NCBI GenBank assembly: GCA_025356475.1
Contig: JANXSX010000182.1
Coordinates: forward strand, 1 to 63,540
Reading direction: 5' to 3'
DNA: 63,540 nucleotides
Origin: Isosphaeraceae bacterium
GTDB lineage: Bacteria > Planctomycetota > Planctomycetia > Isosphaerales > Isosphaeraceae
In this document: positions 1 through 63,540 of the stretch, piece after piece
How positions within the stretch are numbered: the first letter of the stretch is position 1
Layout of the letters: each line of letters starts with the position of its first letter
Notes under the pieces: model-generated
Seen by the model: only the letters and a program-made list of their open reading frames with translations
Database searches by the model: none
Told to the model about the DNA's origin: nothing
Program-made: the position numbers and the translations under genes

Positions 1-106
1 GCGCAACGAATGTCTCCAAACGCGAGAGGAACCCATCGATCAGGTCGGGGGTCACCTCCGCCTGAGCCAACATCTCCTGCAATCGGGCGTCGAATCTCGG
101 CTCCAT
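1..106 (-). CDS. N-terminus of a gene cut by the window edge, possibly an IS transposase
   Basis: Only the first 35 codons are in the window. The minus-strand ATG at 104-106 has a good GGAG ribosome site about 8 bases upstream, so the start looks real. The peptide begins MEPRFDARLQEMLAQAEV and continues with PDLIDGFLSRLETFV. I recall similar starts on IS701-type DDE transposases of planctomycetes, but no catalytic residue is visible here, so this is inference. The next gene upstream is broken (161-340), which fits an insertion nearby. It could equally be an unrelated gene. Confidence 0.45.
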   Translation of the reverse strand, partial: MEPRFDARLQEMLAQAEVTPDLIDGFLSRLETFVA

Positions 107-160
107 CACTGACTCCGTTCCCAGCGGTCTCTTTGACGGAAGAAGATACTCCAAATCATC

Positions 161-340
161 TTATAGCAAATTATTTCCAGAAACAGTAGAACTATTGAAC
201 GCGAGAATGTTTTTTTTGAGGTAGGGTTTGCCCTGAAGTCCATGCACGCTTCCGATTCGGAGATCACACTCAATTGCAATTCTTCGGACGACTGCCTCGT
301 CGGTGGGCCCCTCCACGGCGATGCTGATCAGAGGCCTCAT
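161..340 (-). pseudogene. Truncated TOPRIM/DUF4276-like partner of the AAA ATPase
   Basis: This 59-codon frame starts with an ATG that overlaps the stop of the AAA ATPase (ATGA, 337-340), the usual sign of a translationally coupled partner. It begins MRPLISIAVEGPTDEAVVRR and continues with GLQGKPYLKKNILAFN. The EGPTDE motif resembles the first acidic motif of TOPRIM/DUF4276-like proteins that pair with AAA ATPases. After about residue 50 the resemblance stops and the frame ends at TAA (161-163). Full-length partners are about 200 residues, so roughly three quarters is missing. The putative transposase start at 1-106 lies just beyond, so an insertion probably removed the rest. Family assignment is from motifs only. 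Confidence 0.65.
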
Positions 341-1485
341 CGCCCATCATCTCCAAATCGCGATAATTGATATGCATATTGAGGCACTGTCCTCGGCATG
401 ACAGACTCGGCGAGTGTCGCACCCCCCTTAACGAGATCCGTGATTTCTTGATCCGAAGAAGCGGTTTTGATGACCGTGCCTTTCGCACTGGGTTGCAGAA
501 GCAAAACCTCATCGAGCCCGATCCCCTCGTCAAGCAGCATCTCAGCGGAATGGGTGCTCACAAGGATCTGTCGAGAAGTTCGACTCTGAACCTTGGCAAA
601 CATCTGAGGAATGTAACGGACAACGCCCGGGTGGATCGAAAGCTCTGGCTCTTCCAGAAGTAGTGGACCCCTACCCTGAAGAACCGCCCAGAGCAAACCT
701 ATCAGTCGTAATGTCCCATCCGAGAATTGTTTCTGATTCAACCATGAGCCGTTCGGCTTCTTACTCAAGTACCGGCCCCGCAGGTGAGGTGTTCCACTGC
801 GGTCCGAGACAAACCCGAGTTCCAGTAATTGTGGAACTGCTGTTGCGAGGGCCTCTGTGATCTTCCTTAACAGAGAATTGCGAGTATCTGTTTTCGTCCT
901 CGCAATCTGTTCTAATAAATCACCTCCGTAGGGATCATTACGCTTACAAACCCAGCGATCCGGCTCCCGAATCAGTTGAGGTACAACATGAAGATAGTGA
1001 ATGGTTTCAAAGAATTCGGCAATCGCTCGAAAGTCTTTGTTCACATTGACCTGTTCGAGATACGTCTGTGAAAGACGCTCGGGGTCATTGTCGTCCTCGT
1101 CGTCGGGTCTACTTAGGAGCATCTTGTTATTCTTAAAGATGCGTTCCATGCTGACGATTGGTCTAAGACGCAGATCTTGTGAGAAATGCAACTCATAAAC
1201 CCAACGATCTCGTTCGTCATCGTCTCCTAGCGAGACTCGAAGTTCGATGTTCCGCTTATGTCCCGCCTCAAGACACCTCAACAGACTGACTCCGCCACGG
1301 CTTTCCACTGCTTGCTGTAACCCGCCACCGGCCGGGCCGATATCCCGAAGGAATCGAAAGACATCCAGGAAGTTCGATTTACCCGACCCGTTGGCACCGA
1401 TCAAGAAAGATCGTCGTTGCAATTCGACGTCGACTTCCTCGAAGTTTCGCCAGTTTCGTAAAGCAATCGAAGTGAATCGTTCCAT
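337..1485 (-). CDS. AAA family ATPase (RecF/OLD-like), first gene of a decayed two-gene cassette
   Basis: The 382-residue protein has an SMC/RecF/OLD-type ATPase layout. It begins with a 'LRNWRNFEEVDVEL' strand and has Walker A GANGSGKS (about residues 30-37). A signature-like SDGTLRL precedes Walker B LLLEEPE with following SIHP, and a THS switch motif sits at STHSAEM. An upstream frame would add 13 residues, but homology begins at MERFTSIALRNWRNF and the GGGAAG at the upstream edge supports the start at 1485. The stop overlaps the start of a truncated TOPRIM-like gene. Such ATPase/TOPRIM pairs are common in phage-defence and abortive-infection systems (OLD, Gabija and PARIS are relatives in layout). 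With the partner cut short, the cassette is probably non-functional. Confidence 0.85.
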   Translation of the reverse strand: MERFTSIALRNWRNFEEVDVELQRRSFLIGANGSGKSNFLDVFRFLRDIGPAGGGLQQAVESRGGVSLLRCLEAGHKRNIELRVSLGDDDERDRWVYELHFSQDLRLRPIVSMERIFKNNKMLLSRPDDEDDNDPERLSQTYLEQVNVNKDFRAIAEFFETIHYLHVVPQLIREPDRWVCKRNDPYGGDLLEQIARTKTDTRNSLLRKITEALATAVPQLLELGFVSDRSGTPHLRGRYLSKKPNGSWLNQKQFSDGTLRLIGLLWAVLQGRGPLLLEEPELSIHPGVVRYIPQMFAKVQSRTSRQILVSTHSAEMLLDEGIGLDEVLLLQPSAKGTVIKTASSDQEITDLVKGGATLAESVMPRTVPQYAYQLSRFGDDGR

Positions 1486-1859
1486 GAACTTCCCGATTGA
1501 GGATCCTCGAATCGCTCTGGACAACCGTCCGTATCCACTCTAATGGGAACAGACACCAGACGTAGCGTGGCAAGGCTGACCGTGGACATCTCGCCACGTC
1601 CGAGCCGATGCTATCCGGCTTCAGAGCCATGAACAAGAAGGGACGGATCTCGCCCTTCGTCATTCGGTGCTCATACCTTCCGGTCACGAAGATGCCGTTC
1701 CAAACCTCCACTCGCCAACTGACCAAACCCTCTGGGCAAAAAATTCCGCTCAGGCAATGCATGTCGTCAAAAATGTGGTATCTCTGAGTGTAGGTTGCGT
1801 ACACGGTCTGACGAAGTTGTCAGATTAACCTGCGTAACCCTTAGGGAAGGACCCGAACG
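1486..1859. other. Intergenic region between divergent genes
   Basis: These 374 bases separate the minus-strand AAA ATPase from the plus-strand gene at 1860. They should hold both promoters, but I cannot point to convincing -35/-10 boxes. A GTG-started minus-strand frame crosses the region (to 1804) but overlaps the ATPase start out of frame and looks like chance. The plus-strand gene has AGGGAAGGA just upstream of its ATG as a ribosome site. Confidence 0.5.
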
Positions 1860-2888
1860 ATGACGACTCAAGCTCAGATGGATGCCAATCGGCAAAATGC
1901 GGCCAAGGGCACTGGCCCGAAGTCAGTCGAGGGGAAAGAAAACTCTCGCGCCAATGCACTCAAACATGGGATGACCTCAATGGTCGTCGTTCCCGAAAAC
2001 TTGAAGGCAGTCGAAGAGCAGCGGTATTCCGACTGGTCGGAGATTCTCGCTCCCCAAGGGCCCGCTCTCGAGTTCGAGCTTCACCAGGCGGTCGTCGCTT
2101 CTCTACGGATCGAACAGTGCTATACCCGCGAAATCGAGCGCCGGGTGGAACTTTCGCAGATCGCCGCCAGTCCCGACGGGGAGTGGGATAAGAACCGGAT
2201 GATCGATGCGGCCAAACTTGCGAAGTCCCTGAAGCGAGATCCGCAACTGGTCGCGTTGCAGTTGCGGAACTCCCCCGCAGGCCGAAATTGGTTGATCGCT
2301 GAGTGGAACGTTCTCCTCCTGGCAGTCTCGGAAGTCGGTGATTCGGCATGGTCGGATGTCGAGTCGAACCGAGCCCTCGACCTGATGGGCAAGTCGAAGA
2401 CACTTCGAACAGTCGTGATCCAAGTCAACACCCCGTTCGCCGATCCTGTGGCAACCCGCTCGTTCGTCCTCGCAGAGATTGCCAAGCTTGAGGCTTTGCA
2501 ATGCGACGCAAGCGCGAAGAATGACAAGCTTCGGGCTCTGCACGTTCAGGGCTTCCGGACCGAGGACGACGCCACGCTCCAACTGATCCGGCGCTACGAG
2601 ACGACCGCCCATCGTCGATTCGATAAGTCGATGCGAGCCATCGCGAAGGGGAAGTCCACGGTCGTCACTTCTGCTCCGCCAGCCGCGCCGATCAAGGTGA
2701 TTTCGGAGGTCATGCCGACGGCTCCCCCCTGCGAAACGAACCCAATCCCGGTCGCGCGTAAACCAGTGATCAAAGTGGAGAGTCCAGTCGTCTCGGGGGA
2801 GTCGAAGCCTCACGGCAATCGTCGTTACCGTCGTTATCAGCAAAAAGCAGCGCGTCATCAGGAGTACCTGGAGCGGAGAGCACGCTGA
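1860..2888 (+). CDS. Conserved planctomycete protein with GPK..GK..S..NALKHG motif
   Basis: The 342-residue protein opens with MTTQAQMDANRQNAAKGTGP, then SVEGKENSRANALKHGM. This N-terminal pattern (GP[KR]..GK..S..NALKHG) recurs in many planctomycete proteins of unknown function. The middle (about 60-260) is predicted helical and charged. The tail is Pro/Val-rich and ends in a very basic stretch (HGNRRYRRYQQKAARHQ) that could bind nucleic acid. An AGGGAAGGA ribosome site supports the start. It has no operon partner. Members often occur in several copies per genome, sometimes near mobile DNA, which would fit the broken cassette beside it. No function is claimed. Confidence 0.75.
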   Translation: MTTQAQMDANRQNAAKGTGPKSVEGKENSRANALKHGMTSMVVVPENLKAVEEQRYSDWSEILAPQGPALEFELHQAVVASLRIEQCYTREIERRVELSQIAASPDGEWDKNRMIDAAKLAKSLKRDPQLVALQLRNSPAGRNWLIAEWNVLLLAVSEVGDSAWSDVESNRALDLMGKSKTLRTVVIQVNTPFADPVATRSFVLAEIAKLEALQCDASAKNDKLRALHVQGFRTEDDATLQLIRRYETTAHRRFDKSMRAIAKGKSTVVTSAPPAAPIKVISEVMPTAPPCETNPIPVARKPVIKVESPVVSGESKPHGNRRYRRYQQKAARHQEYLERRAR

Positions 2889-3097
2889 ATCGACGGCTTA
2901 CGAAGCGGAGGTGGGGCGGATCATTCGTCCTAACGGGCTGGTGCGTACCCTCATTAGCGAAACGAGGAAGCCTCACCTTCGGTGGCGCTCGCGAGTTTCA
3001 ATGGTGGTCGGTCACCGATTGGCGTTGGACGACGTACGAGGAATAATAGGCTGAACCTAGTTTATGATCCATTTTAAGGGAGCGAGGATCGCCTTCC

Positions 3098-3736
3098 ATG
3101 CCATACCCGTCCGAAAATGGCCGATCCGAAGAGGTCCTTTCCTGGACGAAGCTCGCGGAACGTGCGCTCAACCTGTTCGAATCCCGATTTCTCCCCGCCA
3201 TCGAGCGGATCGCCGCCGCTCTGGAGCAGAACTCGGGGAAGCCTCAAGAGTCGAATGAGGTGGCCGAGGAACGCCGGCTCACGATCCAGACCCTTCAGAA
3301 AAAGATTCAAGCTGCCCGCGAGGCCAACGATCCGACGGGGGTTCTCGAACTCAGGGCGGATCTTGAACTGGTCCGTCGGGGCGAGAACCTTGATGAGTTC
3401 GACCGGTCCCTTGCGCAGTGGTTGATCTCGGCAATTCACCGGAGGATCAAGACCGGACGGATCGCAGTGGAGGTTGTTATCCTCGCGGGGCGGGTCGCCG
3501 AACAATTTGCAACCACGAAGGATGGGGCGAGCCTCAAGGCGTCGCTCCCAACATTGAGACGGAGTGTTGGGCTCTGTAGTCGATGTGAGGAGCCTTATCG
3601 TGGCGTGGAAGATGCTTGCCCCAAATGTCTGGGACCTCGGTTGGTCCCGTCTGCTCCCACGATCGATGACCTCCCGAAAGACGACCCAGCCCAAGTCATG
3701 ACCGATATTCCCCCACCCTTCCACGAATTTGACTGA
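3098..3736 (+). CDS. Hypothetical protein with C-terminal zinc ribbon
   Basis: The 212-residue protein has a helical N-terminal two thirds, with a likely coiled coil near residues 60-100 (EERRLTIQTLQKKIQAAREA). A zinc-ribbon-like CSRCEEPYRGVEDACPKC lies near residues 159-176, with two CxxC pairs 12 residues apart. The C-terminus is Pro/Asp-rich. There is no signal peptide or membrane segment, so it is probably cytoplasmic. A GAGCGAGG sequence lies upstream of the ATG. It stands alone between two plus-strand genes. I do not recognise the family. Composition matches the flanking genes, so it looks native and real. Confidence 0.7.
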   Translation: MPYPSENGRSEEVLSWTKLAERALNLFESRFLPAIERIAAALEQNSGKPQESNEVAEERRLTIQTLQKKIQAAREANDPTGVLELRADLELVRRGENLDEFDRSLAQWLISAIHRRIKTGRIAVEVVILAGRVAEQFATTKDGASLKASLPTLRRSVGLCSRCEEPYRGVEDACPKCLGPRLVPSAPTIDDLPKDDPAQVMTDIPPPFHEFD

Positions 3737-3841
3737 AGTTCCCAGGCCACCCAGCTTGACGGATGGTAGACTGTCGGCTAGAGACATATACGCGAATCAT
3801 TTTGTGGCGCCTTGCGCGCCGGTTGCCGAGAGGATAGGGCC

Positions 3842-5449
3842 ATGTCCGTTCGCACCGCGCTGACTTGGGTCGCGCTCACGTTGGTGATCTCTGGATCAGT
3901 CCAGGCTCAGATCCCGTTCAGCAAGTCGGATCTGCCCACGCGCTCTGCGCTGAATCGGGTGGGGCTGGAGCGGCACTGGAATCAGGTTGTCCCCCTTGAT
4001 GGAACCGAACGGGTCATTGGCCTGAGTATGGCTTCGTCGTCCTCGACGGTTCGCAACTCAATCACCGATGTCAACCCGTCCGCTGATCAGTTTCGGGGGG
4101 GGTATGAACTCTCCCCTCTCGACGGGGCGTACCGGAACTTTCAGCTCCTCATCACAGATGGGCCGCTCAAGGGCGAGGTTCGTGCGATCTCTACCTATAA
4201 GGGGGAGACGCGCACGTTCCGTTTCCTGCAACCATTCGCTTCCGTGCCGGCCAAGGGGACCAAGTTTGCGCTCCTCGACACGATGATCTTCGTACAGACC
4301 AGTGAGAACAATTTCTACGCCTATAACGGCGAGACCGGCCAACGGCTCTGGCAGGTCAAGGTCGGTGACCCGATCGGCAAAGCATGGCCCGCCTCGGTCA
4401 ATAGCCGGGCGGTCTTCGCGACGAGCGGCCAGAAACTGATCGCTCTGGACCGCCAGAACGGAGAACGGTTGTGGACGATGGAGCTTGCGGGTACCCCCAC
4501 CAGCCCCACAGCGTGCGACGAAGATCTTGTCATGGTGGGTCTTGAGGATGGTCGGCTCAAGGCCTACCACACCCAGGTCTCCGCGATCGGGTCCAAGGTT
4601 TCGAAGGGTTATGCTGTGAAAATCGGTCCTGACGCCTTCCCGCCAGGCGTTGCCACCGACGTTCGAGACTTCGAGCTGCTGATGGAGCCAGCGCTCGCCT
4701 GGGTCTGGCCGACCGACGGCGGTGCGTTCCGTTCACGACCTCTGGCAACAGCGAGCATGATCCTACTCGGCTCGGCGGATGGTCGAGTTTACGGGAGCCT
4801 CCTCGACAAGAATCGGGCCTACTTCCGGTTCCTGACCGGGGGTGCGATCGTCGCTCCTTTGTCCTCTTTCGGAGTGAGAACCCTGCTCGTCCCGTCGGTC
4901 GACCACAATCTCTATGGGATCGACATCTTCACTGGACATGCCGTTTGGACTTACCCCAGCGGAGCCCCCATCGTTCAGGAGGCCCTCGTGTCGGGTGACG
5001 ATATCTTCGTCCAGAACACAGCAGGCATTCTGGCGGTTGTTGATGACCGGACAGGTGTGGCGCGATGGGCAGTGCAAACGAACGACGCCAAGTTGATCGC
5101 CATCAGCAAGTCGAAGCTTTATGGAATTAACTGGGCGGGTGAACTCGTGATCGTTGATCGTAAGAATGGGACGATCCTCGAGAACGGGCGGACGACTCGT
5201 GAGACCAAAGGCCTCGACCTTCGAAGCTTTAAAATGAGCCTTACCAATAGCGCCAACGATCGGCTCTACTTCGTGACCCCGAGCGGCTCTCTGATCGCGC
5301 TTCGAGAAATCGACCAAGTATCTGCGGCTCCGCTGCGTGATCTATCTCAGCCCAGCTTCGGATTTATCCCTCCGGAGGGCTATACGGATCCAGGTAGCGC
5401 GGTTCCTGCCCCCGCTACTGCTACGCCGGGTGCAGAACCTCCAATGTGA
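3842..5449 (+). CDS. Secreted PQQ-like beta-propeller repeat protein
   Basis: The 535-residue protein has a Sec signal peptide (MSVRTALTWVALTLVISGS, cut after VQAQ) and is predicted to be periplasmic or envelope-bound. Propeller blades of the YVTN/PQQ type follow, for example FYAYNGETGQRLWQVKVG, LIALDRQNGERLWTMELAG, LYGIDIFTGHAVWTY and AVVDDRTGVARWAVQ. The A/W 'tryptophan docking' repeats suggest a BamB-like scaffold or PQQ-enzyme-like fold, but no PQQ-dehydrogenase active site is evident. A longer frame begins at 3812, but the start at 3842 has GAGGATAGGG upstream and begins directly with the signal peptide. The tail is Pro/Ala-rich. A terminator hairpin follows at 5478. Confidence 0.85.
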   Translation: MSVRTALTWVALTLVISGSVQAQIPFSKSDLPTRSALNRVGLERHWNQVVPLDGTERVIGLSMASSSSTVRNSITDVNPSADQFRGGYELSPLDGAYRNFQLLITDGPLKGEVRAISTYKGETRTFRFLQPFASVPAKGTKFALLDTMIFVQTSENNFYAYNGETGQRLWQVKVGDPIGKAWPASVNSRAVFATSGQKLIALDRQNGERLWTMELAGTPTSPTACDEDLVMVGLEDGRLKAYHTQVSAIGSKVSKGYAVKIGPDAFPPGVATDVRDFELLMEPALAWVWPTDGGAFRSRPLATASMILLGSADGRVYGSLLDKNRAYFRFLTGGAIVAPLSSFGVRTLLVPSVDHNLYGIDIFTGHAVWTYPSGAPIVQEALVSGDDIFVQNTAGILAVVDDRTGVARWAVQTNDAKLIAISKSKLYGINWAGELVIVDRKNGTILENGRTTRETKGLDLRSFKMSLTNSANDRLYFVTPSGSLIALREIDQVSAAPLRDLSQPSFGFIPPEGYTDPGSAVPAPATATPGAEPPM

Positions 5450-5477
5450 CGAATTGTCAGGGATTCGATAGAATACG

Positions 5478-5511
5478 CAGGGGTGGACGATCGTTCGTCT
5501 GCCCCTGTTTT
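5478..5511 (+). terminator. Rho-independent terminator after the propeller gene
   Basis: CAGGGGTGGACGA pairs with TCGTCTGCCCCTG (11 of 13 positions complementary) around a short loop and is followed by TTTTCG. It sits 28 bases after the stop of the propeller gene and before purH, so it should separate the two transcripts. Confidence 0.75.
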
Positions 5512-5547
5512 CGTTTCGAATGTTGAGTCGCACGGAGTTTGTCGATC

Positions 5548-7134
5548 ATGACCGACGTCGTCCCGGTATGCCGGGCCCTTCTCAGTGTCTCGGATAAGAC
5601 AGGTCTGATCGGGTTGGCCCAGGCTCTCGCCAACCAGGGAGTCGCCCTGCTCGCGAGCGGCGGCACACATGCCGCACTGATCAAGGCGGGTCTCGCCGTA
5701 ACCGAGATCGCCGACTATACCGGTCAGCCTGAGATCCTCGGCGGTCGGGTCAAGACTCTGCATCCCAAGATTCACGGTGGAATCCTTGCGAGGCGCGACG
5801 TCCCCAGTGATCTTGAAGCACTTGCCGCGCAAGGGATCGAACCGATCGACCTCGTGATCGTCAACCTCTACCCGTTCGAACAAACGATTGCTAAGCCAGG
5901 TGTCGCGTTTGAAGAAGCGATCGAGAACATCGATATCGGTGGCCCGAGCCTGATCCGAGGCGCAGCCAAGAACCAAGCTCATGTGGCCGTGGTCACCGAC
6001 CCTTCCCAGTATCCCGCCCTTCTCGAACAGCTCTCAGCCAACCAGGGGACGACACTATCGTTCCGCCAGGAGCTTGCCCGAGCGGCGTTCGCACATACCT
6101 CCGCCTACGACGCGGCGATCGCCGGATACCTCAGTTCGACCTTGCCGGGTGGACCATTTCGCCCAACCGTCGTACTGCCATTCACACTCAAGAGCACGTT
6201 ACGGTATGGGGAGAACCCGCACCAGCACGCTGCATTCTATGTTGAGAACCGCCCGAAAACCCCGACGATCGGCAACGCACAAGTCCTTCACGGCAAAGAG
6301 CTTTCGTACAATAATCTTCTCGATCTTGATAGCGCGCTCCGGTTGATCCGCCAGTTCTCTGAACCGGCCGCTTGCGTCCTCAAGCACAATAACCCATGCG
6401 GGGCGGCCTTGGGTCTGACCATTGCTGAGGCCTTCGAACGGGCCTACCAAGGTGACCCGGTCAGTGCGTTTGGAGGGATCGTCGGGCTCAATCGTCCCGT
6501 TGACCTCGCCACGGCCCAGCGAATGGGGATCGCCGGTCGGTTCCTCGAAGCGGTGATCGCGCCCAGCTTCACCCCCGAAGCGATCACCTTCTTAACGACC
6601 AAGCCAAGCTGGCGGAACAGTGTCCGCCTCCTCGCTCTGAATGAGCCGGTGGGGCCCGAAAATGCCAAGGTCGGCGGCTATGACCTTCGGCGCGTGGAAG
6701 GGGGGTTGCTGATCCAGTCTTGGGATCGCCTTCAGGCCGATCCCGTATCCGAGGGGACCTGCCCTACACACAGGAAGCCCACCGACGACGAAGCTCGGGA
6801 CTTGCGATTCGCCTGGAGAATCGTCCAGTCGGTGAAGTCGAACGCGATCGTCCTGGCGAAAGGCGGCCAGCTTCTCGGAGCAGGGGCTGGTCAAATGAGT
6901 CGCTTGGACTCGGTGAAGATCGCGGTTGAAAAGGCGGGTGACCGTGCCAAGGGAGCGGTTCTAGCCTCCGACGCCTTCTTCCCATTCCGAGACGGCCCGG
7001 ACATTGCCGTCGGGGCCGGGGTCACCGCGATCATCCAGCCTGGCGGCTCGAAACGCGATGAGGAAACCATCACTGCATGCAACGAGAACGGACTCGCGAT
7101 GATCTTCACTGGCCAGCGACACTTCCGACATTGA
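5548..7134 (+). CDS. purH: Bifunctional AICAR transformylase / IMP cyclohydrolase
   Basis: This cytoplasmic enzyme performs the last two steps of IMP synthesis: formyl transfer from 10-formyl-THF to AICAR, then ring closure. The 528-residue length is normal for the family. The N-terminal MGS-like cyclohydrolase domain shows SVSDKTGL, LASGGTHA and KTLHPKIHGG. The transformylase domain shows LRYGENPHQHAAFY, the catalytic KHNNPCGAA, DPVSAFGG and the C-terminal FTGQRHFRH. A TTG start 9 bases upstream is possible, but the ATG at 5548 has GGAG in place. The preceding terminator suggests its own promoter. Purine genes purA and carA are elsewhere in the window, not linked. Confidence 0.97.
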   Translation: MTDVVPVCRALLSVSDKTGLIGLAQALANQGVALLASGGTHAALIKAGLAVTEIADYTGQPEILGGRVKTLHPKIHGGILARRDVPSDLEALAAQGIEPIDLVIVNLYPFEQTIAKPGVAFEEAIENIDIGGPSLIRGAAKNQAHVAVVTDPSQYPALLEQLSANQGTTLSFRQELARAAFAHTSAYDAAIAGYLSSTLPGGPFRPTVVLPFTLKSTLRYGENPHQHAAFYVENRPKTPTIGNAQVLHGKELSYNNLLDLDSALRLIRQFSEPAACVLKHNNPCGAALGLTIAEAFERAYQGDPVSAFGGIVGLNRPVDLATAQRMGIAGRFLEAVIAPSFTPEAITFLTTKPSWRNSVRLLALNEPVGPENAKVGGYDLRRVEGGLLIQSWDRLQADPVSEGTCPTHRKPTDDEARDLRFAWRIVQSVKSNAIVLAKGGQLLGAGAGQMSRLDSVKIAVEKAGDRAKGAVLASDAFFPFRDGPDIAVGAGVTAIIQPGGSKRDEETITACNENGLAMIFTGQRHFRH

Positions 7135-7157
7135 ACAAAAACGGGAGTCGCAGGGTA

Positions 7158-7763
7158 TCAGTCGAGATCGATGACTTCCTCGAACGAATCAAGCTCGGGG
7201 AGCAGGTCGGAGTCGCGGAGCTCGAAGACGTCATCGTTCAGTCGCTCCGAGTGCATCGCGTCCCGCCACTGCGAGTCCGAATCGTCATCTTTGAGGGAGA
7301 CAAACGCATCATCGGGCACGTCGGAAGGCTCGGGGAACTTGACCATTGGGGGGCGTTGCGTGGCAGCAAGTATCGCCGCCCCAGCGCCGACTGACGCGCC
7401 TGCAACCGCAGCTCGGGTCTTGACGATGGGTGTCCCGCGCTCGCCCCGAGCCGCTCGCTCAGAAGGGGTCGGCAAGTCGTCAGGTCCCAGGTAGACCCGG
7501 AACTTGTAGGCACCGAGCGAGATCTTGTCGTCAGGGAGTAAGGCGGCCCAGCGAATCCGCTGGCCCTTGACCTTGGTTCCGTTGGTGCTGACCAGGTCCC
7601 GAATGATCAGGAGGCCATCGGTTTTGACAAGCACCGCATGCCGCTTCGATAGGCTAGGGTGATTGATCACCACGTCGCAATACGACCGACGCCCAAGAAC
7701 CGTGATATCACGATTGATCGGTATCGGGTCGTCACCGTTCTCGGGGACCAACTCAGCCTTCAT
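7158..7763 (-). CDS. FHA-domain protein
   Basis: The 201-residue protein has an N-terminal forkhead-associated domain (about residues 15-92), which binds phosphothreonine peptides. The key residues are present: LGRRSYCDVVI, the SLSKRHAVL Ser/His pair, and STNGTKV. A Gly/Ala-rich segment (AAVAGASVGAGAAILAA, about 117-133) may be a linker or a weak membrane span. The C-terminus is very acidic (DDDSDS, LLPELDSFEEVIDLD). It converges on purH with 23 bases between stops. FHA proteins usually read Ser/Thr kinase signals, and planctomycetes have many such kinases, but none is adjacent here. Confidence 0.88.
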   Translation of the reverse strand: MKAELVPENGDDPIPINRDITVLGRRSYCDVVINHPSLSKRHAVLVKTDGLLIIRDLVSTNGTKVKGQRIRWAALLPDDKISLGAYKFRVYLGPDDLPTPSERAARGERGTPIVKTRAAVAGASVGAGAAILAATQRPPMVKFPEPSDVPDDAFVSLKDDDSDSQWRDAMHSERLNDDVFELRDSDLLPELDSFEEVIDLD

Positions 7764-7991
7764 GGATGATCTCGGAGGATGGGGAGCCTGTAGTGCTTAC
7801 GGAACTCTATCTCACCTTGTGACTACTCACAATGCGAGGTCAACAGCCCTTCGGAGTCACTGGCAACTCGCGGGCATCCGATTTCTCACATCTCCGTTTG
7901 GACTGGAAGACCCTTCCACTGAAACTAGAGCCAACGTACAGGGGTAGTCCCCGTCAGATCATGACGAGGCGCAACTACGGAGATCCGACAG

Positions 7992-9758
7992 ATGACCATG
8001 CGGCAATGGGCAGTCTTAGCACTTATCTCGATTTTCGTCGGGTCACCTGCTGTTCGTGGGGAGGACCAGCCTGTTTCCGGGGCAGCATGGTCCAGTCCTG
8101 AGACCTTGATCTATCTCGAAGTCGAGCACCCCAAAGGTTTAATCGACCAGATCAGCAGCGATCTGGTGCAGAAGTATCTCTACTCGGTCCCCGCTTATCA
8201 ACAATATGTCAAAACCATGCAATATCAAGCGCTTCACGGTTTGATGGAAATGGTTACCGGGCAATTGGACACAACTTGGGATGACACACTCCGCAAGCTG
8301 ACTGGTGGGGGCCTGGTACTCGCGATCGATGCGACTGATGGCAAGCCCAACGTCGTCTTGATCGCCACCCCCTCCGATCCCGCATTTGCGCAGAAAAGCC
8401 TTGACCTGTTGTTCAAACTTGCGATAGATGATGCCAAAAACAATGGGCGACCCGAACCCAAGGAAGTTCAGTACCGTGGTGGTAAAGGCTACGTACTGAG
8501 TGAACAGATCGTGGTAGGAATCTACCGAGACCGGCTCCTGGTCGGCAATCTCAGTCGGGGGCTGATCTCCCTGATCGACCGAGTTGAGAATGGATCTGAC
8601 GCGACTTTAATTAACAAGGCTGACTTCAAAACTCGCAAGAAAGCCGCCGAGGCCCAGCCCGATCAGCTCGCTTGGGGCTATGTTCAGCTCGATGAGCTTC
8701 GCAAGCTCGATCCCAAGCGATTCACGATCCCCGATAAGCTCGACGCTGGTCAGATCTTGCTGTTCGGCTCTTGGATTGAAACCCTCAAACAGGCCCCCTG
8801 GCTGGGTGCAACACTGAGCTGGAAAGACACGAAGCTGGCGGCAACGCTGAACTTGCCAACCCCACCGAAAGGCCTCTCGGACTCGCTCAAAACCTATGTT
8901 CCCCCCAAGGGTCAGGGCGCATCCGCGAATCTCAGGCCGCCTGGCACGATCGCCAGTCTGTCACTCTGGCGTGACCTCGGTAAGATCTGGGACGTTCGTA
9001 ACGATCTGTTCAATACGGAATATGTTCAAAGTCTTTCGGGTCTCGATACCTTCGCCGGTCAGTTCTTCGGGGCCAAGGATTTCGGAAGTGGAGTCCTGGC
9101 CGCCCTCACGAGCGACTGGCGGCTGGTGGTCGCCCAGCAGGATTACGCCAATTTGAAGCCATCACCCGACATCAAGCTCCCTGGCTTCGCAATCGTGATC
9201 GGACTCAAAGAAGAGGACGACGAGTTCGCCCAACGGCTCAAGGCGGGCTTTCAGACCTTCGTCGGACTTGCCAACCTTGGGGCCGCGCAGAACCAATACC
9301 CACCGCTGGAACTCGGAACCGAGAAGGTTGATGGATCGACCATCGCCACGGCGAAATTCATGCCGAACAAGGTGGCACTTCCCGAGGGGACCCCGGTCAA
9401 CACTCGTTATAATATCTCTCCCTCGGCGGTCCAGGTCGGCAACCACTTCGTGATCAGCTCGACCCTGAGCCTTGCCCGCGACCTGGTCAAGGCCATCAAA
9501 TCGCCCACAGTCCCAACAGACGAGACCCTCGTCATTGAGGCCGACGGGCATGAGCTCTCGTCTCTCATCCAGACGAATCGTACCCGACTGGTGATGCAGA
9601 ACATGATCGAGAAGGGGAACGCCAAGCCTGCTTCCGAAGGGGAAATCGACACCTTGTCCAAGCTTGCGGATTTTCTAGGCAAAGCTCGCCTGACCGTCAA
9701 GGAAGGGGACTCGGGCTGGCAGATGAAACTCGACTTCACCTTGAACCCCGTCAAGTAA
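7992..9758 (+). CDS. Secreted protein of unknown function (DUF3352-like layout)
   Basis: The 588-residue protein has a signal peptide (QWAVLALISIFVGSPAVRG). The body alternates predicted strands and helices, with features such as APWLGATLSWKDTKLAATL and DSGWQMKLDFTLNP at the end. It resembles planctomycete proteins related to DUF3352, whose function is unknown; this resemblance is a weak inference. GGAG lies 9 bases before the ATG at 7992; a second ATG two codons later is also possible. It is followed by a repeat-like hairpin and the DUF1800 gene on the same strand, and may be cotranscribed with it. Confidence 0.75.
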   Translation: MTMRQWAVLALISIFVGSPAVRGEDQPVSGAAWSSPETLIYLEVEHPKGLIDQISSDLVQKYLYSVPAYQQYVKTMQYQALHGLMEMVTGQLDTTWDDTLRKLTGGGLVLAIDATDGKPNVVLIATPSDPAFAQKSLDLLFKLAIDDAKNNGRPEPKEVQYRGGKGYVLSEQIVVGIYRDRLLVGNLSRGLISLIDRVENGSDATLINKADFKTRKKAAEAQPDQLAWGYVQLDELRKLDPKRFTIPDKLDAGQILLFGSWIETLKQAPWLGATLSWKDTKLAATLNLPTPPKGLSDSLKTYVPPKGQGASANLRPPGTIASLSLWRDLGKIWDVRNDLFNTEYVQSLSGLDTFAGQFFGAKDFGSGVLAALTSDWRLVVAQQDYANLKPSPDIKLPGFAIVIGLKEEDDEFAQRLKAGFQTFVGLANLGAAQNQYPPLELGTEKVDGSTIATAKFMPNKVALPEGTPVNTRYNISPSAVQVGNHFVISSTLSLARDLVKAIKSPTVPTDETLVIEADGHELSSLIQTNRTRLVMQNMIEKGNAKPASEGEIDTLSKLADFLGKARLTVKEGDSGWQMKLDFTLNPVK

Positions 9759-9771
9759 GCATATCAAACTT

Positions 9772-9814
9772 CCCTCTTCCTTTTGGGGGAGGGTAGCCGA
9801 AGGCTGAGTGAGGG
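9772..9814. repeat. Dispersed-repeat-like CCCTC/GAGGG hairpin
   Basis: CCCTCTTCC pairs with GGGGGAGGG over a TTTT loop, followed by TAGCCGAAGGCTGAGTGAGGG. This layout (CCCTC hairpin, then GCCGAAGGC, then GTGAGGG) is a widespread dispersed intergenic repeat in many bacterial genomes. It could also act as a weak terminator for the upstream gene. Only one copy is in this window. Confidence 0.5.
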
Positions 9815-9889
9815 TCTTGATTCGTTCAGTATGACTCGACAGAAGCAAGATCCTCCCGCATCACATTCTTTTCTTACTCTCCTGATGAG

Positions 9890-11254
9890 ATGACCATGCG
9901 TGCTCTTGATCCGTTGCAGTGCTGGAGCCGTTACGAGCCCGACGATTCCGCGCCTTGGAACCTCGCCCGGGTCGCCCATCTCCACCGACGAGCGGGCTTC
10001 GCCGCACCTTGGTCTGTCCTCCAGCGCGACCTCAAAGAAGGTCCCGACGCCAGCCTGGAACGGCTGATTCTCGGTGAGTCGACCAGCTCTGATGGCACAA
10101 CGGCCGCCGAGTTCGCCACCCTCCATAACGGGCTTGCGACCCAGCTTGGGGGCAATGCCGAGGCCACTCGCCTGCAAGCCATCTGGCTATATCGAATGAT
10201 CTTCACACCCCATCCGTTGCTCGAACGGATGACGATGTTCTGGCATAATCACTTCGCGACTTCGATCACGAAGGTCAAGAACGCCGTCCTAATGCTCCGG
10301 CAGAACGCGCTATTCCGGACCCATGCGCTCGGTGACTTCCGGACCCTTCTGACCGAGATCGGTCGTGACCCTGCGATGCTGGTCTGGCTCGACTCGACCG
10401 AGAATCGCAAGGCGAAACCGAATGAGAACTATGCGAGAGAAGTGATGGAACTGTTCGCGCTCGGGCGTGGGCAGTACTCGGAAAAGGATATCCAGGAAGC
10501 CGCCCGAGCCTTGACGGGCTGGTTCGTGGTCAAAAATCGTTTTAACATCTTACCCGCCCAACATGACGATGGGGTCAAGACAATCCTGGGCCACACTGGC
10601 CCATTCACAGGTGATGATCTCCCCAAGATCTTATTAGAACAACCTTCGTGTGGTCTGTTTGTGGTCCGCAAGCTTTACAAGCTCTTCATCAGCGACCTTG
10701 ATGAACCCAACGACGCGTTACTCGCACCTGTCGCCAACGCGTTTCGTCGGGCGAATTACGATATCAAAGTCCCGGTTCAGATGATGCTCGGGTCTCGACT
10801 CTTTTATGACGGTTCGACTCTCCGCAAGCGGGTCAAGAGTCCAGTCGAATATGTCGTGGGCATGATGCGTTCGCTGGAAGTGCTGCGACCGACCGTATCG
10901 ACGGACAAGCTGGCGCAGGCGTGCGAGCAGATGGGTCAATCACTCTACTCCCCTCCGAGTGTTGCCGGTTGGGACGGCGGAACGGCCTGGATCAACACAA
11001 CTGCAATGCTTGCGCGAACAAATACCGCCTTGGGATTGATCGCCGATACAGGCCGATTCAGTCCCGAGGCCCTGGCTAAGATGTATCAGGCCAGGGAACC
11101 GAAAGATCTCGCCAGATTCTATCTCGACCTCCTTGTTCAGGATGGGTTCGAGCCCAAGCTTGTCGAGCGCGTCGAAGCGACGGCTTTAAGGACAAAGGAC
11201 CCCAAGGAGGTTGTGACCTTGATCCTCACGGCTCCGGAATATCAACTGGCGTAA
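9890..11254 (+). CDS. DUF1800 family protein
   Basis: The 454-residue protein belongs to DUF1800, widespread in planctomycetes and almost always next to a DUF1501 gene, as here. Recognisable motifs are VAHLHRRAGF at the N-terminus, MTMFWHNHFATS, the NENYAREVMELFALG block and YSEKDIQEAARALTGW. Near the C-terminus are SPPSVAGWDGGTAWINT and LILTAPEYQ. No signal peptide is apparent. The biochemical role is unknown. The start may be 9890 or the second ATG at 9896. The 3' end overlaps by 29 bases the end of the convergent gene at 11226. Confidence 0.92.
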   Translation: MTMRALDPLQCWSRYEPDDSAPWNLARVAHLHRRAGFAAPWSVLQRDLKEGPDASLERLILGESTSSDGTTAAEFATLHNGLATQLGGNAEATRLQAIWLYRMIFTPHPLLERMTMFWHNHFATSITKVKNAVLMLRQNALFRTHALGDFRTLLTEIGRDPAMLVWLDSTENRKAKPNENYAREVMELFALGRGQYSEKDIQEAARALTGWFVVKNRFNILPAQHDDGVKTILGHTGPFTGDDLPKILLEQPSCGLFVVRKLYKLFISDLDEPNDALLAPVANAFRRANYDIKVPVQMMLGSRLFYDGSTLRKRVKSPVEYVVGMMRSLEVLRPTVSTDKLAQACEQMGQSLYSPPSVAGWDGGTAWINTTAMLARTNTALGLIADTGRFSPEALAKMYQAREPKDLARFYLDLLVQDGFEPKLVERVEATALRTKDPKEVVTLILTAPEYQLA

Positions 11255-11651
11255 CCGTTGAGTCGGGCTCGGTCGGCGGCATCCGAGGCAAGGCAAGTGC
11301 CACGATCAAGGCGATTGGAAAGAGGTAGATCATGTGGCATACGAAGATCCCCAGCACTAGCCCCACTGCTCCTCCGATCCATGAGTACCAGGTGAAGCCA
11401 CGAACTGCGCCTTCGAACAGACCGATGAACAACCACATTGGATACATCGCCAGGATCAACTCGATTCCCATCAGGCCACAGACCAGAAACACGGACATTG
11501 AGGTCACTAACGTCACGAACAAGGCCAGAGGGAATGGAAAATAGTGCCAGGCCCCGACCGTCACCGCACTCATGACCATGATAAATACGGATAAGACTGC
11601 GAGAATCAACTTATCCCGGCGACTTATCGCTTGGGTTTCGTTTTCAACCAT
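11226..11651 (-). CDS. Small multi-pass membrane protein, unknown
   Basis: The 141-residue protein has about four hydrophobic segments: LILAVLSVFIMVMSAVTVG, LALFVTLVTSMSVFLVCG, an ILAMYPMWLFIGLF segment and AVGLVLGIFVCHMIYLFPIA. It has a short charged N-terminus and a Pro/Asp-rich tail. The hydrophobic pattern and steady codon use argue for a real gene, although its 3' end overlaps the DUF1800 gene by 29 bases on the other strand. AGGAG lies before the ATG. I do not recognise the family. Confidence 0.65.
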   Translation of the reverse strand: MVENETQAISRRDKLILAVLSVFIMVMSAVTVGAWHYFPFPLALFVTLVTSMSVFLVCGLMGIELILAMYPMWLFIGLFEGAVRGFTWYSWIGGAVGLVLGIFVCHMIYLFPIALIVALALPRMPPTEPDSTVTPVDIPEP

Positions 11652-11758
11652 TATGAGCTTCTCCTGTCCGGTTCCAAGTTCTCAATCATATCGATGATAT
11701 CGGATTCTTGAATAACCGGCCAACGACCAATCTTCTCACATCTTGGAGTATCTCGACA

Positions 11759-12994
11759 ATGCGAGCGGACCGTCGCGACTTCTTGAAGGGCTCTCTCGCC
11801 GCGAGCACTTTGATGGCTTTTGGAGACGGCACGATCCCCGGATTTCTCGCCAGCTCTGCGAAGGCAGCAAGCGACTCGGCGCCGAGCGACAAGATCCTGG
11901 TCGTGATCCAACTGATCGGCGGCAACGACGGCCTGAATACCGTAATCCCCCACGGGATCGATGGCTACTCGAAGTATCGTCAAGCCCTTCGGATCAGTAG
12001 CGCTCAAGTTCAAACGGTCACCAAGGAGATCGGGCTCCACCCTCGGATGTCCGGGATGGCAAAGCTTCACGAAGCGGGCCAGCTCTCGATCATCCAGGGA
12101 GTTGGCTACCCCAACCCAGACCGATCACACTTCCGGTCGATGGAGATCTGGGAGACCGCCCGCACCGAGACGGGTGCCTTAGAGACCGGCTGGTTGGGAC
12201 GGACTCTTGATGCCCGGATCGTCAAGCCAGGCGAGGATGCACCAGGGCTTCATATCGGAGGAGGTTCTCTCCCCTTGGGACTTCGGACCAAACGGACCGA
12301 AGTCCCTTCGCTTGAGAATATCGAGCAGTATCGGCTCAATGCCGACAACCGAACTTCGCGTGACGCCATCCGTGATGTCGCCAAGATGGATCGACCCGGA
12401 GACGATCCCCTGCTCGGATTCCTCAGGAGGAACTCGCTAGCCGCCTACGAATCGAGTCGGCGAATCGAGGAGATGATCAAATCGTCCAGCGAGTCAAGTG
12501 ATTATCCCAAGCTCCGTCTCGCCAAGCGACTGGAGCTGATCGCCAAGGTGATCAAGGCCGGCTTTGGAACCCGGATCTACTACACCTCCTTGGACGGATT
12601 CGACACCCACGCCAACCAGCTTGGGGTCCATGAAAACCTATTGGGCGAACTCTCCGACTCGGTCTCAGCCTTTCACAGAGACCTCACGACCGCTGGCCAG
12701 GCCGACCGGGTCGCGATCCTGGCCTTCAGCGAGTTTGGTCGCCGAGTCGCAGAGAACGCATCAAGGGGGACCGATCACGGCTCTGCCGCGCCCGTCTTCG
12801 TCATGGGTCCTGTCGCCAAGCCCGGACTGGTCGGTGATCACCCCAAGTTCGACGATCTCGACGACGGCGACCTCAAACACCATACCGACTTCCGAAACGT
12901 CTATGCGTCGATCCTCGACGACTGGATGGGAGTCCCCAGTCGTGACATCCTGGGTCCGGGGTTCAGCCCTCTGCCGTTATTCAAAAAGGCCTGA
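11759..12994 (+). CDS. DUF1501 family protein, Tat-exported
   Basis: The 411-residue protein starts MRADRRDFLKGSLAASTLM, a twin-arginine signal, so it is probably exported folded. DUF1501 proteins belong to the alkaline-phosphatase/sulfatase superfamily by fold. Seen here are VIQLIGGNDGLNTVIP, YPNPDRSHFRSMEIWET, YTSLDGFDTHANQ, ILAFSEFGRRVAENASRGTD, and DHGSAAPVFVMG with the Asp-His pair. It follows the DUF1800 gene with a convergent small gene between them; the two proteins are thought to work together but the substrate is unknown. A TTG-started frame adds 17 residues, but GGAG and the Tat motif favour 11759. Confidence 0.92.
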   Translation: MRADRRDFLKGSLAASTLMAFGDGTIPGFLASSAKAASDSAPSDKILVVIQLIGGNDGLNTVIPHGIDGYSKYRQALRISSAQVQTVTKEIGLHPRMSGMAKLHEAGQLSIIQGVGYPNPDRSHFRSMEIWETARTETGALETGWLGRTLDARIVKPGEDAPGLHIGGGSLPLGLRTKRTEVPSLENIEQYRLNADNRTSRDAIRDVAKMDRPGDDPLLGFLRRNSLAAYESSRRIEEMIKSSSESSDYPKLRLAKRLELIAKVIKAGFGTRIYYTSLDGFDTHANQLGVHENLLGELSDSVSAFHRDLTTAGQADRVAILAFSEFGRRVAENASRGTDHGSAAPVFVMGPVAKPGLVGDHPKFDDLDDGDLKHHTDFRNVYASILDDWMGVPSRDILGPGFSPLPLFKKA

Positions 12995-13089
12995 ACATCC
13001 CCAAGTAAAGATGGAGTTGAAGGCGTACGGCGGGATTTCGTTTCAGACGGTATCATGTCCCTGAACGACACCAAGTTCCGGGGTCACCG

Positions 13090-13833
13090 ATGCTTCGCCC
13101 ATTCTATCAGCCTTATGCCCTGGCCTTCCTAATTCCCTGGCTCATTTTGGGAGTTCTCTGGTATCGCCGCCGAGAACGGCGCTGGGTCCTGATTCCGCTA
13201 ACGCTTGGGCTTGGCATCATCACGACAATCAACATCCCCGTGGCAAGTATCGCCTTACTTGCCACGCTGGAGCGGTCGTATGTGGAGGAAATCCCGACAA
13301 ACCTCCAGGCCGACGCCATCGTCGTTCTGGGCGGGTTTGCTCGATATGTTCCCGGATATGAACATGGGGTCATGACCACCGATACTCTGCACCGGTGCAT
13401 TCATGCGGTCGAGATCTATCGAAGGTCGGGGATCACTCCGATCGTCGTGACTGGCGGTGACGCAGGCCCGACCAAGACCCGGCCCGTCTCTGGGGTTATG
13501 GCCGATTACTTGCAGCATTACGGGATTTCTTCCGAAGACCTGATCCTCGAAACACGGTCTCAAAACACCTTCGAGAACGCCCGAGAATGCAAGGCACTGC
13601 TTGATCCGCTGCGAAAACATCGAATCTTGCTGGTCACGAGCGCCACGCACATGAATCGGTCCGTTGAGACCTTTCGCAATCATGGATTTGAGGTCATTGC
13701 CGCTCCCTGCCACTTCCTCTCCCGAGACCATCTCGACTTCGAGGACTTCCTTCCTCAGCCCAGGGCTCCCCGTGAATTCATGATGGCCGCCCATGAGTGG
13801 GTCGGGCTCCTTTGGTACCGCCTTCGGGGTTGA
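13090..13833 (+). CDS. YdcF/SanA-like DUF218 membrane protein
   Basis: The 247-residue protein has two N-terminal membrane helices (YALAFLIPWLILGVLWY and LTLGLGIITTINIPVASIAL) followed by a DUF218 domain (about residues 75-225). Domain motifs are DAIVVLGG, TLHRCIHAVEIYRRSG, PIVVTGGD, NTFENARECK and LLVTSATHMNRS. DUF218 proteins such as YdcF, SanA and ElyC are linked to envelope integrity and lipid-carrier or peptidoglycan metabolism; the exact substrate cannot be read here. GGGGTC precedes the ATG. It stands alone. Confidence 0.88.
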   Translation: MLRPFYQPYALAFLIPWLILGVLWYRRRERRWVLIPLTLGLGIITTINIPVASIALLATLERSYVEEIPTNLQADAIVVLGGFARYVPGYEHGVMTTDTLHRCIHAVEIYRRSGITPIVVTGGDAGPTKTRPVSGVMADYLQHYGISSEDLILETRSQNTFENARECKALLDPLRKHRILLVTSATHMNRSVETFRNHGFEVIAAPCHFLSRDHLDFEDFLPQPRAPREFMMAAHEWVGLLWYRLRG

Positions 13834-14039
13834 GCAAGAATCGTGAAGCTCCAATGAGATGGAGATCTGGGAGTTTTCTCCACCAGGGTTCTGGTGTCTG
13901 GGGGGTCTTGGTTGGGTAATCCTTGCAATCTGAAGAGAATCTGTCCGAAGGACTTGGATTTGCTACGTCATCCTTTGACTTTCGATCGTAGAATCAAGTG
14001 CCCCCCGCAGAGAGTGGAAAGGTGTCGGAGTCAACTGTC

Positions 14040-16208
14040 ATGTATCGCCCCCAATCTGGTCTATTCGTACTGACGCTCGCGGTTGCCGTAACCTCGGTGA
14101 CCGGAGAAGCCTCGGCCACACAACTTCCCGGTCCCTCGCTGAATAGTCCAACCCGGACTTCGCCTGAACCAGCAACTTCCGGGGTGTTGAGCACACAGAC
14201 CCCCGCACCCCCTGCGCCGGGTACGATCAGACCGCTGATCGAGGGGCCGCTCCACGAGGCGTTCCTCTCGCCTTCTCGGGACCGTGATCCCAAGAAAATC
14301 GATAAAGGCCCCCCTGCACCGATCGTCGAACGACCGGGCGTCGAGGCCCCCGACGCCTCCGCCCAATGGATTCCCGGCTATTGGGAATTTGATACCGGTC
14401 GGAATGATTTCCTCTGGGTCACTGGAACGTGGCGCGTGGCACCTCCTGGCAAATTTTGGGTCAACGGCTACTGGAAGCGCGACAGCGAAGGCTGGGCTCG
14501 AGTTGGCGGGTTCTGGTCCGATCGCAAGACTGATCGGATCGACTTCCGCAAGGTTGGCCCCCCCGCCGAACATCCGGACGATCAGCCTGGCGATGCCCCC
14601 AACGACCAGTCGTTCTACGTACCAGGGATCTATACGACTGACGGCGATGGGGTGAAGTGGAAGCCAGGCTATTGGGCCAAAGCCATTGAAGGATGGTCAT
14701 GGGTTCCCGCGCAGTGGGTCAAACAACCCGAGGGCTGGGTCTTCCAAGACGGTTATTGGGACAGGACCCTTGAAGACCGAGGTACGCTGTTCACTCCCGC
14801 CGAGGTGACCGGGGGATCGCAGAACTCGACCGGCGACCTGGTCTACGCCCCAGTTCAGCAGGTCTCGCCTCAGAGCTACAACCTGCTCTACGGGTCGCTC
14901 GGTCGGCCTTACGGAAGTCTGTATGACGGATATCCAGGCTGCTATTACGATCCCACCGGGCGTTACTACGGCTACGCGAGCTACGGGAACATTGGTCTCT
15001 ACTCCGGCTACCTGGGCTATCCCTTCTATGGGGGGATCGGGTTCCCCTACTTGACCGCATCCTCCTATGGATACGGCGGTTACGGGTATGGAGGTTACGG
15101 CGGCGGTGGATTGTTCCGTCGGTTGGGAATCGGGATTGGCTTCGGCTACCCCTATTACGCCACGTTCTCACCGTTCTTTGGTGGCTTCGGCGGCTTTGGA
15201 TTCGGCTACCCCTACTATGGCGGGTTCGGTTACGGAGGCTTCGGTTATGGTGGCTTTGGTGGTTTCGGCCTCTGGAATCCTTACTTCGCTGGCGGTTATT
15301 GGGGAGGTGGCTTCGGAAATCGAGGTTGGGGACACCCTCGCTATCCGTTCAACCCGGGTGCTGGTGGACGTCACGGTCCGGTCGTGAACGGCAACGGGAA
15401 CACGTTCATCCGCAACACAACGATCAATAACTTCAACCATGCCGGTCAGAACTCCTTGGTTGCTCGGACGAACCAGACAGGAGCATCAAACCGGGCTGCT
15501 CATGGAGGTGGACTCGCTGCGAACGCCCATGCCATCGGCGGACACCCGAATGTGACCCACGCCAAAATGCCAGGCTCGACCGGAAGCATGCACAACCCTG
15601 TGAGCCACAACTTGGCCCACCAGGCGAATAACGCTATGGTAGGGACAAATGCTCATCCTCAAGGGATTCACACCAATAACGCGGTCGTCAATCACTCCGT
15701 GGCACGCCCGAATCTCTCTCATGGTGCAAACACCCACCTTGGAAACCAGGGCGCGGGCGTTCAACACCAACAGAACCTGGGGAAAACCGCAGCCTCGCGA
15801 ACAATGGCCCAGCAGGGAAGCCTCAACGCCCAGGGGGCTCCTCGCGGGGGGATGAACACCAACAACGTTCAGTCCCAACATGCTGGACAAATGCAACAAC
15901 AGCAACAAAGAGCCTCGCACGTGCAGCAACAACAACAACAACAACAACAACAACACATGCCATCACAGATGCAACAGCAACAACACATGGCGTCGCAGAT
16001 GCAGCATGCCGCTCCGGCGATGCATCAGTCATCTCCCATGCAGGGTCATTCCCCATCCCAGCATATGGGAGGAGGAGGGGGAATGAGCCATCCGAGCGCT
16101 GGTTTCAGTGGTGGTGGGGGCGGGGGCGGTATGAGTCGTGGTGGGGGTGGTGGTTTCAGCGGTGGTGGGATGAGTCATAGTGGCGGCGGCGGAGGTGGTC
16201 ATCGTTGA
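14040..16208 (+). CDS. Secreted YXWGXW-type repeat protein with Gly/Tyr-rich and poly-Gln regions
   Basis: The 722-residue protein has a signal peptide (SGLFVLTLAVAVTSVTG). Residues about 100-260 carry W/Y-rich repeats of the YXWGXW family: WIPGYWEFD, FLWVTGTWRVAPPGKFWVNGY, WARVGGFWS, VPGIYTTDGDGVKWKPGYW and WVPAQWVKQPEGWVFQDGYW. A Gly/Tyr/Phe-rich stretch follows (about 295-440). The tail is an Asn/His/Gln-rich low-complexity region with a ten-Gln run and a Gly-rich end (GGGGGGMSRGGGGG). This suggests a cell-surface or matrix protein, possibly self-associating. The frame extends to 13998 but the ATG at 14040 has GGAG upstream and starts the signal peptide. Length may vary by repeat slippage. 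Confidence 0.85.
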   Translation: MYRPQSGLFVLTLAVAVTSVTGEASATQLPGPSLNSPTRTSPEPATSGVLSTQTPAPPAPGTIRPLIEGPLHEAFLSPSRDRDPKKIDKGPPAPIVERPGVEAPDASAQWIPGYWEFDTGRNDFLWVTGTWRVAPPGKFWVNGYWKRDSEGWARVGGFWSDRKTDRIDFRKVGPPAEHPDDQPGDAPNDQSFYVPGIYTTDGDGVKWKPGYWAKAIEGWSWVPAQWVKQPEGWVFQDGYWDRTLEDRGTLFTPAEVTGGSQNSTGDLVYAPVQQVSPQSYNLLYGSLGRPYGSLYDGYPGCYYDPTGRYYGYASYGNIGLYSGYLGYPFYGGIGFPYLTASSYGYGGYGYGGYGGGGLFRRLGIGIGFGYPYYATFSPFFGGFGGFGFGYPYYGGFGYGGFGYGGFGGFGLWNPYFAGGYWGGGFGNRGWGHPRYPFNPGAGGRHGPVVNGNGNTFIRNTTINNFNHAGQNSLVARTNQTGASNRAAHGGGLAANAHAIGGHPNVTHAKMPGSTGSMHNPVSHNLAHQANNAMVGTNAHPQGIHTNNAVVNHSVARPNLSHGANTHLGNQGAGVQHQQNLGKTAASRTMAQQGSLNAQGAPRGGMNTNNVQSQHAGQMQQQQQRASHVQQQQQQQQQQHMPSQMQQQQHMASQMQHAAPAMHQSSPMQGHSPSQHMGGGGGMSHPSAGFSGGGGGGGMSRGGGGGFSGGGMSHSGGGGGGHR
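15927..15953 (+). repeat. CAA trinucleotide run (nine units)
   Basis: Nine uninterrupted CAA codons, preceded by CAG, encode a run of ten Gln in the secreted YXWGXW protein. Further CAG/CAA-rich stretches lie within 100 bases on each side. Such runs are prone to slipped-strand length change, which would alter the poly-Gln length without a frameshift. Confidence 0.9.
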
Positions 16209-16282
16209 GCCTTCCCCATTTTGAGGCAAGGTTTGATTGCACCTGATTTAGCCGGACACTCTTATGTGTCTTTCCGAAACGA

Positions 16283-16332
16283 GAACCGGACGTCCTGAGT
16301 GGCTCGAAGCCATTCAGGGCGTCCGGTGGTTC
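16283..16332. terminator. Long GC-rich hairpin between convergent genes
   Basis: GAACCGGACGTCCTGAGTGGCT pairs, with a two-base bulge and few mismatches, with AGCCATTCAGGGCGTCCGGTGGTTC around a short loop. It lies between the convergent secreted-protein gene and csrA. There is no clear T run on either strand, so it may be a bidirectional terminator or an RNA-stabilising hairpin. Confidence 0.55.
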
Positions 16333-16413
16333 TAGCAGGAAGTCGATTCGATCATTAAGATTCCGGGGATCGTGGGGCCGAGGCCCCTCGATCCTTCCAG
16401 CGGGTCCACTTGA

Positions 16414-16683
16414 TCAAACCTCATCAGTCCGCGGGCGACGAATGTCGCGACGCAGGGGAGGTGTGTTCAGGTTTTCAAGCTGGCGAGCGTCCTGGGGGTC
16501 CAGTCGGCTTGCCTGGCGGTTCTCGCGCTGGATCGCTTCGTACACTTCTTGACGGTGTACGCTGATCTCGATTGGGGCCGCGATCCCCAATCGGACCTTA
16601 TCGCCCCGGATATCCACCACGGTGATGACAATGTCATCCCCGATGATGATGCTTTCGTCGCGGTGTCGGGACAAGACCAGCAT
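16414..16683 (-). CDS. csrA: Carbon storage regulator CsrA
   Basis: This RNA-binding post-transcriptional regulator binds GGA motifs in mRNA leaders. The first 60 residues are canonical: MLVLSRHRDESIIIGDDI, then VRLGIAAPIEISVHRQEVYE. At 89 residues it is longer than the usual 60-70, with a polar basic/acidic tail (about 62-89, ending RRDIRRPRTDEV). It lies 141 bases downstream of fliW on the same strand. In other bacteria FliW binds CsrA and blocks it, with flagellin as the competing partner, so the pair probably couples flagellin output to translation. No flagellin gene is in the window. Confidence 0.96.
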   Translation of the reverse strand: MLVLSRHRDESIIIGDDIVITVVDIRGDKVRLGIAAPIEISVHRQEVYEAIQRENRQASRLDPQDARQLENLNTPPLRRDIRRPRTDEV

Positions 16684-16824
16684 CGATGGGCTCCTTCCTC
16701 CTCGCTACGAGACCCGTGACCGTCCGTGATCACGTTGCCCGGACAGGGATTACCACGACGGGGCTCGAGATACTTCAAGGCCGGCGCGGTGGGTCGCGAC
16801 CAACCATTAACTGGAACCGAACAC

Positions 16825-17292
16825 TTAGGCCGTTGCCCGCAACGCCGACGGACCGGCATAGACGGGGGCGGCTTGAGCTTCCAACGGGAATCGTACCGCG
16901 TAGCGGCTGGAGGTCAGAACCAGTTGACGGCCGAGCCGAGCAACCGGATTGATGACCAACGGCCCTTGGAGGTTGACGGTAAGCCCCCCCCCATCGCCAC
17001 GGTTGACGATCACATAGATCAACGCCGATCGTTCGTCGTCGAGTTCCAGCCCTGTCCGGTCGCCCGGACGAAGTTCGACCTTGTAGTCGCTAACCGCCAG
17101 AGGCGGCGCCACCAAGGCGAAGGCAAGTTCTGGCGCGGTTACAGATTGCAACCACGACAGGCCCACCACCACCGGGTCGGGGATCATGACGAATTGGGTG
17201 AACGATCGGAACCCGATCAAGCCGTCTGGGATCCGGACGAGGTCCGTCTCATCAGCTTGGACCAGGCCAAAGCGGGTCGTGACGATTTTCAC
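16825..17292 (-). CDS. fliW: Flagellar assembly factor FliW
   Basis: The 155-residue protein has the FliW pattern: an N-terminal strand KIVTTRFG, the IPDGLIGFRSFTQFVMIPDP core, LSWLQSVTAPELAFALV, and the C-terminal VNLQGPLVINPVARLGRQLV. FliW is a CsrA antagonist and flagellin-binding factor in the cytoplasm. AGGAGGTAACAG lies upstream of the ATG and is a strong ribosome site. It precedes csrA on the same strand, the common arrangement. Planctomycetes of this group have flagellated swarmer cells, which fits. Confidence 0.95.
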   Translation of the reverse strand: MKIVTTRFGLVQADETDLVRIPDGLIGFRSFTQFVMIPDPVVVGLSWLQSVTAPELAFALVAPPLAVSDYKVELRPGDRTGLELDDERSALIYVIVNRGDGGGLTVNLQGPLVINPVARLGRQLVLTSSRYAVRFPLEAQAAPVYAGPSALRATA

Positions 17293-17688
17293 TTCCTGTT
17301 ACCTCCTGGGACGTCGGGCAGAGCGTTTCCACTCGCCCCGCCACGCCACCGAGCCTCCCCTGCTCCGATTGGGCCCGACTCACGTCGAATCCATTCGTCC
17401 GAGGCCGTTGACACAGCCACGACGCATCCCGCAGACTGACCCTGCCTCGCCCGACGGTTCCTACCGAAGGTCCGAGGCAAGTTTGACCGACCGTGGTATC
17501 GACGCGTTTGCGACGTAAACCCCATAGCCGCATCGTGAAAAATACAAACGACCAGCCAGATGCGATGGCTGTTCCGGTCGGTCCGTTCGTAGGGGTCACG
17601 CCTATCGACCCACCAACACAAAACGGGTTAGCCCGCATCTGCGGACCAACCCGTTTCACCGTCAAAGTCGAGACTGGTCAGACGTCAA
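17293..17688. other. Intergenic region upstream of fliW
   Basis: About 400 bases between the start of fliW and the end of the DUF6807 gene, both on the minus strand. It should hold the fliW-csrA promoter, but I could not identify convincing boxes. It contains the hairpin described at 17621-17656. Several short frames cross it on both strands without ribosome sites or recognisable content. Confidence 0.5.
17621..17656 (-). terminator. Terminator downstream of the DUF6807 gene
   Basis: AAACGGGTT and AACCCGTTT form a perfect 9-bp outer stem, with an inner CCGCA/TGCGG stem. Read on the minus strand the hairpin is followed by TTTTGTGTT. It lies 33 bases past the stop of the minus-strand gene at 17689. 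Confidence 0.75.
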
Positions 17689-18954
17689 TCACAACGAAAG
17701 GAGTGTCACCCTGGGGGGACTGACAAAGTCTCGCCAGACCCGCTCGTCAAGCTCCCGGTCGGGCCGACCATCATGGATCAGTACCCGATACCGAAAGACG
17801 GTCGGTCTCTCCTTGGTAATCGTGAACGGGGTCTTGTAAGCCGGGACGTAAGAGAAGAATGGCAACGTGATTGGGTGGATCCGCGCAACGGTAGGGTGGT
17901 TCACGTTACTCGGGTGATCGGCAATCATCGCCCCACCGTACTCGCTAGATCCTTCCGTCACGGGCCCAGTCAGGTCAACCCAGCGAGCCAGCTTCTGGTC
18001 ACGATCAACTCGACCCGCACCGTCGCTGGTCATGACGTCGATTCCCCCTTCGACAAACGGATCAGCGCCTCGGTAAGCCATACCGCCATAGTGATAGGGC
18101 TGAACCTCAACCGGGTCGCCGATCGCTTGCTGAGTCGAGGTTAAGTCGAAGAGCCAATAGGGTTGGTTGGGAATGTCGAAGGCCTCGATATCCCAAGACT
18201 CGCTTAGGACGGGCTTACCCCCTTTGGCCTCCCAACGGTGCTTCGTGGTCAACCTGGCGACGACCGGACCGACCGACCGGTCAGTGACCCCCTCCGCATA
18301 AATCTTTCCTGTTCCGGAATGAATGTTCCAGAAGTCGGGATGAAGGTCCCCCACCTGAGCGTGGGCATACGCCAGGAAGAATCCCCGGTGATGGGGGTGG
18401 AACTTCGAATAGTCGCCTGTGATCAATTGGCCTGTCGGTGTGAATGCCGGATGGATGTACGCATCGCGATACTGGATCGGCCCATAGTTGGGGTGTCTAA
18501 TCGGAGTTGCGTTATATCGGAATACGGTTCGCTCACGATTCTTGAGTTCAAACACACCCGGCTCACGTTCGGCCAGTGACCACGACGCTAGTGCGGCTTT
18601 GACGTGAGTGCAATCGATCGACACCACCTTCTTCGTGTGTGCCGGAACGCGACCCATCAGAATAAACGTCAGTCGCAGCGGGGCGTCCTGACCTTTGTCT
18701 CTCTGATCGAGCTGAATCTCCGAAACATCCCCCGACGCACCGAGTCGAACCGGGCCTTTACCCAGGGCCTCCAAAAGCTCCGGGCTCCTGATCAAACCCC
18801 GGCTGATCTCGAATCGGACAGGAACATTGTCACGATCCGAGTCGCCGGTATCGACTTCTAGACGGATCACGTCTTCTGCCATGACACCTGTTGGGTGGAC
18901 AAGACAGCTTGCCAAGGCCAGCACAGCCCACGAATGTCGAGTGAGAAAGGTCAT
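17689..18954 (-). CDS. DUF6807 ('PmoA-like') secreted protein
   Basis: The 421-residue protein has a signal peptide (SWAVLALASCLVHPTGVMA). The body matches the DUF6807 family, often misnamed PmoA or 'methane oxygenase': RYNATPIRHPNYGPIQYRDA, YIHPAFTPTGQLITGDY, a histidine-rich HPHHRGFFLAYAH, DFWNIHSGTGKIYAEG, and YGGMAYRGADPF. The conserved His-rich site suggests metal or carbohydrate binding; family members often lie in sugar-degradation clusters, though none is adjacent here. An upstream ATG four codons earlier overlaps the GGAGGG ribosome site, so the start at 18954 is preferred. A terminator follows. Confidence 0.85.
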   Translation of the reverse strand: MTFLTRHSWAVLALASCLVHPTGVMAEDVIRLEVDTGDSDRDNVPVRFEISRGLIRSPELLEALGKGPVRLGASGDVSEIQLDQRDKGQDAPLRLTFILMGRVPAHTKKVVSIDCTHVKAALASWSLAEREPGVFELKNRERTVFRYNATPIRHPNYGPIQYRDAYIHPAFTPTGQLITGDYSKFHPHHRGFFLAYAHAQVGDLHPDFWNIHSGTGKIYAEGVTDRSVGPVVARLTTKHRWEAKGGKPVLSESWDIEAFDIPNQPYWLFDLTSTQQAIGDPVEVQPYHYGGMAYRGADPFVEGGIDVMTSDGAGRVDRDQKLARWVDLTGPVTEGSSEYGGAMIADHPSNVNHPTVARIHPITLPFFSYVPAYKTPFTITKERPTVFRYRVLIHDGRPDRELDERVWRDFVSPPRVTLLSL

Positions 18955-19011
18955 TCGACCCTCCACAGATGTTGTTCAACTGGTCGAGTCGGAAAGGAGT
19001 GCTCAATGATC

Positions 19012-20229
19012 CTACAACGATTGTTCCCCCGTTGGGAGAGTGTCGACCGGATTCTCCAAGCCAATCGCTGGATCTTCACCAGACGACTCCAAAGCCTGAG
19101 ACCGAGCCGGAAAAAGCCTCTCGCGGATTAACAAGACTGGTCGATCGACCAAGGCCCCCAAGATCGCTCCTGCCGTGATTGCAAAAACGAGCATAAGCCC
19201 AAACGACAGAAGCCAGCGCAACTCCGGCCCTAATCCATTGAACAGACCCGCCCTTTGGAGCATCTCTACGGGAAGTCCTCCTAGAACGACGTGCCAGAGG
19301 TAGACCGGATAGCTGATCACTCCCAGTGAACCAATCCACTTGAACCATCGCATCAATGGTGAAGTGCAGGAGACGATCGCCAGTAGGATTGCCCCATACC
19401 CCACGTAAAGGAGTGTGAAGCCAACCGTCTGAACGAACACGGACTGACCGCGTGTCACCAACATTACAGGTAAGATTATGAGCAATCCAAAAATCAGTAG
19501 AGCAACTTTATGCGAGCAAAGGCGATCAAACGTCGCCGGGACAAAGGCTCGAAGATAGGCAAGCAGAACCCCGAAGGCCAGGCTATCGATTCGAAGATGG
19601 GTCGGAAACTGATGATACCTGGTATCAAACGGCAAACGTGAACTGGCCTGCACCCTCAAGAGGTTGCAACCCACAACGAGTCCGAAAACCGTGAGAGGAA
19701 CCAACGGAATCGCCAAGACCTGCCGCTTGTCGTCACGAATCCAAGGCACGAATGAAAGGAAGATTGGCAGTAAGACATAAAAATGTTCTTCCACTGCCAG
19801 ACTCCAGGTGTGGATCATCAAGTCGTTGAGACTGAAGTAGTTTTGGAGGTGGTGAAACGCCGGAATCATCGACCTGGTGAGCAAGGTTGGAGCACGGTAT
19901 CTCGCCCCGCCAAATCCCATAGTCAGCATCAGCACCGTCACGAAGAGGAGCATGTAATAGCTTGGCCAGATTTTCATTCCACGTCGAATCAAAAAGCGTT
20001 TAAGATCGAATTCTCCTCGCATTCGAATGTCTTGAAAGAGGAGTCCTCCAATCAAGAAACCACTTAAGACGAAGAAGAGATCGACCCCACTCCAACCAAA
20101 CTCCTTGAACCAATGGGCGAGAGGCTCAACCACTCCCGTATCCGCAAGTCCAGCAGTTGGCGTGTGAGAGCCCAGAACTAGGAGTATTGCGACTCCTCGC
20201 AGGATGTCTAAACCGAGATTACGAGACAC
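19012..20229 (-). CDS. Acyltransferase 3 family membrane protein (OafA/YrhL-like)
   Basis: The 405-residue multi-pass inner-membrane protein has the acyltransferase-3 pattern: LDILRGVAILLVLGSHTP with the catalytic His, WSGVDLFFVLSGFLIGGLL, RFLIRRGMKIWPSYYMLL and HTWSLAVEEHFYVLLPIFL. It has about ten hydrophobic segments. Such enzymes transfer acetyl or other acyl groups to exported sugars or lipids; the acceptor cannot be read here. AGGAG sits before the ATG (gtcAGTGTCTCG region) only weakly. The C-terminus is polar. It is alone on the minus strand, 63 bases before the DUF6807 start. Confidence 0.92.
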   Translation of the reverse strand: MSRNLGLDILRGVAILLVLGSHTPTAGLADTGVVEPLAHWFKEFGWSGVDLFFVLSGFLIGGLLFQDIRMRGEFDLKRFLIRRGMKIWPSYYMLLFVTVLMLTMGFGGARYRAPTLLTRSMIPAFHHLQNYFSLNDLMIHTWSLAVEEHFYVLLPIFLSFVPWIRDDKRQVLAIPLVPLTVFGLVVGCNLLRVQASSRLPFDTRYHQFPTHLRIDSLAFGVLLAYLRAFVPATFDRLCSHKVALLIFGLLIILPVMLVTRGQSVFVQTVGFTLLYVGYGAILLAIVSCTSPLMRWFKWIGSLGVISYPVYLWHVVLGGLPVEMLQRAGLFNGLGPELRWLLSFGLMLVFAITAGAILGALVDRPVLLIRERLFPARSQALESSGEDPAIGLENPVDTLPTGEQSL

Positions 20230-20315
20230 TGACGAGCTCCTTACGGCATCGTAAGAAAATCGGAACTAGCGAGGCTTCACGCTAAAGATTCGGAGCGGTC
20301 GGCTCGCTACGGACG

Positions 20316-20603
20316 TTAGGAACGATAGTTTTCTTCGAGACCCCAGAGGCGCTGGAGGAGGCGGTCCCGCTTCCCTTGTTCGTAGCGATAGATGCCGATC
20401 TCTTCGAGCTTTTCACCCCGACTTGGCACATATTCCTGCCGCCTTTGCTCTGCATCACGAAAGTTGTCCCCAAGGTGGTCCGCGCAGGCATACGCATAGG
20501 TCTTCAGCTCACTGAAGGCCCCATCACTCCAGAGTGCGGCGATTTTATAGGTCGCGGCCTGAGTACAGCCTTCCCGGGTGCATCGCACGGTCGTTGCAGG
20601 CAT
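20316..20603 (-). CDS. Small conserved-looking protein with Cys/His motifs
   Basis: The 95-residue protein begins MPATTVRCTREGCTQAATYK. It has a CTREGC pair and a YACADHLGDNF motif, a spacing that could hold zinc. The C-terminal half is basic and helical (GEKLEEIGIYRYEQGKRDRL). It has an AAGGAG ribosome site (minus strand, just upstream of 20603), which supports a real gene. I recognise the general pattern from planctomycete hypothetical proteins but no function. Confidence 0.65.
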   Translation of the reverse strand: MPATTVRCTREGCTQAATYKIAALWSDGAFSELKTYAYACADHLGDNFRDAEQRRQEYVPSRGEKLEEIGIYRYEQGKRDRLLQRLWGLEENYRS

Positions 20604-20887
20604 TGGCGGTCTCCTTGGTCACTGACGAGTCGGGTGGCCTTGGAGAGGTATCACCACTATAGTCGCCATATCTGCTTTTGTTTGAGATTCTCACGAGATA
20701 TTTTGCTTTTTCGGATCAAGTCAGGATTGACGATCGGGACATTGACCACCTGCCATCTGCTCCTCAACCTTCATTGGGCTGGCTAGGCGGGACTAAACAA
20801 AGGGCCCTGGTGTCGGAAAAGGCTAGAAAACCAGGCAGGAATCCACTGCTGGGGGAGCCAGTCCAGATATCAGGGATAACGTAAGGC

Positions 20888-21970
20888 TCAAGATTCAACC
20901 CTGTTCAATTGCGACAGAACGGCCTGGGTCGCCTGCCTCGTCGACGCCGATCCACCCAGGTCATGAGTGATGGCTTCGCCGCTCTTAATTGCCTGATGGA
21001 CAGCCTTAACAATGCGTTGGGCCGCCATGCGAGGGGCTTCCTCGCCTACGCAATCGGCAAGATATTCCAACATCATGGCTGCGGAAAGGATCGAGGCGAT
21101 CGGGTTAGCAATCCCCTTGCCAATCAGGTCAGGAGCCGTGCCATGGCAGGGCTGAAACACCGCATGATCCGGACCGATGTCTCCGGAAGGGGCGACTCCC
21201 ATTCCTCCCACCAGACCGGCGGTGAGGTCGGATAAAATGTCTCCCAGCAAATTCTCGGTAACCAAGACGTCGAAGCGACTGGGTCGACGGACGAGTTCGA
21301 AGGCGGCTGCATCAACATAGAGGTGGTCCGCAACGACGTCGGGGAACTCCTGGGCGACCTCATCGAAAACCTTCCGGAAGAAGGCGAATGACCGAAGAAT
21401 GTTCGCCTTGTCGACACAGGTGACGCGAGGTTCGGGCCGGGCTCGCCGACGTGCCAGGTGAAACGCCGACCGGACGACTCGTTCTGTCCCCCTGCGCGTG
21501 ATCACCTGAATGTCGGTCGCCACCTCGTCGCGGAGGACGACCCCTCCTCCGAGTGAGGCAAAGATCCCTTCGGTGCTCTCGCGGACGATCACCAGATCGA
21601 TCGGAGGTCCCCCATGAAGTGTAGGGGTGATCCCGGGAATCGTCGCTGCAGGTCGAATCCCCGCAAAGAGGTCAAGCTTGATCCGAAGGGTCACCTGGGG
21701 AATGATTTCCGTTCCGTCTGGATAACGAACGTCCGGAAGTCCGCAGGCCCCGAGCAAGATTGCATCAGACTGCCGACAGGTCTCGAACGTGGAGGCAGGG
21801 AGCGCCTCGCCCTGTTCCAAGTACGTCCCCGCACCGGCCGGAGCATCCTGAAATTTGAGGGCAAACCCGCCCGTGAGGCCACAGGCCGCCTCAAGGATCT
21901 CGATGGCCGCCGATATGACTTCAGGGCCGATGCCGTCACCCGGCACGACCGCGATCCAGAAGGTCGTCAT
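20888..21970 (-). CDS. Isocitrate/isopropylmalate dehydrogenase family enzyme
   Basis: The 360-residue protein is a beta-decarboxylating dehydrogenase using Mg and NAD(P). Motifs: IAVVPGDGIGPEV, VRESTEGIFASLGGG, VTRRGTERVVRSAFHLA-like segment, CVDKANILRSFAFFRKVF, TENLLGDILSDLTAGLVGG, and the NAD-site CHGTAPDLIGKGIANPIA. The 'ESTEGIFASLGG' signature is closer to tartrate/isocitrate-type members than to textbook LeuB, so the substrate (3-isopropylmalate, isocitrate, tartrate or homologue) is unsettled. The frame extends 57 codons upstream, but homology starts at MTTFWIAVVPGDGIGPE. It lies just downstream of the DUF1571 gene on the same strand. Confidence 0.88.
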   Translation of the reverse strand: MTTFWIAVVPGDGIGPEVISAAIEILEAACGLTGGFALKFQDAPAGAGTYLEQGEALPASTFETCRQSDAILLGACGLPDVRYPDGTEIIPQVTLRIKLDLFAGIRPAATIPGITPTLHGGPPIDLVIVRESTEGIFASLGGGVVLRDEVATDIQVITRRGTERVVRSAFHLARRRARPEPRVTCVDKANILRSFAFFRKVFDEVAQEFPDVVADHLYVDAAAFELVRRPSRFDVLVTENLLGDILSDLTAGLVGGMGVAPSGDIGPDHAVFQPCHGTAPDLIGKGIANPIASILSAAMMLEYLADCVGEEAPRMAAQRIVKAVHQAIKSGEAITHDLGGSASTRQATQAVLSQLNRVES

Positions 21971-22005
21971 GGTGCTCTTGTCTGCGGACCTCGCGAAGGT
22001 CCGTC

Positions 22006-22962
22006 TTAGAATCGATGGAATGCATAATCCGGGTTCGCTGGGTCGAAATCCCGATCGGTCAGAACGGCATTGAGGTCCAGGTCCAAATAAAGATACCGTT
22101 CTGCTAACAGCAAGTCGCCCCCCTGCCCATTTGCAGGCCAATCAAAGTTCATGACCTGACGTGGGATCAAGGTTACCGGATCATAAAGCACTTCGATCCG
22201 GGCAAACGGTCGAGTCGGGCTCGGGTGGGGATGCGTGTGGATCGACCGTGGCCAAAGTCGCCCATCAGGCCCTTCCGACCAATCGAGGATGCTACCGGCA
22301 TCCGGATCCTCAAGGTCAAGCTTGCGGAAACCAAAGAGTTTGCGGGTCAGGTAATGGAGCCCCGCCTCCGTCACTGGATGACGGCTGTCCTTGAGAGCCA
22401 GCGGGCTCTGGGGAGGAACGGCTAGCCGAGGGATCAGCCTGCGAGTCCAATCGCCATTGTGGGCGATCACGTGATTCTCGTTATGCCCCTCGGCGTAGAC
22501 GACCTCTTTGCCTTTCTTGGGGGCCTCAAACTTGCCGTAAAACGCGAACGGATGGTTGCGGACCTTGATCGCCAGAATCTGTTCGGGGAGCAATTTATCG
22601 TCGATCCGCTCCTGCTTCTTCATAGTCGCTGTGTAGCTAGGAACGGTCTCAAGGTGGGCTACGACGGCCTCAAGAACCGAAATTAGTTGTTCCTTGGCAG
22701 CGTCACCGTGGAGGGTCTCTAACGGCCAGGTTGGCTTCCGCCTCGCAATCGACCAAGTCGAAATCGGTACAATCGTCGCTGTTTGGCCGGACGACTTCTC
22801 AATCGGCGCAGTCAAGTACCAGCTCAGGAAGGCGATGGACAGCGTGGCTACGGAGAAGAATATGGCGAGCCCACGGAGCACCCATACTCGGATCGATCGT
22901 GACTTCGGGAGTGTCTGGACCACGCGGAACTTCCTCAAGGAAAGAAGACCTGGCCGTGGCAT
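22006..22962 (-). CDS. DUF1571 family membrane-anchored protein
   Basis: The 318-residue protein has a basic N-terminus and one membrane helix (VWVLRGLAIFFSVATLSIAF, about residues 26-45), with the rest probably periplasmic. The DUF1571 core is clear: HLETVPSYTATMKKQERIDD, LLPEQILAIKVRNHPFAFYG, GKEVVYAEGHNENHVIAHNG, and ARIEVLYDPVTLIPRQVMNF. The family is planctomycete-rich and distantly reminiscent of LolA/LolB-type lipid-binding folds; that is an inference. It precedes the dehydrogenase gene by 35 bases on the same strand and may form an operon. It diverges from thiC. Confidence 0.88.
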   Translation of the reverse strand: MPRPGLLSLRKFRVVQTLPKSRSIRVWVLRGLAIFFSVATLSIAFLSWYLTAPIEKSSGQTATIVPISTWSIARRKPTWPLETLHGDAAKEQLISVLEAVVAHLETVPSYTATMKKQERIDDKLLPEQILAIKVRNHPFAFYGKFEAPKKGKEVVYAEGHNENHVIAHNGDWTRRLIPRLAVPPQSPLALKDSRHPVTEAGLHYLTRKLFGFRKLDLEDPDAGSILDWSEGPDGRLWPRSIHTHPHPSPTRPFARIEVLYDPVTLIPRQVMNFDWPANGQGGDLLLAERYLYLDLDLNAVLTDRDFDPANPDYAFHRF

Positions 22963-23153
22963 ACGGCGACAATGAGATCTTGTCCGGATCAGGTGAACTT
23001 GTCAATATGCGTTCGTGCTCAGCCGCTATGTCGGGTTGCCCGTCTGTGGACTAGGCCGGTACGATGATATTGGGATTGAGAACCGACCTGACCAGGTTGG
23101 CCAACCCATCCATGGAAGGCTCACCGTCCCGTCCCCCGTTCCAGAGAGTTTGA

Positions 23154-24485
<1,332 letters not shown>

Positions 24486-24786
24486 TCAAGATCAAACACG
24501 AAAGTCGCTCGACACACTCAATTCGCATAAACTTATATTCATGCAAATTGAGGCAGTTTGTAATACATCGAACTTCTAGACCTCGTCTCAGTGCTCAGGA
24601 ACCGGGGAGAATGAAATCCCCGATTTCTCACCCACGCACCTACGTACGAATCACTCTGCCTTACGAATCAAGCGGCAAATTGCTCGTCAGGGGATCTCCT
24701 ACGACCACTATCCGGTTCCCCACTTATTGGCTTACTATGTAGGACTAAGACGCCTTTGACCTCGCGCCTCAGTGTCGGGAATACTC
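24486..24786. other. AT-richer spacer upstream of the ATPase cassette
   Basis: The 301 bases between thiC and the AAA ATPase are richer in A and T than the flanking genes, especially 24500-24580 (for example TTCGCATAAACTTATATTC). They presumably hold the cassette promoter; I cannot fix the boxes with confidence. No gene is supported here. Confidence 0.5.
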
Positions 24787-26301
24787 ATGCTCACGCGGCT
24801 GAAAGTCGATGGATTCAAGAATCTTGTCGACGTGGATATCAGATTCGGTCCGTTCACTTGCATCGCAGGTGCGAACGGCGTTGGTAAATCGAACCTCTTC
24901 GACGCGATCCGGTTCCTGAGCGCACTCGCTGATGATCGATCTTTGATCGAGTCGGCAAAATCGGTCCGTGAGGGCCGAACCTCCGATGTTGCAAGTCTAT
25001 TTCATCGCGTAGGGGATCACTCCGAGGGGCGGATGTCATTTGTCGCAGAGATGATCGTCCCCAACGAGGGCGAGGACGACCTCGGCCAGCTCGCCAAGGC
25101 AAGTATTACGTTCTTACGGTATTCCTTGGATCTGGCTTTGCGGACGGATGAGGGCCGACTTGCAATGGGTGGTCTAGAAATCAAAAAAGAAGAACTTGTC
25201 CATATTAACATAGGTGAAACTAGAAGGCATCTGCTGTTCCCACATAAAACTGTATGGGAAAAGTCTGTGATTCATGGTCGGAGAACCGTCCCCTTTATCT
25301 CGACAGAATATGAGGGGACGGATCATGTGGAGATTAAACTCCATCAGGACCGTGGCGACGAAAGTGGGGGGGGCAGGCCGGCCTCCCGGAAGGCAGCGAA
25401 CCTGCCGAGGACCGTCCTCTCGTCGGCGAATGCCGCTGAGAATCGCACAGCACTCCTCGCTCGACGCGAAATGCAGTCTTGGCGTCTGCTCCAATTAGAG
25501 CCCTCCGCTTTGCGGGAGCCGGACGAGTTCACGGCACCGACTCGACTAGGAAACAACGGCACGCATCTCGCCTCGACGCTTTATCACCTCGCCAGAGGGC
25601 GAGTCGCACCCTACAGCAACGCGATCCGGGATGACACGCAAGTGTATGCACAGATCGCAAATCGACTGACTGAACTCATTGATGATGTTCGCGAAGTCGG
25701 AGTCGATGTTGATCGCCAACGCGAGTTGTTATCTGTTTTCGCGAGGGGGAAGGATGGAACCGCGCATCCGGCACGGGCCTTATCGGACGGAACTCTTCGG
25801 TTCTTGGCGCTCGCGGTAATCGAACGCGATCCGACAGCTCAAGGAGTTCTGTGTCTCGAAGAGCCGGAAAATGGGATTCATCCAGATCGGGTTCCCGCCA
25901 TGCTAAGTTTGATTCAAGAGATCGCAACCGATACGGATTTACCTGTCGGTACCGATAACCCTCTTCGGCAGGTTATCATCAACACCCATTCACCAATTGT
26001 TGTTGGCGTAGTCCGTGCGAATGATCTGATTGTTGCTCAGTTGAAAGAGACCGTTCAGACTGGTCGAGGTTTTCGTCGGGTCAGTTTCGCCTGCCTTCCC
26101 GATACCTGGCGGGCTACCGATAGCGAAGAAGTTGTTGCCCTTGGAAAACTCCTTGCCTATCTGAGCCCGGTTGAATCAAGATCCGTCGTGACAGCGCAAA
26201 ATGGTCAGACCCGAATTCGTGGAGTGACAGCCCAGTCGACGGTTCCGGTGGCACAACGAGAGGATGTGCAACGCCTGCTTCATTTTGGTGAAGATGAATG
26301 A
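24787..26301 (+). CDS. AAA family ATPase (AAA_21/OLD-like), intact two-gene cassette
   Basis: The 504-residue cytoplasmic ATPase has MLTRLKVDGFKNLVDVDI at the N-terminus and Walker A GANGVGKS (about residues 28-35). A long insert of about 200 residues follows. The signature-like ALSDGTLRFLALAV precedes Walker B CLEEPENGIHP, and the THS switch is at INTHSPIVV. This is the RecF/OLD layout. A GTG-started extension of five residues is possible at 24772. The stop overlaps the ATG of the partner gene (ATGA at 26298), so the two are probably translated together. Similar ATPase/nuclease-like pairs are found in defence islands; the role here is inferred, not shown. The flanking spacers are AT-rich. 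Confidence 0.9.
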   Translation: MLTRLKVDGFKNLVDVDIRFGPFTCIAGANGVGKSNLFDAIRFLSALADDRSLIESAKSVREGRTSDVASLFHRVGDHSEGRMSFVAEMIVPNEGEDDLGQLAKASITFLRYSLDLALRTDEGRLAMGGLEIKKEELVHINIGETRRHLLFPHKTVWEKSVIHGRRTVPFISTEYEGTDHVEIKLHQDRGDESGGGRPASRKAANLPRTVLSSANAAENRTALLARREMQSWRLLQLEPSALREPDEFTAPTRLGNNGTHLASTLYHLARGRVAPYSNAIRDDTQVYAQIANRLTELIDDVREVGVDVDRQRELLSVFARGKDGTAHPARALSDGTLRFLALAVIERDPTAQGVLCLEEPENGIHPDRVPAMLSLIQEIATDTDLPVGTDNPLRQVIINTHSPIVVGVVRANDLIVAQLKETVQTGRGFRRVSFACLPDTWRATDSEEVVALGKLLAYLSPVESRSVVTAQNGQTRIRGVTAQSTVPVAQREDVQRLLHFGEDE

Positions 26302-26927
26302 AAGAGCTCCGGTTTACATTGGTAGCCGACGGACCGTCTGATGCAGCGTTAATTACGATACTCGCCTGGATGCTCCAGGTGAATGGTGTTTCGTACCCAC
26401 TTCTACCTTGCTGGGCAGATTTCCGGTCTCTGAGAACACCTCCGAAAAAACTTGCCGAACGGATCGAGCAAGCACTCTATGCCTATCCCTGTGAATTGCT
26501 CTTTGTGCACCGGGACGCCGAGAACCAAACCCCGGCGAGTCGCCGCGACGAGATCGATAAAGCGATCTCTGCGCTTAGGGAGAGAACGGTTAAGGTTCCT
26601 CCCCATGTTGTCGTGATCCCAATTCGAATGACCGAAGCTTGGTTACTTTTTGATGAGACAGCCTTACGACTCGCAGCCGGTAACCCGAATGGACGAGTTG
26701 GCTTGAGCTTGCCAAAACTCAAAGGGTTAGAGGCTGAGCCGTCTCCCAAGCAAATTCTCAACGACCTCCTCGAACTGGCAAGCGAACTTACGGGGCGTCG
26801 CTTGAAGGCTTTTAAGACGCGTGTACTCGCCCGGCTTGTCGTCAATCACCTCGATGACTCCTCGCCGCTCCGAGAGCTTAGAGCGGTTTTCACCGGCATT
26901 GCACACGAAAAAAGGTTCTCAGGCTGA
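26298..26927 (+). CDS. DUF4276/TOPRIM-like partner of the AAA ATPase
   Basis: The 209-residue protein starts inside the stop of the ATPase gene. Two acidic motifs stand out: FTLVADGPSDAALI near residues 7-20 and ELLFVHRDAENQ near 66-77 (D73, E75), the positions where TOPRIM-like folds bind metal. Other conserved-looking blocks are WADFRSLRTPPKKLAERI and IPIRMTEAWLLFDETALR. The first motif has Asp (ADGPSD) where the truncated relative at 161-340 has Glu (VEGPTD). It may be a nuclease or effector controlled by the ATPase. The fold assignment is from motif resemblance and would need a profile search. Confidence 0.8.
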   Translation: MKELRFTLVADGPSDAALITILAWMLQVNGVSYPLLPCWADFRSLRTPPKKLAERIEQALYAYPCELLFVHRDAENQTPASRRDEIDKAISALRERTVKVPPHVVVIPIRMTEAWLLFDETALRLAAGNPNGRVGLSLPKLKGLEAEPSPKQILNDLLELASELTGRRLKAFKTRVLARLVVNHLDDSSPLRELRAVFTGIAHEKRFSG

Positions 26928-27270
26928 AATCAAGGACGTCTTTGTCTTAAAACGTGTGCCATCCGAATGAAAACCGCTCTAGTGCCTTCCAATCATTGGA
27001 AAGCGAGATTTGTCGTTTAATACAAATCCAAGGTTGGAATCAATCTGATTTGTAGCTGAAGTTCAGAGTAATGCGTCAGAATGTGACGAGAGCGTTGATT
27101 CATGAATATAAGCTAAGCTTTTCAAGGATTGACAATATCTCTCTTCCCACTCATGTTCTTGTCTACTCGTATGCAATCAAGATACGGCCGGGGACGGCGG
27201 AGCATCCGATCCTTGGATGCCCCGACGCCCCGACCTTTGTTCGGTGCAGACTTACCCATGCGTCAATGCA
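26928..27270. other. AT-rich spacer after the cassette
   Basis: 343 bases, distinctly AT-rich between about 26930 and 27180, with a short GATTTGT/ACAAATC hairpin near 27011-27032. Beyond 27185 the sequence turns GC-rich and forms the hairpin at 27190-27236. No gene is supported. The compositional step fits DNA acquired together with the cassette. Confidence 0.5.
27190..27236 (-). terminator. Probable terminator hairpin of the amidotransferase-like gene
   Basis: An imperfect stem (GGGGACGGCGGAGCATCC against GGATGCCCCGACGCCCC, with several mismatches and a perfect GCATCC/GGATGC tip) lies 35 bases past the stop of the minus-strand gene at 27271. No clear T run follows, so the call rests on position and stem alone. 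Confidence 0.45.
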
Positions 27271-28041
27271 TTAACCAACGCGAGCGAGTGTCGGCTTCGA
27301 CACGGGCTTCATTGCCCGAACACCTTCGGCGGCAGCGGCGACGAAGGCTTCGATGAGTTGGGTATCGAGCGAAATCGCTCCCTCGTTTTCAGGGTGCCAC
27401 TGAACTCCGACAACCCACCAGTTCGGGTCGATGCCTTCGTAGGCTTCGATCAAACCGTCGGGGGCGAGGGCTCCAGTGCGGAAGCAAGCGGCAAGCTTGC
27501 GGATCCCCTGGTGGTGGTAGCTGTTGACCCGGATCTCGCCAGGCCCGTAGATCTCTTCCATTCGTGTGCCGCGTTCCATTTCGACGGTGTGCCGATGCGG
27601 GCCGCCTTGTGGGTCTCGGTGCGGAATAGCTTTGGGCAGATCCTCTGGCAAGTGCTGGAACAAGCCACCGCCGTTAAGGACGTTGACCAGTTGCATGCCG
27701 ACGCCGGTCGCCAGCAAGGGGATTTGTTTGTCCTGAACGAGCTTGGCGAGCATGCGATCCGCATTCTCACGCCGCTCATGCATCTGCTGAATTGACGGGT
27801 GAAAACCAAGTCCCATCTTTTTGGGATCGAGGTCGTCGCCGCCGGTCATCATGACACCGTCGAGGTGTTCCAAGATTGGCAGTAGGTCGAGTTCCTTCGT
27901 CAGCGGAGGAATGACCACAGGGATGGCCCCCGCCGCCAACAGACAGTCGTAGTAACCGCTGTGAAGCGAGGTGTGCGGAGTGCGACCCTTAGCAGCAGCT
28001 CGATAGTCGGCATTAATGCCGATCAGGGGACGGTCTTTCAT
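27271..28041 (-). CDS. Class I glutamine-amidotransferase-like (peptidase C26) protein lacking the catalytic Cys
   Basis: The 256-residue protein aligns with gamma-glutamyl-GABA hydrolases (PuuD family): PLIGINADYR, YYDCLLAAGAIPVVIPP, DGVMMTGGDDLDP, NSYHHQGI and the C-terminal His-Glu VGVQWHPENE. Where active members have the nucleophile in GICRGMQ, this one reads ATGVGMQ (about residues 111-117), so the Cys is Gly113. The His and Glu are kept. It is therefore unlikely to hydrolyse by the usual mechanism; it may bind glutamyl compounds or have another role. The start at 28041 has AGGAG 8 bases upstream; an ATG nine codons earlier lacks it. Confidence 0.88.
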   Translation of the reverse strand: MKDRPLIGINADYRAAAKGRTPHTSLHSGYYDCLLAAGAIPVVIPPLTKELDLLPILEHLDGVMMTGGDDLDPKKMGLGFHPSIQQMHERRENADRMLAKLVQDKQIPLLATGVGMQLVNVLNGGGLFQHLPEDLPKAIPHRDPQGGPHRHTVEMERGTRMEEIYGPGEIRVNSYHHQGIRKLAACFRTGALAPDGLIEAYEGIDPNWWVVGVQWHPENEGAISLDTQLIEAFVAAAAEGVRAMKPVSKPTLARVG

Positions 28042-28666
28042 CGCAGCTCTCCTTGCGTCGGCGTCCACGAAATCCGTTCGTATACCGTGATGAACCTGGC
28101 TTGCCCCACTTGATCATCATGACCAAGCGTTAGTCGGGCAAAGGTCCATTCCGGCGGCCGTCCAGCGAACCCAGCAAAAACGCCGAGAGCTCGCCGGGAT
28201 CAATCTGAGAGAAGCTCCGCCTTCCTCAATCCAGAGGACGCGGGCCAAACCCATCGAATCAACGCGTTTTGACCAGTCAACGTCACGAGGTGTGTCAGAG
28301 ATGTCAGCGGTCATCCGCGTCGTGAAAGAAGTCTAGCGATCGGCCAACCCCAACTCAAGCAAAAACCTGGAATTTGTAAGGATTTTTCAGAATGGGAAGG
28401 TACTTTTCCACTTCGGGTTTGCCTATTTTGAAAATCGTTGCTTTCAGTTCCCAAACTTACACAGCCTGGAGATTCCGAGTCGGCCCTTTTGTAAGAATTT
28501 CAAGCCGCTCGGATCCAAGAAACTTCGCAGATTGCACTTCTTGCCTTCACTTGCATCGACTTGAGGCTCTTTCGGCCCGACTCGGCGATATCTATCACCA
28601 CCATCGGGCCGTTCAGAGCCAAGTCGATGCACCCAGGGACACAACCTGGGAGAAGTGAGTTCACAC
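28042..28666. other. Long intergenic region without a supported gene
   Basis: These 625 bases lie upstream of the amidotransferase-like gene and downstream of the cytochrome b-c gene, all on the minus strand. A 65-codon minus-strand frame (28117-28314) has no ribosome site or recognisable content. The stretch 28360-28500 is AT-richer, with T-rich runs. It may contain the amidotransferase promoter or a decayed gene; I see no clear RNA structure. Confidence 0.45.
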
Positions 28667-30448
28667 TTATTCCTTGGGATAGTCTCCCTGGAGGAACTTT
28701 ACCAGGGTCGTGAGGTCGTTTTCGGTCAGTTGGCCAGCAAACCCAGGCATCTGTTGGTGAGGGTCCATATAGCCATAGAGGTCGACCGAACCCGGGCGCT
28801 GGATCATTCGCTTGGTCCAGCGCGTGGAACCCCACCCGAACAGGTTCGGCGAGTCCTCTCCCCCTTCGGTCAATCCGTTCACGACATGGCATTTGCCACA
28901 CTCGTTGACGAACAACTCGGCCCCAGGATGGGCGAAAACCACGGGATCCACAGTCCACTCGTCGGAGGTGACATCGTCGGGGATCTGAGCGAAAGTCGCC
29001 ACAAACGCAGCGACCTTGTCGAGTTCCTCCGAAGTCAGTTTCGACTTGGCCTTCCAGCCGGCCATTCCGCCAGCCCCCGCGACCTTGCCGAAATATTTAG
29101 GGTCACTCGGCTTTTCAAGGAGACCTCGAATCCAGGAATAGCTACCGAATCCTGTCAGGTCAGAAGCGACTTGCGGGCTCGTGGCCTCTTTGCCGTCGTC
29201 ACCCTGGATCGGCTGGCCCTTGCCCTCGAAAAAGTGGCATCCCAGGCACTTCTTGGTCAGCACGGACTTGCCATGGCTGAGAGGGTCACGCAACAAGACA
29301 TAAGCCGACCCCTCTGGTGGGATACCCGCCTCGGGGCTCCCCGCCAAGAAGATGGCACGCTGACGTTCCGTGTCGGCCTTCTCGCGAGCCTGTTGAAAAC
29401 CTTGGTTATTGGCATCCTCATCCATGGCGGCATAGGTCAGGTAGCCCGCCGCACCGACAGTCGCGAAAACAAGCATACATGCGAGAAAGTGAGCAAGTTT
29501 GCCAGGCAAAACTTTGTCGAAGAGCGGCATCAACATCAACATGGTGACAATTGCACCTGGGATGATGATCGTGCCAACAACTTCAAGCTCGCCCGGAAAG
29601 AGCTTGAGCATCTGAAAAAGTGAGAGGAAGTACCACTCCGGCCGCGCAGGGTAGTCGCTGCTCGACGGATCGGCCGGGGCGTCGAGGTTCGCCCCATGTT
29701 CGGAAACAACCAGGAAAACGAGAACACCAAGGACAGCTAGGCTGGCGACGATATCCATCAAGACCTGTTCAGGCCAGAAGTGACCCATGCCTTTGGCATT
29801 CTTGGGGGCGGTCACCCCGTGCTTGCGGAACAGAGCGATATGTCCCGCAAGTGTCATCACCAACAGGCCCGGCAAGAGCCCGACGTGAAGCCCGTAAAAT
29901 CGGGTGAGTGTCTGGTTGCCGTACTCGGAGCCACCAAGGGCAAGCTTCTGGATCGCGGGCCCGAGGATCGGAGTCCCTCCAGCAATGTTCGTTGCGACCT
30001 TGGTTGCCCAGTAGCCCTTCTGGTCCCACGGGAGAAGATACCCAGTGAGGCTAAACCCGAGTGTGATGAACAGAAGACCCATCCCGAACCACCAATTCAC
30101 CTCGCGAGGTGCCCGATACCCCCCCGCGATCAGAACTTGGATCAGGTGCAGCGCCAGTAAAACAATCATCGCCTGCGAGCCGAAGTGGTGAACACCACGG
30201 ACGAACCAGCCGAGCGTCATCTGATTGTTGATGTAGTAGACGCTCCCCCAAGCCGTCGTGCTCGACGGGCTGTAGGTGAACATCAGGAGAATTCCGGTCA
30301 CAAGCTGGATCAGGAACGTCGAGCTGAGCGCGGACCCGAAGACGTATTTCCACTTGGCCCCGCCGGGGATCGGCTCTTCGAGCGCTTCATGGATCAGGGC
30401 TTTGTAGCCTGTGCGACCATCAAGCCAGTGGGAAAGTGCCTTAAACAA
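28667..30448 (-). CDS. Cytochrome b fused to two cytochrome c domains (bc-complex subunit)
   Basis: The 593-residue membrane protein combines a full cytochrome b (about residues 1-345) with a C-terminal periplasmic di-haem cytochrome c part. In the b part are RGVHHFGSQAMIVLLALHL, GYLLPWDQKGYWATKV, the PEWYF motif (SDYPARPEWYFLSLFQMLK) and histidines for the two b haems. The c part has two CXXCH sites, KKCLGCHFF and NECGKCHVV, with downstream Met ligands such as QQMPGFAG. It passes electrons from quinol toward c-type acceptors. It overlaps the Rieske gene by 8 bases and is translated after it. Separate cytochrome c1 is not seen, so the fused domains probably replace it. Confidence 0.93.
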   Translation of the reverse strand: MFKALSHWLDGRTGYKALIHEALEEPIPGGAKWKYVFGSALSSTFLIQLVTGILLMFTYSPSSTTAWGSVYYINNQMTLGWFVRGVHHFGSQAMIVLLALHLIQVLIAGGYRAPREVNWWFGMGLLFITLGFSLTGYLLPWDQKGYWATKVATNIAGGTPILGPAIQKLALGGSEYGNQTLTRFYGLHVGLLPGLLVMTLAGHIALFRKHGVTAPKNAKGMGHFWPEQVLMDIVASLAVLGVLVFLVVSEHGANLDAPADPSSSDYPARPEWYFLSLFQMLKLFPGELEVVGTIIIPGAIVTMLMLMPLFDKVLPGKLAHFLACMLVFATVGAAGYLTYAAMDEDANNQGFQQAREKADTERQRAIFLAGSPEAGIPPEGSAYVLLRDPLSHGKSVLTKKCLGCHFFEGKGQPIQGDDGKEATSPQVASDLTGFGSYSWIRGLLEKPSDPKYFGKVAGAGGMAGWKAKSKLTSEELDKVAAFVATFAQIPDDVTSDEWTVDPVVFAHPGAELFVNECGKCHVVNGLTEGGEDSPNLFGWGSTRWTKRMIQRPGSVDLYGYMDPHQQMPGFAGQLTENDLTTLVKFLQGDYPKE

Positions 30449-30965
30449 GGGGGGTCTTCTCCTTGCTCATGGTGCGGAATCGGTCGAACTTGACCAGGAC
30501 CTGGGGGTCGTCGTCCTTCGTTAATTCCACTTCCAGAGTATCCATGCCACGGGGGGGAACCTGGTTGACCGGCTTTCCATCGAACTTAAACGCACTATTG
30601 TGACAGGGGCAGAGGAAGCTCTTTCCGTCTTTGCCAAGATTCACGGCACAGCCGAGGTGAGGGCACTCGGCTGTGTACGCGATCACAGCAGGTTGCGAGC
30701 CATCCGGCTGGCGGATCAGCCAGACCGAGCCAACAGGCTCTTTCGGGTACTTGACCCAGGCATCCTGTCGAGCAGCGATGACCGCAAACGACTGGGGAAC
30801 CCCGACTTGCAACTGCCCGAGCCGAGCCAGTGACTCGAAGCCTCCGCTTTGGGACATCTTACGAAGTGGGTCCAGGAAATAGGCGATCCCCGGGATGGCC
30901 AAGACCAGGCCCATCACGTTGCCGAGGCCGATCGCAAGCACCTCGAACAGTTTTCGACGCGTCAT
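30441..30965 (-). CDS. Rieske iron-sulfur protein of the bc-type complex
   Basis: The 174-residue protein has an N-terminal membrane anchor after RRKLFEVLAIG (VMGLVLAIPGIAYFLDP). The Rieske 2Fe-2S motifs are CPHLGC and CPCHNSAF, giving the two Cys-His pairs and the disulfide cysteines. It carries electrons from quinol to the cytochrome c part. The stop overlaps the start of the cytochrome b-c gene, so the two form an operon in the order Rieske, then b-c. The N-terminal MTRRK could also act as a Tat signal, as is common for Rieske proteins. Confidence 0.95.
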   Translation of the reverse strand: MTRRKLFEVLAIGLGNVMGLVLAIPGIAYFLDPLRKMSQSGGFESLARLGQLQVGVPQSFAVIAARQDAWVKYPKEPVGSVWLIRQPDGSQPAVIAYTAECPHLGCAVNLGKDGKSFLCPCHNSAFKFDGKPVNQVPPRGMDTLEVELTKDDDPQVLVKFDRFRTMSKEKTPLV

Positions 30966-31038
30966 CGGTGTTTTGTCCCCTAGGTGGGAGAGTCCGGGAG
31001 CGGTGGGGAGGAGATTCGAGGGCGGGTTGGAACGTTTC

Positions 31039-32028
31039 TCAGGGCTTGAGGGCGGATTTCACTGCGGCAAGGACGCGAGGAAGGCTCTCGGACATCGGAT
31101 CGGGCAAGTTGGCACCAGCCGCAGCTTTGTGACCTCCGCCGCCAAATTGACCCGCCAAGGCGGAGCAATCGATTCCGTTGCGAGAACGGAGGCTCAACTT
31201 GATCCCTCCTTTGTTCTGCTCAATGAGCAAAACGCCAACCTCAACTCCTTCAATACAGACCGTATAGTCGATGAGGTCCTCGGTATCCGCAGGGATCGAG
31301 CCGGTTTTAACGAAGTCCTCGCGAGTCACGATCGAGTAAGCAATTTTCCCATCCTCGGTCGTTTCAATCTTCGAGAGAATCTCGCCAATCAGCTTGATTC
31401 GTCCTAGCGTACTCCGCTCGAAGAGCTTGCGGTAGATCCCATCGATAGGAGCGCCATGCTCGACCAGCTCCGCAGCGACTCTCAATGTCTCGGGTTTCGT
31501 GTTGGGATGATGGAACCAGCCTGTATCCATAAGAATCGCGGTCAAGAGGCCGGTGGCAATCTCAGGGGTAAACGTCCCTCCCAGCGCTTTGATGGCCCTG
31601 GCGACGAGCGCACCTGTCGCCTCGGCGGAGGTATCCTTGAGAACGATCGCCCCCATGTCATCCTGACTCACGTGGTGGTCAATGATCAGACGCTCGCCAG
31701 GGAACGAACGCGCCCAGTCCTGGACATCGCCCATCTGGCTCCAACTCGACAAGTCCAAGATGATCAACGCATCGCGATCGACGAGGTCCTCGGGCGTGAC
31801 CTTTGTGCCAAAGTGTTCGAAGAGCGTGTGGTCAGGATCGAGGAAGTCATACCGAGGCGGGGTCTGACTGGGGATGATCGCGCGGGCATCCTTACCCATC
31901 TGGCGAAGATACCCCACCATCCCGACTGTGGAGCCGAGAGCATCACCGTCGGGACGGACATGGGTTGTCACCGCAAATCGCTCTCGGCGAGCGATCAAAT
32001 CTGCAAGTTTGGACCAGTCAATGCTCAT
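31039..32028 (-). CDS. nrnA: DHH-family phosphoesterase, NrnA-like oligoribonuclease / PAP phosphatase
   Basis: The 329-residue protein matches NrnA: it degrades short RNA oligomers and dephosphorylates pAp in the cytoplasm. DHH-domain motifs: FAVTTHVRPDGDALGST, DALIILDLSSW, LIIDHHVSQDDMG and TAILMDTGWF. The DHHA1 domain ends with GIKLSLRSRNGIDCSALAG and the QFGGGGHKAAAG substrate loop. The frame extends 12 codons further but the start at 32028 gives the family-typical MSIDWSKLADLI. It lies upstream of the Rieske gene on the same strand by 73 bases, but functions are unrelated. Confidence 0.92.
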   Translation of the reverse strand: MSIDWSKLADLIARRERFAVTTHVRPDGDALGSTVGMVGYLRQMGKDARAIIPSQTPPRYDFLDPDHTLFEHFGTKVTPEDLVDRDALIILDLSSWSQMGDVQDWARSFPGERLIIDHHVSQDDMGAIVLKDTSAEATGALVARAIKALGGTFTPEIATGLLTAILMDTGWFHHPNTKPETLRVAAELVEHGAPIDGIYRKLFERSTLGRIKLIGEILSKIETTEDGKIAYSIVTREDFVKTGSIPADTEDLIDYTVCIEGVEVGVLLIEQNKGGIKLSLRSRNGIDCSALAGQFGGGGHKAAAGANLPDPMSESLPRVLAAVKSALKP

Positions 32029-32192
32029 GGTGCAGACGCTCGTGCGGTGGGATGAAAAACTCACTGTAGCTTGAGAGCCAGGCTATTCGCAATCAGACGG
32101 CAACGGTTGAGGAGGCCGTGCGAGGGCTTACACCACCTTGGCCAATCGAATTGTTGTCCACCCGCTTCAATGATTATATGGCCAGGAATCGC

Positions 32193-33176
32193 TCAGGTTG
32201 TGTACTGATCCACCCGAAAGAGGTCGAGATTCTGCCTGACCCAGTCGATGGTCTCGGCCAGCCCTTGGTCCAGGCTAAAAGTCGAACGCCAGCCCCAGAG
32301 CGACTGGGCCAATTCAGTCCCCGCCAGAAGGCGGCCAACCTCGCTCGCGGCGGGGCGAACTCGCTCTGCATCGGTTTCAACTTCGATCGACTTGCCCAGA
32401 ATGGTGCCAATCTTCTCGACCAGCTCACCAATCGTCAGATCCTCACCACGCCCGATATTGACCGTTCTGCCCAGCGCCTGACCGCAAAATGCAATCGCCA
32501 GGAACCCAGCGGCGGTGTCCTTGACGTACGTCAGGTCACGACGGGGATCAAGGCTACCCAGCTTGATCTTGGAGCGAGTTAACGCCTGGCTAATGATCGT
32601 CGGGATAATCGCGCGCGCACTTTGTCGCGGTCCAAATGTGTTAAAGGGCCTCAAAATCGACACAGGCAGCCCAAAGGCCCGAAAGTAACTCTCGCCCAAC
32701 GCGTCGGAGCCAATCTTGGTTGCAGCGTAGGGGGACTGACCGCGCAGCGGATGCGACTCGCGGATCGGGACCGACTGCGCAGTGCCGTATACCTCCGAGG
32801 TTGAGGTCAGGACGACGCGTTCCAGAACGGAACTAGCTCGGCAGGCATCAAGGACATGGGCCGTCCCCACGACATTTGTCTGAACGACATCCTGGGGATT
32901 GATATAGGAGTAAGGGATCGCGATCAAAGCGCCGAGGTGGAAGACGAACTCCTGGCCCTGAATCGCTTTACGGACGGCTTCCGAGTCTTTCAGGTCGCCT
33001 CGGTGGACCTCGACCGCCTGTTGAATCTCGGTGGGGAGCCGGTCCAATTGGCCTCGATCATCCCTTCCATTATAGCGCACCAAGGCTCGGACATGGTGGC
33101 CCTCGTGGACTAAAAGCTCCACAAGGTGGCTCCCAATAAAGCCCCCTGCCCCCGTCACCAACACCGTCTTTCCCAT
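32193..33176 (-). CDS. NAD-dependent sugar-nucleotide epimerase/dehydratase (LegB-like)
   Basis: The 327-residue extended SDR enzyme has VLVTGAGGFIGSHLVELL (NAD site), catalytic Thr/Ser with YAATKIGSD (the YxxxK pair), and RPFNTFGPRQSARAIIPTII. The block from PRQSARAIIPTI through KIKLGSLDPRRDLTYVKDT is typical of UDP-GlcNAc 4,6-dehydratases such as LegB, which start legionaminic-type sugar synthesis. The frame extends 33 codons more, but GGAGGAG and the start of homology place the ATG at 33176. No other nonulosonate gene is beside it, so the product may be another surface sugar. Confidence 0.88.
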   Translation of the reverse strand: MGKTVLVTGAGGFIGSHLVELLVHEGHHVRALVRYNGRDDRGQLDRLPTEIQQAVEVHRGDLKDSEAVRKAIQGQEFVFHLGALIAIPYSYINPQDVVQTNVVGTAHVLDACRASSVLERVVLTSTSEVYGTAQSVPIRESHPLRGQSPYAATKIGSDALGESYFRAFGLPVSILRPFNTFGPRQSARAIIPTIISQALTRSKIKLGSLDPRRDLTYVKDTAAGFLAIAFCGQALGRTVNIGRGEDLTIGELVEKIGTILGKSIEVETDAERVRPAASEVGRLLAGTELAQSLWGWRSTFSLDQGLAETIDWVRQNLDLFRVDQYTT

Positions 33177-33426
33177 CACTGAGTCTCCTCCATGGCCTTG
33201 GTCGCACGACCTCATCCTAGACGCTCCCCCATTTCGAGCAACCCGAAACTCTGCCCTTGTAAAACAAATAACCAAGATTCGCCAAGATGCCTAAAGCCCT
33301 TGAATTGACTGGTCGATAATCTCAATGGAACAGTCGAGGTGAGCCGGACCGTTATGCCCGACCCCAATTGCCCAAGGCAATTCGACACTTCTCCCTTCAT
33401 ACATTCTTCTGGTGAGGAGCTTGGCG

Positions 33427-33990
33427 ATGGCGTTGCGACTCTTCCTCGTAAGCATGGTGGCTGGTATGGGCTTGAGCCTGCCCACAGCCCGCGATCTTGA
33501 GGAATGGAATCGTAAGGGCCGGGCCGTCTGGGTCGCGGGCCTTCAGCAGTGGGACGCAATGATGCCCACCGGCTCTCGAGCATTCGCCGAGGAGACTCGG
33601 CCCGCCCCTCTGGTGATCGTCACGCAGGTTCCCGACGAACCGACCATAGACCTGATCCCGCTGGCCGAAGACATCCAGTTCGAGGCGATCGTCGAAGTTA
33701 TGGCCTCTCGGTTCTCAGAGGACTTGCAACTCCTCGTTGCAGCCATCAATCCCGAGTTGATTGCTGTGGTTGCAGAAGCCCCTGAACTGGAGCTTCCGAG
33801 CGACGTCTTCGCGATGGACCAGGAAGCCGCACTATCGAGTACCAGCCAGGCAGACCAGATCACCCCCAGCCCGACCGAGCCCGCAAGGACTGAGCGAGTC
33901 CTTCAGGCTGTTAGACTCACGAAGGAAGCGATCTCCGCATGGGTAGGGGTGCTAGGCCGACCGGTCAATGTGGTCTCACTCCGCGAATAA
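33427..33990 (+). CDS. Secreted hypothetical protein
   Basis: The 187-residue protein has a signal-peptide-like start (MALRLFLVSMVAGMGLSLP, cut near PTA). The remainder is acidic (for example LIPLAEDIQFEAIVEVMAS and APELELPSDVFAMDQEAAL) with a Pro/Ser/Thr linker and a helical end. The GTG-started frame begins at 33412, but GAGGAG lies just before the ATG at 33427. I do not recognise the family. A strong hairpin follows at 34018. It stands between the dehydratase gene (divergent) and a convergent small gene. Confidence 0.65.
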   Translation: MALRLFLVSMVAGMGLSLPTARDLEEWNRKGRAVWVAGLQQWDAMMPTGSRAFAEETRPAPLVIVTQVPDEPTIDLIPLAEDIQFEAIVEVMASRFSEDLQLLVAAINPELIAVVAEAPELELPSDVFAMDQEAALSSTSQADQITPSPTEPARTERVLQAVRLTKEAISAWVGVLGRPVNVVSLRE

Positions 33991-34017
33991 CTTCGACAGC
34001 TTTCTCCCAAACAACGG

Positions 34018-34065
34018 AACGCTCGGCAAGCCAGAGTCGAATGACCTCTGAAGCTGCCGAGCGTT
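34018..34065. terminator. Bidirectional terminator between convergent genes
   Basis: AACGCTCGGCA pairs perfectly with TGCCGAGCGTT (11 bp) around a 26-base loop. On the plus strand it is followed by TACGTTTTAC. It lies between the secreted hypothetical gene and the convergent gene ending at 34072, and could end both transcripts. Confidence 0.7.
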
Positions 34066-34071
34066 TACGTT

Positions 34072-34455
34072 TTACACGGTTGCTGCAAGTTTGGGTCGAT
34101 CGTAACTGTCATTCTCCTCATCCGGCCCGATCGCTACAGCCCGACGATATCCGAGCGAGACCGCGACCTTGATCACCTCCCCGAACGACGGGAAGTTCTT
34201 ACCGGTCCGGACCTTGAAGGCCTGCATGGCCGTCATAAATTCAATTTCATCGGGGGTGTACTGCTTCTCGAAGGTTGTTGGGTCAATCCGCTTGCGGCGT
34301 TCGGGCTTATCCCTTCGCTCCGCCGGGACCACTTTGACGGGTTTCAGATCACGACGGTCTTTGCCCTCCCGGCGATCGTAAAAGCACGTATTCTCGGGAT
34401 AAGCGTCATGATCGAATTTTTTCGGGACAGGTGTCGTCTCTTCTTTGTTGGACAT
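34072..34455 (-). CDS. Small charged hypothetical protein
   Basis: The 127-residue protein is rich in Arg, Lys, Asp and Glu, with a repeated 'RR.GKDRR' style (YDRREGKDRRDLKP, ERRDKPERRKRID). The C-terminal half has a helical block, DEIEFMTAMQAFKVRTGK, then FPSFGEVIKVAVSLGYRR. It has no signal peptide, so is probably cytoplasmic and perhaps nucleic-acid or ribosome associated; that is a guess from charge. The second block looks like a short helical domain seen in other planctomycete small proteins. GAGAC near the start is a weak ribosome site. Confidence 0.65.
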   Translation of the reverse strand: MSNKEETTPVPKKFDHDAYPENTCFYDRREGKDRRDLKPVKVVPAERRDKPERRKRIDPTTFEKQYTPDEIEFMTAMQAFKVRTGKNFPSFGEVIKVAVSLGYRRAVAIGPDEENDSYDRPKLAATV

Positions 34456-34786
34456 AGGCCTCGCGTCTCCGGTCGCTTGGGAACATTCGGGAGACTTCTG
34501 CCCCTAGGGCGTCTCACCCGTCCTCAGCACCTGCCAGTGATCTAGGTCAGTCCACGGTGGTTGTCAATTTCGAGCCTCGACTGTTCCAGGTTGGGACCCA
34601 CTCTGTAGGGATTTGCGAATTCCGTGTGGTATCCTCAACTTCAGTGCGCAGGAACCGCGCTGTTCGGTCGGGCCTGGTGAGGGATCGCCGTCTTGCCCAT
34701 TCGCCGCTCCCGCTGTTAATATACACAAACTGGGTCGAATGCCCGTGCCGGCGATCCACCGGTCGCCTTCCACTGGAGATCCCTCA
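34456..34786. other. Intergenic region between divergent genes
   Basis: The 331 bases separate the small charged gene (minus) from the secreted TPR protein (plus). A plus-strand frame is open back to 34613 in phase with the latter but lacks a signal peptide before 34787. TTAATATACACAAACTGG near 34716-34733 is an AT-rich patch that could hold a promoter. Confidence 0.45.
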
Positions 34787-36409
34787 ATGATCCCGATCAC
34801 GCGACGCAGATACAGCGTTGGGCCAATGGCGTTGGGTGGCTTTGTGCTGTCCGCCGCTGTGGCACTGGCCGCCGACTCGCCATCCCCAAGCCTGACCGAA
34901 CAGCTCAATGACCTCGGTCGCCAGGCTGTTGACCAGGGTCGGCTCGGTGAAGCCGCTGACTTCTACAAGAAGTCGCTCTCCATCGACCCCAGCAACGCAG
35001 AAGCACGCCGGGCCCTACGTGGCGGCGGAATCACCCGGGTTGCCATGCAGGACCCCGCCGATGGGCCCGCAACGAACGCACCTGCCAAACCCTCGGAAGC
35101 CACTCTCGAAGGGGCTGCAGATCTTGAGCGTGCTCGCCAGCAGCAGATGACCTCTGATGTTAGCAACCGTATGCTGGATGCCCGCACCGCGCTTAAACTG
35201 GGCGATACGGCCCAGGCCAAGGATATTCTCCGCCTGACTCGCTCCGTGATCAACGCGGAACAGAGCCTCTCCACATCTGCCAAGAGAGCCCTCCTGAATC
35301 AGGTTGATACCCAATACCTCTCAACCATCAATCAGGAAGAGCGGATCGACGACGAACGAGCCGATCGGCTTCGTCGCGAAGCTGGCGAAGTCCAGCGCAA
35401 CCGCAGCCTGAACGCCCTCCAGGCGCGTCATGCCACGGTTGACTCGATCATGCGTCAGTTCGATAACCTGATGCTCGAAGGGCGCTTCCGGGTCCTCTCC
35501 CTTGGCGGTACCGGCAACATCGCGTTGACGACCCTGCCGTTCGTCGAAGCCCGCGAAATGGCCCGCCAAGCACGTGGTCTTGAGCCTAACGCAATGGCTC
35601 CTCGCGTCGGGATGTATGTAGCCGCGAGCACCGGTTACCTGACCCAGTCCCTCGCTTACGAGGAGCTGAAAGAAAATCGGTTCATGGCGACTTTGCAGGA
35701 CGTGGAACGAGCCGCAGTTCCCTTCCCTGACACGATCACTTACGAATATCCTCCGATCACAGCAGAGTTGCTCCGACGTTGGGAACGACGGTCGGAACGG
35801 TTCGGTCGTCCTGTGAGCTTGGTGACCCGTGACGAGCCGACCCGTAAGGTTTACCAGAAGCTCGAAGAGCCGATTACGATTCAGTATCCCAGCGAAACCC
35901 CGCTCGACGAGGTTCTCAAGTACATCAAGTCGGCCACGAGCGAAGCCAACTACGCAGGGATTCAGTACTATCTTGACCCGGTTGGGCTCCAGGAAGCAGA
36001 CCGTACCGAGACCTCCCCGGTCAAGATCGACCTCGAGAACATCCCGCTCAAGACGGCCCTCAAGCTGATCCTCGATCAGGTTGGCCTGGTCTACACCGTC
36101 AAAGATGGAATCCTCAAGATCGACAACAAGGATTCGGAAAATCTGGCCACCGAAATCCGTGTTTATCCAGTCGCTGACCTCGCCATGATTCCGCTCTCCC
36201 TCATGGGTGGTGGCGGTGGTGGTGGTATGGGTGGTGGTGGTATGGGTGGTGGCGGTATGGGCGGTGGCGGCATGGGTGGTGGCGGCATGGGTGGTGGTGG
36301 TATGGGTGGTGGTGGTATGGGTGGCGGCGGTATGGGTGGAATGGGCGGCATGATGTCCATGCCCGTTCAGGACCCTGCATCCAGCTACGCGGAAAAAAAA
36401 AGCAACTAA
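34787..36409 (+). CDS. Secreted TPR/STN-like protein with Gly-Met repeats; possible first half of a frameshifted gene
   Basis: The 540-residue protein has a signal peptide (SVGPMALGGFVLSAAVALA), a TPR-like unit (QAVDQGRLGEAADFYKKSL) and a helical middle. A secretin/STN-like domain covers about 368-448 (TPLDEVLKYIKSA, KIDLENIPLKTALKLILDQ). The end is seven 15-bp repeats encoding MGGGG. The frame is open to 34613, but GGAG and the signal peptide fix the start at 34787. It stops at TAA (36407-36409) right after a run of nine A. A -1 shift there would join it to the next frame, giving about 975 residues. STN-like domains occur in envelope secretion proteins; the role here is unknown. Confidence 0.82.
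   Translation: MIPITRRRYSVGPMALGGFVLSAAVALAADSPSPSLTEQLNDLGRQAVDQGRLGEAADFYKKSLSIDPSNAEARRALRGGGITRVAMQDPADGPATNAPAKPSEATLEGAADLERARQQQMTSDVSNRMLDARTALKLGDTAQAKDILRLTRSVINAEQSLSTSAKRALLNQVDTQYLSTINQEERIDDERADRLRREAGEVQRNRSLNALQARHATVDSIMRQFDNLMLEGRFRVLSLGGTGNIALTTLPFVEAREMARQARGLEPNAMAPRVGMYVAASTGYLTQSLAYEELKENRFMATLQDVERAAVPFPDTITYEYPPITAELLRRWERRSERFGRPVSLVTRDEPTRKVYQKLEEPITIQYPSETPLDEVLKYIKSATSEANYAGIQYYLDPVGLQEADRTETSPVKIDLENIPLKTALKLILDQVGLVYTVKDGILKIDNKDSENLATEIRVYPVADLAMIPLSLMGGGGGGGMGGGGMGGGGMGGGGMGGGGMGGGGMGGGGMGGGGMGGMGGMMSMPVQDPASSYAEKKSN
36227..36340 (+). repeat. 15-bp tandem repeat encoding MGGGG
   Basis: Units of ATGGGTGGTGGYGGY begin at 36227, 36242, 36257, 36272, 36287, 36302, 36317 and 36332, with synonymous third-base changes between copies and a shorter last unit. 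They encode Met-Gly-Gly-Gly-Gly in the secreted protein. Copy-number change would stay in frame. Confidence 0.93.
36392..36403 (+). other. A9 slippery run: candidate frameshift or transcriptional slippage site
   Basis: The sequence GAAAAAAAAAGC contains nine A (36393-36401), read GAA AAA AAA AGC AAC TAA in the upstream frame. A -1 ribosomal shift, or one extra A in the transcript, gives AAG CAA CTA and continues without a stop into the frame of the next gene. No ATG, GTG or TTG exists in that second frame between the A run and 36532. A homopolymer sequencing error would look the same. Confidence 0.55.
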
Positions 36410-36531
36410 CTGATGTCAAGTCAGGCCAGTTAGGTAAAACAGGTGATCGGGATCGGGATGCGAATAACGCACCCGGTCCCGGTTCGGTTTCGAAGACCAA
36501 GAAGTCGTCCCCGCTCGATGACGAGCTCAAG

Positions 36532-37713
36532 ATGGTCAAGCCCACCAAGCCGGTCGCTAAAACGACCGTGGCCCCTCCAAATCCAACCAAGTTCTGGGCC
36601 GATTTCTTTCGCGAAAAAGACTTTTCCTCCACCGAACTCTTTGGAACGATCTCGACACTCCAGACTGCGAACAAGTTGCTCGATATTGAGGCAGCATTAC
36701 GTGCTTACTTGATTTATCGTCCTGCCAATGCTGAGGCATGGATGTACGAATTGCTCTCGGTCGTGATCGAGACCAATAGTGCTGCCGAAGGCACGAAGCC
36801 GGAACTCGTGAAAACGCGTGCTGAGGAAGCGAAGACCTACATGGGTTACGCGGCCACAGCCGCACTCAAAGGGCGAGATCCGACCCAGCTCGTAAGCGTC
36901 GCCGACAAGCTTCACCTCCGCGCCCGCTACGAGGAGGAAGGCCCGCTCCTCGACCTCGCCTGCGAGTTGCTCCCTCACCGCGGCGAGCCCAATGTCATGC
37001 AGATCAACCTCGCCACAGCGACCAAAGATCCGAAACGGATGGGGGATGCTATCGAGCGGCTCCTCTCCTTAGGATGGGCTGGTCGGGATGACAAAGGGAA
37101 GCTCTTTGACGACAAGGTCCGTCGCGATGCACGCCGGCAGGCAGAGACTTTGGTCAAAGTTCTCAAAGAAGAAAGCCGGTCGGAGGAAGCCGAAGCCCTG
37201 CTAGCTCGCTTGCCGAACGCCGAAGCGAGGGATCTGTATGTTCGGCTCACCTGGAAAGGAATGGCCGACTTGGACCTGAGCGTTGAGGAACCACTGGGAG
37301 CGACAGCTCGCTACGGCTACCCTCGTACCGTCTTTGGTGGGTCCCTTCTCGCCAATGGTGAACCTCGACGAACTGAAGAAATCTACGTGTGTCCACGTGG
37401 TTTTAATGGCAACTACCTGATCAAAGTTGAAGCAATCTTCAACGACCCGAAAGAGCCGGTCAAGGAAGCCGTTCTTGAGATCATTACCCACGAGGGGACT
37501 CCTCAAGAGGTGAAAAAAGTAATCACAGTGCAGATTCCCTCCAGCCAACCGGTGACCGTGAAACTGAGCGACGGCCGACGGAAGCAGGCTCTTCCATTCG
37601 TCGCCCCTGCCATCGTTGAGATCAAAGAAGCCGACCCGAAACGAGCCGCCGCGAAGCAGGCTGCGGAAGCTCGGTTCAACGAGTTCCGCAAGAAGAATGG
37701 CCCCAAGAACTGA
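36532..37713 (+). CDS. TPR-like / DUF2135 (YfaP-like) protein; possible second half of a frameshifted gene
   Basis: From the only ATG in this frame the product is 393 residues, but the frame stays open 5' to the A9 run, adding about 45 residues (GKTGDRDRDANNAPGPGSV and a Lys/Ser-rich stretch) that read like a linker. Helical TPR-like repeats (about 40-225) include DIEAALRAYLIYRPANAEAW. A beta domain follows resembling DUF2135/YfaP: WKGMADLDLSVEEPLGA, then FNGNYLIKVEAIF. It lacks a signal peptide although such domains are usually exported, and GACGAG before the ATG is a poor ribosome site. Both points favour expression as a fusion with the upstream secreted protein. Confidence 0.8.
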   Translation: MVKPTKPVAKTTVAPPNPTKFWADFFREKDFSSTELFGTISTLQTANKLLDIEAALRAYLIYRPANAEAWMYELLSVVIETNSAAEGTKPELVKTRAEEAKTYMGYAATAALKGRDPTQLVSVADKLHLRARYEEEGPLLDLACELLPHRGEPNVMQINLATATKDPKRMGDAIERLLSLGWAGRDDKGKLFDDKVRRDARRQAETLVKVLKEESRSEEAEALLARLPNAEARDLYVRLTWKGMADLDLSVEEPLGATARYGYPRTVFGGSLLANGEPRRTEEIYVCPRGFNGNYLIKVEAIFNDPKEPVKEAVLEIITHEGTPQEVKKVITVQIPSSQPVTVKLSDGRRKQALPFVAPAIVEIKEADPKRAAAKQAAEARFNEFRKKNGPKN

Positions 37714-37787
37714 GACTGAGTCAATTGCGGAGGAACGGGACGGAGATAACTTCCCTCTTCTTGAGCCGATCTGTTGACAAGACTCGT

Positions 37788-37973
37788 AACTCGTTCCCAT
37801 GGTCCGCCGTGGGAATGCCGTCTGCGACGCTCCTGCGTCGACTGCGATCCGAAAGCAAGTGCGTCGTTTGTCGGATAAGACCAGAACCAGGTGCAAGAGA
37901 GCTTCCATGGCTCAACAAAAGGACGCAGGAGCGTCCTGGTCGGCATTCCCACGGCGGAGCATGGGAACGAGTT
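37788..37973. mobile_element. 186-bp inverted-repeat (MITE/REP-like) element
   Basis: The left arm (37788-37840) begins AACTCGTTCCCATGGTCCGC. The right arm (37921-37973) is its near-perfect reverse complement, ending GCATGGGAACGAGTT; about 46 of 53 positions match, including GACGCTCCTGCGTC. Each arm holds its own short palindromes (CCCAT/GTGGG and GACGCTCCTGCGTC). The core CTCGTTCCCA..CTCCGC..TGGGAATGCC is a known widely dispersed bacterial repeat. The 80-base centre has no gene. It lies in the spacer between two plus-strand genes. Confidence 0.75.
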
Positions 37974-38077
37974 TTGGTGCGTGCTTCGCAAAGCAAAGTG
38001 ATTCGAGCGTGATTGAGAAATCGGGATTTTATTTCCGTTCGGTTCTTCAGGTTCGCTTTTTTCTGGAGTCCACGACG

Positions 38078-38449
38078 ATGACAGGCCTGGCGTATTTCCT
38101 CATCTCCACGATCGTCCTCGTCCAGACAGCCGACCAGCCCGACGCCCGCCAGCCAACTCGATTCCCGGAACTCGGCCTCAGACTGGTCGAGCCAACTCCC
38201 GCTCTGTTGGAGCGGTTCGGGCTCGACCCCAAAGCGCAGGGGGTCCTCGTGCGAGGGATCGACCCTGACGGGCGGGCCGATCAAGGAGGAATCGAGATCG
38301 GCATGCTGATCACCGACGCGGCGGGCCGGAAGGTGACGAATCTTGCCGAGTTCCGCGCGGCGATCGCCCAGAAGAAGCCAAAAACGGACACGATCGTTCG
38401 GATCCTTAAAAAGTCGAAAGCGGAGTTTCGAGTCCTGATCGACCACTAG
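38078..38449 (+). CDS. Small exported PDZ-domain protein
   Basis: The 123-residue protein has a short N-terminal hydrophobic signal (MTGLAYFLISTIVLVQTA) and a single PDZ domain (about 30-120): LGLRLVEPTPALLERFGLD, GVLVRGIDPDGRADQGGIE, IGMLITDAAGRKVTNLAEF and the final strand TIVRILKKSKAEFRVLI. It has no protease domain, so it probably acts as an adaptor or is regulatory. The open frame extends back through the inverted-repeat element to 37799, but TGGAG and the signal peptide place the start at 38078. It may be cotranscribed with the response-regulator gene that follows 139 bases later. Confidence 0.82.
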   Translation: MTGLAYFLISTIVLVQTADQPDARQPTRFPELGLRLVEPTPALLERFGLDPKAQGVLVRGIDPDGRADQGGIEIGMLITDAAGRKVTNLAEFRAAIAQKKPKTDTIVRILKKSKAEFRVLIDH

Positions 38450-38588
38450 CCCTTTGTCCAGGTTTGCCCTCGAAGGACGAGAGGGGTAGAGTCGGAATTG
38501 CGAGAGCAGCAGCTCCCGGGATCAATGGCGGGGTGCTCCCCGTCCACGGATTGGACCACACGTCATGCACCTTGTCTGAGGGGTTCCC

Positions 38589-40031
38589 ATGCGAGCCCGT
38601 ATTCTTGTCGTCGATGACGACGCGATCATCTGCACCATGCTCAAGCTCTATCTGGAGAAACACGGGTATCAGGTCGACTGCGCAGGTGATTGCTCGACCG
38701 CCCTGGACATGGTCAGGTCCACCCCCTACCAGCTCGTAATCACCGACCTCCGACTCCCTGGCTTGTCTGGCATGGAGTTCCTCGCGACGATCCGAGCCGA
38801 GAAGCACCCGCTCGGGGTCCTGATGCAGACGGGTTTCGGTGATACTGAGATCGCGATCGACGCGATGAAGGCAGGCGCAGACGATTTCATTACCAAGCCG
38901 TGCGAACCCGAGTGCCTGTGCCTGGTCGTGGATCGCATCCTTCATCGCCGAAGTCTTGTCGATGAACTTGAATCTCTCCGCCATCAAATGCGTGAGCACT
39001 ATCGATTCCAAACAATGGTGTCGAAGAGTCCCTGGATGCGGAAGGTCTTTGACCTGATCCAGAACGTGGCCCCACTCGGTTCGACAGTCCTGATCAATGG
39101 CGAAACGGGGACTGGTAAGGAACTGGTGGCACGCGCGATCCATTCCGCCGATAATCGCCTCTCGGCGACTGCTCCTTTCGTCGCGTTGAATTGCGCCTCA
39201 CTCAACGATTCGCTTCTCGAGACAGAGCTCTTCGGCCACGAGCGAGGGGCGTTCACTGGGGCCGAGACGCGACGCAAGGGACGGTTTGAAATGGCCCACA
39301 ATGGGACGTTGTTCCTTGATGAGATCGGCGACATCTCAGCGGCGATGCAGATTCGCTTGTTACGGGTTCTTGATAGCGGGACATTCCAGCGTGTGGGGTC
39401 CAGCGAGACGATCCATGTAAACGTCCGTTTCTTAGCTGCCAGCAACAAACGTCTTGAAGACGAGGTCAAGGCGGGTCGGTTTCGTTCCGACCTCTTCTAC
39501 CGCCTGAATGTGCTGCGAATCAGCCTGCCCCCTCTGCGCGATCGGCCTGAGGACATCCCCCTGCTCGCAACCCACTTCTTGGAACGGTTTTCGACCAAGA
39601 GCCTCCCCATGGTGAACGAGCTCGATCATGAGGCGATGCAGGCTCTCATCTCGCACCAATGGCCGGGCAATGTTCGTGAGTTAGAGAATGCGATCAAAGC
39701 CGCAGTCGCGATGACCGATGGTTCGATCATCCACCGCCACCACCTTCCCGCTGCGATCGCACCCCGTGAGGCCAAGCCCGACGAGTCCGTTCCACTCATC
39801 AAAATCGACAAGCGGCTCCCCGAACTTACGGAAGAGTTGATCGCGCAAGTGGAGCGCGATTATCTGACCCAGTTACTTGGGAAATACAAGGGAAACGTGG
39901 CCAGATGCGCCCAGCACAGCGGGCTCTCACGACGAAGCGTGACCCAGAAGCTTCAGAAGTATGGGCTCGACCGGACCAAGTTCAAAGAGAGTTCATCAAG
40001 GCCGACGAAGGCGAACTCCTCGGCCTCTTGA
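38589..40031 (+). CDS. Sigma-54-dependent response regulator (NtrC family)
   Basis: The 480-residue transcription factor has a receiver domain (about 1-120) with DDD at 9-11, phosphoacceptor D53 in ITDLRLPG, and Lys in FITKPCEP. The AAA+ domain follows with Walker A GETGTGKE, the sigma-54 contact loop ERGAFTGAE, Walker B TLFLDEIGD and the LNVLRISLPPLRDRPEDI sensor. A C-terminal Fis-type HTH is present (GNVARCAQHSGLSRRSVTQ). It activates RNA polymerase with sigma-54 at distant enhancers. No histidine kinase is adjacent, so it is an orphan; a signal from elsewhere is expected. It ends one base before the convergent gene. Confidence 0.96.
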   Translation: MRARILVVDDDAIICTMLKLYLEKHGYQVDCAGDCSTALDMVRSTPYQLVITDLRLPGLSGMEFLATIRAEKHPLGVLMQTGFGDTEIAIDAMKAGADDFITKPCEPECLCLVVDRILHRRSLVDELESLRHQMREHYRFQTMVSKSPWMRKVFDLIQNVAPLGSTVLINGETGTGKELVARAIHSADNRLSATAPFVALNCASLNDSLLETELFGHERGAFTGAETRRKGRFEMAHNGTLFLDEIGDISAAMQIRLLRVLDSGTFQRVGSSETIHVNVRFLAASNKRLEDEVKAGRFRSDLFYRLNVLRISLPPLRDRPEDIPLLATHFLERFSTKSLPMVNELDHEAMQALISHQWPGNVRELENAIKAAVAMTDGSIIHRHHLPAAIAPREAKPDESVPLIKIDKRLPELTEELIAQVERDYLTQLLGKYKGNVARCAQHSGLSRRSVTQKLQKYGLDRTKFKESSSRPTKANSSAS

Positions 40032-41330
40032 TCAAGGCAGCGGAATATCTTTGAACTCGAATTCAACTGGAATAACGATGACCTTGCTGGGAGTTTCGTA
40101 GACTAAACCGTAGTCGGAAATCTTGCCGGGCGCTTCGACGAACAAGTATTCGAAACTGAGCTTTCCGCCATCGCTCGCGGTATTTGAAAACCCGCCATTA
40201 TGCTCGAACCGCGATCCATCGGCTTTCTGGAGCCAGATTCGGTTGTTGAACAGCCCCTGCCGATAGCTCTCGAAGGCTGGACCATTGCCCGGCATGGCGA
40301 TCGAGACATTGACCTTCCAGGTCTCTTCATCGACATCTGCGGATCCCAGAGTGACGCTGATATCACCTTGCTTGATCGTGACATCTTTCTTACTCAAGCT
40401 CGGGAATTTGAAGATTTTCAATCCTGCGGGGATCGAGAGATCTCCCTTAATTTTGAGCTTGGCAAGCTTCGCCGCCGCGCGATCGGGTGCCTTAAGGTTC
40501 AGGTTGAGCTCGATCGCAGGGTTCTCAGGACGCAACGCGGCGTCACTCGACTCGCCCATCACGTCGGGTTCGACTTTCTTGCCCCGATCGTCGACGATCT
40601 CCATCAAGTCAGGCTTGAGCTGGAGGAGCATCGGTCGCAACCGAGGTTCCCAGGCAAATTCCGCTTGGATATTCGAGGAAGATGTGCCGGTCGCAAAATC
40701 TCGCACCGTCTCAATCTGCTTGAGGGTCACACGGAACGGTCCTGTGTGGATTACATAGCCACTCTCTTTCGGCATCAAGGGCATGTCGAGTGGCATGAGC
40801 CCCAACGACCCGTCGCCGGTGAATGCGGTCACGCTCAAGCCTGCTTGCTCGGCAAGTTTATCGATCGCCTCGAAGAAGGTTATGTCCTTAAAGTCCAGGT
40901 CGAGCGCAGGGTTCGTGACATCGACACCCAGGCTCTCACGCATGTCGGTGATTCGGTTTCCAGACTGCGACTGGAGCTGCTGAAGCGCTTCCGATAAGCG
41001 GATCCCTTTGCCGATCAACGTGATCTTCGAGGCCCCAGTATTTGTTGTCTCCGCAGCCTCAGCCAGGGCTTTACGGACCCTGTCGAGCCGCTCGGACTGG
41101 GGCCCTTGCAGCTTCTCGGGAAGGTGGGGGAGAGCCTTAGCCCCCATCTCGATCAAAGCCTTCTCCGCCGCGTCTTGGGCTTCGACTTTGGGCGCGGAGA
41201 GTCGATCCACAAGCTGGGCAACCCGGTCCTTGATTGCCGAGTCGGCGACCTGGGCCAAGACCAAGGTATCTCCTAAACCGAAAAGGACGCAAAGCCCAGC
41301 AAAGACGAGTGTTCGATGATTCCGACTCAT
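40032..41330 (-). CDS. Secreted protein of unknown function
   Basis: The 432-residue protein has a signal peptide (TLVFAGLCVLFGLGDTLVLA). The next part is helical (VAQLVDRLSAPKVEAQDAA, HEAT-like spacing LIEMGAKALPHLPEKLQ). A short block resembles an STN/secretin-like fold (KGIRLSEALQQLQSQSG, DFKDITFFEAIDKLAEQAG). The C-terminal half is beta-rich (LKIKGDLSIPAGLKIFKFP, SFEYLFVEAPGKISDY). This layout is common among planctomycete secreted proteins of unknown function. The stop abuts the sigma-54 regulator's stop, convergent. No partner gene is evident. Confidence 0.75.
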   Translation of the reverse strand: MSRNHRTLVFAGLCVLFGLGDTLVLAQVADSAIKDRVAQLVDRLSAPKVEAQDAAEKALIEMGAKALPHLPEKLQGPQSERLDRVRKALAEAAETTNTGASKITLIGKGIRLSEALQQLQSQSGNRITDMRESLGVDVTNPALDLDFKDITFFEAIDKLAEQAGLSVTAFTGDGSLGLMPLDMPLMPKESGYVIHTGPFRVTLKQIETVRDFATGTSSSNIQAEFAWEPRLRPMLLQLKPDLMEIVDDRGKKVEPDVMGESSDAALRPENPAIELNLNLKAPDRAAAKLAKLKIKGDLSIPAGLKIFKFPSLSKKDVTIKQGDISVTLGSADVDEETWKVNVSIAMPGNGPAFESYRQGLFNNRIWLQKADGSRFEHNGGFSNTASDGGKLSFEYLFVEAPGKISDYGLVYETPSKVIVIPVEFEFKDIPLP

Positions 41331-41635
41331 CGGATGGCCTCCAGCCGACAGGGGCTCTTAAACTTGTCAGAGGTCATCTTACCGCCCTGAGAGGGGCACG
41401 ACCAGGGAGCCCTCAAAATCGCGAACTCGCCCGAGCTGGATCTGGGGGCTACCCATGATTTCGAGGCATGATAAGGCCGGTCACGGAGGAGACGCACCAT
41501 ATCATTGTAAGTGGAGCCAGTTCGTTCTGAGCCCAAGGGCTCTGGCCTTCTCGGTCGGTCGCTTGACGCATACGATTCGAACCGGGACAATTTTAATATT
41601 GAGATTGGAACGTGCTTGACCAAGGACCTGCATCC
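41331..41635. other. Intergenic region between divergent genes
   Basis: The 305 bases separate the minus-strand secreted protein from the plus-strand M28 peptidase. TTTTAATATTGAGATTGG near 41591-41608 is AT-rich and could be part of the peptidase promoter. Open frames crossing the region on either strand lack support. Confidence 0.45.
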
Positions 41636-43531
41636 ATGATGACCTCCGACCCGAGAAGACTTCTCCGTCCACTCGGATTCATCCTCGTAATGAGCGCGGC
41701 CTCGGTCGCAGCCGAGAATTCTCCGGTTGTCTTGAACGCGAGCGGGAATCGGCTCAAAGCCGATGTTAGCTATCTGGCCGACGATGCTCGTGATGGGCGT
41801 GGCCCCGGCACCGCAGGCATCGAAGCGGCCGCCGACTATATTGCGACGACCTTCAAGGAAATCGGCCTCAAGCCGGCCGCCGGTGCTGAGGGCTTTTTTC
41901 AACAGTTCCAACTCCCCGGACCTGCCAAGCTAGGGGACAACCCCACCTTGAGCGTTGCAGGTTCGAAAGATCGGAACCTGAAGGCGGAACCCAAGTCCGA
42001 CTTCACCCCACTGGCGATCGGTTCCAGCGGTGATTTGAAGGACCTCCCAGTCGTCTTTGTTGGCTACGGAATTACAGCCAAGGATGACGAGACCAAACTC
42101 GACTACGACGACTATGCAGGTCTCGATGTCAAGGGTAAGGCCGTTCTGCTGATCCGCAAGACTCCCCAGCAGGCGAATAAGGATTCCAAGTTCTCAGGTC
42201 GGAACCTGAATCGGTTCGGGGCATTTCGACATAAGATCACTAATGCGTTCTCCCACGGAGCTGCCGCAGTCTTGATTGTGAACGATGCAGCCACCGTGAA
42301 GGGCCAGAAAGACGTTCCGCTCGGATTCACAATCGCTGGCAATGAACAGAATTCCAAGTTGCCATTTGTTTCCATCAGCCGGGCTTTCGCGGACTCGTTG
42401 CTTGATGTCGCCGGTGCCGCCAAACTTGCCGAACTCGAAGCCGAGATCGACACGGATGGAAAGCCTCACTCGAAGGATCTCGAAGGGCTGAAACTCTCAA
42501 CAACGGTTGAAGTCAAACGCGAGCAACAGACGACGAAGAATGTCATCGGGGTCCTGGAAGGGAGCGGCCCCTTGGCCGACGAGACCATCGTCATCGGTGG
42601 CCATTACGACCACCTGGGTAGGGGTGGGCTGATGTCGGGCTCGCTGGCCTTCTTGTCGCGTGACATCCACAACGGTGCGGATGATAACGCCTCGGGAACT
42701 TCGATGGTTCTTGAAATGGCCAGAAGGCTCGCTCGCCGAACGGATCCCCTCCCCCGTCGTGTGGTCTTCATGGCCTTCTCAGGCGAGGAGCGGGGCCTGC
42801 TCGGCTCGCAGCATTACTGCGACAATCCCCTCTACTCTCTCGATAAAACAGTGATGATGTTCAACTTTGACATGGTCGGTCGGTTGAACGACGAGGGTGA
42901 GTTGACGATCTTCGGAACCGGGTCGAGCCCCACGTTTGGAGCTCTCGCCGAGGCACTCGGGACCTCAGCCGGCTTCAAGATCAAACAGGTTGCGGGGATC
43001 AGCGATGGAATTGGTGGAAGTGATCATCAATCGTTCTATCAAAAGAACATCCCTGTACTCTTTGCGTTCACCGGAACTCACAAGGATTATCATCGACCTA
43101 GTGACGATACCCACTTGATCAACTTTGTAGGGATGTCGCGAATTGCCGACCTTGGCGAGATCCTGCTGCTCGACCTGATTCGTCGGCCGGAACGACCTTC
43201 CTTCACCAAACCTGTGCCGAAAGAGGGGAAGGCTTCAGCCGACCCTGGCCGGGCTGCGGTCTCAGTCTATTTCGGCTCGATCCCCAGCTACGATGATTCC
43301 GACAAGGGAGTCAAGCTCACCGGTGTTCGCGATGGTAGTCCCGCTGAGAAAGCAGGTCTGAAAGCAAATGATGTGATCATCAAGTTCGGTGACAAGACCA
43401 TCGGGACCATCTATGAGTACACCGAACAGCTCGGCAACTACAAGCCTGGTGATGTCGTCGATGTGGTTGTGAAGCGAGGCGATGCGGAAGTCACACTCAA
43501 AGTCACTTTGGCTCCGCGACCTGGCGGGTGA
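41636..43531 (+). CDS. M28-family metallopeptidase with PA and PDZ domains
   Basis: The 631-residue exported protein has a signal peptide (PLGFILVMSAASVAA). A PA-like insert (DYDDYAGLDVKGKAVLLIRK, AFSHGAAAVLIVND) is followed by the M28 zinc aminopeptidase core: VIGGHYDHLGRGG, HNGADDNASGTSMVLEMA, FSGEERGLLGSQHY (catalytic Glu pair), FNFDMVGRL and KDYHRPSDDTH. These supply the two-zinc His/Asp/Glu ligands. A C-terminal PDZ domain (about 545-628) has GVRDGSPAEKAGLKANDVII. It probably trims peptides in the periplasm. The frame starts at a GTG at 41612 but the ATG at 41636 has AAGGA upstream. A perfect hairpin follows. Confidence 0.93.
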   Translation: MMTSDPRRLLRPLGFILVMSAASVAAENSPVVLNASGNRLKADVSYLADDARDGRGPGTAGIEAAADYIATTFKEIGLKPAAGAEGFFQQFQLPGPAKLGDNPTLSVAGSKDRNLKAEPKSDFTPLAIGSSGDLKDLPVVFVGYGITAKDDETKLDYDDYAGLDVKGKAVLLIRKTPQQANKDSKFSGRNLNRFGAFRHKITNAFSHGAAAVLIVNDAATVKGQKDVPLGFTIAGNEQNSKLPFVSISRAFADSLLDVAGAAKLAELEAEIDTDGKPHSKDLEGLKLSTTVEVKREQQTTKNVIGVLEGSGPLADETIVIGGHYDHLGRGGLMSGSLAFLSRDIHNGADDNASGTSMVLEMARRLARRTDPLPRRVVFMAFSGEERGLLGSQHYCDNPLYSLDKTVMMFNFDMVGRLNDEGELTIFGTGSSPTFGALAEALGTSAGFKIKQVAGISDGIGGSDHQSFYQKNIPVLFAFTGTHKDYHRPSDDTHLINFVGMSRIADLGEILLLDLIRRPERPSFTKPVPKEGKASADPGRAAVSVYFGSIPSYDDSDKGVKLTGVRDGSPAEKAGLKANDVIIKFGDKTIGTIYEYTEQLGNYKPGDVVDVVVKRGDAEVTLKVTLAPRPGG

Positions 43532-43579
43532 TCAATGTTTGTGAGAACGGTCCGAGTTCCGCGAACCAGGATATTCCTT

Positions 43580-43608
43580 GGGGATGGCCACGAATCGAGG
43601 CCATCCCC
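43580..43608 (+). terminator. Perfect 10-bp hairpin after the M28 peptidase gene
   Basis: GGGGATGGCC and GGCCATCCCC pair perfectly around a 9-base loop, 49 bases after the peptidase stop. There is no T run, so this may be a terminator that needs another factor, or an mRNA end stabiliser before the ABC operon. Confidence 0.6.
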
Positions 43609-43651
43609 ACCTTCCGACAGAACGCGACCTTCCTTGTGCAATTCTACAGTC

Positions 43652-44518
43652 ATGTTCATGCTTATACTTGCTTTACTCATGAGCGGTTGCGCCCCTACGA
43701 GTCCTCATCTCACGATTTGTACGAACTGGGATCTCCAGGACCAACGTAAAGTCGAGGCGATGGCCGCAAGCGGTGGTTATCAGTTGCGTTGGGTGACTCT
43801 TGCCCCATGGTCTTCTCCTGCACAAGGCCCTGCCGGTTGTGATCTCTGGCTTCTGAAATCGCTCACACTTGAGCAAGCTTGCTTCCTTACAGCCAATCTC
43901 GATAAGAATCTTGAGTGGGCCACGACCTATGAATCTCTGGTGAGCCATGCCGGGGCGATCGAGGGCTCGGCGCGGTGGGGTGCGTACCTGAGTGACGGTC
44001 CCCAAAAGGGTTTGGCAATCTCGTTGCTCGACGACATCCGTGAGGAGTTTGGGCCAGGCCAGAATACGGGCCCACCGGGAGACAATTCCTGGATGAGTCT
44101 GCTCTCTGACCTGCTTGATTCTACGTTAGAACAAGCTCGCCCGGAACTTCGGGCTGCTGAACGGGTATTGCAGGACAATCCCCACGAGACGGCCAGACGA
44201 TGGTTGGTTGAGCCACCCCCCTGGCCTCCTGCTTCGATCAACAAACTCCACGCCAACGAATCAACTCACGACTTGGTCACGACCCTCGCAACAGAACTGG
44301 CCCCGGACCTCGAGTCTCGCCACTGGCTGCTCGCAAGCTGGGGGGGCGAGCCTCGCCCAATTGACCCGACACTCCTTAAAGAACTGGCAGGAGTTGCGGG
44401 TGGAAAGCTCATCCATGAACCACGCTTCCGCGCCTGGTTGCGGGTGGAGTGGACCAACTGGGCACGCCAGCGTTATCGACGGGTGGCGCGACTTGTGGCG
44501 CAAGGTGAAAGCCCATGA
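43652..44518 (+). CDS. Lipoprotein of an ABC-transporter-like operon (diverged binding protein)
   Basis: The 288-residue product has a lipobox (MFMLILALLMSGCAPTS, with Cys near residue 12), so it is lipid-anchored. The mature N-terminus, LTICTNWDLQDQRKVEAM followed by YQLRWVTLAPWSSPA, resembles the first strand-helix unit of iron or spermidine type solute-binding proteins, but the rest does not clearly match and is short for them. It overlaps the ATPase gene by 4 bases, and the ATPase overlaps the permease, so all three are one operon. It may bind a ligand or only couple to the transporter. The frame starts further back at 43535; the lipobox decides 43652. Confidence 0.72.
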   Translation: MFMLILALLMSGCAPTSPHLTICTNWDLQDQRKVEAMAASGGYQLRWVTLAPWSSPAQGPAGCDLWLLKSLTLEQACFLTANLDKNLEWATTYESLVSHAGAIEGSARWGAYLSDGPQKGLAISLLDDIREEFGPGQNTGPPGDNSWMSLLSDLLDSTLEQARPELRAAERVLQDNPHETARRWLVEPPPWPPASINKLHANESTHDLVTTLATELAPDLESRHWLLASWGGEPRPIDPTLLKELAGVAGGKLIHEPRFRAWLRVEWTNWARQRYRRVARLVAQGESP

Positions 44519-45621
44519 GCACCGTCAGCGTGATCAAGCTGGTCAAGCGATTCGATGGAATTGCGGTCGTTGATCTCGATGTCCCGCTCGACCTGCGATC
44601 CGGCGAGGTCCTGCACATTGTAGGCCCCTCAGGGGCGGGCAAAACGGTGCTCGCTCGGATGATTGCTGGTCTCCTGCCACTCGACGATGGCGAGATCTTC
44701 TTTGATGGCAAACTGATCAACAGTGATGCACCATTCGCTCGTAAAGTGGGCTTGATGTTGGCTGAGGATGGCCTTTGGCCGCACCTCACCGTCGCCGACA
44801 ATGTCGAGCTAGGACTCAAGGGGCGTGGGTTCGGGCGCAAAGAGCGTCGCGAAAAGGTCGAGCAGGCACTAGGATCGATGAAAATCGAGAGCCATGCAGA
44901 CCATCGCCCGGAACGATTATCACAAGCCCAGCAACGTCGGTGCGCATTCGCGCGTGCCCTGGTGATCGACCCAAATCTGCTGATTCTCGACGATCCGCTT
45001 GGAAAACTTGACGGCCCGAGTCGTGACGAGTTCCGTGAAGATCTGCGACGGGTGTTGAGTGAGGACCGCGTCACCACCCTCGTCTTGAGCGCGAATCCGC
45101 GCGACGCTTTGGCGATGGCCGAGCGGATGGCGGTCCTCGACCTTGGCCGGATCATCCAGGTGGGAACACCGCTTGATCTCTACAATCATCCCGGTAATGC
45201 GCTCGTCGCCCGTTTTCTAGGTGATGTCAACCTAATTCAAGGCCAGGTCGAAGGCCCTGGTGGTCGTGGCGAGATCGTCGTTCGTACTCCAATCGGGCGA
45301 TTGATCACGCAGGCGAACCTGGGAATGCTTGCGGCCGGCTCGCCCGTGACGCTGGCGATTCGACCTGAAGCACTCGCGATAGGGGCTCATGTCCCGATGG
45401 GTGCAAACCGATTTCCAGCGACGGTCGAGCGCCAAGTGTTTCTGGGCGAAGTACGCCAGATCCACCTCCGAGGACCTGCCGACTGGCCACTGCTGGCTCT
45501 CGCACTTCAGAGCCAGTCGGGGGGGCTTCGCGAAGGGCAGAGCCTCTCTGTCTCCATCCTCCCCGAGTTCATCATTGTCCTAGGAACTCGGCCCCAAATG
45601 GGTGAGCGCCTGCTCGCATGA
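44515..45621 (+). CDS. ABC transporter ATP-binding protein with degenerate catalytic motifs
   Basis: The 368-residue protein has the FbpC/PotA-type layout: nucleotide-binding domain (about 1-235) plus a C-terminal TOBE/MOP-like regulatory domain. Walker A is intact, GPSGAGKT at 37-44. The Q-loop Gln is Ala83 (MLAEDGLWPH), the signature reads LSQAQ (135-139) instead of LSGGQ, the catalytic Glu of Walker B is Asp160 (LLILDDP) and the H-loop His is Ala193 (LSANPRDAL). ATP binding is possible but normal hydrolysis is doubtful. It overlaps the lipoprotein (upstream) and the permease (downstream) by 4 bases each. Confidence 0.88.
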   Translation: MSTVSVIKLVKRFDGIAVVDLDVPLDLRSGEVLHIVGPSGAGKTVLARMIAGLLPLDDGEIFFDGKLINSDAPFARKVGLMLAEDGLWPHLTVADNVELGLKGRGFGRKERREKVEQALGSMKIESHADHRPERLSQAQQRRCAFARALVIDPNLLILDDPLGKLDGPSRDEFREDLRRVLSEDRVTTLVLSANPRDALAMAERMAVLDLGRIIQVGTPLDLYNHPGNALVARFLGDVNLIQGQVEGPGGRGEIVVRTPIGRLITQANLGMLAAGSPVTLAIRPEALAIGAHVPMGANRFPATVERQVFLGEVRQIHLRGPADWPLLALALQSQSGGLREGQSLSVSILPEFIIVLGTRPQMGERLLA

Positions 45622-47138
45622 ACCACCGTTTGAGAGAAACACCTGTACGTATCTTGTTCTTATCGGTTGTGCTCGCCTTGCTGGCGGGCTCGATCACTGA
45701 CCGAGGTGCGGATCAATCGCTTCGACTCACACTCTTTCCGCTGGCGTTGACCTGCTTTGACCCCCTTCTGTGGACCTGTGTTTGGGGAAGCCTGTTGGTG
45801 GCGGCACTGGCCGCCGCGTGTTCGCTGATTCTGGGTGTGGCGATCGCAATCAGCACTCAGAGTCGTTCGTATTGGGGTCGGCCAATCTTGGTCGTACTGA
45901 CGATCCTCCCGCTGGCGATCCCACCAGCAATCTCGGCTGGGGCTTGGAGGGTCTCAAACCTCTTCACACCATGGATCATCACCGACCTGGGTGGAGGTCT
46001 CGTGGATTTGACACCTTGGTTGATCTGGTTGATGGCGGCATCGATATGGGGATCGGCCTTGGTCGCGGCGTCCGCGAGTTCACGGCTGGCGCGCATTGAC
46101 AACGACTCTGTGGAACTGGCCCGTTCGCTCGGTCTCGGTCCATGGACTCGCTGGCGTGAGCTGGTCTGGCCGACGATCCGACCTGCAACGGCTCAAGCCG
46201 CGTCGATGGTCTTCAGCTTGGTCATCTTCGATCCAGGCCCACCTATTGTCCTTGGGCTGAAACGGACGCTCGCCTGGGAAACTCTTGCTTCCATGCAACG
46301 TGTTGGTGGCCTCCCTCGCGTCGCGACAATCTCCCTGGGTATGATTCTTGTCTGTACCATTGTGCATTTGATTGTCTTTCGGCCTGGCTGTGACCAGGTA
46401 CTCCTTAACAAACGCGCACGACGTAAGCCCCATCGGTCGCTCAGAGCGATCTTTGCCCTACCGCTCATGATCGTGATCTCGATGTGGTCGATCCTCTCAC
46501 TCACGGCGATCGCACTCCTTTGCGACCGTGTTATTCACATTGGTTGGAGGGCTCAAGAACTTATCGACATGCTCCGATTCGGCCTCACACAGCGAATCGT
46601 TTTCGGTACCGTGATCGGCCTTGTCTCGGTAATTGCAACGAGTCGGCTGCTGGGTCGAACTCATGGCAAGATACCCCCCGTGAGACGTCCAATGATTCCG
46701 CCACTGGCGATCGGGGTCGCGGTTGTACTGCTTAGCCAGTTCGTTGGCGATCTCTTCGGTCTGGTTCAGTCAACACGCTTGCCGACCGAGTGGACAGCCT
46801 GGCTCAGCCGATTCTCGCCGGATCTTGGGACTACGTTTTTTTTGGTTCTGACGGTCGCTTTAGCGAGCATCCCTTGGTTGTCGAGCAGGTCCGCTACCAG
46901 GACCAGACCGTTCGCTTACCCGATCCTCGTCGCATCGATCGGCGTGACCTGGGCGGCACCGACCATCGCCTTGCTGGACTTCACAAAGCTCACGACTCTG
47001 GGCGCTGACTTGTGCTTGACTTCGAACGATCCTGGCTGGTTCTGTCTACTATCCCTGCTGGCGATGGGACTCAACGTGATTCCGCTCGGAGCGTGCGCAC
47101 TCGACCGGCGATCGCATCTGGGCGATTGGATTGTCTGA
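45618..47138 (+). CDS. Two-domain ABC transporter permease (iron/thiamine type)
   Basis: The 506-residue membrane protein has about 12 hydrophobic segments, consistent with two fused permease domains as in FbpB or ThiP. In the first half the cytoplasmic EAA-type loop is visible: ARSLGLGPWTRWRELVWPTI. In the second half I do not see a comparable EAA loop (the corresponding stretch reads LASIPWLSSRSATRTRPFA). The gene follows the ATPase with a 4-base overlap and ends 8 bases before the convergent cdsA gene. With the degenerate ATPase and short lipoprotein, the whole transporter looks diverged; the substrate is unknown. Confidence 0.85.
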   Translation: MNHRLRETPVRILFLSVVLALLAGSITDRGADQSLRLTLFPLALTCFDPLLWTCVWGSLLVAALAAACSLILGVAIAISTQSRSYWGRPILVVLTILPLAIPPAISAGAWRVSNLFTPWIITDLGGGLVDLTPWLIWLMAASIWGSALVAASASSRLARIDNDSVELARSLGLGPWTRWRELVWPTIRPATAQAASMVFSLVIFDPGPPIVLGLKRTLAWETLASMQRVGGLPRVATISLGMILVCTIVHLIVFRPGCDQVLLNKRARRKPHRSLRAIFALPLMIVISMWSILSLTAIALLCDRVIHIGWRAQELIDMLRFGLTQRIVFGTVIGLVSVIATSRLLGRTHGKIPPVRRPMIPPLAIGVAVVLLSQFVGDLFGLVQSTRLPTEWTAWLSRFSPDLGTTFFLVLTVALASIPWLSSRSATRTRPFAYPILVASIGVTWAAPTIALLDFTKLTTLGADLCLTSNDPGWFCLLSLLAMGLNVIPLGACALDRRSHLGDWIV

Positions 47139-47146
47139 TCCCGGCG

Positions 47147-48064
47147 TTAGATGCCAAAGAGTAGCCAGTAGCCGTAGCCAACTGGCCCTGCGAACAAGAG
47201 CGAGTCGAGGATGTCGAGCAGTCCGCCGAAACCTGGTATGATCGTATCGGCATCTTTAACCTCGCCGTCACGTTTGATCATCGACTCCATGAGGTCGCCA
47301 AGCTGAGCAGCAGTGCCAACGACTATCCCGTAGCCGATCGTTTCTTTCCACGAGAGAACGGCCGTGTGCAGGGCCATTCGAGCGAAACCGACGACAAGCG
47401 CGGCCGCGATCACTGCGAAGATCAACCCACCAAGAGCTCCTTCAACCGTCTTACTGGGGCTAAGGACAGGCCACAACTTATGCTTGCCGAAGAGTCGGCC
47501 CACCGTATACGCGCCGGTGTCGGACCCTTTCGCGGTCGCGACCAAAATCATCAGGGGAATGACACCATGATGCGAACCGTCGAGCCATCGGTGCTGAATC
47601 ATGAAACTGCCGAGCAACCCGACATAAGCGATCGCCAAGATCGTCGATGCGATCGTCGTCATTGCGTTGCCGGGTTTGGCGAATTGGAGACTCTGACTCA
47701 AAAACGTCGCCATCAGGACCGCGACGAATGCCCAGAGGGGCCAGGCTAACGCGTTCACAGGTGCCATGGGATCGTATGAGAGGGCGTTCGGCTCGCCCAT
47801 CGGCATGCCGTTGGCGATCGCGATCACGTGAGGCCACCAGTTGGCCAAACCCACCACCAGGGTTCCGGCGATGACCGTACTGGCGGAGGGCCTCCCCACC
47901 GATGCCGTCATCAGTCCAACCATTTCACGGGCGGCCATGACCAAGGCGACAGAGGATGCAATCGCCCAGAGTGGGTACCAAGGGGCAAACCACTCGTCGA
48001 TCCAGAGCACGGCTAAAACCGCAGCGACCAGTGAGAAACCGGTCGCGAGCCTGTAACTGAGCAT
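47147..48064 (-). CDS. cdsA: Phosphatidate cytidylyltransferase
   Basis: The 305-residue membrane enzyme makes CDP-diacylglycerol from phosphatidate and CTP. It has about eight membrane segments and the family signature in its C-terminal part: SPSKTVEGALGG, then GDLMESMIKRDGEVKD and IPGFGGLLDILDSLLF. The signature Ser/Lys and the GDxxES...KR.....KD...PGHGG-like block are present (with F in place of H in PGFGG). It is the last gene of the purA-uppS-cdsA run on the minus strand; uppS and cdsA often travel together because both feed envelope lipid synthesis. Confidence 0.95.
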   Translation of the reverse strand: MLSYRLATGFSLVAAVLAVLWIDEWFAPWYPLWAIASSVALVMAAREMVGLMTASVGRPSASTVIAGTLVVGLANWWPHVIAIANGMPMGEPNALSYDPMAPVNALAWPLWAFVAVLMATFLSQSLQFAKPGNAMTTIASTILAIAYVGLLGSFMIQHRWLDGSHHGVIPLMILVATAKGSDTGAYTVGRLFGKHKLWPVLSPSKTVEGALGGLIFAVIAAALVVGFARMALHTAVLSWKETIGYGIVVGTAAQLGDLMESMIKRDGEVKDADTIIPGFGGLLDILDSLLFAGPVGYGYWLLFGI

Positions 48065-48120
48065 TCGCGGCTCTCATCGGAAGGATCGGAAAGAGGACAA
48101 TGTACCGAGAGTCACCGCGA

Positions 48121-48906
48121 CTACAAGCCACCGCCGGGAGAAGAGGCGGTCGCAGGCAATCCGCCAAATTTTCGTTCACGGCGGGCGTAGGCCACACACG
48201 CCGCAAGGAGGTCGTCGCCTCGGAAGTCGGGCCACAAGGTTTCTGTGACGAACAGCTCAGAATATGAGATCTGCCAGAGCAAATAGTTGCTCACACGCAT
48301 CTCGCCCGCCGTTCGGATCATCAGGTCGGGGTCGAGCATTCCGGCGGTCGAAAGATACGACGCGAACATCGGCTCGTCGACCTGCTCGGGTTTGAGAACC
48401 CCAGATCGAACATCCTCGGCAATCCGTCGTGCCGCGTCGGCAATCTCGGTCCTACCACCATAGTTGACCGCCAAGCAAAGGGTCATCCCCGTGTTAGATT
48501 CGGTCGCGGCCTTGGTCCGGTCGAATTCCTTGAGCACATCAACCGGAAGCCCTTCCCGACGACCGATCATGGCGAGCCGGACGTTTTGATCCATCAGCTC
48601 GTTGCGTTCGACAACCAGAAAGTGTCGAAGCAACCTCAGGAGGAATGTCAGTTCACGAGGCGGTCGTTTCCAATTCTCAACCGAGAGGCAGTAGAGGGTC
48701 AACTGGTCGAGCCCGAGCCGGCAGCCTTCCTCGACCACCGCACGGACACTCTGGATGCCTCGGCGGTGGCCCACAATCCGGGGCAAGCCCCGATTCTTGG
48801 CCCAGCGACCATTGCCATCCATGATGATTGCGATGTGACGGGGCAGCCGATCAGCAGTAAGCCCCAGGGGCTCGATTCGGGCGATTCCTTCGGGAGTGAT
48901 CATCAT
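48121..48906 (-). CDS. uppS: Undecaprenyl diphosphate synthase-type isoprenyl transferase
   Basis: The 261-residue cytoplasmic cis-prenyltransferase makes the lipid carrier for peptidoglycan and polysaccharides. Motifs: HIAIIMDGNGRWAKNRGLPR with the catalytic Asp, GHRRG, LTLYCLSVENWKRP, CLAVNYGGRTEI, and DPDLMIRTAGEMRVSNYLLW followed by YSELFVTETLWPDF. The usual RTSGE reads RTAGE. The frame extends 31 codons more into the end of purA, but the double ATG at 48906/48903 has GAGAGG upstream and matches the family start. It follows purA by 46 bases and precedes cdsA by 56 bases. Confidence 0.95.
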   Translation of the reverse strand: MMITPEGIARIEPLGLTADRLPRHIAIIMDGNGRWAKNRGLPRIVGHRRGIQSVRAVVEEGCRLGLDQLTLYCLSVENWKRPPRELTFLLRLLRHFLVVERNELMDQNVRLAMIGRREGLPVDVLKEFDRTKAATESNTGMTLCLAVNYGGRTEIADAARRIAEDVRSGVLKPEQVDEPMFASYLSTAGMLDPDLMIRTAGEMRVSNYLLWQISYSELFVTETLWPDFRGDDLLAACVAYARRERKFGGLPATASSPGGGL

Positions 48907-48952
48907 GCGCGAGGCCTCTCGCGAGAAATTGCGGACCGACTCAGGACGGAAA

Positions 48953-50242
48953 TCAAGTGACGTGAATCGTCTGGCGACGGTCAGGACCGACCGAAACAAT
49001 CGAGACCGGAACTTTCAGCTCCGTGGCCAGGAACTCAATGTAAGACTTGGCCGTCGCGGGTAACTCGTTCCAAGACCGAGCCTTGGTCAGATCTTCGCTC
49101 CAGCCGGGAAGAGTCTTGTAGACCGGTCGGCATTCGGCGAGATCATCCAGGTCAGCAGGGAAGTCGGTCACACGTTTGCCATGCTTATCTTCATAGGCGA
49201 CCGCAACTTGGATCGACTCGTGCCCACTGAGAACGTCGAGCAACATTACTGCGACCTCGGTCGCCCCACTCACACGGGCACCATGGCGGGTCGCCACGGC
49301 ATCGAACCAACCGCACCGTCGAGGCCGACCTGTCACCGTTCCATACTCGCGGCCAACCTGGCGGATCCGCTCGCCGACCGGATTATCTTGCTCGGTTGGG
49401 AACGGGCCGCCGCCGACCCGAGTGCAGTAGGCTTTGACGATTCCAATCCAACGATTAATGTGCCGAGTCGGTACCCCCGATCCAGCCGCGATTCCGGCTG
49501 CGCTCGAATTCGAGCTGGTCACGTAGGGGTAACTACCATGATCGACGTCGAGAAGTGACCCTTGAGCCCCCTCGAACATCAGACTTTTCCCGGATTCGAT
49601 CGCATGATGGAGCCAGGCGGTGGTATCGGCCACGTAGTCCCGGAGCTTCTCGCCGTAGCCTAGATACTCGTCAGCGACGGTCGGACCATCAAGGGGCGTG
49701 TAGTCGGGAAGCATGGCCGTGAGCAGTCGATTCTTATACTCGACAATCCGGGCGACATGAGACCGAAAACGCTCGGGATGGTAGAGGTCGCCGACACGAA
49801 CTCCATGGACTCGACCGACTTTATCCTTATAGCAAGGACCAATCCCGCGTCGGGTTGTGCCCAAATGGTCGGCGGTCGACGAGGATTCTTCGGTCAGGCG
49901 TTCTTCCGCAAGATGGTACGGGAGAATGACATGGGCTCGGTCACTGATGAGCAGACGCCCTTTGAAGTCGACCCCCTGGCCTGAGAGCCGCTCGACTTCC
50001 GCAAGCAAAGCCGGCGGATGGATCACGACTCCATTGCCGATGACAGCGGTAATGCCGGGGCGGAGGATTCCTGTAGGGATCAGCGAGAGCTTATAGGTAG
50101 TCCCGTCGACAACCACGGTGTGTCCCGCGTTTGCCCCACCCTGGTAGCGGACAACGGCGTCGTGCCGGTCGCAAAGCAGGTCGACGATCTTCCCCTTCGC
50201 CTCGTCGCCCCACTGAAGGCCCACGACGCAAGTCGATGGCAC
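48953..50242 (-). CDS. purA: Adenylosuccinate synthetase
   Basis: The 429-residue enzyme joins IMP and aspartate using GTP, the first step from IMP to AMP. Motifs: CVVGLQWGDEAKGKIVDLL, YQGGANAGHT, GVVIHPPAL, RGIGPCYKDK, FEGAQGSLLDVDHGSYPYVT and the CGWFDAVA block. Length is as expected. It is the first gene of the minus-strand run with uppS and cdsA. The start ATG at 50240-50242 gives MPSTCVVGLQWGDE, normal for the family, with GAG about 9 bases upstream. The carA gene lies 143 bases upstream on the same strand. Confidence 0.97.
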   Translation of the reverse strand: MPSTCVVGLQWGDEAKGKIVDLLCDRHDAVVRYQGGANAGHTVVVDGTTYKLSLIPTGILRPGITAVIGNGVVIHPPALLAEVERLSGQGVDFKGRLLISDRAHVILPYHLAEERLTEESSSTADHLGTTRRGIGPCYKDKVGRVHGVRVGDLYHPERFRSHVARIVEYKNRLLTAMLPDYTPLDGPTVADEYLGYGEKLRDYVADTTAWLHHAIESGKSLMFEGAQGSLLDVDHGSYPYVTSSNSSAAGIAAGSGVPTRHINRWIGIVKAYCTRVGGGPFPTEQDNPVGERIRQVGREYGTVTGRPRRCGWFDAVATRHGARVSGATEVAVMLLDVLSGHESIQVAVAYEDKHGKRVTDFPADLDDLAECRPVYKTLPGWSEDLTKARSWNELPATAKSYIEFLATELKVPVSIVSVGPDRRQTIHVT

Positions 50243-50385
50243 GGCTCGATGACTCCTGGAACTGGGCTCAGCCGCTAACTCGGGTGAGCCAATTGCGAAA
50301 GATAAAGGGTAATCCGCTTACTTTGCGGCGTCAAGTAAAGGGGACCGCACCAATCGGAGATGGGCGGCGTCTCCCCCCAGTCAAC

Positions 50386-51531
50386 CTATGACATCGCGAT
50401 CAAGTCGCGAAACTCTTGAAAGAGATACTGGCTATCATGCGGCCCTGCTGAGGCTTCAGGATGGTACTGGACACTCATCACGGGGAGCCGGCGGTGTCGG
50501 AGCCCCTCCAAAGTACCATCGTTCAGGTTCACGTGACTGGCCTGAACGTCGTCGGGTAAGGTCGAGGGATCGACAGCGAACCCATGATTCTGAGTGGTGA
50601 TTTCAACTTTACCGGAGCGTTCATCACGCACAGGGTGATTCGCTCCGCGATGGCCAAACTTCAACTTGAAGGTCTTGGCCCCGAAGGCTTGACCAAGGAG
50701 TTGGTGGCCCAGGCAGATGCCGAAAATCGGAATGCCTCGCGACTCCGCCGCCGTCTTCAACAAGGTTTGGAGCGTCGAGGTCGCGGCAGCGAGCGGCTCC
50801 GGGTCGCCTGGTCCGTTCGAGACGAAGATCCCGTTCGGTTCGTGCTCAAGAATTTCTTGCGAGGAAGCGCGACCAGGCAGAACCGTCACTCGAAAGCCCT
50901 GCTCGATCAGGTGACGGGGGATGTTCCACTTCATCCCAAAATCGAGCGCAACCACATGTGGGGCATCCGTTTCGGGTGGGGCTAGCTCGACTTGTGGGTA
51001 GAGAAACTCACGATGTAGACCGGGTATCCAGCTCGCTTTGTCGGCAGGCATGACCTCCCGGGTCAAGTCGCGTCCTACCAAGCCCGGAGAGGCTTTGGCT
51101 CGCTCCACGAGCCGAGCATCGTCGAGATCAACGCTGGAAAGCACGCCTTTAAGAGCACCTCGGACTCTTGTCAGGCGAACCAACTGACGAGTATCGATTC
51201 CCTCAATTCCAGGGATTCCATGCTCTTTGAGGTAGTCGTGTAACGAGCAGGTGGAACGATGGTTGCTTGAAATCCTGCTTGCTTCTCGGACCACGAAACC
51301 GCGAACCCAGGGCTTCCGGCTCTCGGCATCGTCCGGGTTGATCCCATAGTTCCCAATTTGCGGGTAGGTCATGGCCACGATCTGACCATGGTACGACGGG
51401 TCCGTCAAAATCTCCTGGTAACCGGTCATACTCGTGTTGAAAACAACTTCACCATCGGTTTCCAAATCGGCACCAAAGGAACGACCGGTCAGGACGGTCC
51501 CGTCTTCCAAGGCAAGCTTTGCTATCTTCAT
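50386..51531 (-). CDS. carA: Carbamoyl phosphate synthase small subunit
   Basis: The 381-residue glutamine-hydrolysing subunit feeds ammonia to the large subunit CarB for pyrimidines and arginine. The N-terminal domain has KLALEDGTVLTGRSFGA, VVFNTSMTGYQEILTDPSY, the GIDTRQLVRLTR segment and ISSNHRSTCSLHDYL. The C-terminal amidotransferase has FVSNGPGDPEPL, the nucleophile Cys in FGICLGHQLLG, FGHRGANHPV and the His-Glu in VQYHPEASAGPHDS. The frame extends 26 codons more upstream, but the ATG at 51531 gives the family start MKIAKLALEDG. No carB is in the window, so the two subunits are unlinked. Confidence 0.97.
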   Translation of the reverse strand: MKIAKLALEDGTVLTGRSFGADLETDGEVVFNTSMTGYQEILTDPSYHGQIVAMTYPQIGNYGINPDDAESRKPWVRGFVVREASRISSNHRSTCSLHDYLKEHGIPGIEGIDTRQLVRLTRVRGALKGVLSSVDLDDARLVERAKASPGLVGRDLTREVMPADKASWIPGLHREFLYPQVELAPPETDAPHVVALDFGMKWNIPRHLIEQGFRVTVLPGRASSQEILEHEPNGIFVSNGPGDPEPLAAATSTLQTLLKTAAESRGIPIFGICLGHQLLGQAFGAKTFKLKFGHRGANHPVRDERSGKVEITTQNHGFAVDPSTLPDDVQASHVNLNDGTLEGLRHRRLPVMSVQYHPEASAGPHDSQYLFQEFRDLIAMS

Positions 51532-51870
51532 CGAAGTGTCGTCAACGCTCCGCAAGTTTATGGGACCCCAACGACACTGATTATAGCAACTCACTTGAGG
51601 GGGCAACACTGGACGAAGTTTACGGTTTTCGACTCGGGGTTGTGACGAAGGAGCGATTCCGTGACGGCTTACCTATTTTGACGAATCCGCGCCCTCGCGT
51701 ACGCTGCCTGAGCCCGAAGGTGGATTGATCGTTTTTTGAACACATTCCCCCGATGCCGTTGTCTTTTTGGGAGACCATGCTCAAAATAAGATTTCCGAGT
51801 CGAGAGTAGGAGTCTGCAATCCTTCTCATTGAGAAGTAGGACATCCTCATCGGTCGGCGAAAGGTAGGGC
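51532..51870. other. Intergenic region between carA and phoH
   Basis: The 339 bases separate the divergent carA (minus) and phoH (plus). The region should hold both promoters, and TTGAACACATTCCCC and TTTGGGAGACCATG-like patches occur near 51735-51780, but I cannot assign boxes. CarA leaders often carry pyrimidine-sensing attenuators; I see no clear terminator hairpin here. Confidence 0.45.
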
Positions 51871-52899
51871 ATGTCGGACGCGACGATCAACTTGGACGGG
51901 CACGACGAGGAACTCTCACTCTTCGGCAACCGTGATCAATATCTCCGTCAAGTCCGTGACGCGTTGGGTGTCAAGGTCTTGGCACGGCACGGTGAGATTC
52001 GCTTAGAGGGCGAAGCGGATCGTGTCGAGCTTGCAAAGAATGTTTTTGAGACGTTGCGGGCGATCTACAAGCGAAAAAAGGCGATCCTTGCCGGCGAGGT
52101 CAGCCAGGCGATCGAGGATGCCCTTCAGATTGCGGACCCGGATCGGCCCGATACCGCAGAGATCCGGGAAGGAGGCCGATCTGTCCGCGCCAGGACAGAT
52201 GGACAGGCTCGCTACTTACGGGCACTCCGAGAGTTCGAACTTGTTTTTTGTATTGGACCGGCAGGAACTGGTAAGACTTACCTGGCTGTTGCGAACGCGG
52301 TGGCTCACCTGCGTCGCGGAACGATCAAGAAGATTATCCTAGTTCGACCGGCAGTCGAGGCGGGTGAACATCTCGGATTTCTTCCGGGAGACCTGGAAGC
52401 CAAGATCAATCCCTATCTCAGACCGCTGCTCGATGCCTTGCACGACCTGATGGACTACGACCAGATTCGCCGTTACATGGGGAACGACCTCATCGAGATC
52501 GCTCCTTTGGCGTACATGCGAGGCCGAACCTTGAATGATGCGTTTATCATCCTTGACGAAGGACAGAACGCGACTGTTCCTCAGATGAAGATGTTCTTGA
52601 CGAGAATGGGACAAAACTCCAGGATCGTTGTGACTGGCGACGTAACGCAGGTCGATCTTCCGCCGGCCACGACGAGTGGGCTTGCGGATGCCGTCGATCG
52701 GCTCTCGGGAATTACGGGGTTAGGGATCGTGGCCCTTGACCGGTCCGACATTGTCAGGCACCCTCTTGTCCAAGCGATTGTGGACGCCTACGAAATGACA
52801 GAAGCGCCTCGACCGTCCGGCTCGGCGGCGCATCCGATCACGTCACCTACCGACACGTCGGCTATCGCCGAGCGAGTCGCCCCCCCCGCCTCGGAGTAA
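51871..52899 (+). CDS. phoH: PhoH-family ATPase
   Basis: The 342-residue P-loop protein opens with a short N-terminal KH-like segment (LGVKVLARHGEIRLEGEAD), followed by the ATPase with Walker A GPAGTGKTY, LVRPAVEAGEHLGFLPGD, AYMRGRTLNDAFIILDE (Walker B) and VVTGDVTQVDLP. PhoH-family proteins are linked to RNA handling and ribosome-related RNA maturation and commonly sit beside ybeY, as here. The C-terminal 40 residues are polar. GAAAGGTAG before the ATG is a moderate ribosome site. It is the first gene of the plus-strand housekeeping run. Confidence 0.95.
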   Translation: MSDATINLDGHDEELSLFGNRDQYLRQVRDALGVKVLARHGEIRLEGEADRVELAKNVFETLRAIYKRKKAILAGEVSQAIEDALQIADPDRPDTAEIREGGRSVRARTDGQARYLRALREFELVFCIGPAGTGKTYLAVANAVAHLRRGTIKKIILVRPAVEAGEHLGFLPGDLEAKINPYLRPLLDALHDLMDYDQIRRYMGNDLIEIAPLAYMRGRTLNDAFIILDEGQNATVPQMKMFLTRMGQNSRIVVTGDVTQVDLPPATTSGLADAVDRLSGITGLGIVALDRSDIVRHPLVQAIVDAYEMTEAPRPSGSAAHPITSPTDTSAIAERVAPPASE

Positions 52900-52908
52900 G
52901 GCGGACGT

Positions 52909-52963
52909 GGCCAATCTGGCCGCGAAGTCGCGCCGAAGTCGGCGCGACACACTCCCGCGCGGG
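52909..52963. other. Cluster of GC-rich palindromes between phoH and the 7TM-HD gene
   Basis: Three palindromic elements lie in 55 bases: a weak GGCC/GGCC pair (52909-52921), a perfect 8-bp stem GTCGCGCC/GGCGCGAC with a 6-base loop (52927-52948), and the 10-base palindrome CCCGCGCGGG (52954-52963). They sit in the 111-base gap between two cotranscribed-looking genes and lack a T run. They could attenuate transcription or protect the phoH mRNA end. Confidence 0.5.
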
Positions 52964-53010
52964 ACCGGCCCTAAGCTGGTTGACCGCGCCCGTGGGGATG
53001 ATTTCCTCAG

Positions 53011-55251
53011 ATGAGCTTTGGTAAACGTCGGCCTAAGTACCTCCGGGCCATTCTCCGGCCCTCAAATCCGATCGCGATTCAACACGAACGCCAGGCTCGA
53101 CAGCGAAATCGCTGGGCGCGTCTGGGTGTTGTTGCGATCGCGATCCTCGCGACTGCCGCGCTGATCCACGGAGGGGGCCCTCCCTTCCCGTACCGATTGC
53201 ACCAGCGTCCAGAGCGGCAGATCCGTGTCAGTGTTGACGGATTCCTCCGTAAGGACTCGACGCGCACAACCTACCAGCGGCAGAAGACCGCCGATGAGGT
53301 TGCCCCGTCAATGATCAATAAACCGGAGCGGATGCAGGATCTGGCCGCTCGGCTCGACGATTTGATCAACGCCGTCGCCAAAGCAGAGTCGCTCGACTCC
53401 TTGCCGGTCACTCTCCGCGAGAGCTGGGGACTTACCTCACCGATCTTCGACGACCTCAAAACTGCGACCGACACCCCAGAACGTCGCGAGGATCTCTCCC
53501 GTCAGATTACCCAAGCCTTTCAACCGATCCTTCGCGATGGTGTGCTCGGACCCGATACCCTTCCGCCTGCCGAGTCGACCAGTCTGTCGCTCTCGGTCCG
53601 AGACCTGGACCAACCGGAAAATCAAGCACACAACATCACACGCGAAAGAGCGGTTCCTGAGCGGATCTCCAAGCCAGAGGGGCCTGTCGCCGCCGAGTTC
53701 ATCGCCCCGTTCGTCTCACCTCGGCTCGGCCAGGTGGTTTTCGGGCTGGTCGGTGAGAAACTGGCGAGGACGCCCACCCTCTCGTTCGACCCGATCCTAA
53801 CAAGTCGCCGCCGTGAGATCGCCCGGAACTCGGTGAAGGATGTGTACGAACCGTTCGTCAAGGGCGACCTCATGGTCGATCAAGACCAGGAGTTAGGACA
53901 ACAGGAACTTCTGCTCCTACGCCAGGAACACGATCGCGCCACCGAGCTACAAACGGTTGGTGCGCGGTTACGACGACTCGCCTCGGTCATTGTTCTGGCA
54001 ATCGCGCTTTACGCTCTGATCGGATATTACGTTGGTCGCAATGAGCCCGAAATTGCGGTCGACTTCGGGAGAATTGCAGCCATTTGCGGACTCTGCTGTT
54101 TGACGCTGGGGCTCGTGAGACTCCTGGCGCTCCAGCCTTGGGATGCGGAGTTGGTCCCGATCGCGATCACGGCTATGGTTCTCGCGGTTGCCTATAACCC
54201 GCAGTTCGCACTTATGGTCACGTTTGCGCTCTGCCTGATGACAACACTTGCGTTAGGTGCGGATATCGGTCAGTTTGTCGTCATGATGGGTGGGACCGCC
54301 GCCGGAGTTTTAACGTTGAATGAGGTTCGGACCCGTACCAAGCTGATTAAGGTGGGGGCTACGGCCGCTCTCGGCTATTTCTTACTCACGATTGCGACGG
54401 GCCTGTTCCAGAATCAGCCATTGGCTCTGGTTGCGGAAGACAGCCTCTGGCGCGCCGGTTGGGGATTACTCTCGGGTTTCTTCCTGGGCGGGAGTCTTCC
54501 TTTCGTTGAGACATCATTCGGGATCGTGACTGGAATCAGCCTCCTGGAGTTAGGTGATGTGACCCACCCACTCCTCCAGGAACTCGTCCGACGCGCACCT
54601 GGTACGCACAATCATTCAATAACTGTCGGGGCTATCGCTCAGTCGGCAGCCGAACGGATTGGGGCGAACGCCTTATTGGTTCGGATTGGTGCCTATTTTC
54701 ATGATATCGGCAAGATGCTCAAGCCCCACTACTTTGTCGAGAATCAGGTGGGTGGGACAAACCGCCACGCGAACCTCGCCCCAGCAATGAGTACCTTGAT
54801 CATTATCGGTCACGTGAAGGATGGGGTCGACCTCGGTCGGCAACATCACCTTCCCGAACCAATCATTGACCTGATCGAACAGCATCACGGGACCACCTTG
54901 GTCGAGTATTTCTACCGGGAAGCCACGAAACGACACCAACAAAATGGACTCGGTGGCGAGGTTCAAGAGGGTTCGTTTCGATATCCAGGTCCAAAACCTC
55001 AGACCAAAGAGGCAGCGATTTTGATGGTCGCAGACGCCGTCGAGTCTGCCAGCAGGACCCTCTCCGAGCCAACACCTGCGCGGATTGAAGGGCTCGTCAC
55101 CGACATGATTGATAAACGCCTTCACGACGGTCAGTTCGATGAGTGTAGCCTGACTCTTCGTGAGATCGGCGAGATCCGTGAGAGCCTGATCAAGAGTCTG
55201 ATCGCGATTTACCACGCTCGGGTGAAGTATCCTGAACAACGGACCGCCTGA
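53011..55251 (+). CDS. 7TM receptor with intracellular HD hydrolase domain (PgpH-like)
   Basis: The 746-residue membrane protein has an N-terminal membrane helix (LGVVAIAILATAALIHGG), a large extracytoplasmic region (about 60-320), a bundle of about seven helices (about 320-510) and a C-terminal HD domain. HD motifs: APGTHNHSITVGAIAQSAAE, IGAYFHDIGKMLKPHYFVEN and LIEQHHGTTLVEYFY. This is the 7TMR-HDED / 7TMR-HD architecture; in other bacteria PgpH hydrolyses cyclic di-AMP. The neighbourhood phoH, 7TM-HD, ybeY is conserved widely. The cyclic-nucleotide substrate is inferred from the family. Confidence 0.94.
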   Translation: MSFGKRRPKYLRAILRPSNPIAIQHERQARQRNRWARLGVVAIAILATAALIHGGGPPFPYRLHQRPERQIRVSVDGFLRKDSTRTTYQRQKTADEVAPSMINKPERMQDLAARLDDLINAVAKAESLDSLPVTLRESWGLTSPIFDDLKTATDTPERREDLSRQITQAFQPILRDGVLGPDTLPPAESTSLSLSVRDLDQPENQAHNITRERAVPERISKPEGPVAAEFIAPFVSPRLGQVVFGLVGEKLARTPTLSFDPILTSRRREIARNSVKDVYEPFVKGDLMVDQDQELGQQELLLLRQEHDRATELQTVGARLRRLASVIVLAIALYALIGYYVGRNEPEIAVDFGRIAAICGLCCLTLGLVRLLALQPWDAELVPIAITAMVLAVAYNPQFALMVTFALCLMTTLALGADIGQFVVMMGGTAAGVLTLNEVRTRTKLIKVGATAALGYFLLTIATGLFQNQPLALVAEDSLWRAGWGLLSGFFLGGSLPFVETSFGIVTGISLLELGDVTHPLLQELVRRAPGTHNHSITVGAIAQSAAERIGANALLVRIGAYFHDIGKMLKPHYFVENQVGGTNRHANLAPAMSTLIIIGHVKDGVDLGRQHHLPEPIIDLIEQHHGTTLVEYFYREATKRHQQNGLGGEVQEGSFRYPGPKPQTKEAAILMVADAVESASRTLSEPTPARIEGLVTDMIDKRLHDGQFDECSLTLREIGEIRESLIKSLIAIYHARVKYPEQRTA

Positions 55252-55322
55252 GCCGACGCCCGTTCTCTCTTACCAATTGCTTTACTCCATTGGGTCGTGG
55301 ACAAAGTCCACCAATCGCCTTT

Positions 55323-55832
55323 ATGAGCCTCATTCCACACGATTCTGAGCCTTTTCTCGTCGAAATTAGCGATACACAATCGCACGTGCTCTGCGACCAT
55401 ATCTGGATCCGGACGATGATCGTCAACACGCTTCTCAGTCACGGAATTGAATCAGCCACCATCTCAGTCGCGATCGTCGACGATGCGGCGATTCGGTCGA
55501 TCAATCGGCGTCATCTCAATCATGACTGGCCAACAGATGTGATCAGCTTCTTGATCTCCGAAAGTGATGAAGAACGTATGCAGGGTGAACTCATCGTCTC
55601 GGCGGAAATGGCTGCGGCGACCGCGTGGATGATCGGAGTCGATCCCAAGGATGAACTGGCGCTCTATCTCGTTCATGGCCTGCTTCACTTGTGCGGGTTC
55701 GACGACCTGAGCGAGACGGATGAGTTGGAGATGCGTGCGGAAGAGACAAGTGCTTTAGCTTTGATAGGAATTAGAAACCCGTTTGATCTCGTTGAGCGAA
55801 CCTTGCGGGAGAGCACGTCGTGGGCGGTTTGA
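55323..55832 (+). CDS. ybeY: Endoribonuclease YbeY (rRNA maturation factor), with an altered zinc ligand
   Basis: The 169-residue protein acts in 16S rRNA 3' maturation and ribosome quality control. The N-terminal half shows VAIVDDAAIRSINRRHLNH and TDVISFLI. The zinc site normally reads HGxLHLxGYDH; here it reads HGLLHLCGFDD (about 118-128), so the third ligand is Asp128 instead of His. Asp can still bind zinc. An ATG 11 codons upstream is possible, but the ATG at 55323 fits the family. It overlaps the CorC-like gene start by 13 bases, consistent with one operon. Confidence 0.92.
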   Translation: MSLIPHDSEPFLVEISDTQSHVLCDHIWIRTMIVNTLLSHGIESATISVAIVDDAAIRSINRRHLNHDWPTDVISFLISESDEERMQGELIVSAEMAAATAWMIGVDPKDELALYLVHGLLHLCGFDDLSETDELEMRAEETSALALIGIRNPFDLVERTLRESTSWAV

Positions 55833-57109
55833 GTCGAGATATCGGACTGGTCGCCACAGGCTTATGCCTGATCTTGCACTGGGCATCGGTCGCACTGGGC
55901 CAGGCCTTACGTACTTATTCCAGGAGTCGCCTGGAGGAAGTGTGCGAGTCGCATGCACACGCCGCTCGCGCAGATCAGATCGCACGTTACGATGAGGATA
56001 CCGAACAAGCTGCAGGGCTCCTCTCGGTGTTCACTGTCGCACTTCTGGCCATTTTTTTGGGCGTTGGTGCCGCGCAGCGCGACTGGGATCTAGCAATTGA
56101 GCTACTGGTTCTAAGCGCCGTGGCATTCACATCCATTGGCCACCTCTTCGCTGGAGTGATCGGTCGTGTCTTCGCCGAGCGGGTCATCTATGGTCTTTGG
56201 CCGATTGCTCGACCACTTCGGGCCCTGGCGTTTCCCCTGACCTTGGTCTCGACCTTGCTTGAACGCTTGGTGGCTCAACTTGGGAGCGAACAAGAAACCA
56301 CACGACGCCCAACCAGTGTAGAAGTGGAGATCCATTCCAACGACGAGGATGAGGAAGAAGTCGAAGCCGACCTCCCCGAGCCGACCCGCTTGATGCTTGA
56401 ACGCGTGGTTGAACTCTCTCGACGCGATGTCTCCGAGATCATGACCCCACGCTCGTCCATCGTCGCATTGCCAGCCACTGTCAGTCCAACTGAGGCCGCA
56501 AAGGTTTTTCAAGGGACTGGGAGGAGCCGAATTCCTCTCTTCGGTGAAAATCGAGACGACATTGTTGGCATCCTTTATGCTAAAGACTTGTTCGCGGGCA
56601 TCATCGAACAGGTTGAGAATTTGGAGCCCCGATCGCTGGCGAGAGCACCCTATTGCGTGCCCGACTCGATGGAGGCGACCTCGCTCCTTGAAGAACTTCG
56701 GGCGCGACGAATCCAGATTGCGATCGTGCTTGATGAATATGGTGGGGTTGCCGGGCTCGTGACCCTTGAAGATCTGCTTGAGGAACTCGTTGGTACGATC
56801 GACGACGAGCATGACATTCCAACTCCTGATGATCCCCTGGTTTCCATTGGGGGCTCGATCTATGAGTTGGACGCCTCGATCACTTTGGAAGACCTCAACG
56901 AACGCCTTGACCTCGACCTGCCGACTGATGGTGATTTCCAAACGGTGGGTGGGTATGCGTTCACGCACCTCGGACGCTTGCCTGAACAGGGAGTGACCTT
57001 TCTCGCCAACGGCGTTGAGTTCACGGTGGTCGAGGTGGTCGATCACTCGATCCGCCGCTTGCGGCTCGATATGCAACCGGTAAGCCCGACGACAACCGGT
57101 TCATCGTGA
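55820..57109 (+). CDS. CNNM/CorC-type membrane protein with CBS domains
   Basis: The 429-residue protein starts with GTG within ybeY. An N-terminal membrane region of the DUF21/CNNM kind (about 1-140; GLVATGLCLILHWASVALGQ and LLSVFTVALLAIFLGVGAA) is followed by a very acidic stretch (NDEDEEEVEADLPEP). A CBS pair includes VSEIMTPRSSIVALPA, RIPLFGENRDDIVGILYAKD and IAIVLDEYGGVAGLVTLEDL. A CorC/HlyC C-terminal domain follows (about 340-420; GVEFTVVEVVDHSIRRLRL). These proteins are associated with magnesium or cobalt efflux; the name hemolysin is historical. It precedes recO by 16 bases. Confidence 0.92.
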   Translation: MGGLSRDIGLVATGLCLILHWASVALGQALRTYSRSRLEEVCESHAHAARADQIARYDEDTEQAAGLLSVFTVALLAIFLGVGAAQRDWDLAIELLVLSAVAFTSIGHLFAGVIGRVFAERVIYGLWPIARPLRALAFPLTLVSTLLERLVAQLGSEQETTRRPTSVEVEIHSNDEDEEEVEADLPEPTRLMLERVVELSRRDVSEIMTPRSSIVALPATVSPTEAAKVFQGTGRSRIPLFGENRDDIVGILYAKDLFAGIIEQVENLEPRSLARAPYCVPDSMEATSLLEELRARRIQIAIVLDEYGGVAGLVTLEDLLEELVGTIDDEHDIPTPDDPLVSIGGSIYELDASITLEDLNERLDLDLPTDGDFQTVGGYAFTHLGRLPEQGVTFLANGVEFTVVEVVDHSIRRLRLDMQPVSPTTTGSS

Positions 57110-57125
57110 CTGTCGGAGGCACCCC

Positions 57126-57872
57126 ATGGCCGTTGTCCGGACGCCGAGTATTGTGCTCCGTCAGGTCGAAATCTTCGAGTCGAGTCTAGTCGTGACGTTG
57201 TTCACGAGGGAGCTCGGCAAGGTCTCTGCGCTGGCGAAAGGGGCTCGGCGGCTGAAGTCGCCGATGCAAGGTGGTCTTGACCTGGTTGGCGTTTCCGATA
57301 TCGTGCTGCTGCACAAGGCGTCTGATGCACTTGACCTCGTAACCGAGGCCACGTCTATCGAACGCTTCCTCTGTCTGCGCCGTGATCTGACGGCTCTCTA
57401 CGCCGGCTACTACGTAGCTGAGTTGCTGGCGGATTTGACCGACCTCCACGACCCGCATCCGAGACTGTTCGACGCGGCTGTCGTGTCTTTACGCCACTTG
57501 GAGGATCCCGTCCTCCGCTCGCGACGGGTCTTCCGGTTCGAGTTGGCGTGCCTGAGGGAACTCGGTCTTATGCCGTCACTGGACGATTGCTCAAGTTGTG
57601 GCCTGCTGATCGAAAACGGGGGCGACCCCGGGACGGTCGGGTTCGGACTCGCTACGGGAGGGGTTCTCTGCCCCTCGTGCCGATCCGGGGTGCCACACGT
57701 GGCGACCCTATCTTGGGATACGCTCGAAGCGATCCGAGCCTTGGCGAATCCAGGCTCTTCCTGGCGAGAGCTTGATCCCACCCGGCTCGGCCCTGTCCGC
57801 TCAACTCTGGGCGCGGTCCTGAGCCACTTGCTCGGCCACCGTCCCAAGCTCTTGGCCTTCCTCGGAGCCTGA
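57126..57872 (+). CDS. recO: DNA repair protein RecO
   Basis: The 248-residue protein helps RecR load RecA at single-stranded gaps. The N-terminal OB-fold shows PSIVLRQVEIFESSLVVTLF, the GKVSALAKGARRLKSP basic patch and GGLDLVGVSDIVLL. The C-terminal part has LYAGYYVAELLADL and a zinc-finger-like CSSCGLLIENGG / CPSC pair (about 158-183). The position between the CorC-like gene and a BamD-like lipoprotein is shared by related genomes in my recollection. Ribosome site GGAGG lies 8 bases before the ATG. Confidence 0.94.
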   Translation: MAVVRTPSIVLRQVEIFESSLVVTLFTRELGKVSALAKGARRLKSPMQGGLDLVGVSDIVLLHKASDALDLVTEATSIERFLCLRRDLTALYAGYYVAELLADLTDLHDPHPRLFDAAVVSLRHLEDPVLRSRRVFRFELACLRELGLMPSLDDCSSCGLLIENGGDPGTVGFGLATGGVLCPSCRSGVPHVATLSWDTLEAIRALANPGSSWRELDPTRLGPVRSTLGAVLSHLLGHRPKLLAFLGA

Positions 57873-57879
57873 ACCGATC

Positions 57880-59181
57880 ATGACGATCAAGAATGCCCGG
57901 ACGATCGCCCTGATTGGCCTCGCCTCTCTGGCCCTTCACGGATGTGCAAACCCCGTCGAACGATGGCGGATGGCAAAGGATAGCGGGATGGCCAAAACGG
58001 TCACCCCCAAGGAAATGGGAGACGATCGAAGCCTGATGGCTCGATGGCTCACCCCCAAAGCGAGCGCTCCCTCGACCGCCGACAAACCGGTTGGACTGGT
58101 ACTCGGTCGAGACGGCTGGGAGGCCCCCAAGTTCAAGGCTGACCCTGTCGCCGAGGCCGAGTTCGCCTCGGCTGAAAAACTGTTCCAGCAAGGCGACTTC
58201 GTCAAGGCCGAACCCTTGTTCAAGGCCATGGCCAAGAAGCGCAAAGACACACCCTGGGGCGAGAAAGCCCAGTATTACCTGGCGGAATCTCGCTACCAAC
58301 GTGGCAACTTCGTCGGTGCCCACGACGCCTTCGAACGGCTCGTGACCGACTACCCAGGTACTCTCTTCTTGGAGAAAGTAGTTGGTCGCGAGTACGATAT
58401 CGCTCAAGCCTGGCTCGTCGCGATCGAACCGGCCCAACTGAAGTCGAGAACGAAGGTTGAAGGGCAGGAAAAGACCGACGACAAGATCCAAAAGACAAGC
58501 TGGACTGATCACTTTACGGGCAAGCTGCCACTGGTCGACACATCCAGTAGCGCCGTTCAGGCCCTGGAACACGTCCGCAAGAACGACCCGCTCGGCCCCT
58601 TGTCTGATGACGCCGTCATGAAGATTGCCCGCCACTTTGAAGCCAAGGCCGACTACGAGACGGCGGCAATCTACTACGATCAAGTCACCGTCGACCATCC
58701 TAAGAGCGAATATCTCCAGGAAGCCCAACACGCCGCCATCGAGATGCGGATGAAGGGTTACCTCGGGCCGCAATATGATGGCGGTGGGCTGGAGCAGGCC
58801 CGTGAACTCGTCACCCAAACCATGTCCACGTTTCCGGATAAGCCCGAAGCCGACGAAGAGTTGCTCCATAAGCTCGACCTGGTGAATGCCCAAGATGCCG
58901 AGCGGACGTTCACGATCGCCGAGTACTACCGAAGCATCCGCAAGGTTCCTTCTGCCGAATTCTACTACGGAAAGATCGTCCGTCGCTGGCCCAAGAGCCC
59001 CTTCGCCGCTAAGGCGAAAGTGGAACTAGCGGCGCTGGCTAAGATGCCTCGGTCCAAGAGCCTTCCCTCCAAGATCATGACCCAGCCAGGGGCGAATGAC
59101 CCCTACAGCGCTGCCGGGGGAGGAGCCGCCAATCCGATGAGCAACCTCGGTGGAATGGGCGGCATGGGCGGAATGGGCTGA
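57880..59181 (+). CDS. BamD-like TPR lipoprotein
   Basis: The 433-residue protein has a lipobox (IGLASLALHGCANP), so it is lipid-anchored. TPR repeats follow (about 88-170 and 250-395): FASAEKLFQQGDFVKAEPLF, YYLAESRYQRGNFVGAHDAF, ETAAIYYDQVTVDHPKSEYL and SAEFYYGKIVRRWPKSPFA. This is the BamD/YfiO layout, used in outer-membrane beta-barrel assembly. It is longer than typical BamD (about 245 residues), with an extra N-terminal region and a Gly-Met tail (GGMGGMGGMG). It is 8 bases after recO and precedes an LptE-like gene, so the cluster looks envelope-related. The exact role is inferred. Confidence 0.85.
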   Translation: MTIKNARTIALIGLASLALHGCANPVERWRMAKDSGMAKTVTPKEMGDDRSLMARWLTPKASAPSTADKPVGLVLGRDGWEAPKFKADPVAEAEFASAEKLFQQGDFVKAEPLFKAMAKKRKDTPWGEKAQYYLAESRYQRGNFVGAHDAFERLVTDYPGTLFLEKVVGREYDIAQAWLVAIEPAQLKSRTKVEGQEKTDDKIQKTSWTDHFTGKLPLVDTSSSAVQALEHVRKNDPLGPLSDDAVMKIARHFEAKADYETAAIYYDQVTVDHPKSEYLQEAQHAAIEMRMKGYLGPQYDGGGLEQARELVTQTMSTFPDKPEADEELLHKLDLVNAQDAERTFTIAEYYRSIRKVPSAEFYYGKIVRRWPKSPFAAKAKVELAALAKMPRSKSLPSKIMTQPGANDPYSAAGGGAANPMSNLGGMGGMGGMG

Positions 59182-59226
59182 TCGTGGTCCAGGCATCCAG
59201 TCTTTACGTCAGGGAGGATCAAGGCC

Positions 59227-59748
59227 ATGTTCACGACCACACGCCGCTCGTTCTTGTTCTGCCTCGGTGTCCCGTTGCTGGCAACGGGGTGCGGATACTC
59301 GATCCGTCCCCCGTATGACAATACCGTAAAGACGGTATATGTACCGATCTTTAAGTCGGTCACGTTTCGTCGTGATATTAATCTGATGCTGACCAAGTCG
59401 GTGATCGATGAAATCGAGCGCCGGACCCCGTTCAAAGTTGTCGGACGCGAGCAGGATGCCGACACCATCTTGTTCGGCGAGGTGAACTTTGCTGACAAGA
59501 ATACGGTGGTCGAGAATCCCTTCAACCTACCTCGTCAGTTGACAGCTCAGATGAACGTGATGGTCAAGTGGCAAGATAACCGGCTCACCGGCGAGGAAGC
59601 CGATAAGAAGAAGGCCGAACTCCCTGCGATGGTCTCGGAGCTTTACTACTTCAATCCTGAACTTGGCGAGACTTCTCAGCTCGCATTCCAGCGTGTTTGC
59701 GACAAGCTCGCGATGCAAATCGTCGGCATGATGGAACAACCGTGGTAA
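59227..59748 (+). CDS. LptE-like outer-membrane lipoprotein
   Basis: The 173-residue lipoprotein has a lipobox (VPLLATGCGYSIRPP). The mature part matches the LptE-like layout: CGYSIRPPYDNTVKTVYVPI, FRRDINLMLTKSVIDEIERR and TPFKVVGREQDADTILFG. LptE pairs with LptD to insert lipopolysaccharide in the outer membrane. Length is normal for the family (about 160-190). It follows the BamD-like gene by 46 bases. Ribosome site GGGAGGATCAAGGCC lies before the ATG. Whether this organism has LPS is not shown by the window. Confidence 0.85.
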   Translation: MFTTTRRSFLFCLGVPLLATGCGYSIRPPYDNTVKTVYVPIFKSVTFRRDINLMLTKSVIDEIERRTPFKVVGREQDADTILFGEVNFADKNTVVENPFNLPRQLTAQMNVMVKWQDNRLTGEEADKKKAELPAMVSELYYFNPELGETSQLAFQRVCDKLAMQIVGMMEQPW

Positions 59749-59757
59749 GATCTTGCC

Positions 59758-60621
59758 ATGGAATTTCAACACCCACGCTGGATCGCCCGTGGACGGGTGC
59801 TTGTCGAAGATCGACCCATCATCATGGGGATCGTCAACATTACCCCCGATAGCTTTTCGGACGGGGGACGCTCCTTCTCGCATGACGACGCGTTTCGAAA
59901 TGCACTCGAATTGATCGCCGCCGGGGCTGACATCCTCGACCTTGGTGGCGAGTCCTCCCGGCCTGGGGCCGACTCCGTTCCGCTCGAAGAAGAGCTCAGA
60001 CGGGTAATCCCTGTTGTGAAACGGCTTCGAGAACGGAGTGATATCCCCGTTTCGATCGACACGACCAAGCCGGAAGTTGCGCGTCAGGCACTCGCCGAAG
60101 GTGCTGATCTCGTCAACGATATCACGGCGCTTGGCGATCCAGAGATGGCCCGTGTCGTGTCGCAGTTTCAGGCCGGGGTTGTGTTGATGCACATGGCCGG
60201 AACTCCGCAGACCATGCAGTTGGACCCGCAATATCGTGACGTCACGAGCGAAGTCCTTTCTTATCTCGCAGCTCGTGCGGATTATGCCGTTTCGCTCGGC
60301 ATCGCTCGCGACTCGATCGCGATCGACCCTGGGATCGGGTTCGGCAAGACCCTCACGCATAATCTTGAACTACTCCGAAACACCGAACATTTCACGCGCC
60401 TTGGCCTGCCGGTCTTGATGGGGATCTCACGAAAAGGTCTATTGGGGACGCTCACCGGTCGGGCTCGATCCGAACGTGTAACCGCCTCGGTCGTGTCGTC
60501 TTTGCTGACAGTCGAGCGTGGGGCTTCGATCGTCAGGGTCCACGACGTCGGCCCGATGCGCGATGCCTTGCGGATCTGGCAGGCGTTCCAAAGTGATCCG
60601 ACACAAGACGACATCTATTGA
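59758..60621 (+). CDS. folP: Dihydropteroate synthase
   Basis: The 287-residue enzyme joins p-aminobenzoate to the pterin diphosphate in folate synthesis and is the sulfonamide target. Motifs: IMGIVNITPDSFSDGG, GADILDLGGESSRPGA, VSIDTTKPEVARQAL, LVNDITAL, VLMHMAGTPQTMQ, IDPGIGFGKTLTHNLELL and LMGISRKGLLG. The SxK-like ISRKG and RVHDV C-terminal motif are present. Length is normal. It follows the LptE-like gene by 9 bases and precedes proA; the three are probably cotranscribed. Confidence 0.97.
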   Translation: MEFQHPRWIARGRVLVEDRPIIMGIVNITPDSFSDGGRSFSHDDAFRNALELIAAGADILDLGGESSRPGADSVPLEEELRRVIPVVKRLRERSDIPVSIDTTKPEVARQALAEGADLVNDITALGDPEMARVVSQFQAGVVLMHMAGTPQTMQLDPQYRDVTSEVLSYLAARADYAVSLGIARDSIAIDPGIGFGKTLTHNLELLRNTEHFTRLGLPVLMGISRKGLLGTLTGRARSERVTASVVSSLLTVERGASIVRVHDVGPMRDALRIWQAFQSDPTQDDIY

Positions 60622-60657
60622 TCTCTACTCTTTTTGATGGTGGTGGTGGTGGTGATG

Positions 60658-61935
60658 ATGAGTCAGCTAGCCGACGTGACCGATCTTGCGACCGAGTGCC
60701 ATGCCATCGCCGAACGGGCCAAAGCCGCTTCACGCAAGCTGGCTCTCGCGCCCGGTTCGGTCAAGAATGACTGGCTGATGAAGGCATCTGTATCGTTGAT
60801 GGATCGGTCTGCCGAAATCCTCGCCGAGAACGCCAAGGACGTTGCTGCCGCCCCGTCGTTTGGTCTCAATCCTGCGGCGATTGATCGTCTCACGTTAACT
60901 CCCAAGCGGCTCGCTGATATCGCCAGGAGTTTGGTCGACGTCGCCGGGCTGCCTGATCCCGTGGGGGAAGTCATCGCCGCGAGCAAACGGCCTAACGGGC
61001 TCGACGTCAGTCAGATTCGCGTCCCCTTGGGCGTGATCTTCATGATTTACGAGAGCCGACCGAACGTCACCGTTGATGCGGCTGCCTTATGCGTCAAGAG
61101 TGGTAATGCCGCGATCCTCAGGGGTGGGAAAGAAGCCCTGCATTCGAACCTCGCCCTCTATCGTGTCCTTGCCGATGAGCTTGAAGGCTGTGGTCTGCCC
61201 CCGCATGCAGTCCAGCTTGTCGCCACGACCGATCGAGCGGCTGTTGGGTATCTTCTCGCCCTTCCCCAATTCATCGATCTCGCGATCCCACGTGGCGGCG
61301 AGAGCCTGATCCGTCGCGTTGTCGCCGACGCCACGATGCCCGTATTGAAGCACTACACCGGCAATTGCCACGTCTATGTCGATGCCAGCGCCGACGAAGC
61401 CATGGCCATCGATATCATCATTAACTCCAAAGTCCAGCGGCCCGGAGTCTGTAACGCCGCTGAGACGTTACTCGTCCATTCTTACGCTGCCAGTCGGTTC
61501 TTGCCCAAGGCTGCCGCAATGCTCCGAGGACTCGGTGTTGAGCTTCGCGGCGATGAACAAAGCCGGGTTCTGGTTCCTGAGATGGAGCCGTTGCAACCAA
61601 AGGACTGGGATACCGAATTCCTCGACAAGATCCTAGCGGTCGGTGTAGTGGACTCGCTTGATTCGGCAATTGAGCATATTGCCAGACATAGTTCTGGGCA
61701 TACCGAAGTCATTGTGACAAGTGAGCTTTCCTCCGCTAGAAAGTTTGTGGCGAGTGTGGATAGCTCCGCAGTGATCGTGAACGCTAGCACACGATTCAAC
61801 GATGGCGGTGAGCTCGGCCTGGGTGCGGAGATCGGTATCTCTACCGACAAATATCATGCGCGTGGTCCTTGTGGGTTACGTGAATTGACGACGACCAAAT
61901 GGGTCGTCTACGGAGACGGTCAAATCCGAATCTGA
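60658..61935 (+). CDS. proA: Glutamate-5-semialdehyde dehydrogenase (gamma-glutamyl phosphate reductase)
   Basis: The 425-residue enzyme reduces gamma-glutamyl phosphate with NADPH, the second step of proline synthesis. Motifs: QIRVPLGVIFMIYESRPNVT, GNAAILRGGKEALHSNL, VQRPGVCNAAETLLVH with the catalytic Cys, TEVIVTSELSSARKFVA, and the ASTRFNDGGELGLGAEIG end. The start is ambiguous: TTG and ATG codons at 60634 and 60637 lead through a run of GTG codons (Val5) to ATG ATG at 60655/60658. The family start is best at 60658. The GTG run could hinder or help start choice. No proB is in the window. Confidence 0.95.
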   Translation: MSQLADVTDLATECHAIAERAKAASRKLALAPGSVKNDWLMKASVSLMDRSAEILAENAKDVAAAPSFGLNPAAIDRLTLTPKRLADIARSLVDVAGLPDPVGEVIAASKRPNGLDVSQIRVPLGVIFMIYESRPNVTVDAAALCVKSGNAAILRGGKEALHSNLALYRVLADELEGCGLPPHAVQLVATTDRAAVGYLLALPQFIDLAIPRGGESLIRRVVADATMPVLKHYTGNCHVYVDASADEAMAIDIIINSKVQRPGVCNAAETLLVHSYAASRFLPKAAAMLRGLGVELRGDEQSRVLVPEMEPLQPKDWDTEFLDKILAVGVVDSLDSAIEHIARHSSGHTEVIVTSELSSARKFVASVDSSAVIVNASTRFNDGGELGLGAEIGISTDKYHARGPCGLRELTTTKWVVYGDGQIRI

Positions 61936-61944
61936 GGCACCGCA

Positions 61945-62235
61945 GTGCTGATCATCTTCAAGCTGTTGTTTTATATCTCACTCGTTCGAGGAATCGCGGC
62001 GAGTGCGGAATTGTCGGAGAGGCCCCTCTTCATGGCGGTGCTGTACGGCCTGGGGTCGTTCGTCCTCGACTCGTACCTACTGGTTCTTGGCGCGTCGTGG
62101 TGGGGCTTAATTCTTAAGACCTTTGTGGGGTTCCTGGTGGTCTGGTTGGTGTTCTGGCTCCTCTCCAAGCTGGAAGACGCAGGGGGGCTCTGGTGGCTGG
62201 TCGTGATCCTCGGTATCCCGACGATCCTGCTGTAG
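61945..62235 (+). CDS. Small membrane protein, unknown
   Basis: The 96-residue protein starts at a GTG with GAGG 8 bases before. It has about three hydrophobic segments (IIFKLLFYISLVRGIAA, LFMAVLYGLGSFVLDSYLLV, WGLILKTFVGFLVVWLVFWL) and ends WWLVVILGIPTILL. Codon use and the hydrophobic pattern argue for a real gene. It lies 10 bases after proA, so it may share the transcript. I do not recognise the family. Confidence 0.68.
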   Translation: MLIIFKLLFYISLVRGIAASAELSERPLFMAVLYGLGSFVLDSYLLVLGASWWGLILKTFVGFLVVWLVFWLLSKLEDAGGLWWLVVILGIPTILL

Positions 62236-62345
62236 GAACAGGATTGTAGGAGCTTCTCGATCCTGAGCTTGTCCGTAGGAATGCAGGCTGCGAGGCTCAG
62301 AAATTTCTCATCGTCCCGATACTTCGAGTGCCCAGCCAGATACGC

Positions 62346-62391
62346 GAAAAAGCCCCCGATGCCGATCGTTGAACGATCGACATCGGGGGCT
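62346..62391 (-). terminator. Rho-independent terminator of the VWA gene
   Basis: AGCCCCCGATGCCGATCGTT pairs with AACGATCGACATCGGGGGCT (19 of 20 positions) around one base, followed on the minus strand by TTTTT. It lies 22 bases past the stop of the VWA gene at 62413, on the correct strand. Confidence 0.9.
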
Positions 62392-62412
62392 CAAATTTAG
62401 GTTCACTGAGTA

Positions 62413-63540
62413 TCAGCGTTGAAGGCTCTGTGCCTTCTTGACCAGCTCAACAAACTCCTTGCGGTATCCGCTCGGGTCGTTGCCAATGGCGGACTGGGCG
62501 AGTTCAAGGACCGCACCGTAGTTGAGACTCCCTTTCGAGGGGGAGTCGCGAAGCAACATGCCGAACGATGCGACCGAGGCGGCGAACTTGAATTCGTTGC
62601 CGGCGTCGGCGTACGACTTGCCGGTGTCCTTGATGGGGCGTTCGATCAACGACGACTTGTCACCGTCGGGCTGTTTGTAACGCAGTTTGACGGTCATCAA
62701 CTCATCGCTCGGCCCGACTTGTTTGGCCTGGGTATACCGAGAGCTCTCGGCCACGAGAGCATCACCGTCCAACTTGTTCGCGGGGATCAACTCATAAAAG
62801 GCAACCACGCTGTGCCCTGCCCCAATCTCGCCGGCATCCTTCGTATCGTCGGCGAAGTGTTGATGGGCCATGATCCGGTTCTCATAGCCGACCAGTCGGA
62901 ACGCGCCCACTTTGCCAGGATTAAAGTCAACCTGGATCTTCACGTCTTTGGCGATCGTGATCAAGGTTCCCCCCATCTCCTCGACGAGTACCTTCTGGGC
63001 CTCCTTGAAACGATCAATGTAGTGATAATTACCGTTCCCCTTGTCGGCGAGAGCCTCCATCTTGGCATCCTTGAGATTCCCCTGGCCAAAGCCAAGGACA
63101 CTCAGAAAGACACCCGACTCACGCTGCTTCTCAATCAAGGTCGTCAATTCGGCATCGCTGGTAACACCCACGTTGAAGTCACCATCTGTGGCGAGGATCA
63201 CCCGGTTGATCCCTCCCTTGATGAAGTTCGCAATCGCGACTTCATAGGCGAGCTTGATCCCGGCCGCACCATTCGTCGAGCCACCCGCTTGCAGGTTCTC
63301 TAAGGAAGAAAGGATCTCACGCTTGTGATCGCAGGACGTCGATTGCAAGAGGAGACCCTCCCGACCGGCGTAGACGACGATCGCGACCCGATCGTTCTCA
63401 CCGAGCTTTTCGACAAGAAGCGGGAAGGCCGCCTTCAGGAGCGGGAGCTTGTCGGGCGTCTGCATACTTCCAGACACGTCGATCAGGAAGACCAGATTCG
63501 TCGGCGGCTTCTTATCGAGGTCGATCGCCTTCCCCTTCAG
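62413..63540 (-). CDS. VWA-domain protein (YfbK-like, DUF3520), cut by the window edge
   Basis: The gene runs off the right edge; about 375 codons are present. Reading from the edge the frame gives NLVFLIDVSGSMQTPD, whose DxSGS is the metal-binding MIDAS motif. Other MIDAS-related parts are GGSTNGAAGIKLAYEVA and RVILATDGDFNVGVT. After the VWA domain comes the DUF3520-type C-terminal part (VDFNPGKVGAFRLVGYENR, HSVVAFYELIPANK, LKYRKQ-like MTVKLRYKQPDGD). Proteins of this type are exported and of unclear role. The missing N-terminus should include a signal peptide. A terminator follows the stop. Confidence 0.92.
   Translation of the reverse strand: MKGKAIDLDKKPPTNLVFLIDVSGSMQTPDKLPLLKAAFPLLVEKLGENDRVAIVVYAGREGLLLQSTSCDHKREILSSLENLQAGGSTNGAAGIKLAYEVAIANFIKGGINRVILATDGDFNVGVTSDAELTTLIEKQRESGVFLSVLGFGQGNLKDAKMEALADKGNGNYHYIDRFKEAQKVLVEEMGGTLITIAKDVKIQVDFNPGKVGAFRLVGYENRIMAHQHFADDTKDAGEIGAGHSVVAFYELIPANKLDGDALVAESSRYTQAKQVGPSDELMTVKLRYKQPDGDKSSLIERPIKDTGKSYADAGNEFKFAASVASFGMLLRDSPSKGSLNYGAVLELAQSAIGNDPSGYRKEFVELVKKAQSLQR

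Follow-up and report, generated by a model that had tools for sequence, protein, structure and literature searches.

Importers of the FbpABC, AfuABC and PhnS2T2U2 type are the closest described systems to the locus analysed here. They share with it the operon order, the predicted folds of the ATPase and of the binding protein, the Walker A motif, the Walker B aspartate, the TOBE domain and the first EAA loop of the permease. They differ in that, here, the ATPase signature, the Q-loop, the catalytic glutamate, the H-loop and the second EAA loop are eroded, the binding protein is reduced, and the lipoprotein carries a conserved C-terminal domain that is partly common to canonical planctomycete relatives. 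Degenerate ABC ATP sites as such are well known in heterodimers whose other site still works (TAP, TM287/288, Pdr5, CFTR), and the degenerate site of these transporters is likewise thought to hold unhydrolysed ATP. Its role is thought to be structural and mechanical, and in Pdr5 the signature reads LNVEQ and the glutamate and histidine are lost (PMC7756269). Such heterodimers nevertheless keep one consensus site, whereas the single ATPase gene of the present locus, acting as a homodimer, would make both sites degenerate; conversely, the Walker A lysine is kept here but lost in site 1 of Pdr5, and making that site canonical costs Pdr5 its in vivo function. FtsEX-EnvC and other ABC mechanotransmitters provide a further, proposed analogy, as ABC-type complexes that act on a periplasmic hydrolase and do not transport. 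In FtsEX, however, ATP is hydrolysed by FtsE and the permease, FtsX, is of type VII, while the locus described below is built on a type I importer scaffold. Our searches of a limited literature for ABC pseudo-ATPases, or for such a system in Planctomycetes, returned no earlier description.

The window (the whole stretch of DNA analysed, 63,540 nt) covers positions 1 to 63,540 of the forward strand of contig JANXSX010000182.1 of an Isosphaeraceae bacterium (GCA_025356475.1), and its features are given in Table 1. The ATG of the ATPase overlaps the stop codon of the lipoprotein gene (ATGA) and its own stop overlaps the ATG of the permease, so the tight operon reported in an earlier note on this DNA is borne out on both sides of the ATPase. 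The ATGA overlap is present in most orthologous loci, and the succession of M28 peptidase, lipoprotein, ATPase and permease is syntenic in nearly all genomes with enough flanking sequence.

Table 1. Features of the operon in the window.
Feature	Position	Strand	Evidence
First gene of the unit: secreted metallopeptidase of family M28, carrying PA and PDZ domains	41612..43531	+	Pfam Peptidase_M28 1.9e-43, PDZ_2, PA
Lipoprotein derived from an SBP_bac_6-type solute-binding protein, binding part shortened in the window	43535..44518	+	Likely start 43652, lipobox MSGC
Lipoprotein, conserved C-terminal helical domain (PPPWPPAS ... WLRxEWTxWARQRYRR)	44105..44503	+	Profile A2; homologous end in canonical relatives
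Degenerate MalK/FbpC-type ATPase subunit, NBD and regulatory TOBE domain, 368 aa	44515..45621	+	ORF, Pfam, model
Walker A GPSGAGKT, intact	44623..44646	+	Gly42 and Lys43 in 39/39 orthologues
Q-loop position, Ala83 in place of Gln	44761..44763	+	Gln in 18/39 orthologues, 38/38 canonical
Signature LSQAQ in place of LSGGQ	44917..44931	+	Both Gly in 0/39 orthologues, 38/38 canonical
Walker B, Asp159 kept, Asp160 replacing the catalytic Glu	44977..44994	+	Asp159 in 39/39; position 160 E 23, D 11, A 3, S 2
H-loop position, Ala193 in place of His	45091..45093	+	His in 3/39 orthologues, 38/38 canonical
Regulatory (TOBE) domain, unusually constrained in the degenerate family	45229..45582	+	Pfam TOBE_2; column entropy relative to the protein mean 1.00x, against 1.83x in CysA-type controls
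FbpB/PhnU2-like fused permease	45618..47138	+	BPD_transp_1 1.4e-05, first half only, slightly under the curated cut-off; full-length alignment with canonical permeases
Permease, first EAA (NBD-docking) loop, kept; second EAA loop missing	46107..46187	+	EAA1 Gly 27/27, Pro 26/27

The ATPase belongs to the ABC ATPase superfamily (PF00005, 100.3 bits against a cut-off of 25) and scores below the NCBIfam equivalog cut-offs of PhnT2 (242 of 457.7 bits) and PotA (212.1 of 355.6). Its AlphaFold2 model (pLDDT 91.7) shows a complete MalK-type fold, MalK being the closest solved structure (TM 0.89). Among the hallmarks of an active ABC ATPase, the Walker A motif and the Walker B aspartate are present, and LSGGQ, the Q-loop glutamine, the catalytic glutamate and the H-loop histidine are absent. 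The earlier note had read these features in the same way, and its residues hold one by one at the level of codons (K43 AAA, A83 GCT, S136 TCA, Q137 CAA, A138 GCC, Q139 CAG, D159 GAC, D160 GAT, A193 GCG); canonical controls have Q, G, G, E and H at positions 83, 137, 138, 160 and 193 in 38/38 cases. Its view of a transporter-derived complex that has kept the residues for ATP binding and lost those for turnover is supported. Its addition that all other features are kept was too strong, as the D-loop aspartate varies within the degenerate family, the window permease lacks its second EAA loop, and the window lipoprotein falls about 130 residues short of most orthologues, in the binding-protein part.

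Close protein matches (38-58% identity) are found in most genomes of the window's family, including Singulisphaera acidiphila, Singulisphaera sp. GP187, Paludisphaera soli and Tautonia sociabilis. We compared 39 orthologous ATPases with 38 aligned canonical ATPases. Gly42, Lys43, Asp159 and Pro161 are invariant in the orthologues, as are Trp88-Pro89 (39/39), which lie right after the Q-loop on the permease-facing side. Gln83 is found in 18 of them, Glu160 in 23 and His193 in 3, and none has an intact signature or both of its glycines. At least one of Q, E and H is missing in 37/39, and the signature and the histidine are lost together in 36/39. Orthologues with canonical Q, E and H, which according to the earlier note would have pointed to a single decaying gene, are thus essentially lacking: the two that keep all three residues, at the S. 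acidiphila locus L036 and at L107, have a broken signature (LTTLQ or LDDLQ). The H-loop position is occupied by S, R, D, Q, H, A, G, T or V, and since the 95% identical ATPases of L036 and L038 carry His and Gln there, drift at this position is recent. The conserved trait is therefore the loss of catalytic residues and no particular substitution; the idea that orthologues would share identical substitutions is false, loss being all that they have in common. One orthologue, L056 (genome G019), has a Pro/Ser-rich C-terminal extension that brings the protein to 464 aa.

Selection bears on whether this loss is functional. In the ATPase tree the 39 orthologues form one clade (100/100 support) with canonical relatives outside. 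Between close relatives, dN/dS (NG86) is 0.07-0.19 for the NBD, 0.25-0.44 for the lipoprotein and 0.27-0.57 for the permease, compared with 0.11-0.27 for CysA-type control pairs; one further control pair consisted of non-orthologues and is uninformative. Family-wide conservation and these ratios rule out a single decaying gene and support a functional loss, for which the earlier note had advised an alignment of orthologues. A slow pseudogenisation of a lost transporter throughout the family, with the window as its most advanced case, would fit the window being the most degenerate member, with four catalytic features gone, a shortened lipoprotein and no second EAA loop. Yet the operon is carried by 42/45 genomes, the ATPase frames are open, the NBD is under the purifying selection just described, and Lys43 and Asp159 are invariant over clade branch lengths that total roughly 14 substitutions per site (summed by hand). 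We consider this explanation highly improbable.

The distribution of constraint along the protein differs from that in control ATPases of the CysA type, taken from genomes of the window's family. With column entropy of each segment expressed relative to the protein mean, the segment from the signature to the H-loop stands at 1.08x in the degenerate family and at 0.22x in the CysA-type proteins, where no other part is as conserved. The regulatory domain, which varies most in the controls (1.83x), is here at the protein mean (1.00x). Positions 83, 137, 138 and 193 fall at about the 86th-88th percentile of column entropy. This inversion, together with the invariant Trp88-Pro89, suggests that catalysis has been released from constraint and that permease docking and the regulatory domain are still held. 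The same data bear on whether the locus encodes a working but slow or unconventional importer, with variant motifs that still support ATP turnover in the manner of compensated combinations of mutations. Two lethal changes in LptB, when combined, restore wild-type function (PMC6703430). Within LSxxQ, the orthologues retain Ser/Thr in 30/39 cases and the final Gln in 34/39; many keep Gln83 or Glu160, and the family permeases align end to end with canonical ones. On the other hand, the catalytic positions vary freely, even within the 95% identical pair, which argues against an alternative fixed chemistry, and the window has lost all four catalytic features, much of the binding protein and the second EAA loop. 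An importer of this kind appears unlikely to us.

The missing residues could alternatively be supplied by another ABC ATPase of the genome, the protein being half of a heterodimer as in TAP, TM287/288 or Pdr5. Unlinked, shared ATPases do exist for some importers (MsmX), and pairing the ATPase of L036 or L107, in which Q, E and H are retained, with a partner might in principle yield one consensus site. But a chain without signature, Glu and His cannot serve a consensus site on either face, and signature and His are both gone in 36/39 orthologues. The earlier note had advised looking for such a partner, and at the locus itself we found no conserved second ATPase; only L033 has another one, divergent and about 5-6 kb away. 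We regard a heterodimer as very unlikely.

The rest of the complex is eroded too. Type I importers have two EAA loops that dock two ATPases; the first is kept here. The window has a deletion of the second, which is also eroded across the family, its Gly being present in 26/27 permeases but its Pro mostly missing. The permease is homologous to FbpB-like permeases of the BPD_transp_1 family and is not of the FtsX type (type VII). The window lipoprotein has 288 aa (from 43652), against about 337-487 aa in most orthologues; no frameshift or missing start was seen, and the interval between the M28 and ATPase genes is itself short. A Pfam search with the window lipoprotein matched no family. The model of the S. 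acidiphila lipoprotein (pLDDT 86.6) consists of an SBP-like domain followed by a helical C-terminal domain, and the solved structures that resemble it most are those of P5PA, thiamin-binding, AfuA and FbpA-type proteins (TM about 0.5). The C-terminal domain contains near-invariant PPxWPPxS and WLRxEWTxW motifs, and a profile of it (A2) matches 42/45 genomes of the family, with two weak matches among the other sampled genomes of the phylum. A weak and short match to the lipoprotein profile in Thiothrix caldifontis (L096, 3377-3520, E 2e-5) is probably due to chance.

Canonical relatives indicate where the system came from. A search with the family profile gave a second class of matches (344-367 bits, with canonical paralogues scoring below 292) in three genomes, G357, G367 and G402, from a different family within the window's taxonomic class, and a weak lipoprotein match led to G249, from another family of the phylum (locus L100). 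The ATPases of these relatives carry Q, LSGGQ, Glu and His. At L111 and L112 the ATPase is flanked by a lipoprotein, of SBP_bac_6 type at L112, and by a permease with two EAA loops, and the L100 lipoprotein is directly upstream of its ATPase. The lipoproteins of L100, L101, L111 and L112 have a C-terminal end homologous to that of the degenerate family (e.g. DLFGCWIVDAHEELSAAW ... EWSEQARDRYRTIRQ), and profile-profile comparison of the family lipoprotein with the relatives' binding protein gives 99.1% probability (E 4e-19). The ATPase tree places these relatives as the sister group with only 82/85 support, and the shared lipoprotein domain is therefore the better argument for relatedness. Since other planctomycete families contain relatives that are fully canonical and have this lipoprotein extension, we take the canonical state as ancestral and the degenerate one as derived. 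These relatives provide a natural before-and-after comparison for a single-ATPase importer lineage that apparently lacks turnover in every member, with ATP-binding residues and strong selection kept, so that one may ask what ATP binding alone allows and which step of the cycle was the first that could be dispensed with.

Judging from sequences and predicted structures, we think it probable that an importer of the FbpABC/AfuABC type became an ATP-binding, probably non-hydrolysing membrane complex that is under selection and kept for another job. An importer with an SBP_bac_6 binding protein, a fused two-domain permease and a MalK-like ATPase would have lost ATP turnover in the ancestor of the Isosphaeraceae clade, the signature glycines being the first family-wide loss. 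We propose that the Q-loop, the catalytic glutamate and the H-loop were then free to drift, as no working signature was available in trans. Purifying selection would remain on nucleotide binding (Walker A, Walker B Asp), on docking to the first EAA loop and on the regulatory domain, and the ATPase would rest on the permease, its bound ATP being either structural or slow to exchange. The earlier note had suggested that ATP acts as a switch; a statically bound cofactor would fit equally well. H-loop mutants of HlyB, HisP and MalK keep <0.1 to <2% of ATPase activity (PMC6222333). Some members might hydrolyse ATP slowly, as Gln or Glu persists in about half of them and Q, E and H all persist in two. 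Nor is ATP binding certain for all members, since the A-loop aromatic residue is retained in just 26/39.

Through the conserved C-terminal domain of the lipoprotein, the complex may serve as a membrane anchor, sensor or regulator, plausibly for the co-encoded secreted M28 peptidase. The peptidase gene lies directly upstream of the lipoprotein gene, on the same strand, in 27 orthologous loci (with a 4-nt overlap in five), and by eye its apparent metal ligands seem intact. The neighbourhood of the canonical relative L111 lacks the peptidase, and no M28 match was found beside L056. From gene order, the peptidase is likely to be a functional partner of the operon; purA, uppS and cdsA also adjoin it in many genomes. 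The conserved coupling and the unusually constrained regulatory domain suggest a role in regulation or anchoring. Most tentatively, a complex with two dead ATP sites might control or anchor the peptidase in an ATP-bound, non-hydrolysing state through the lipoprotein domain and a ligand-responsive TOBE domain, turnover being unneeded; this we regard as conceivable, though rather doubtful. Three GenBank records titled Candidatus Kuenenia stuttgartiensis (L091, L092, L093) also contain the Isosphaeraceae operon, and their titles look wrong because the matching whole genomes group with the window's family.
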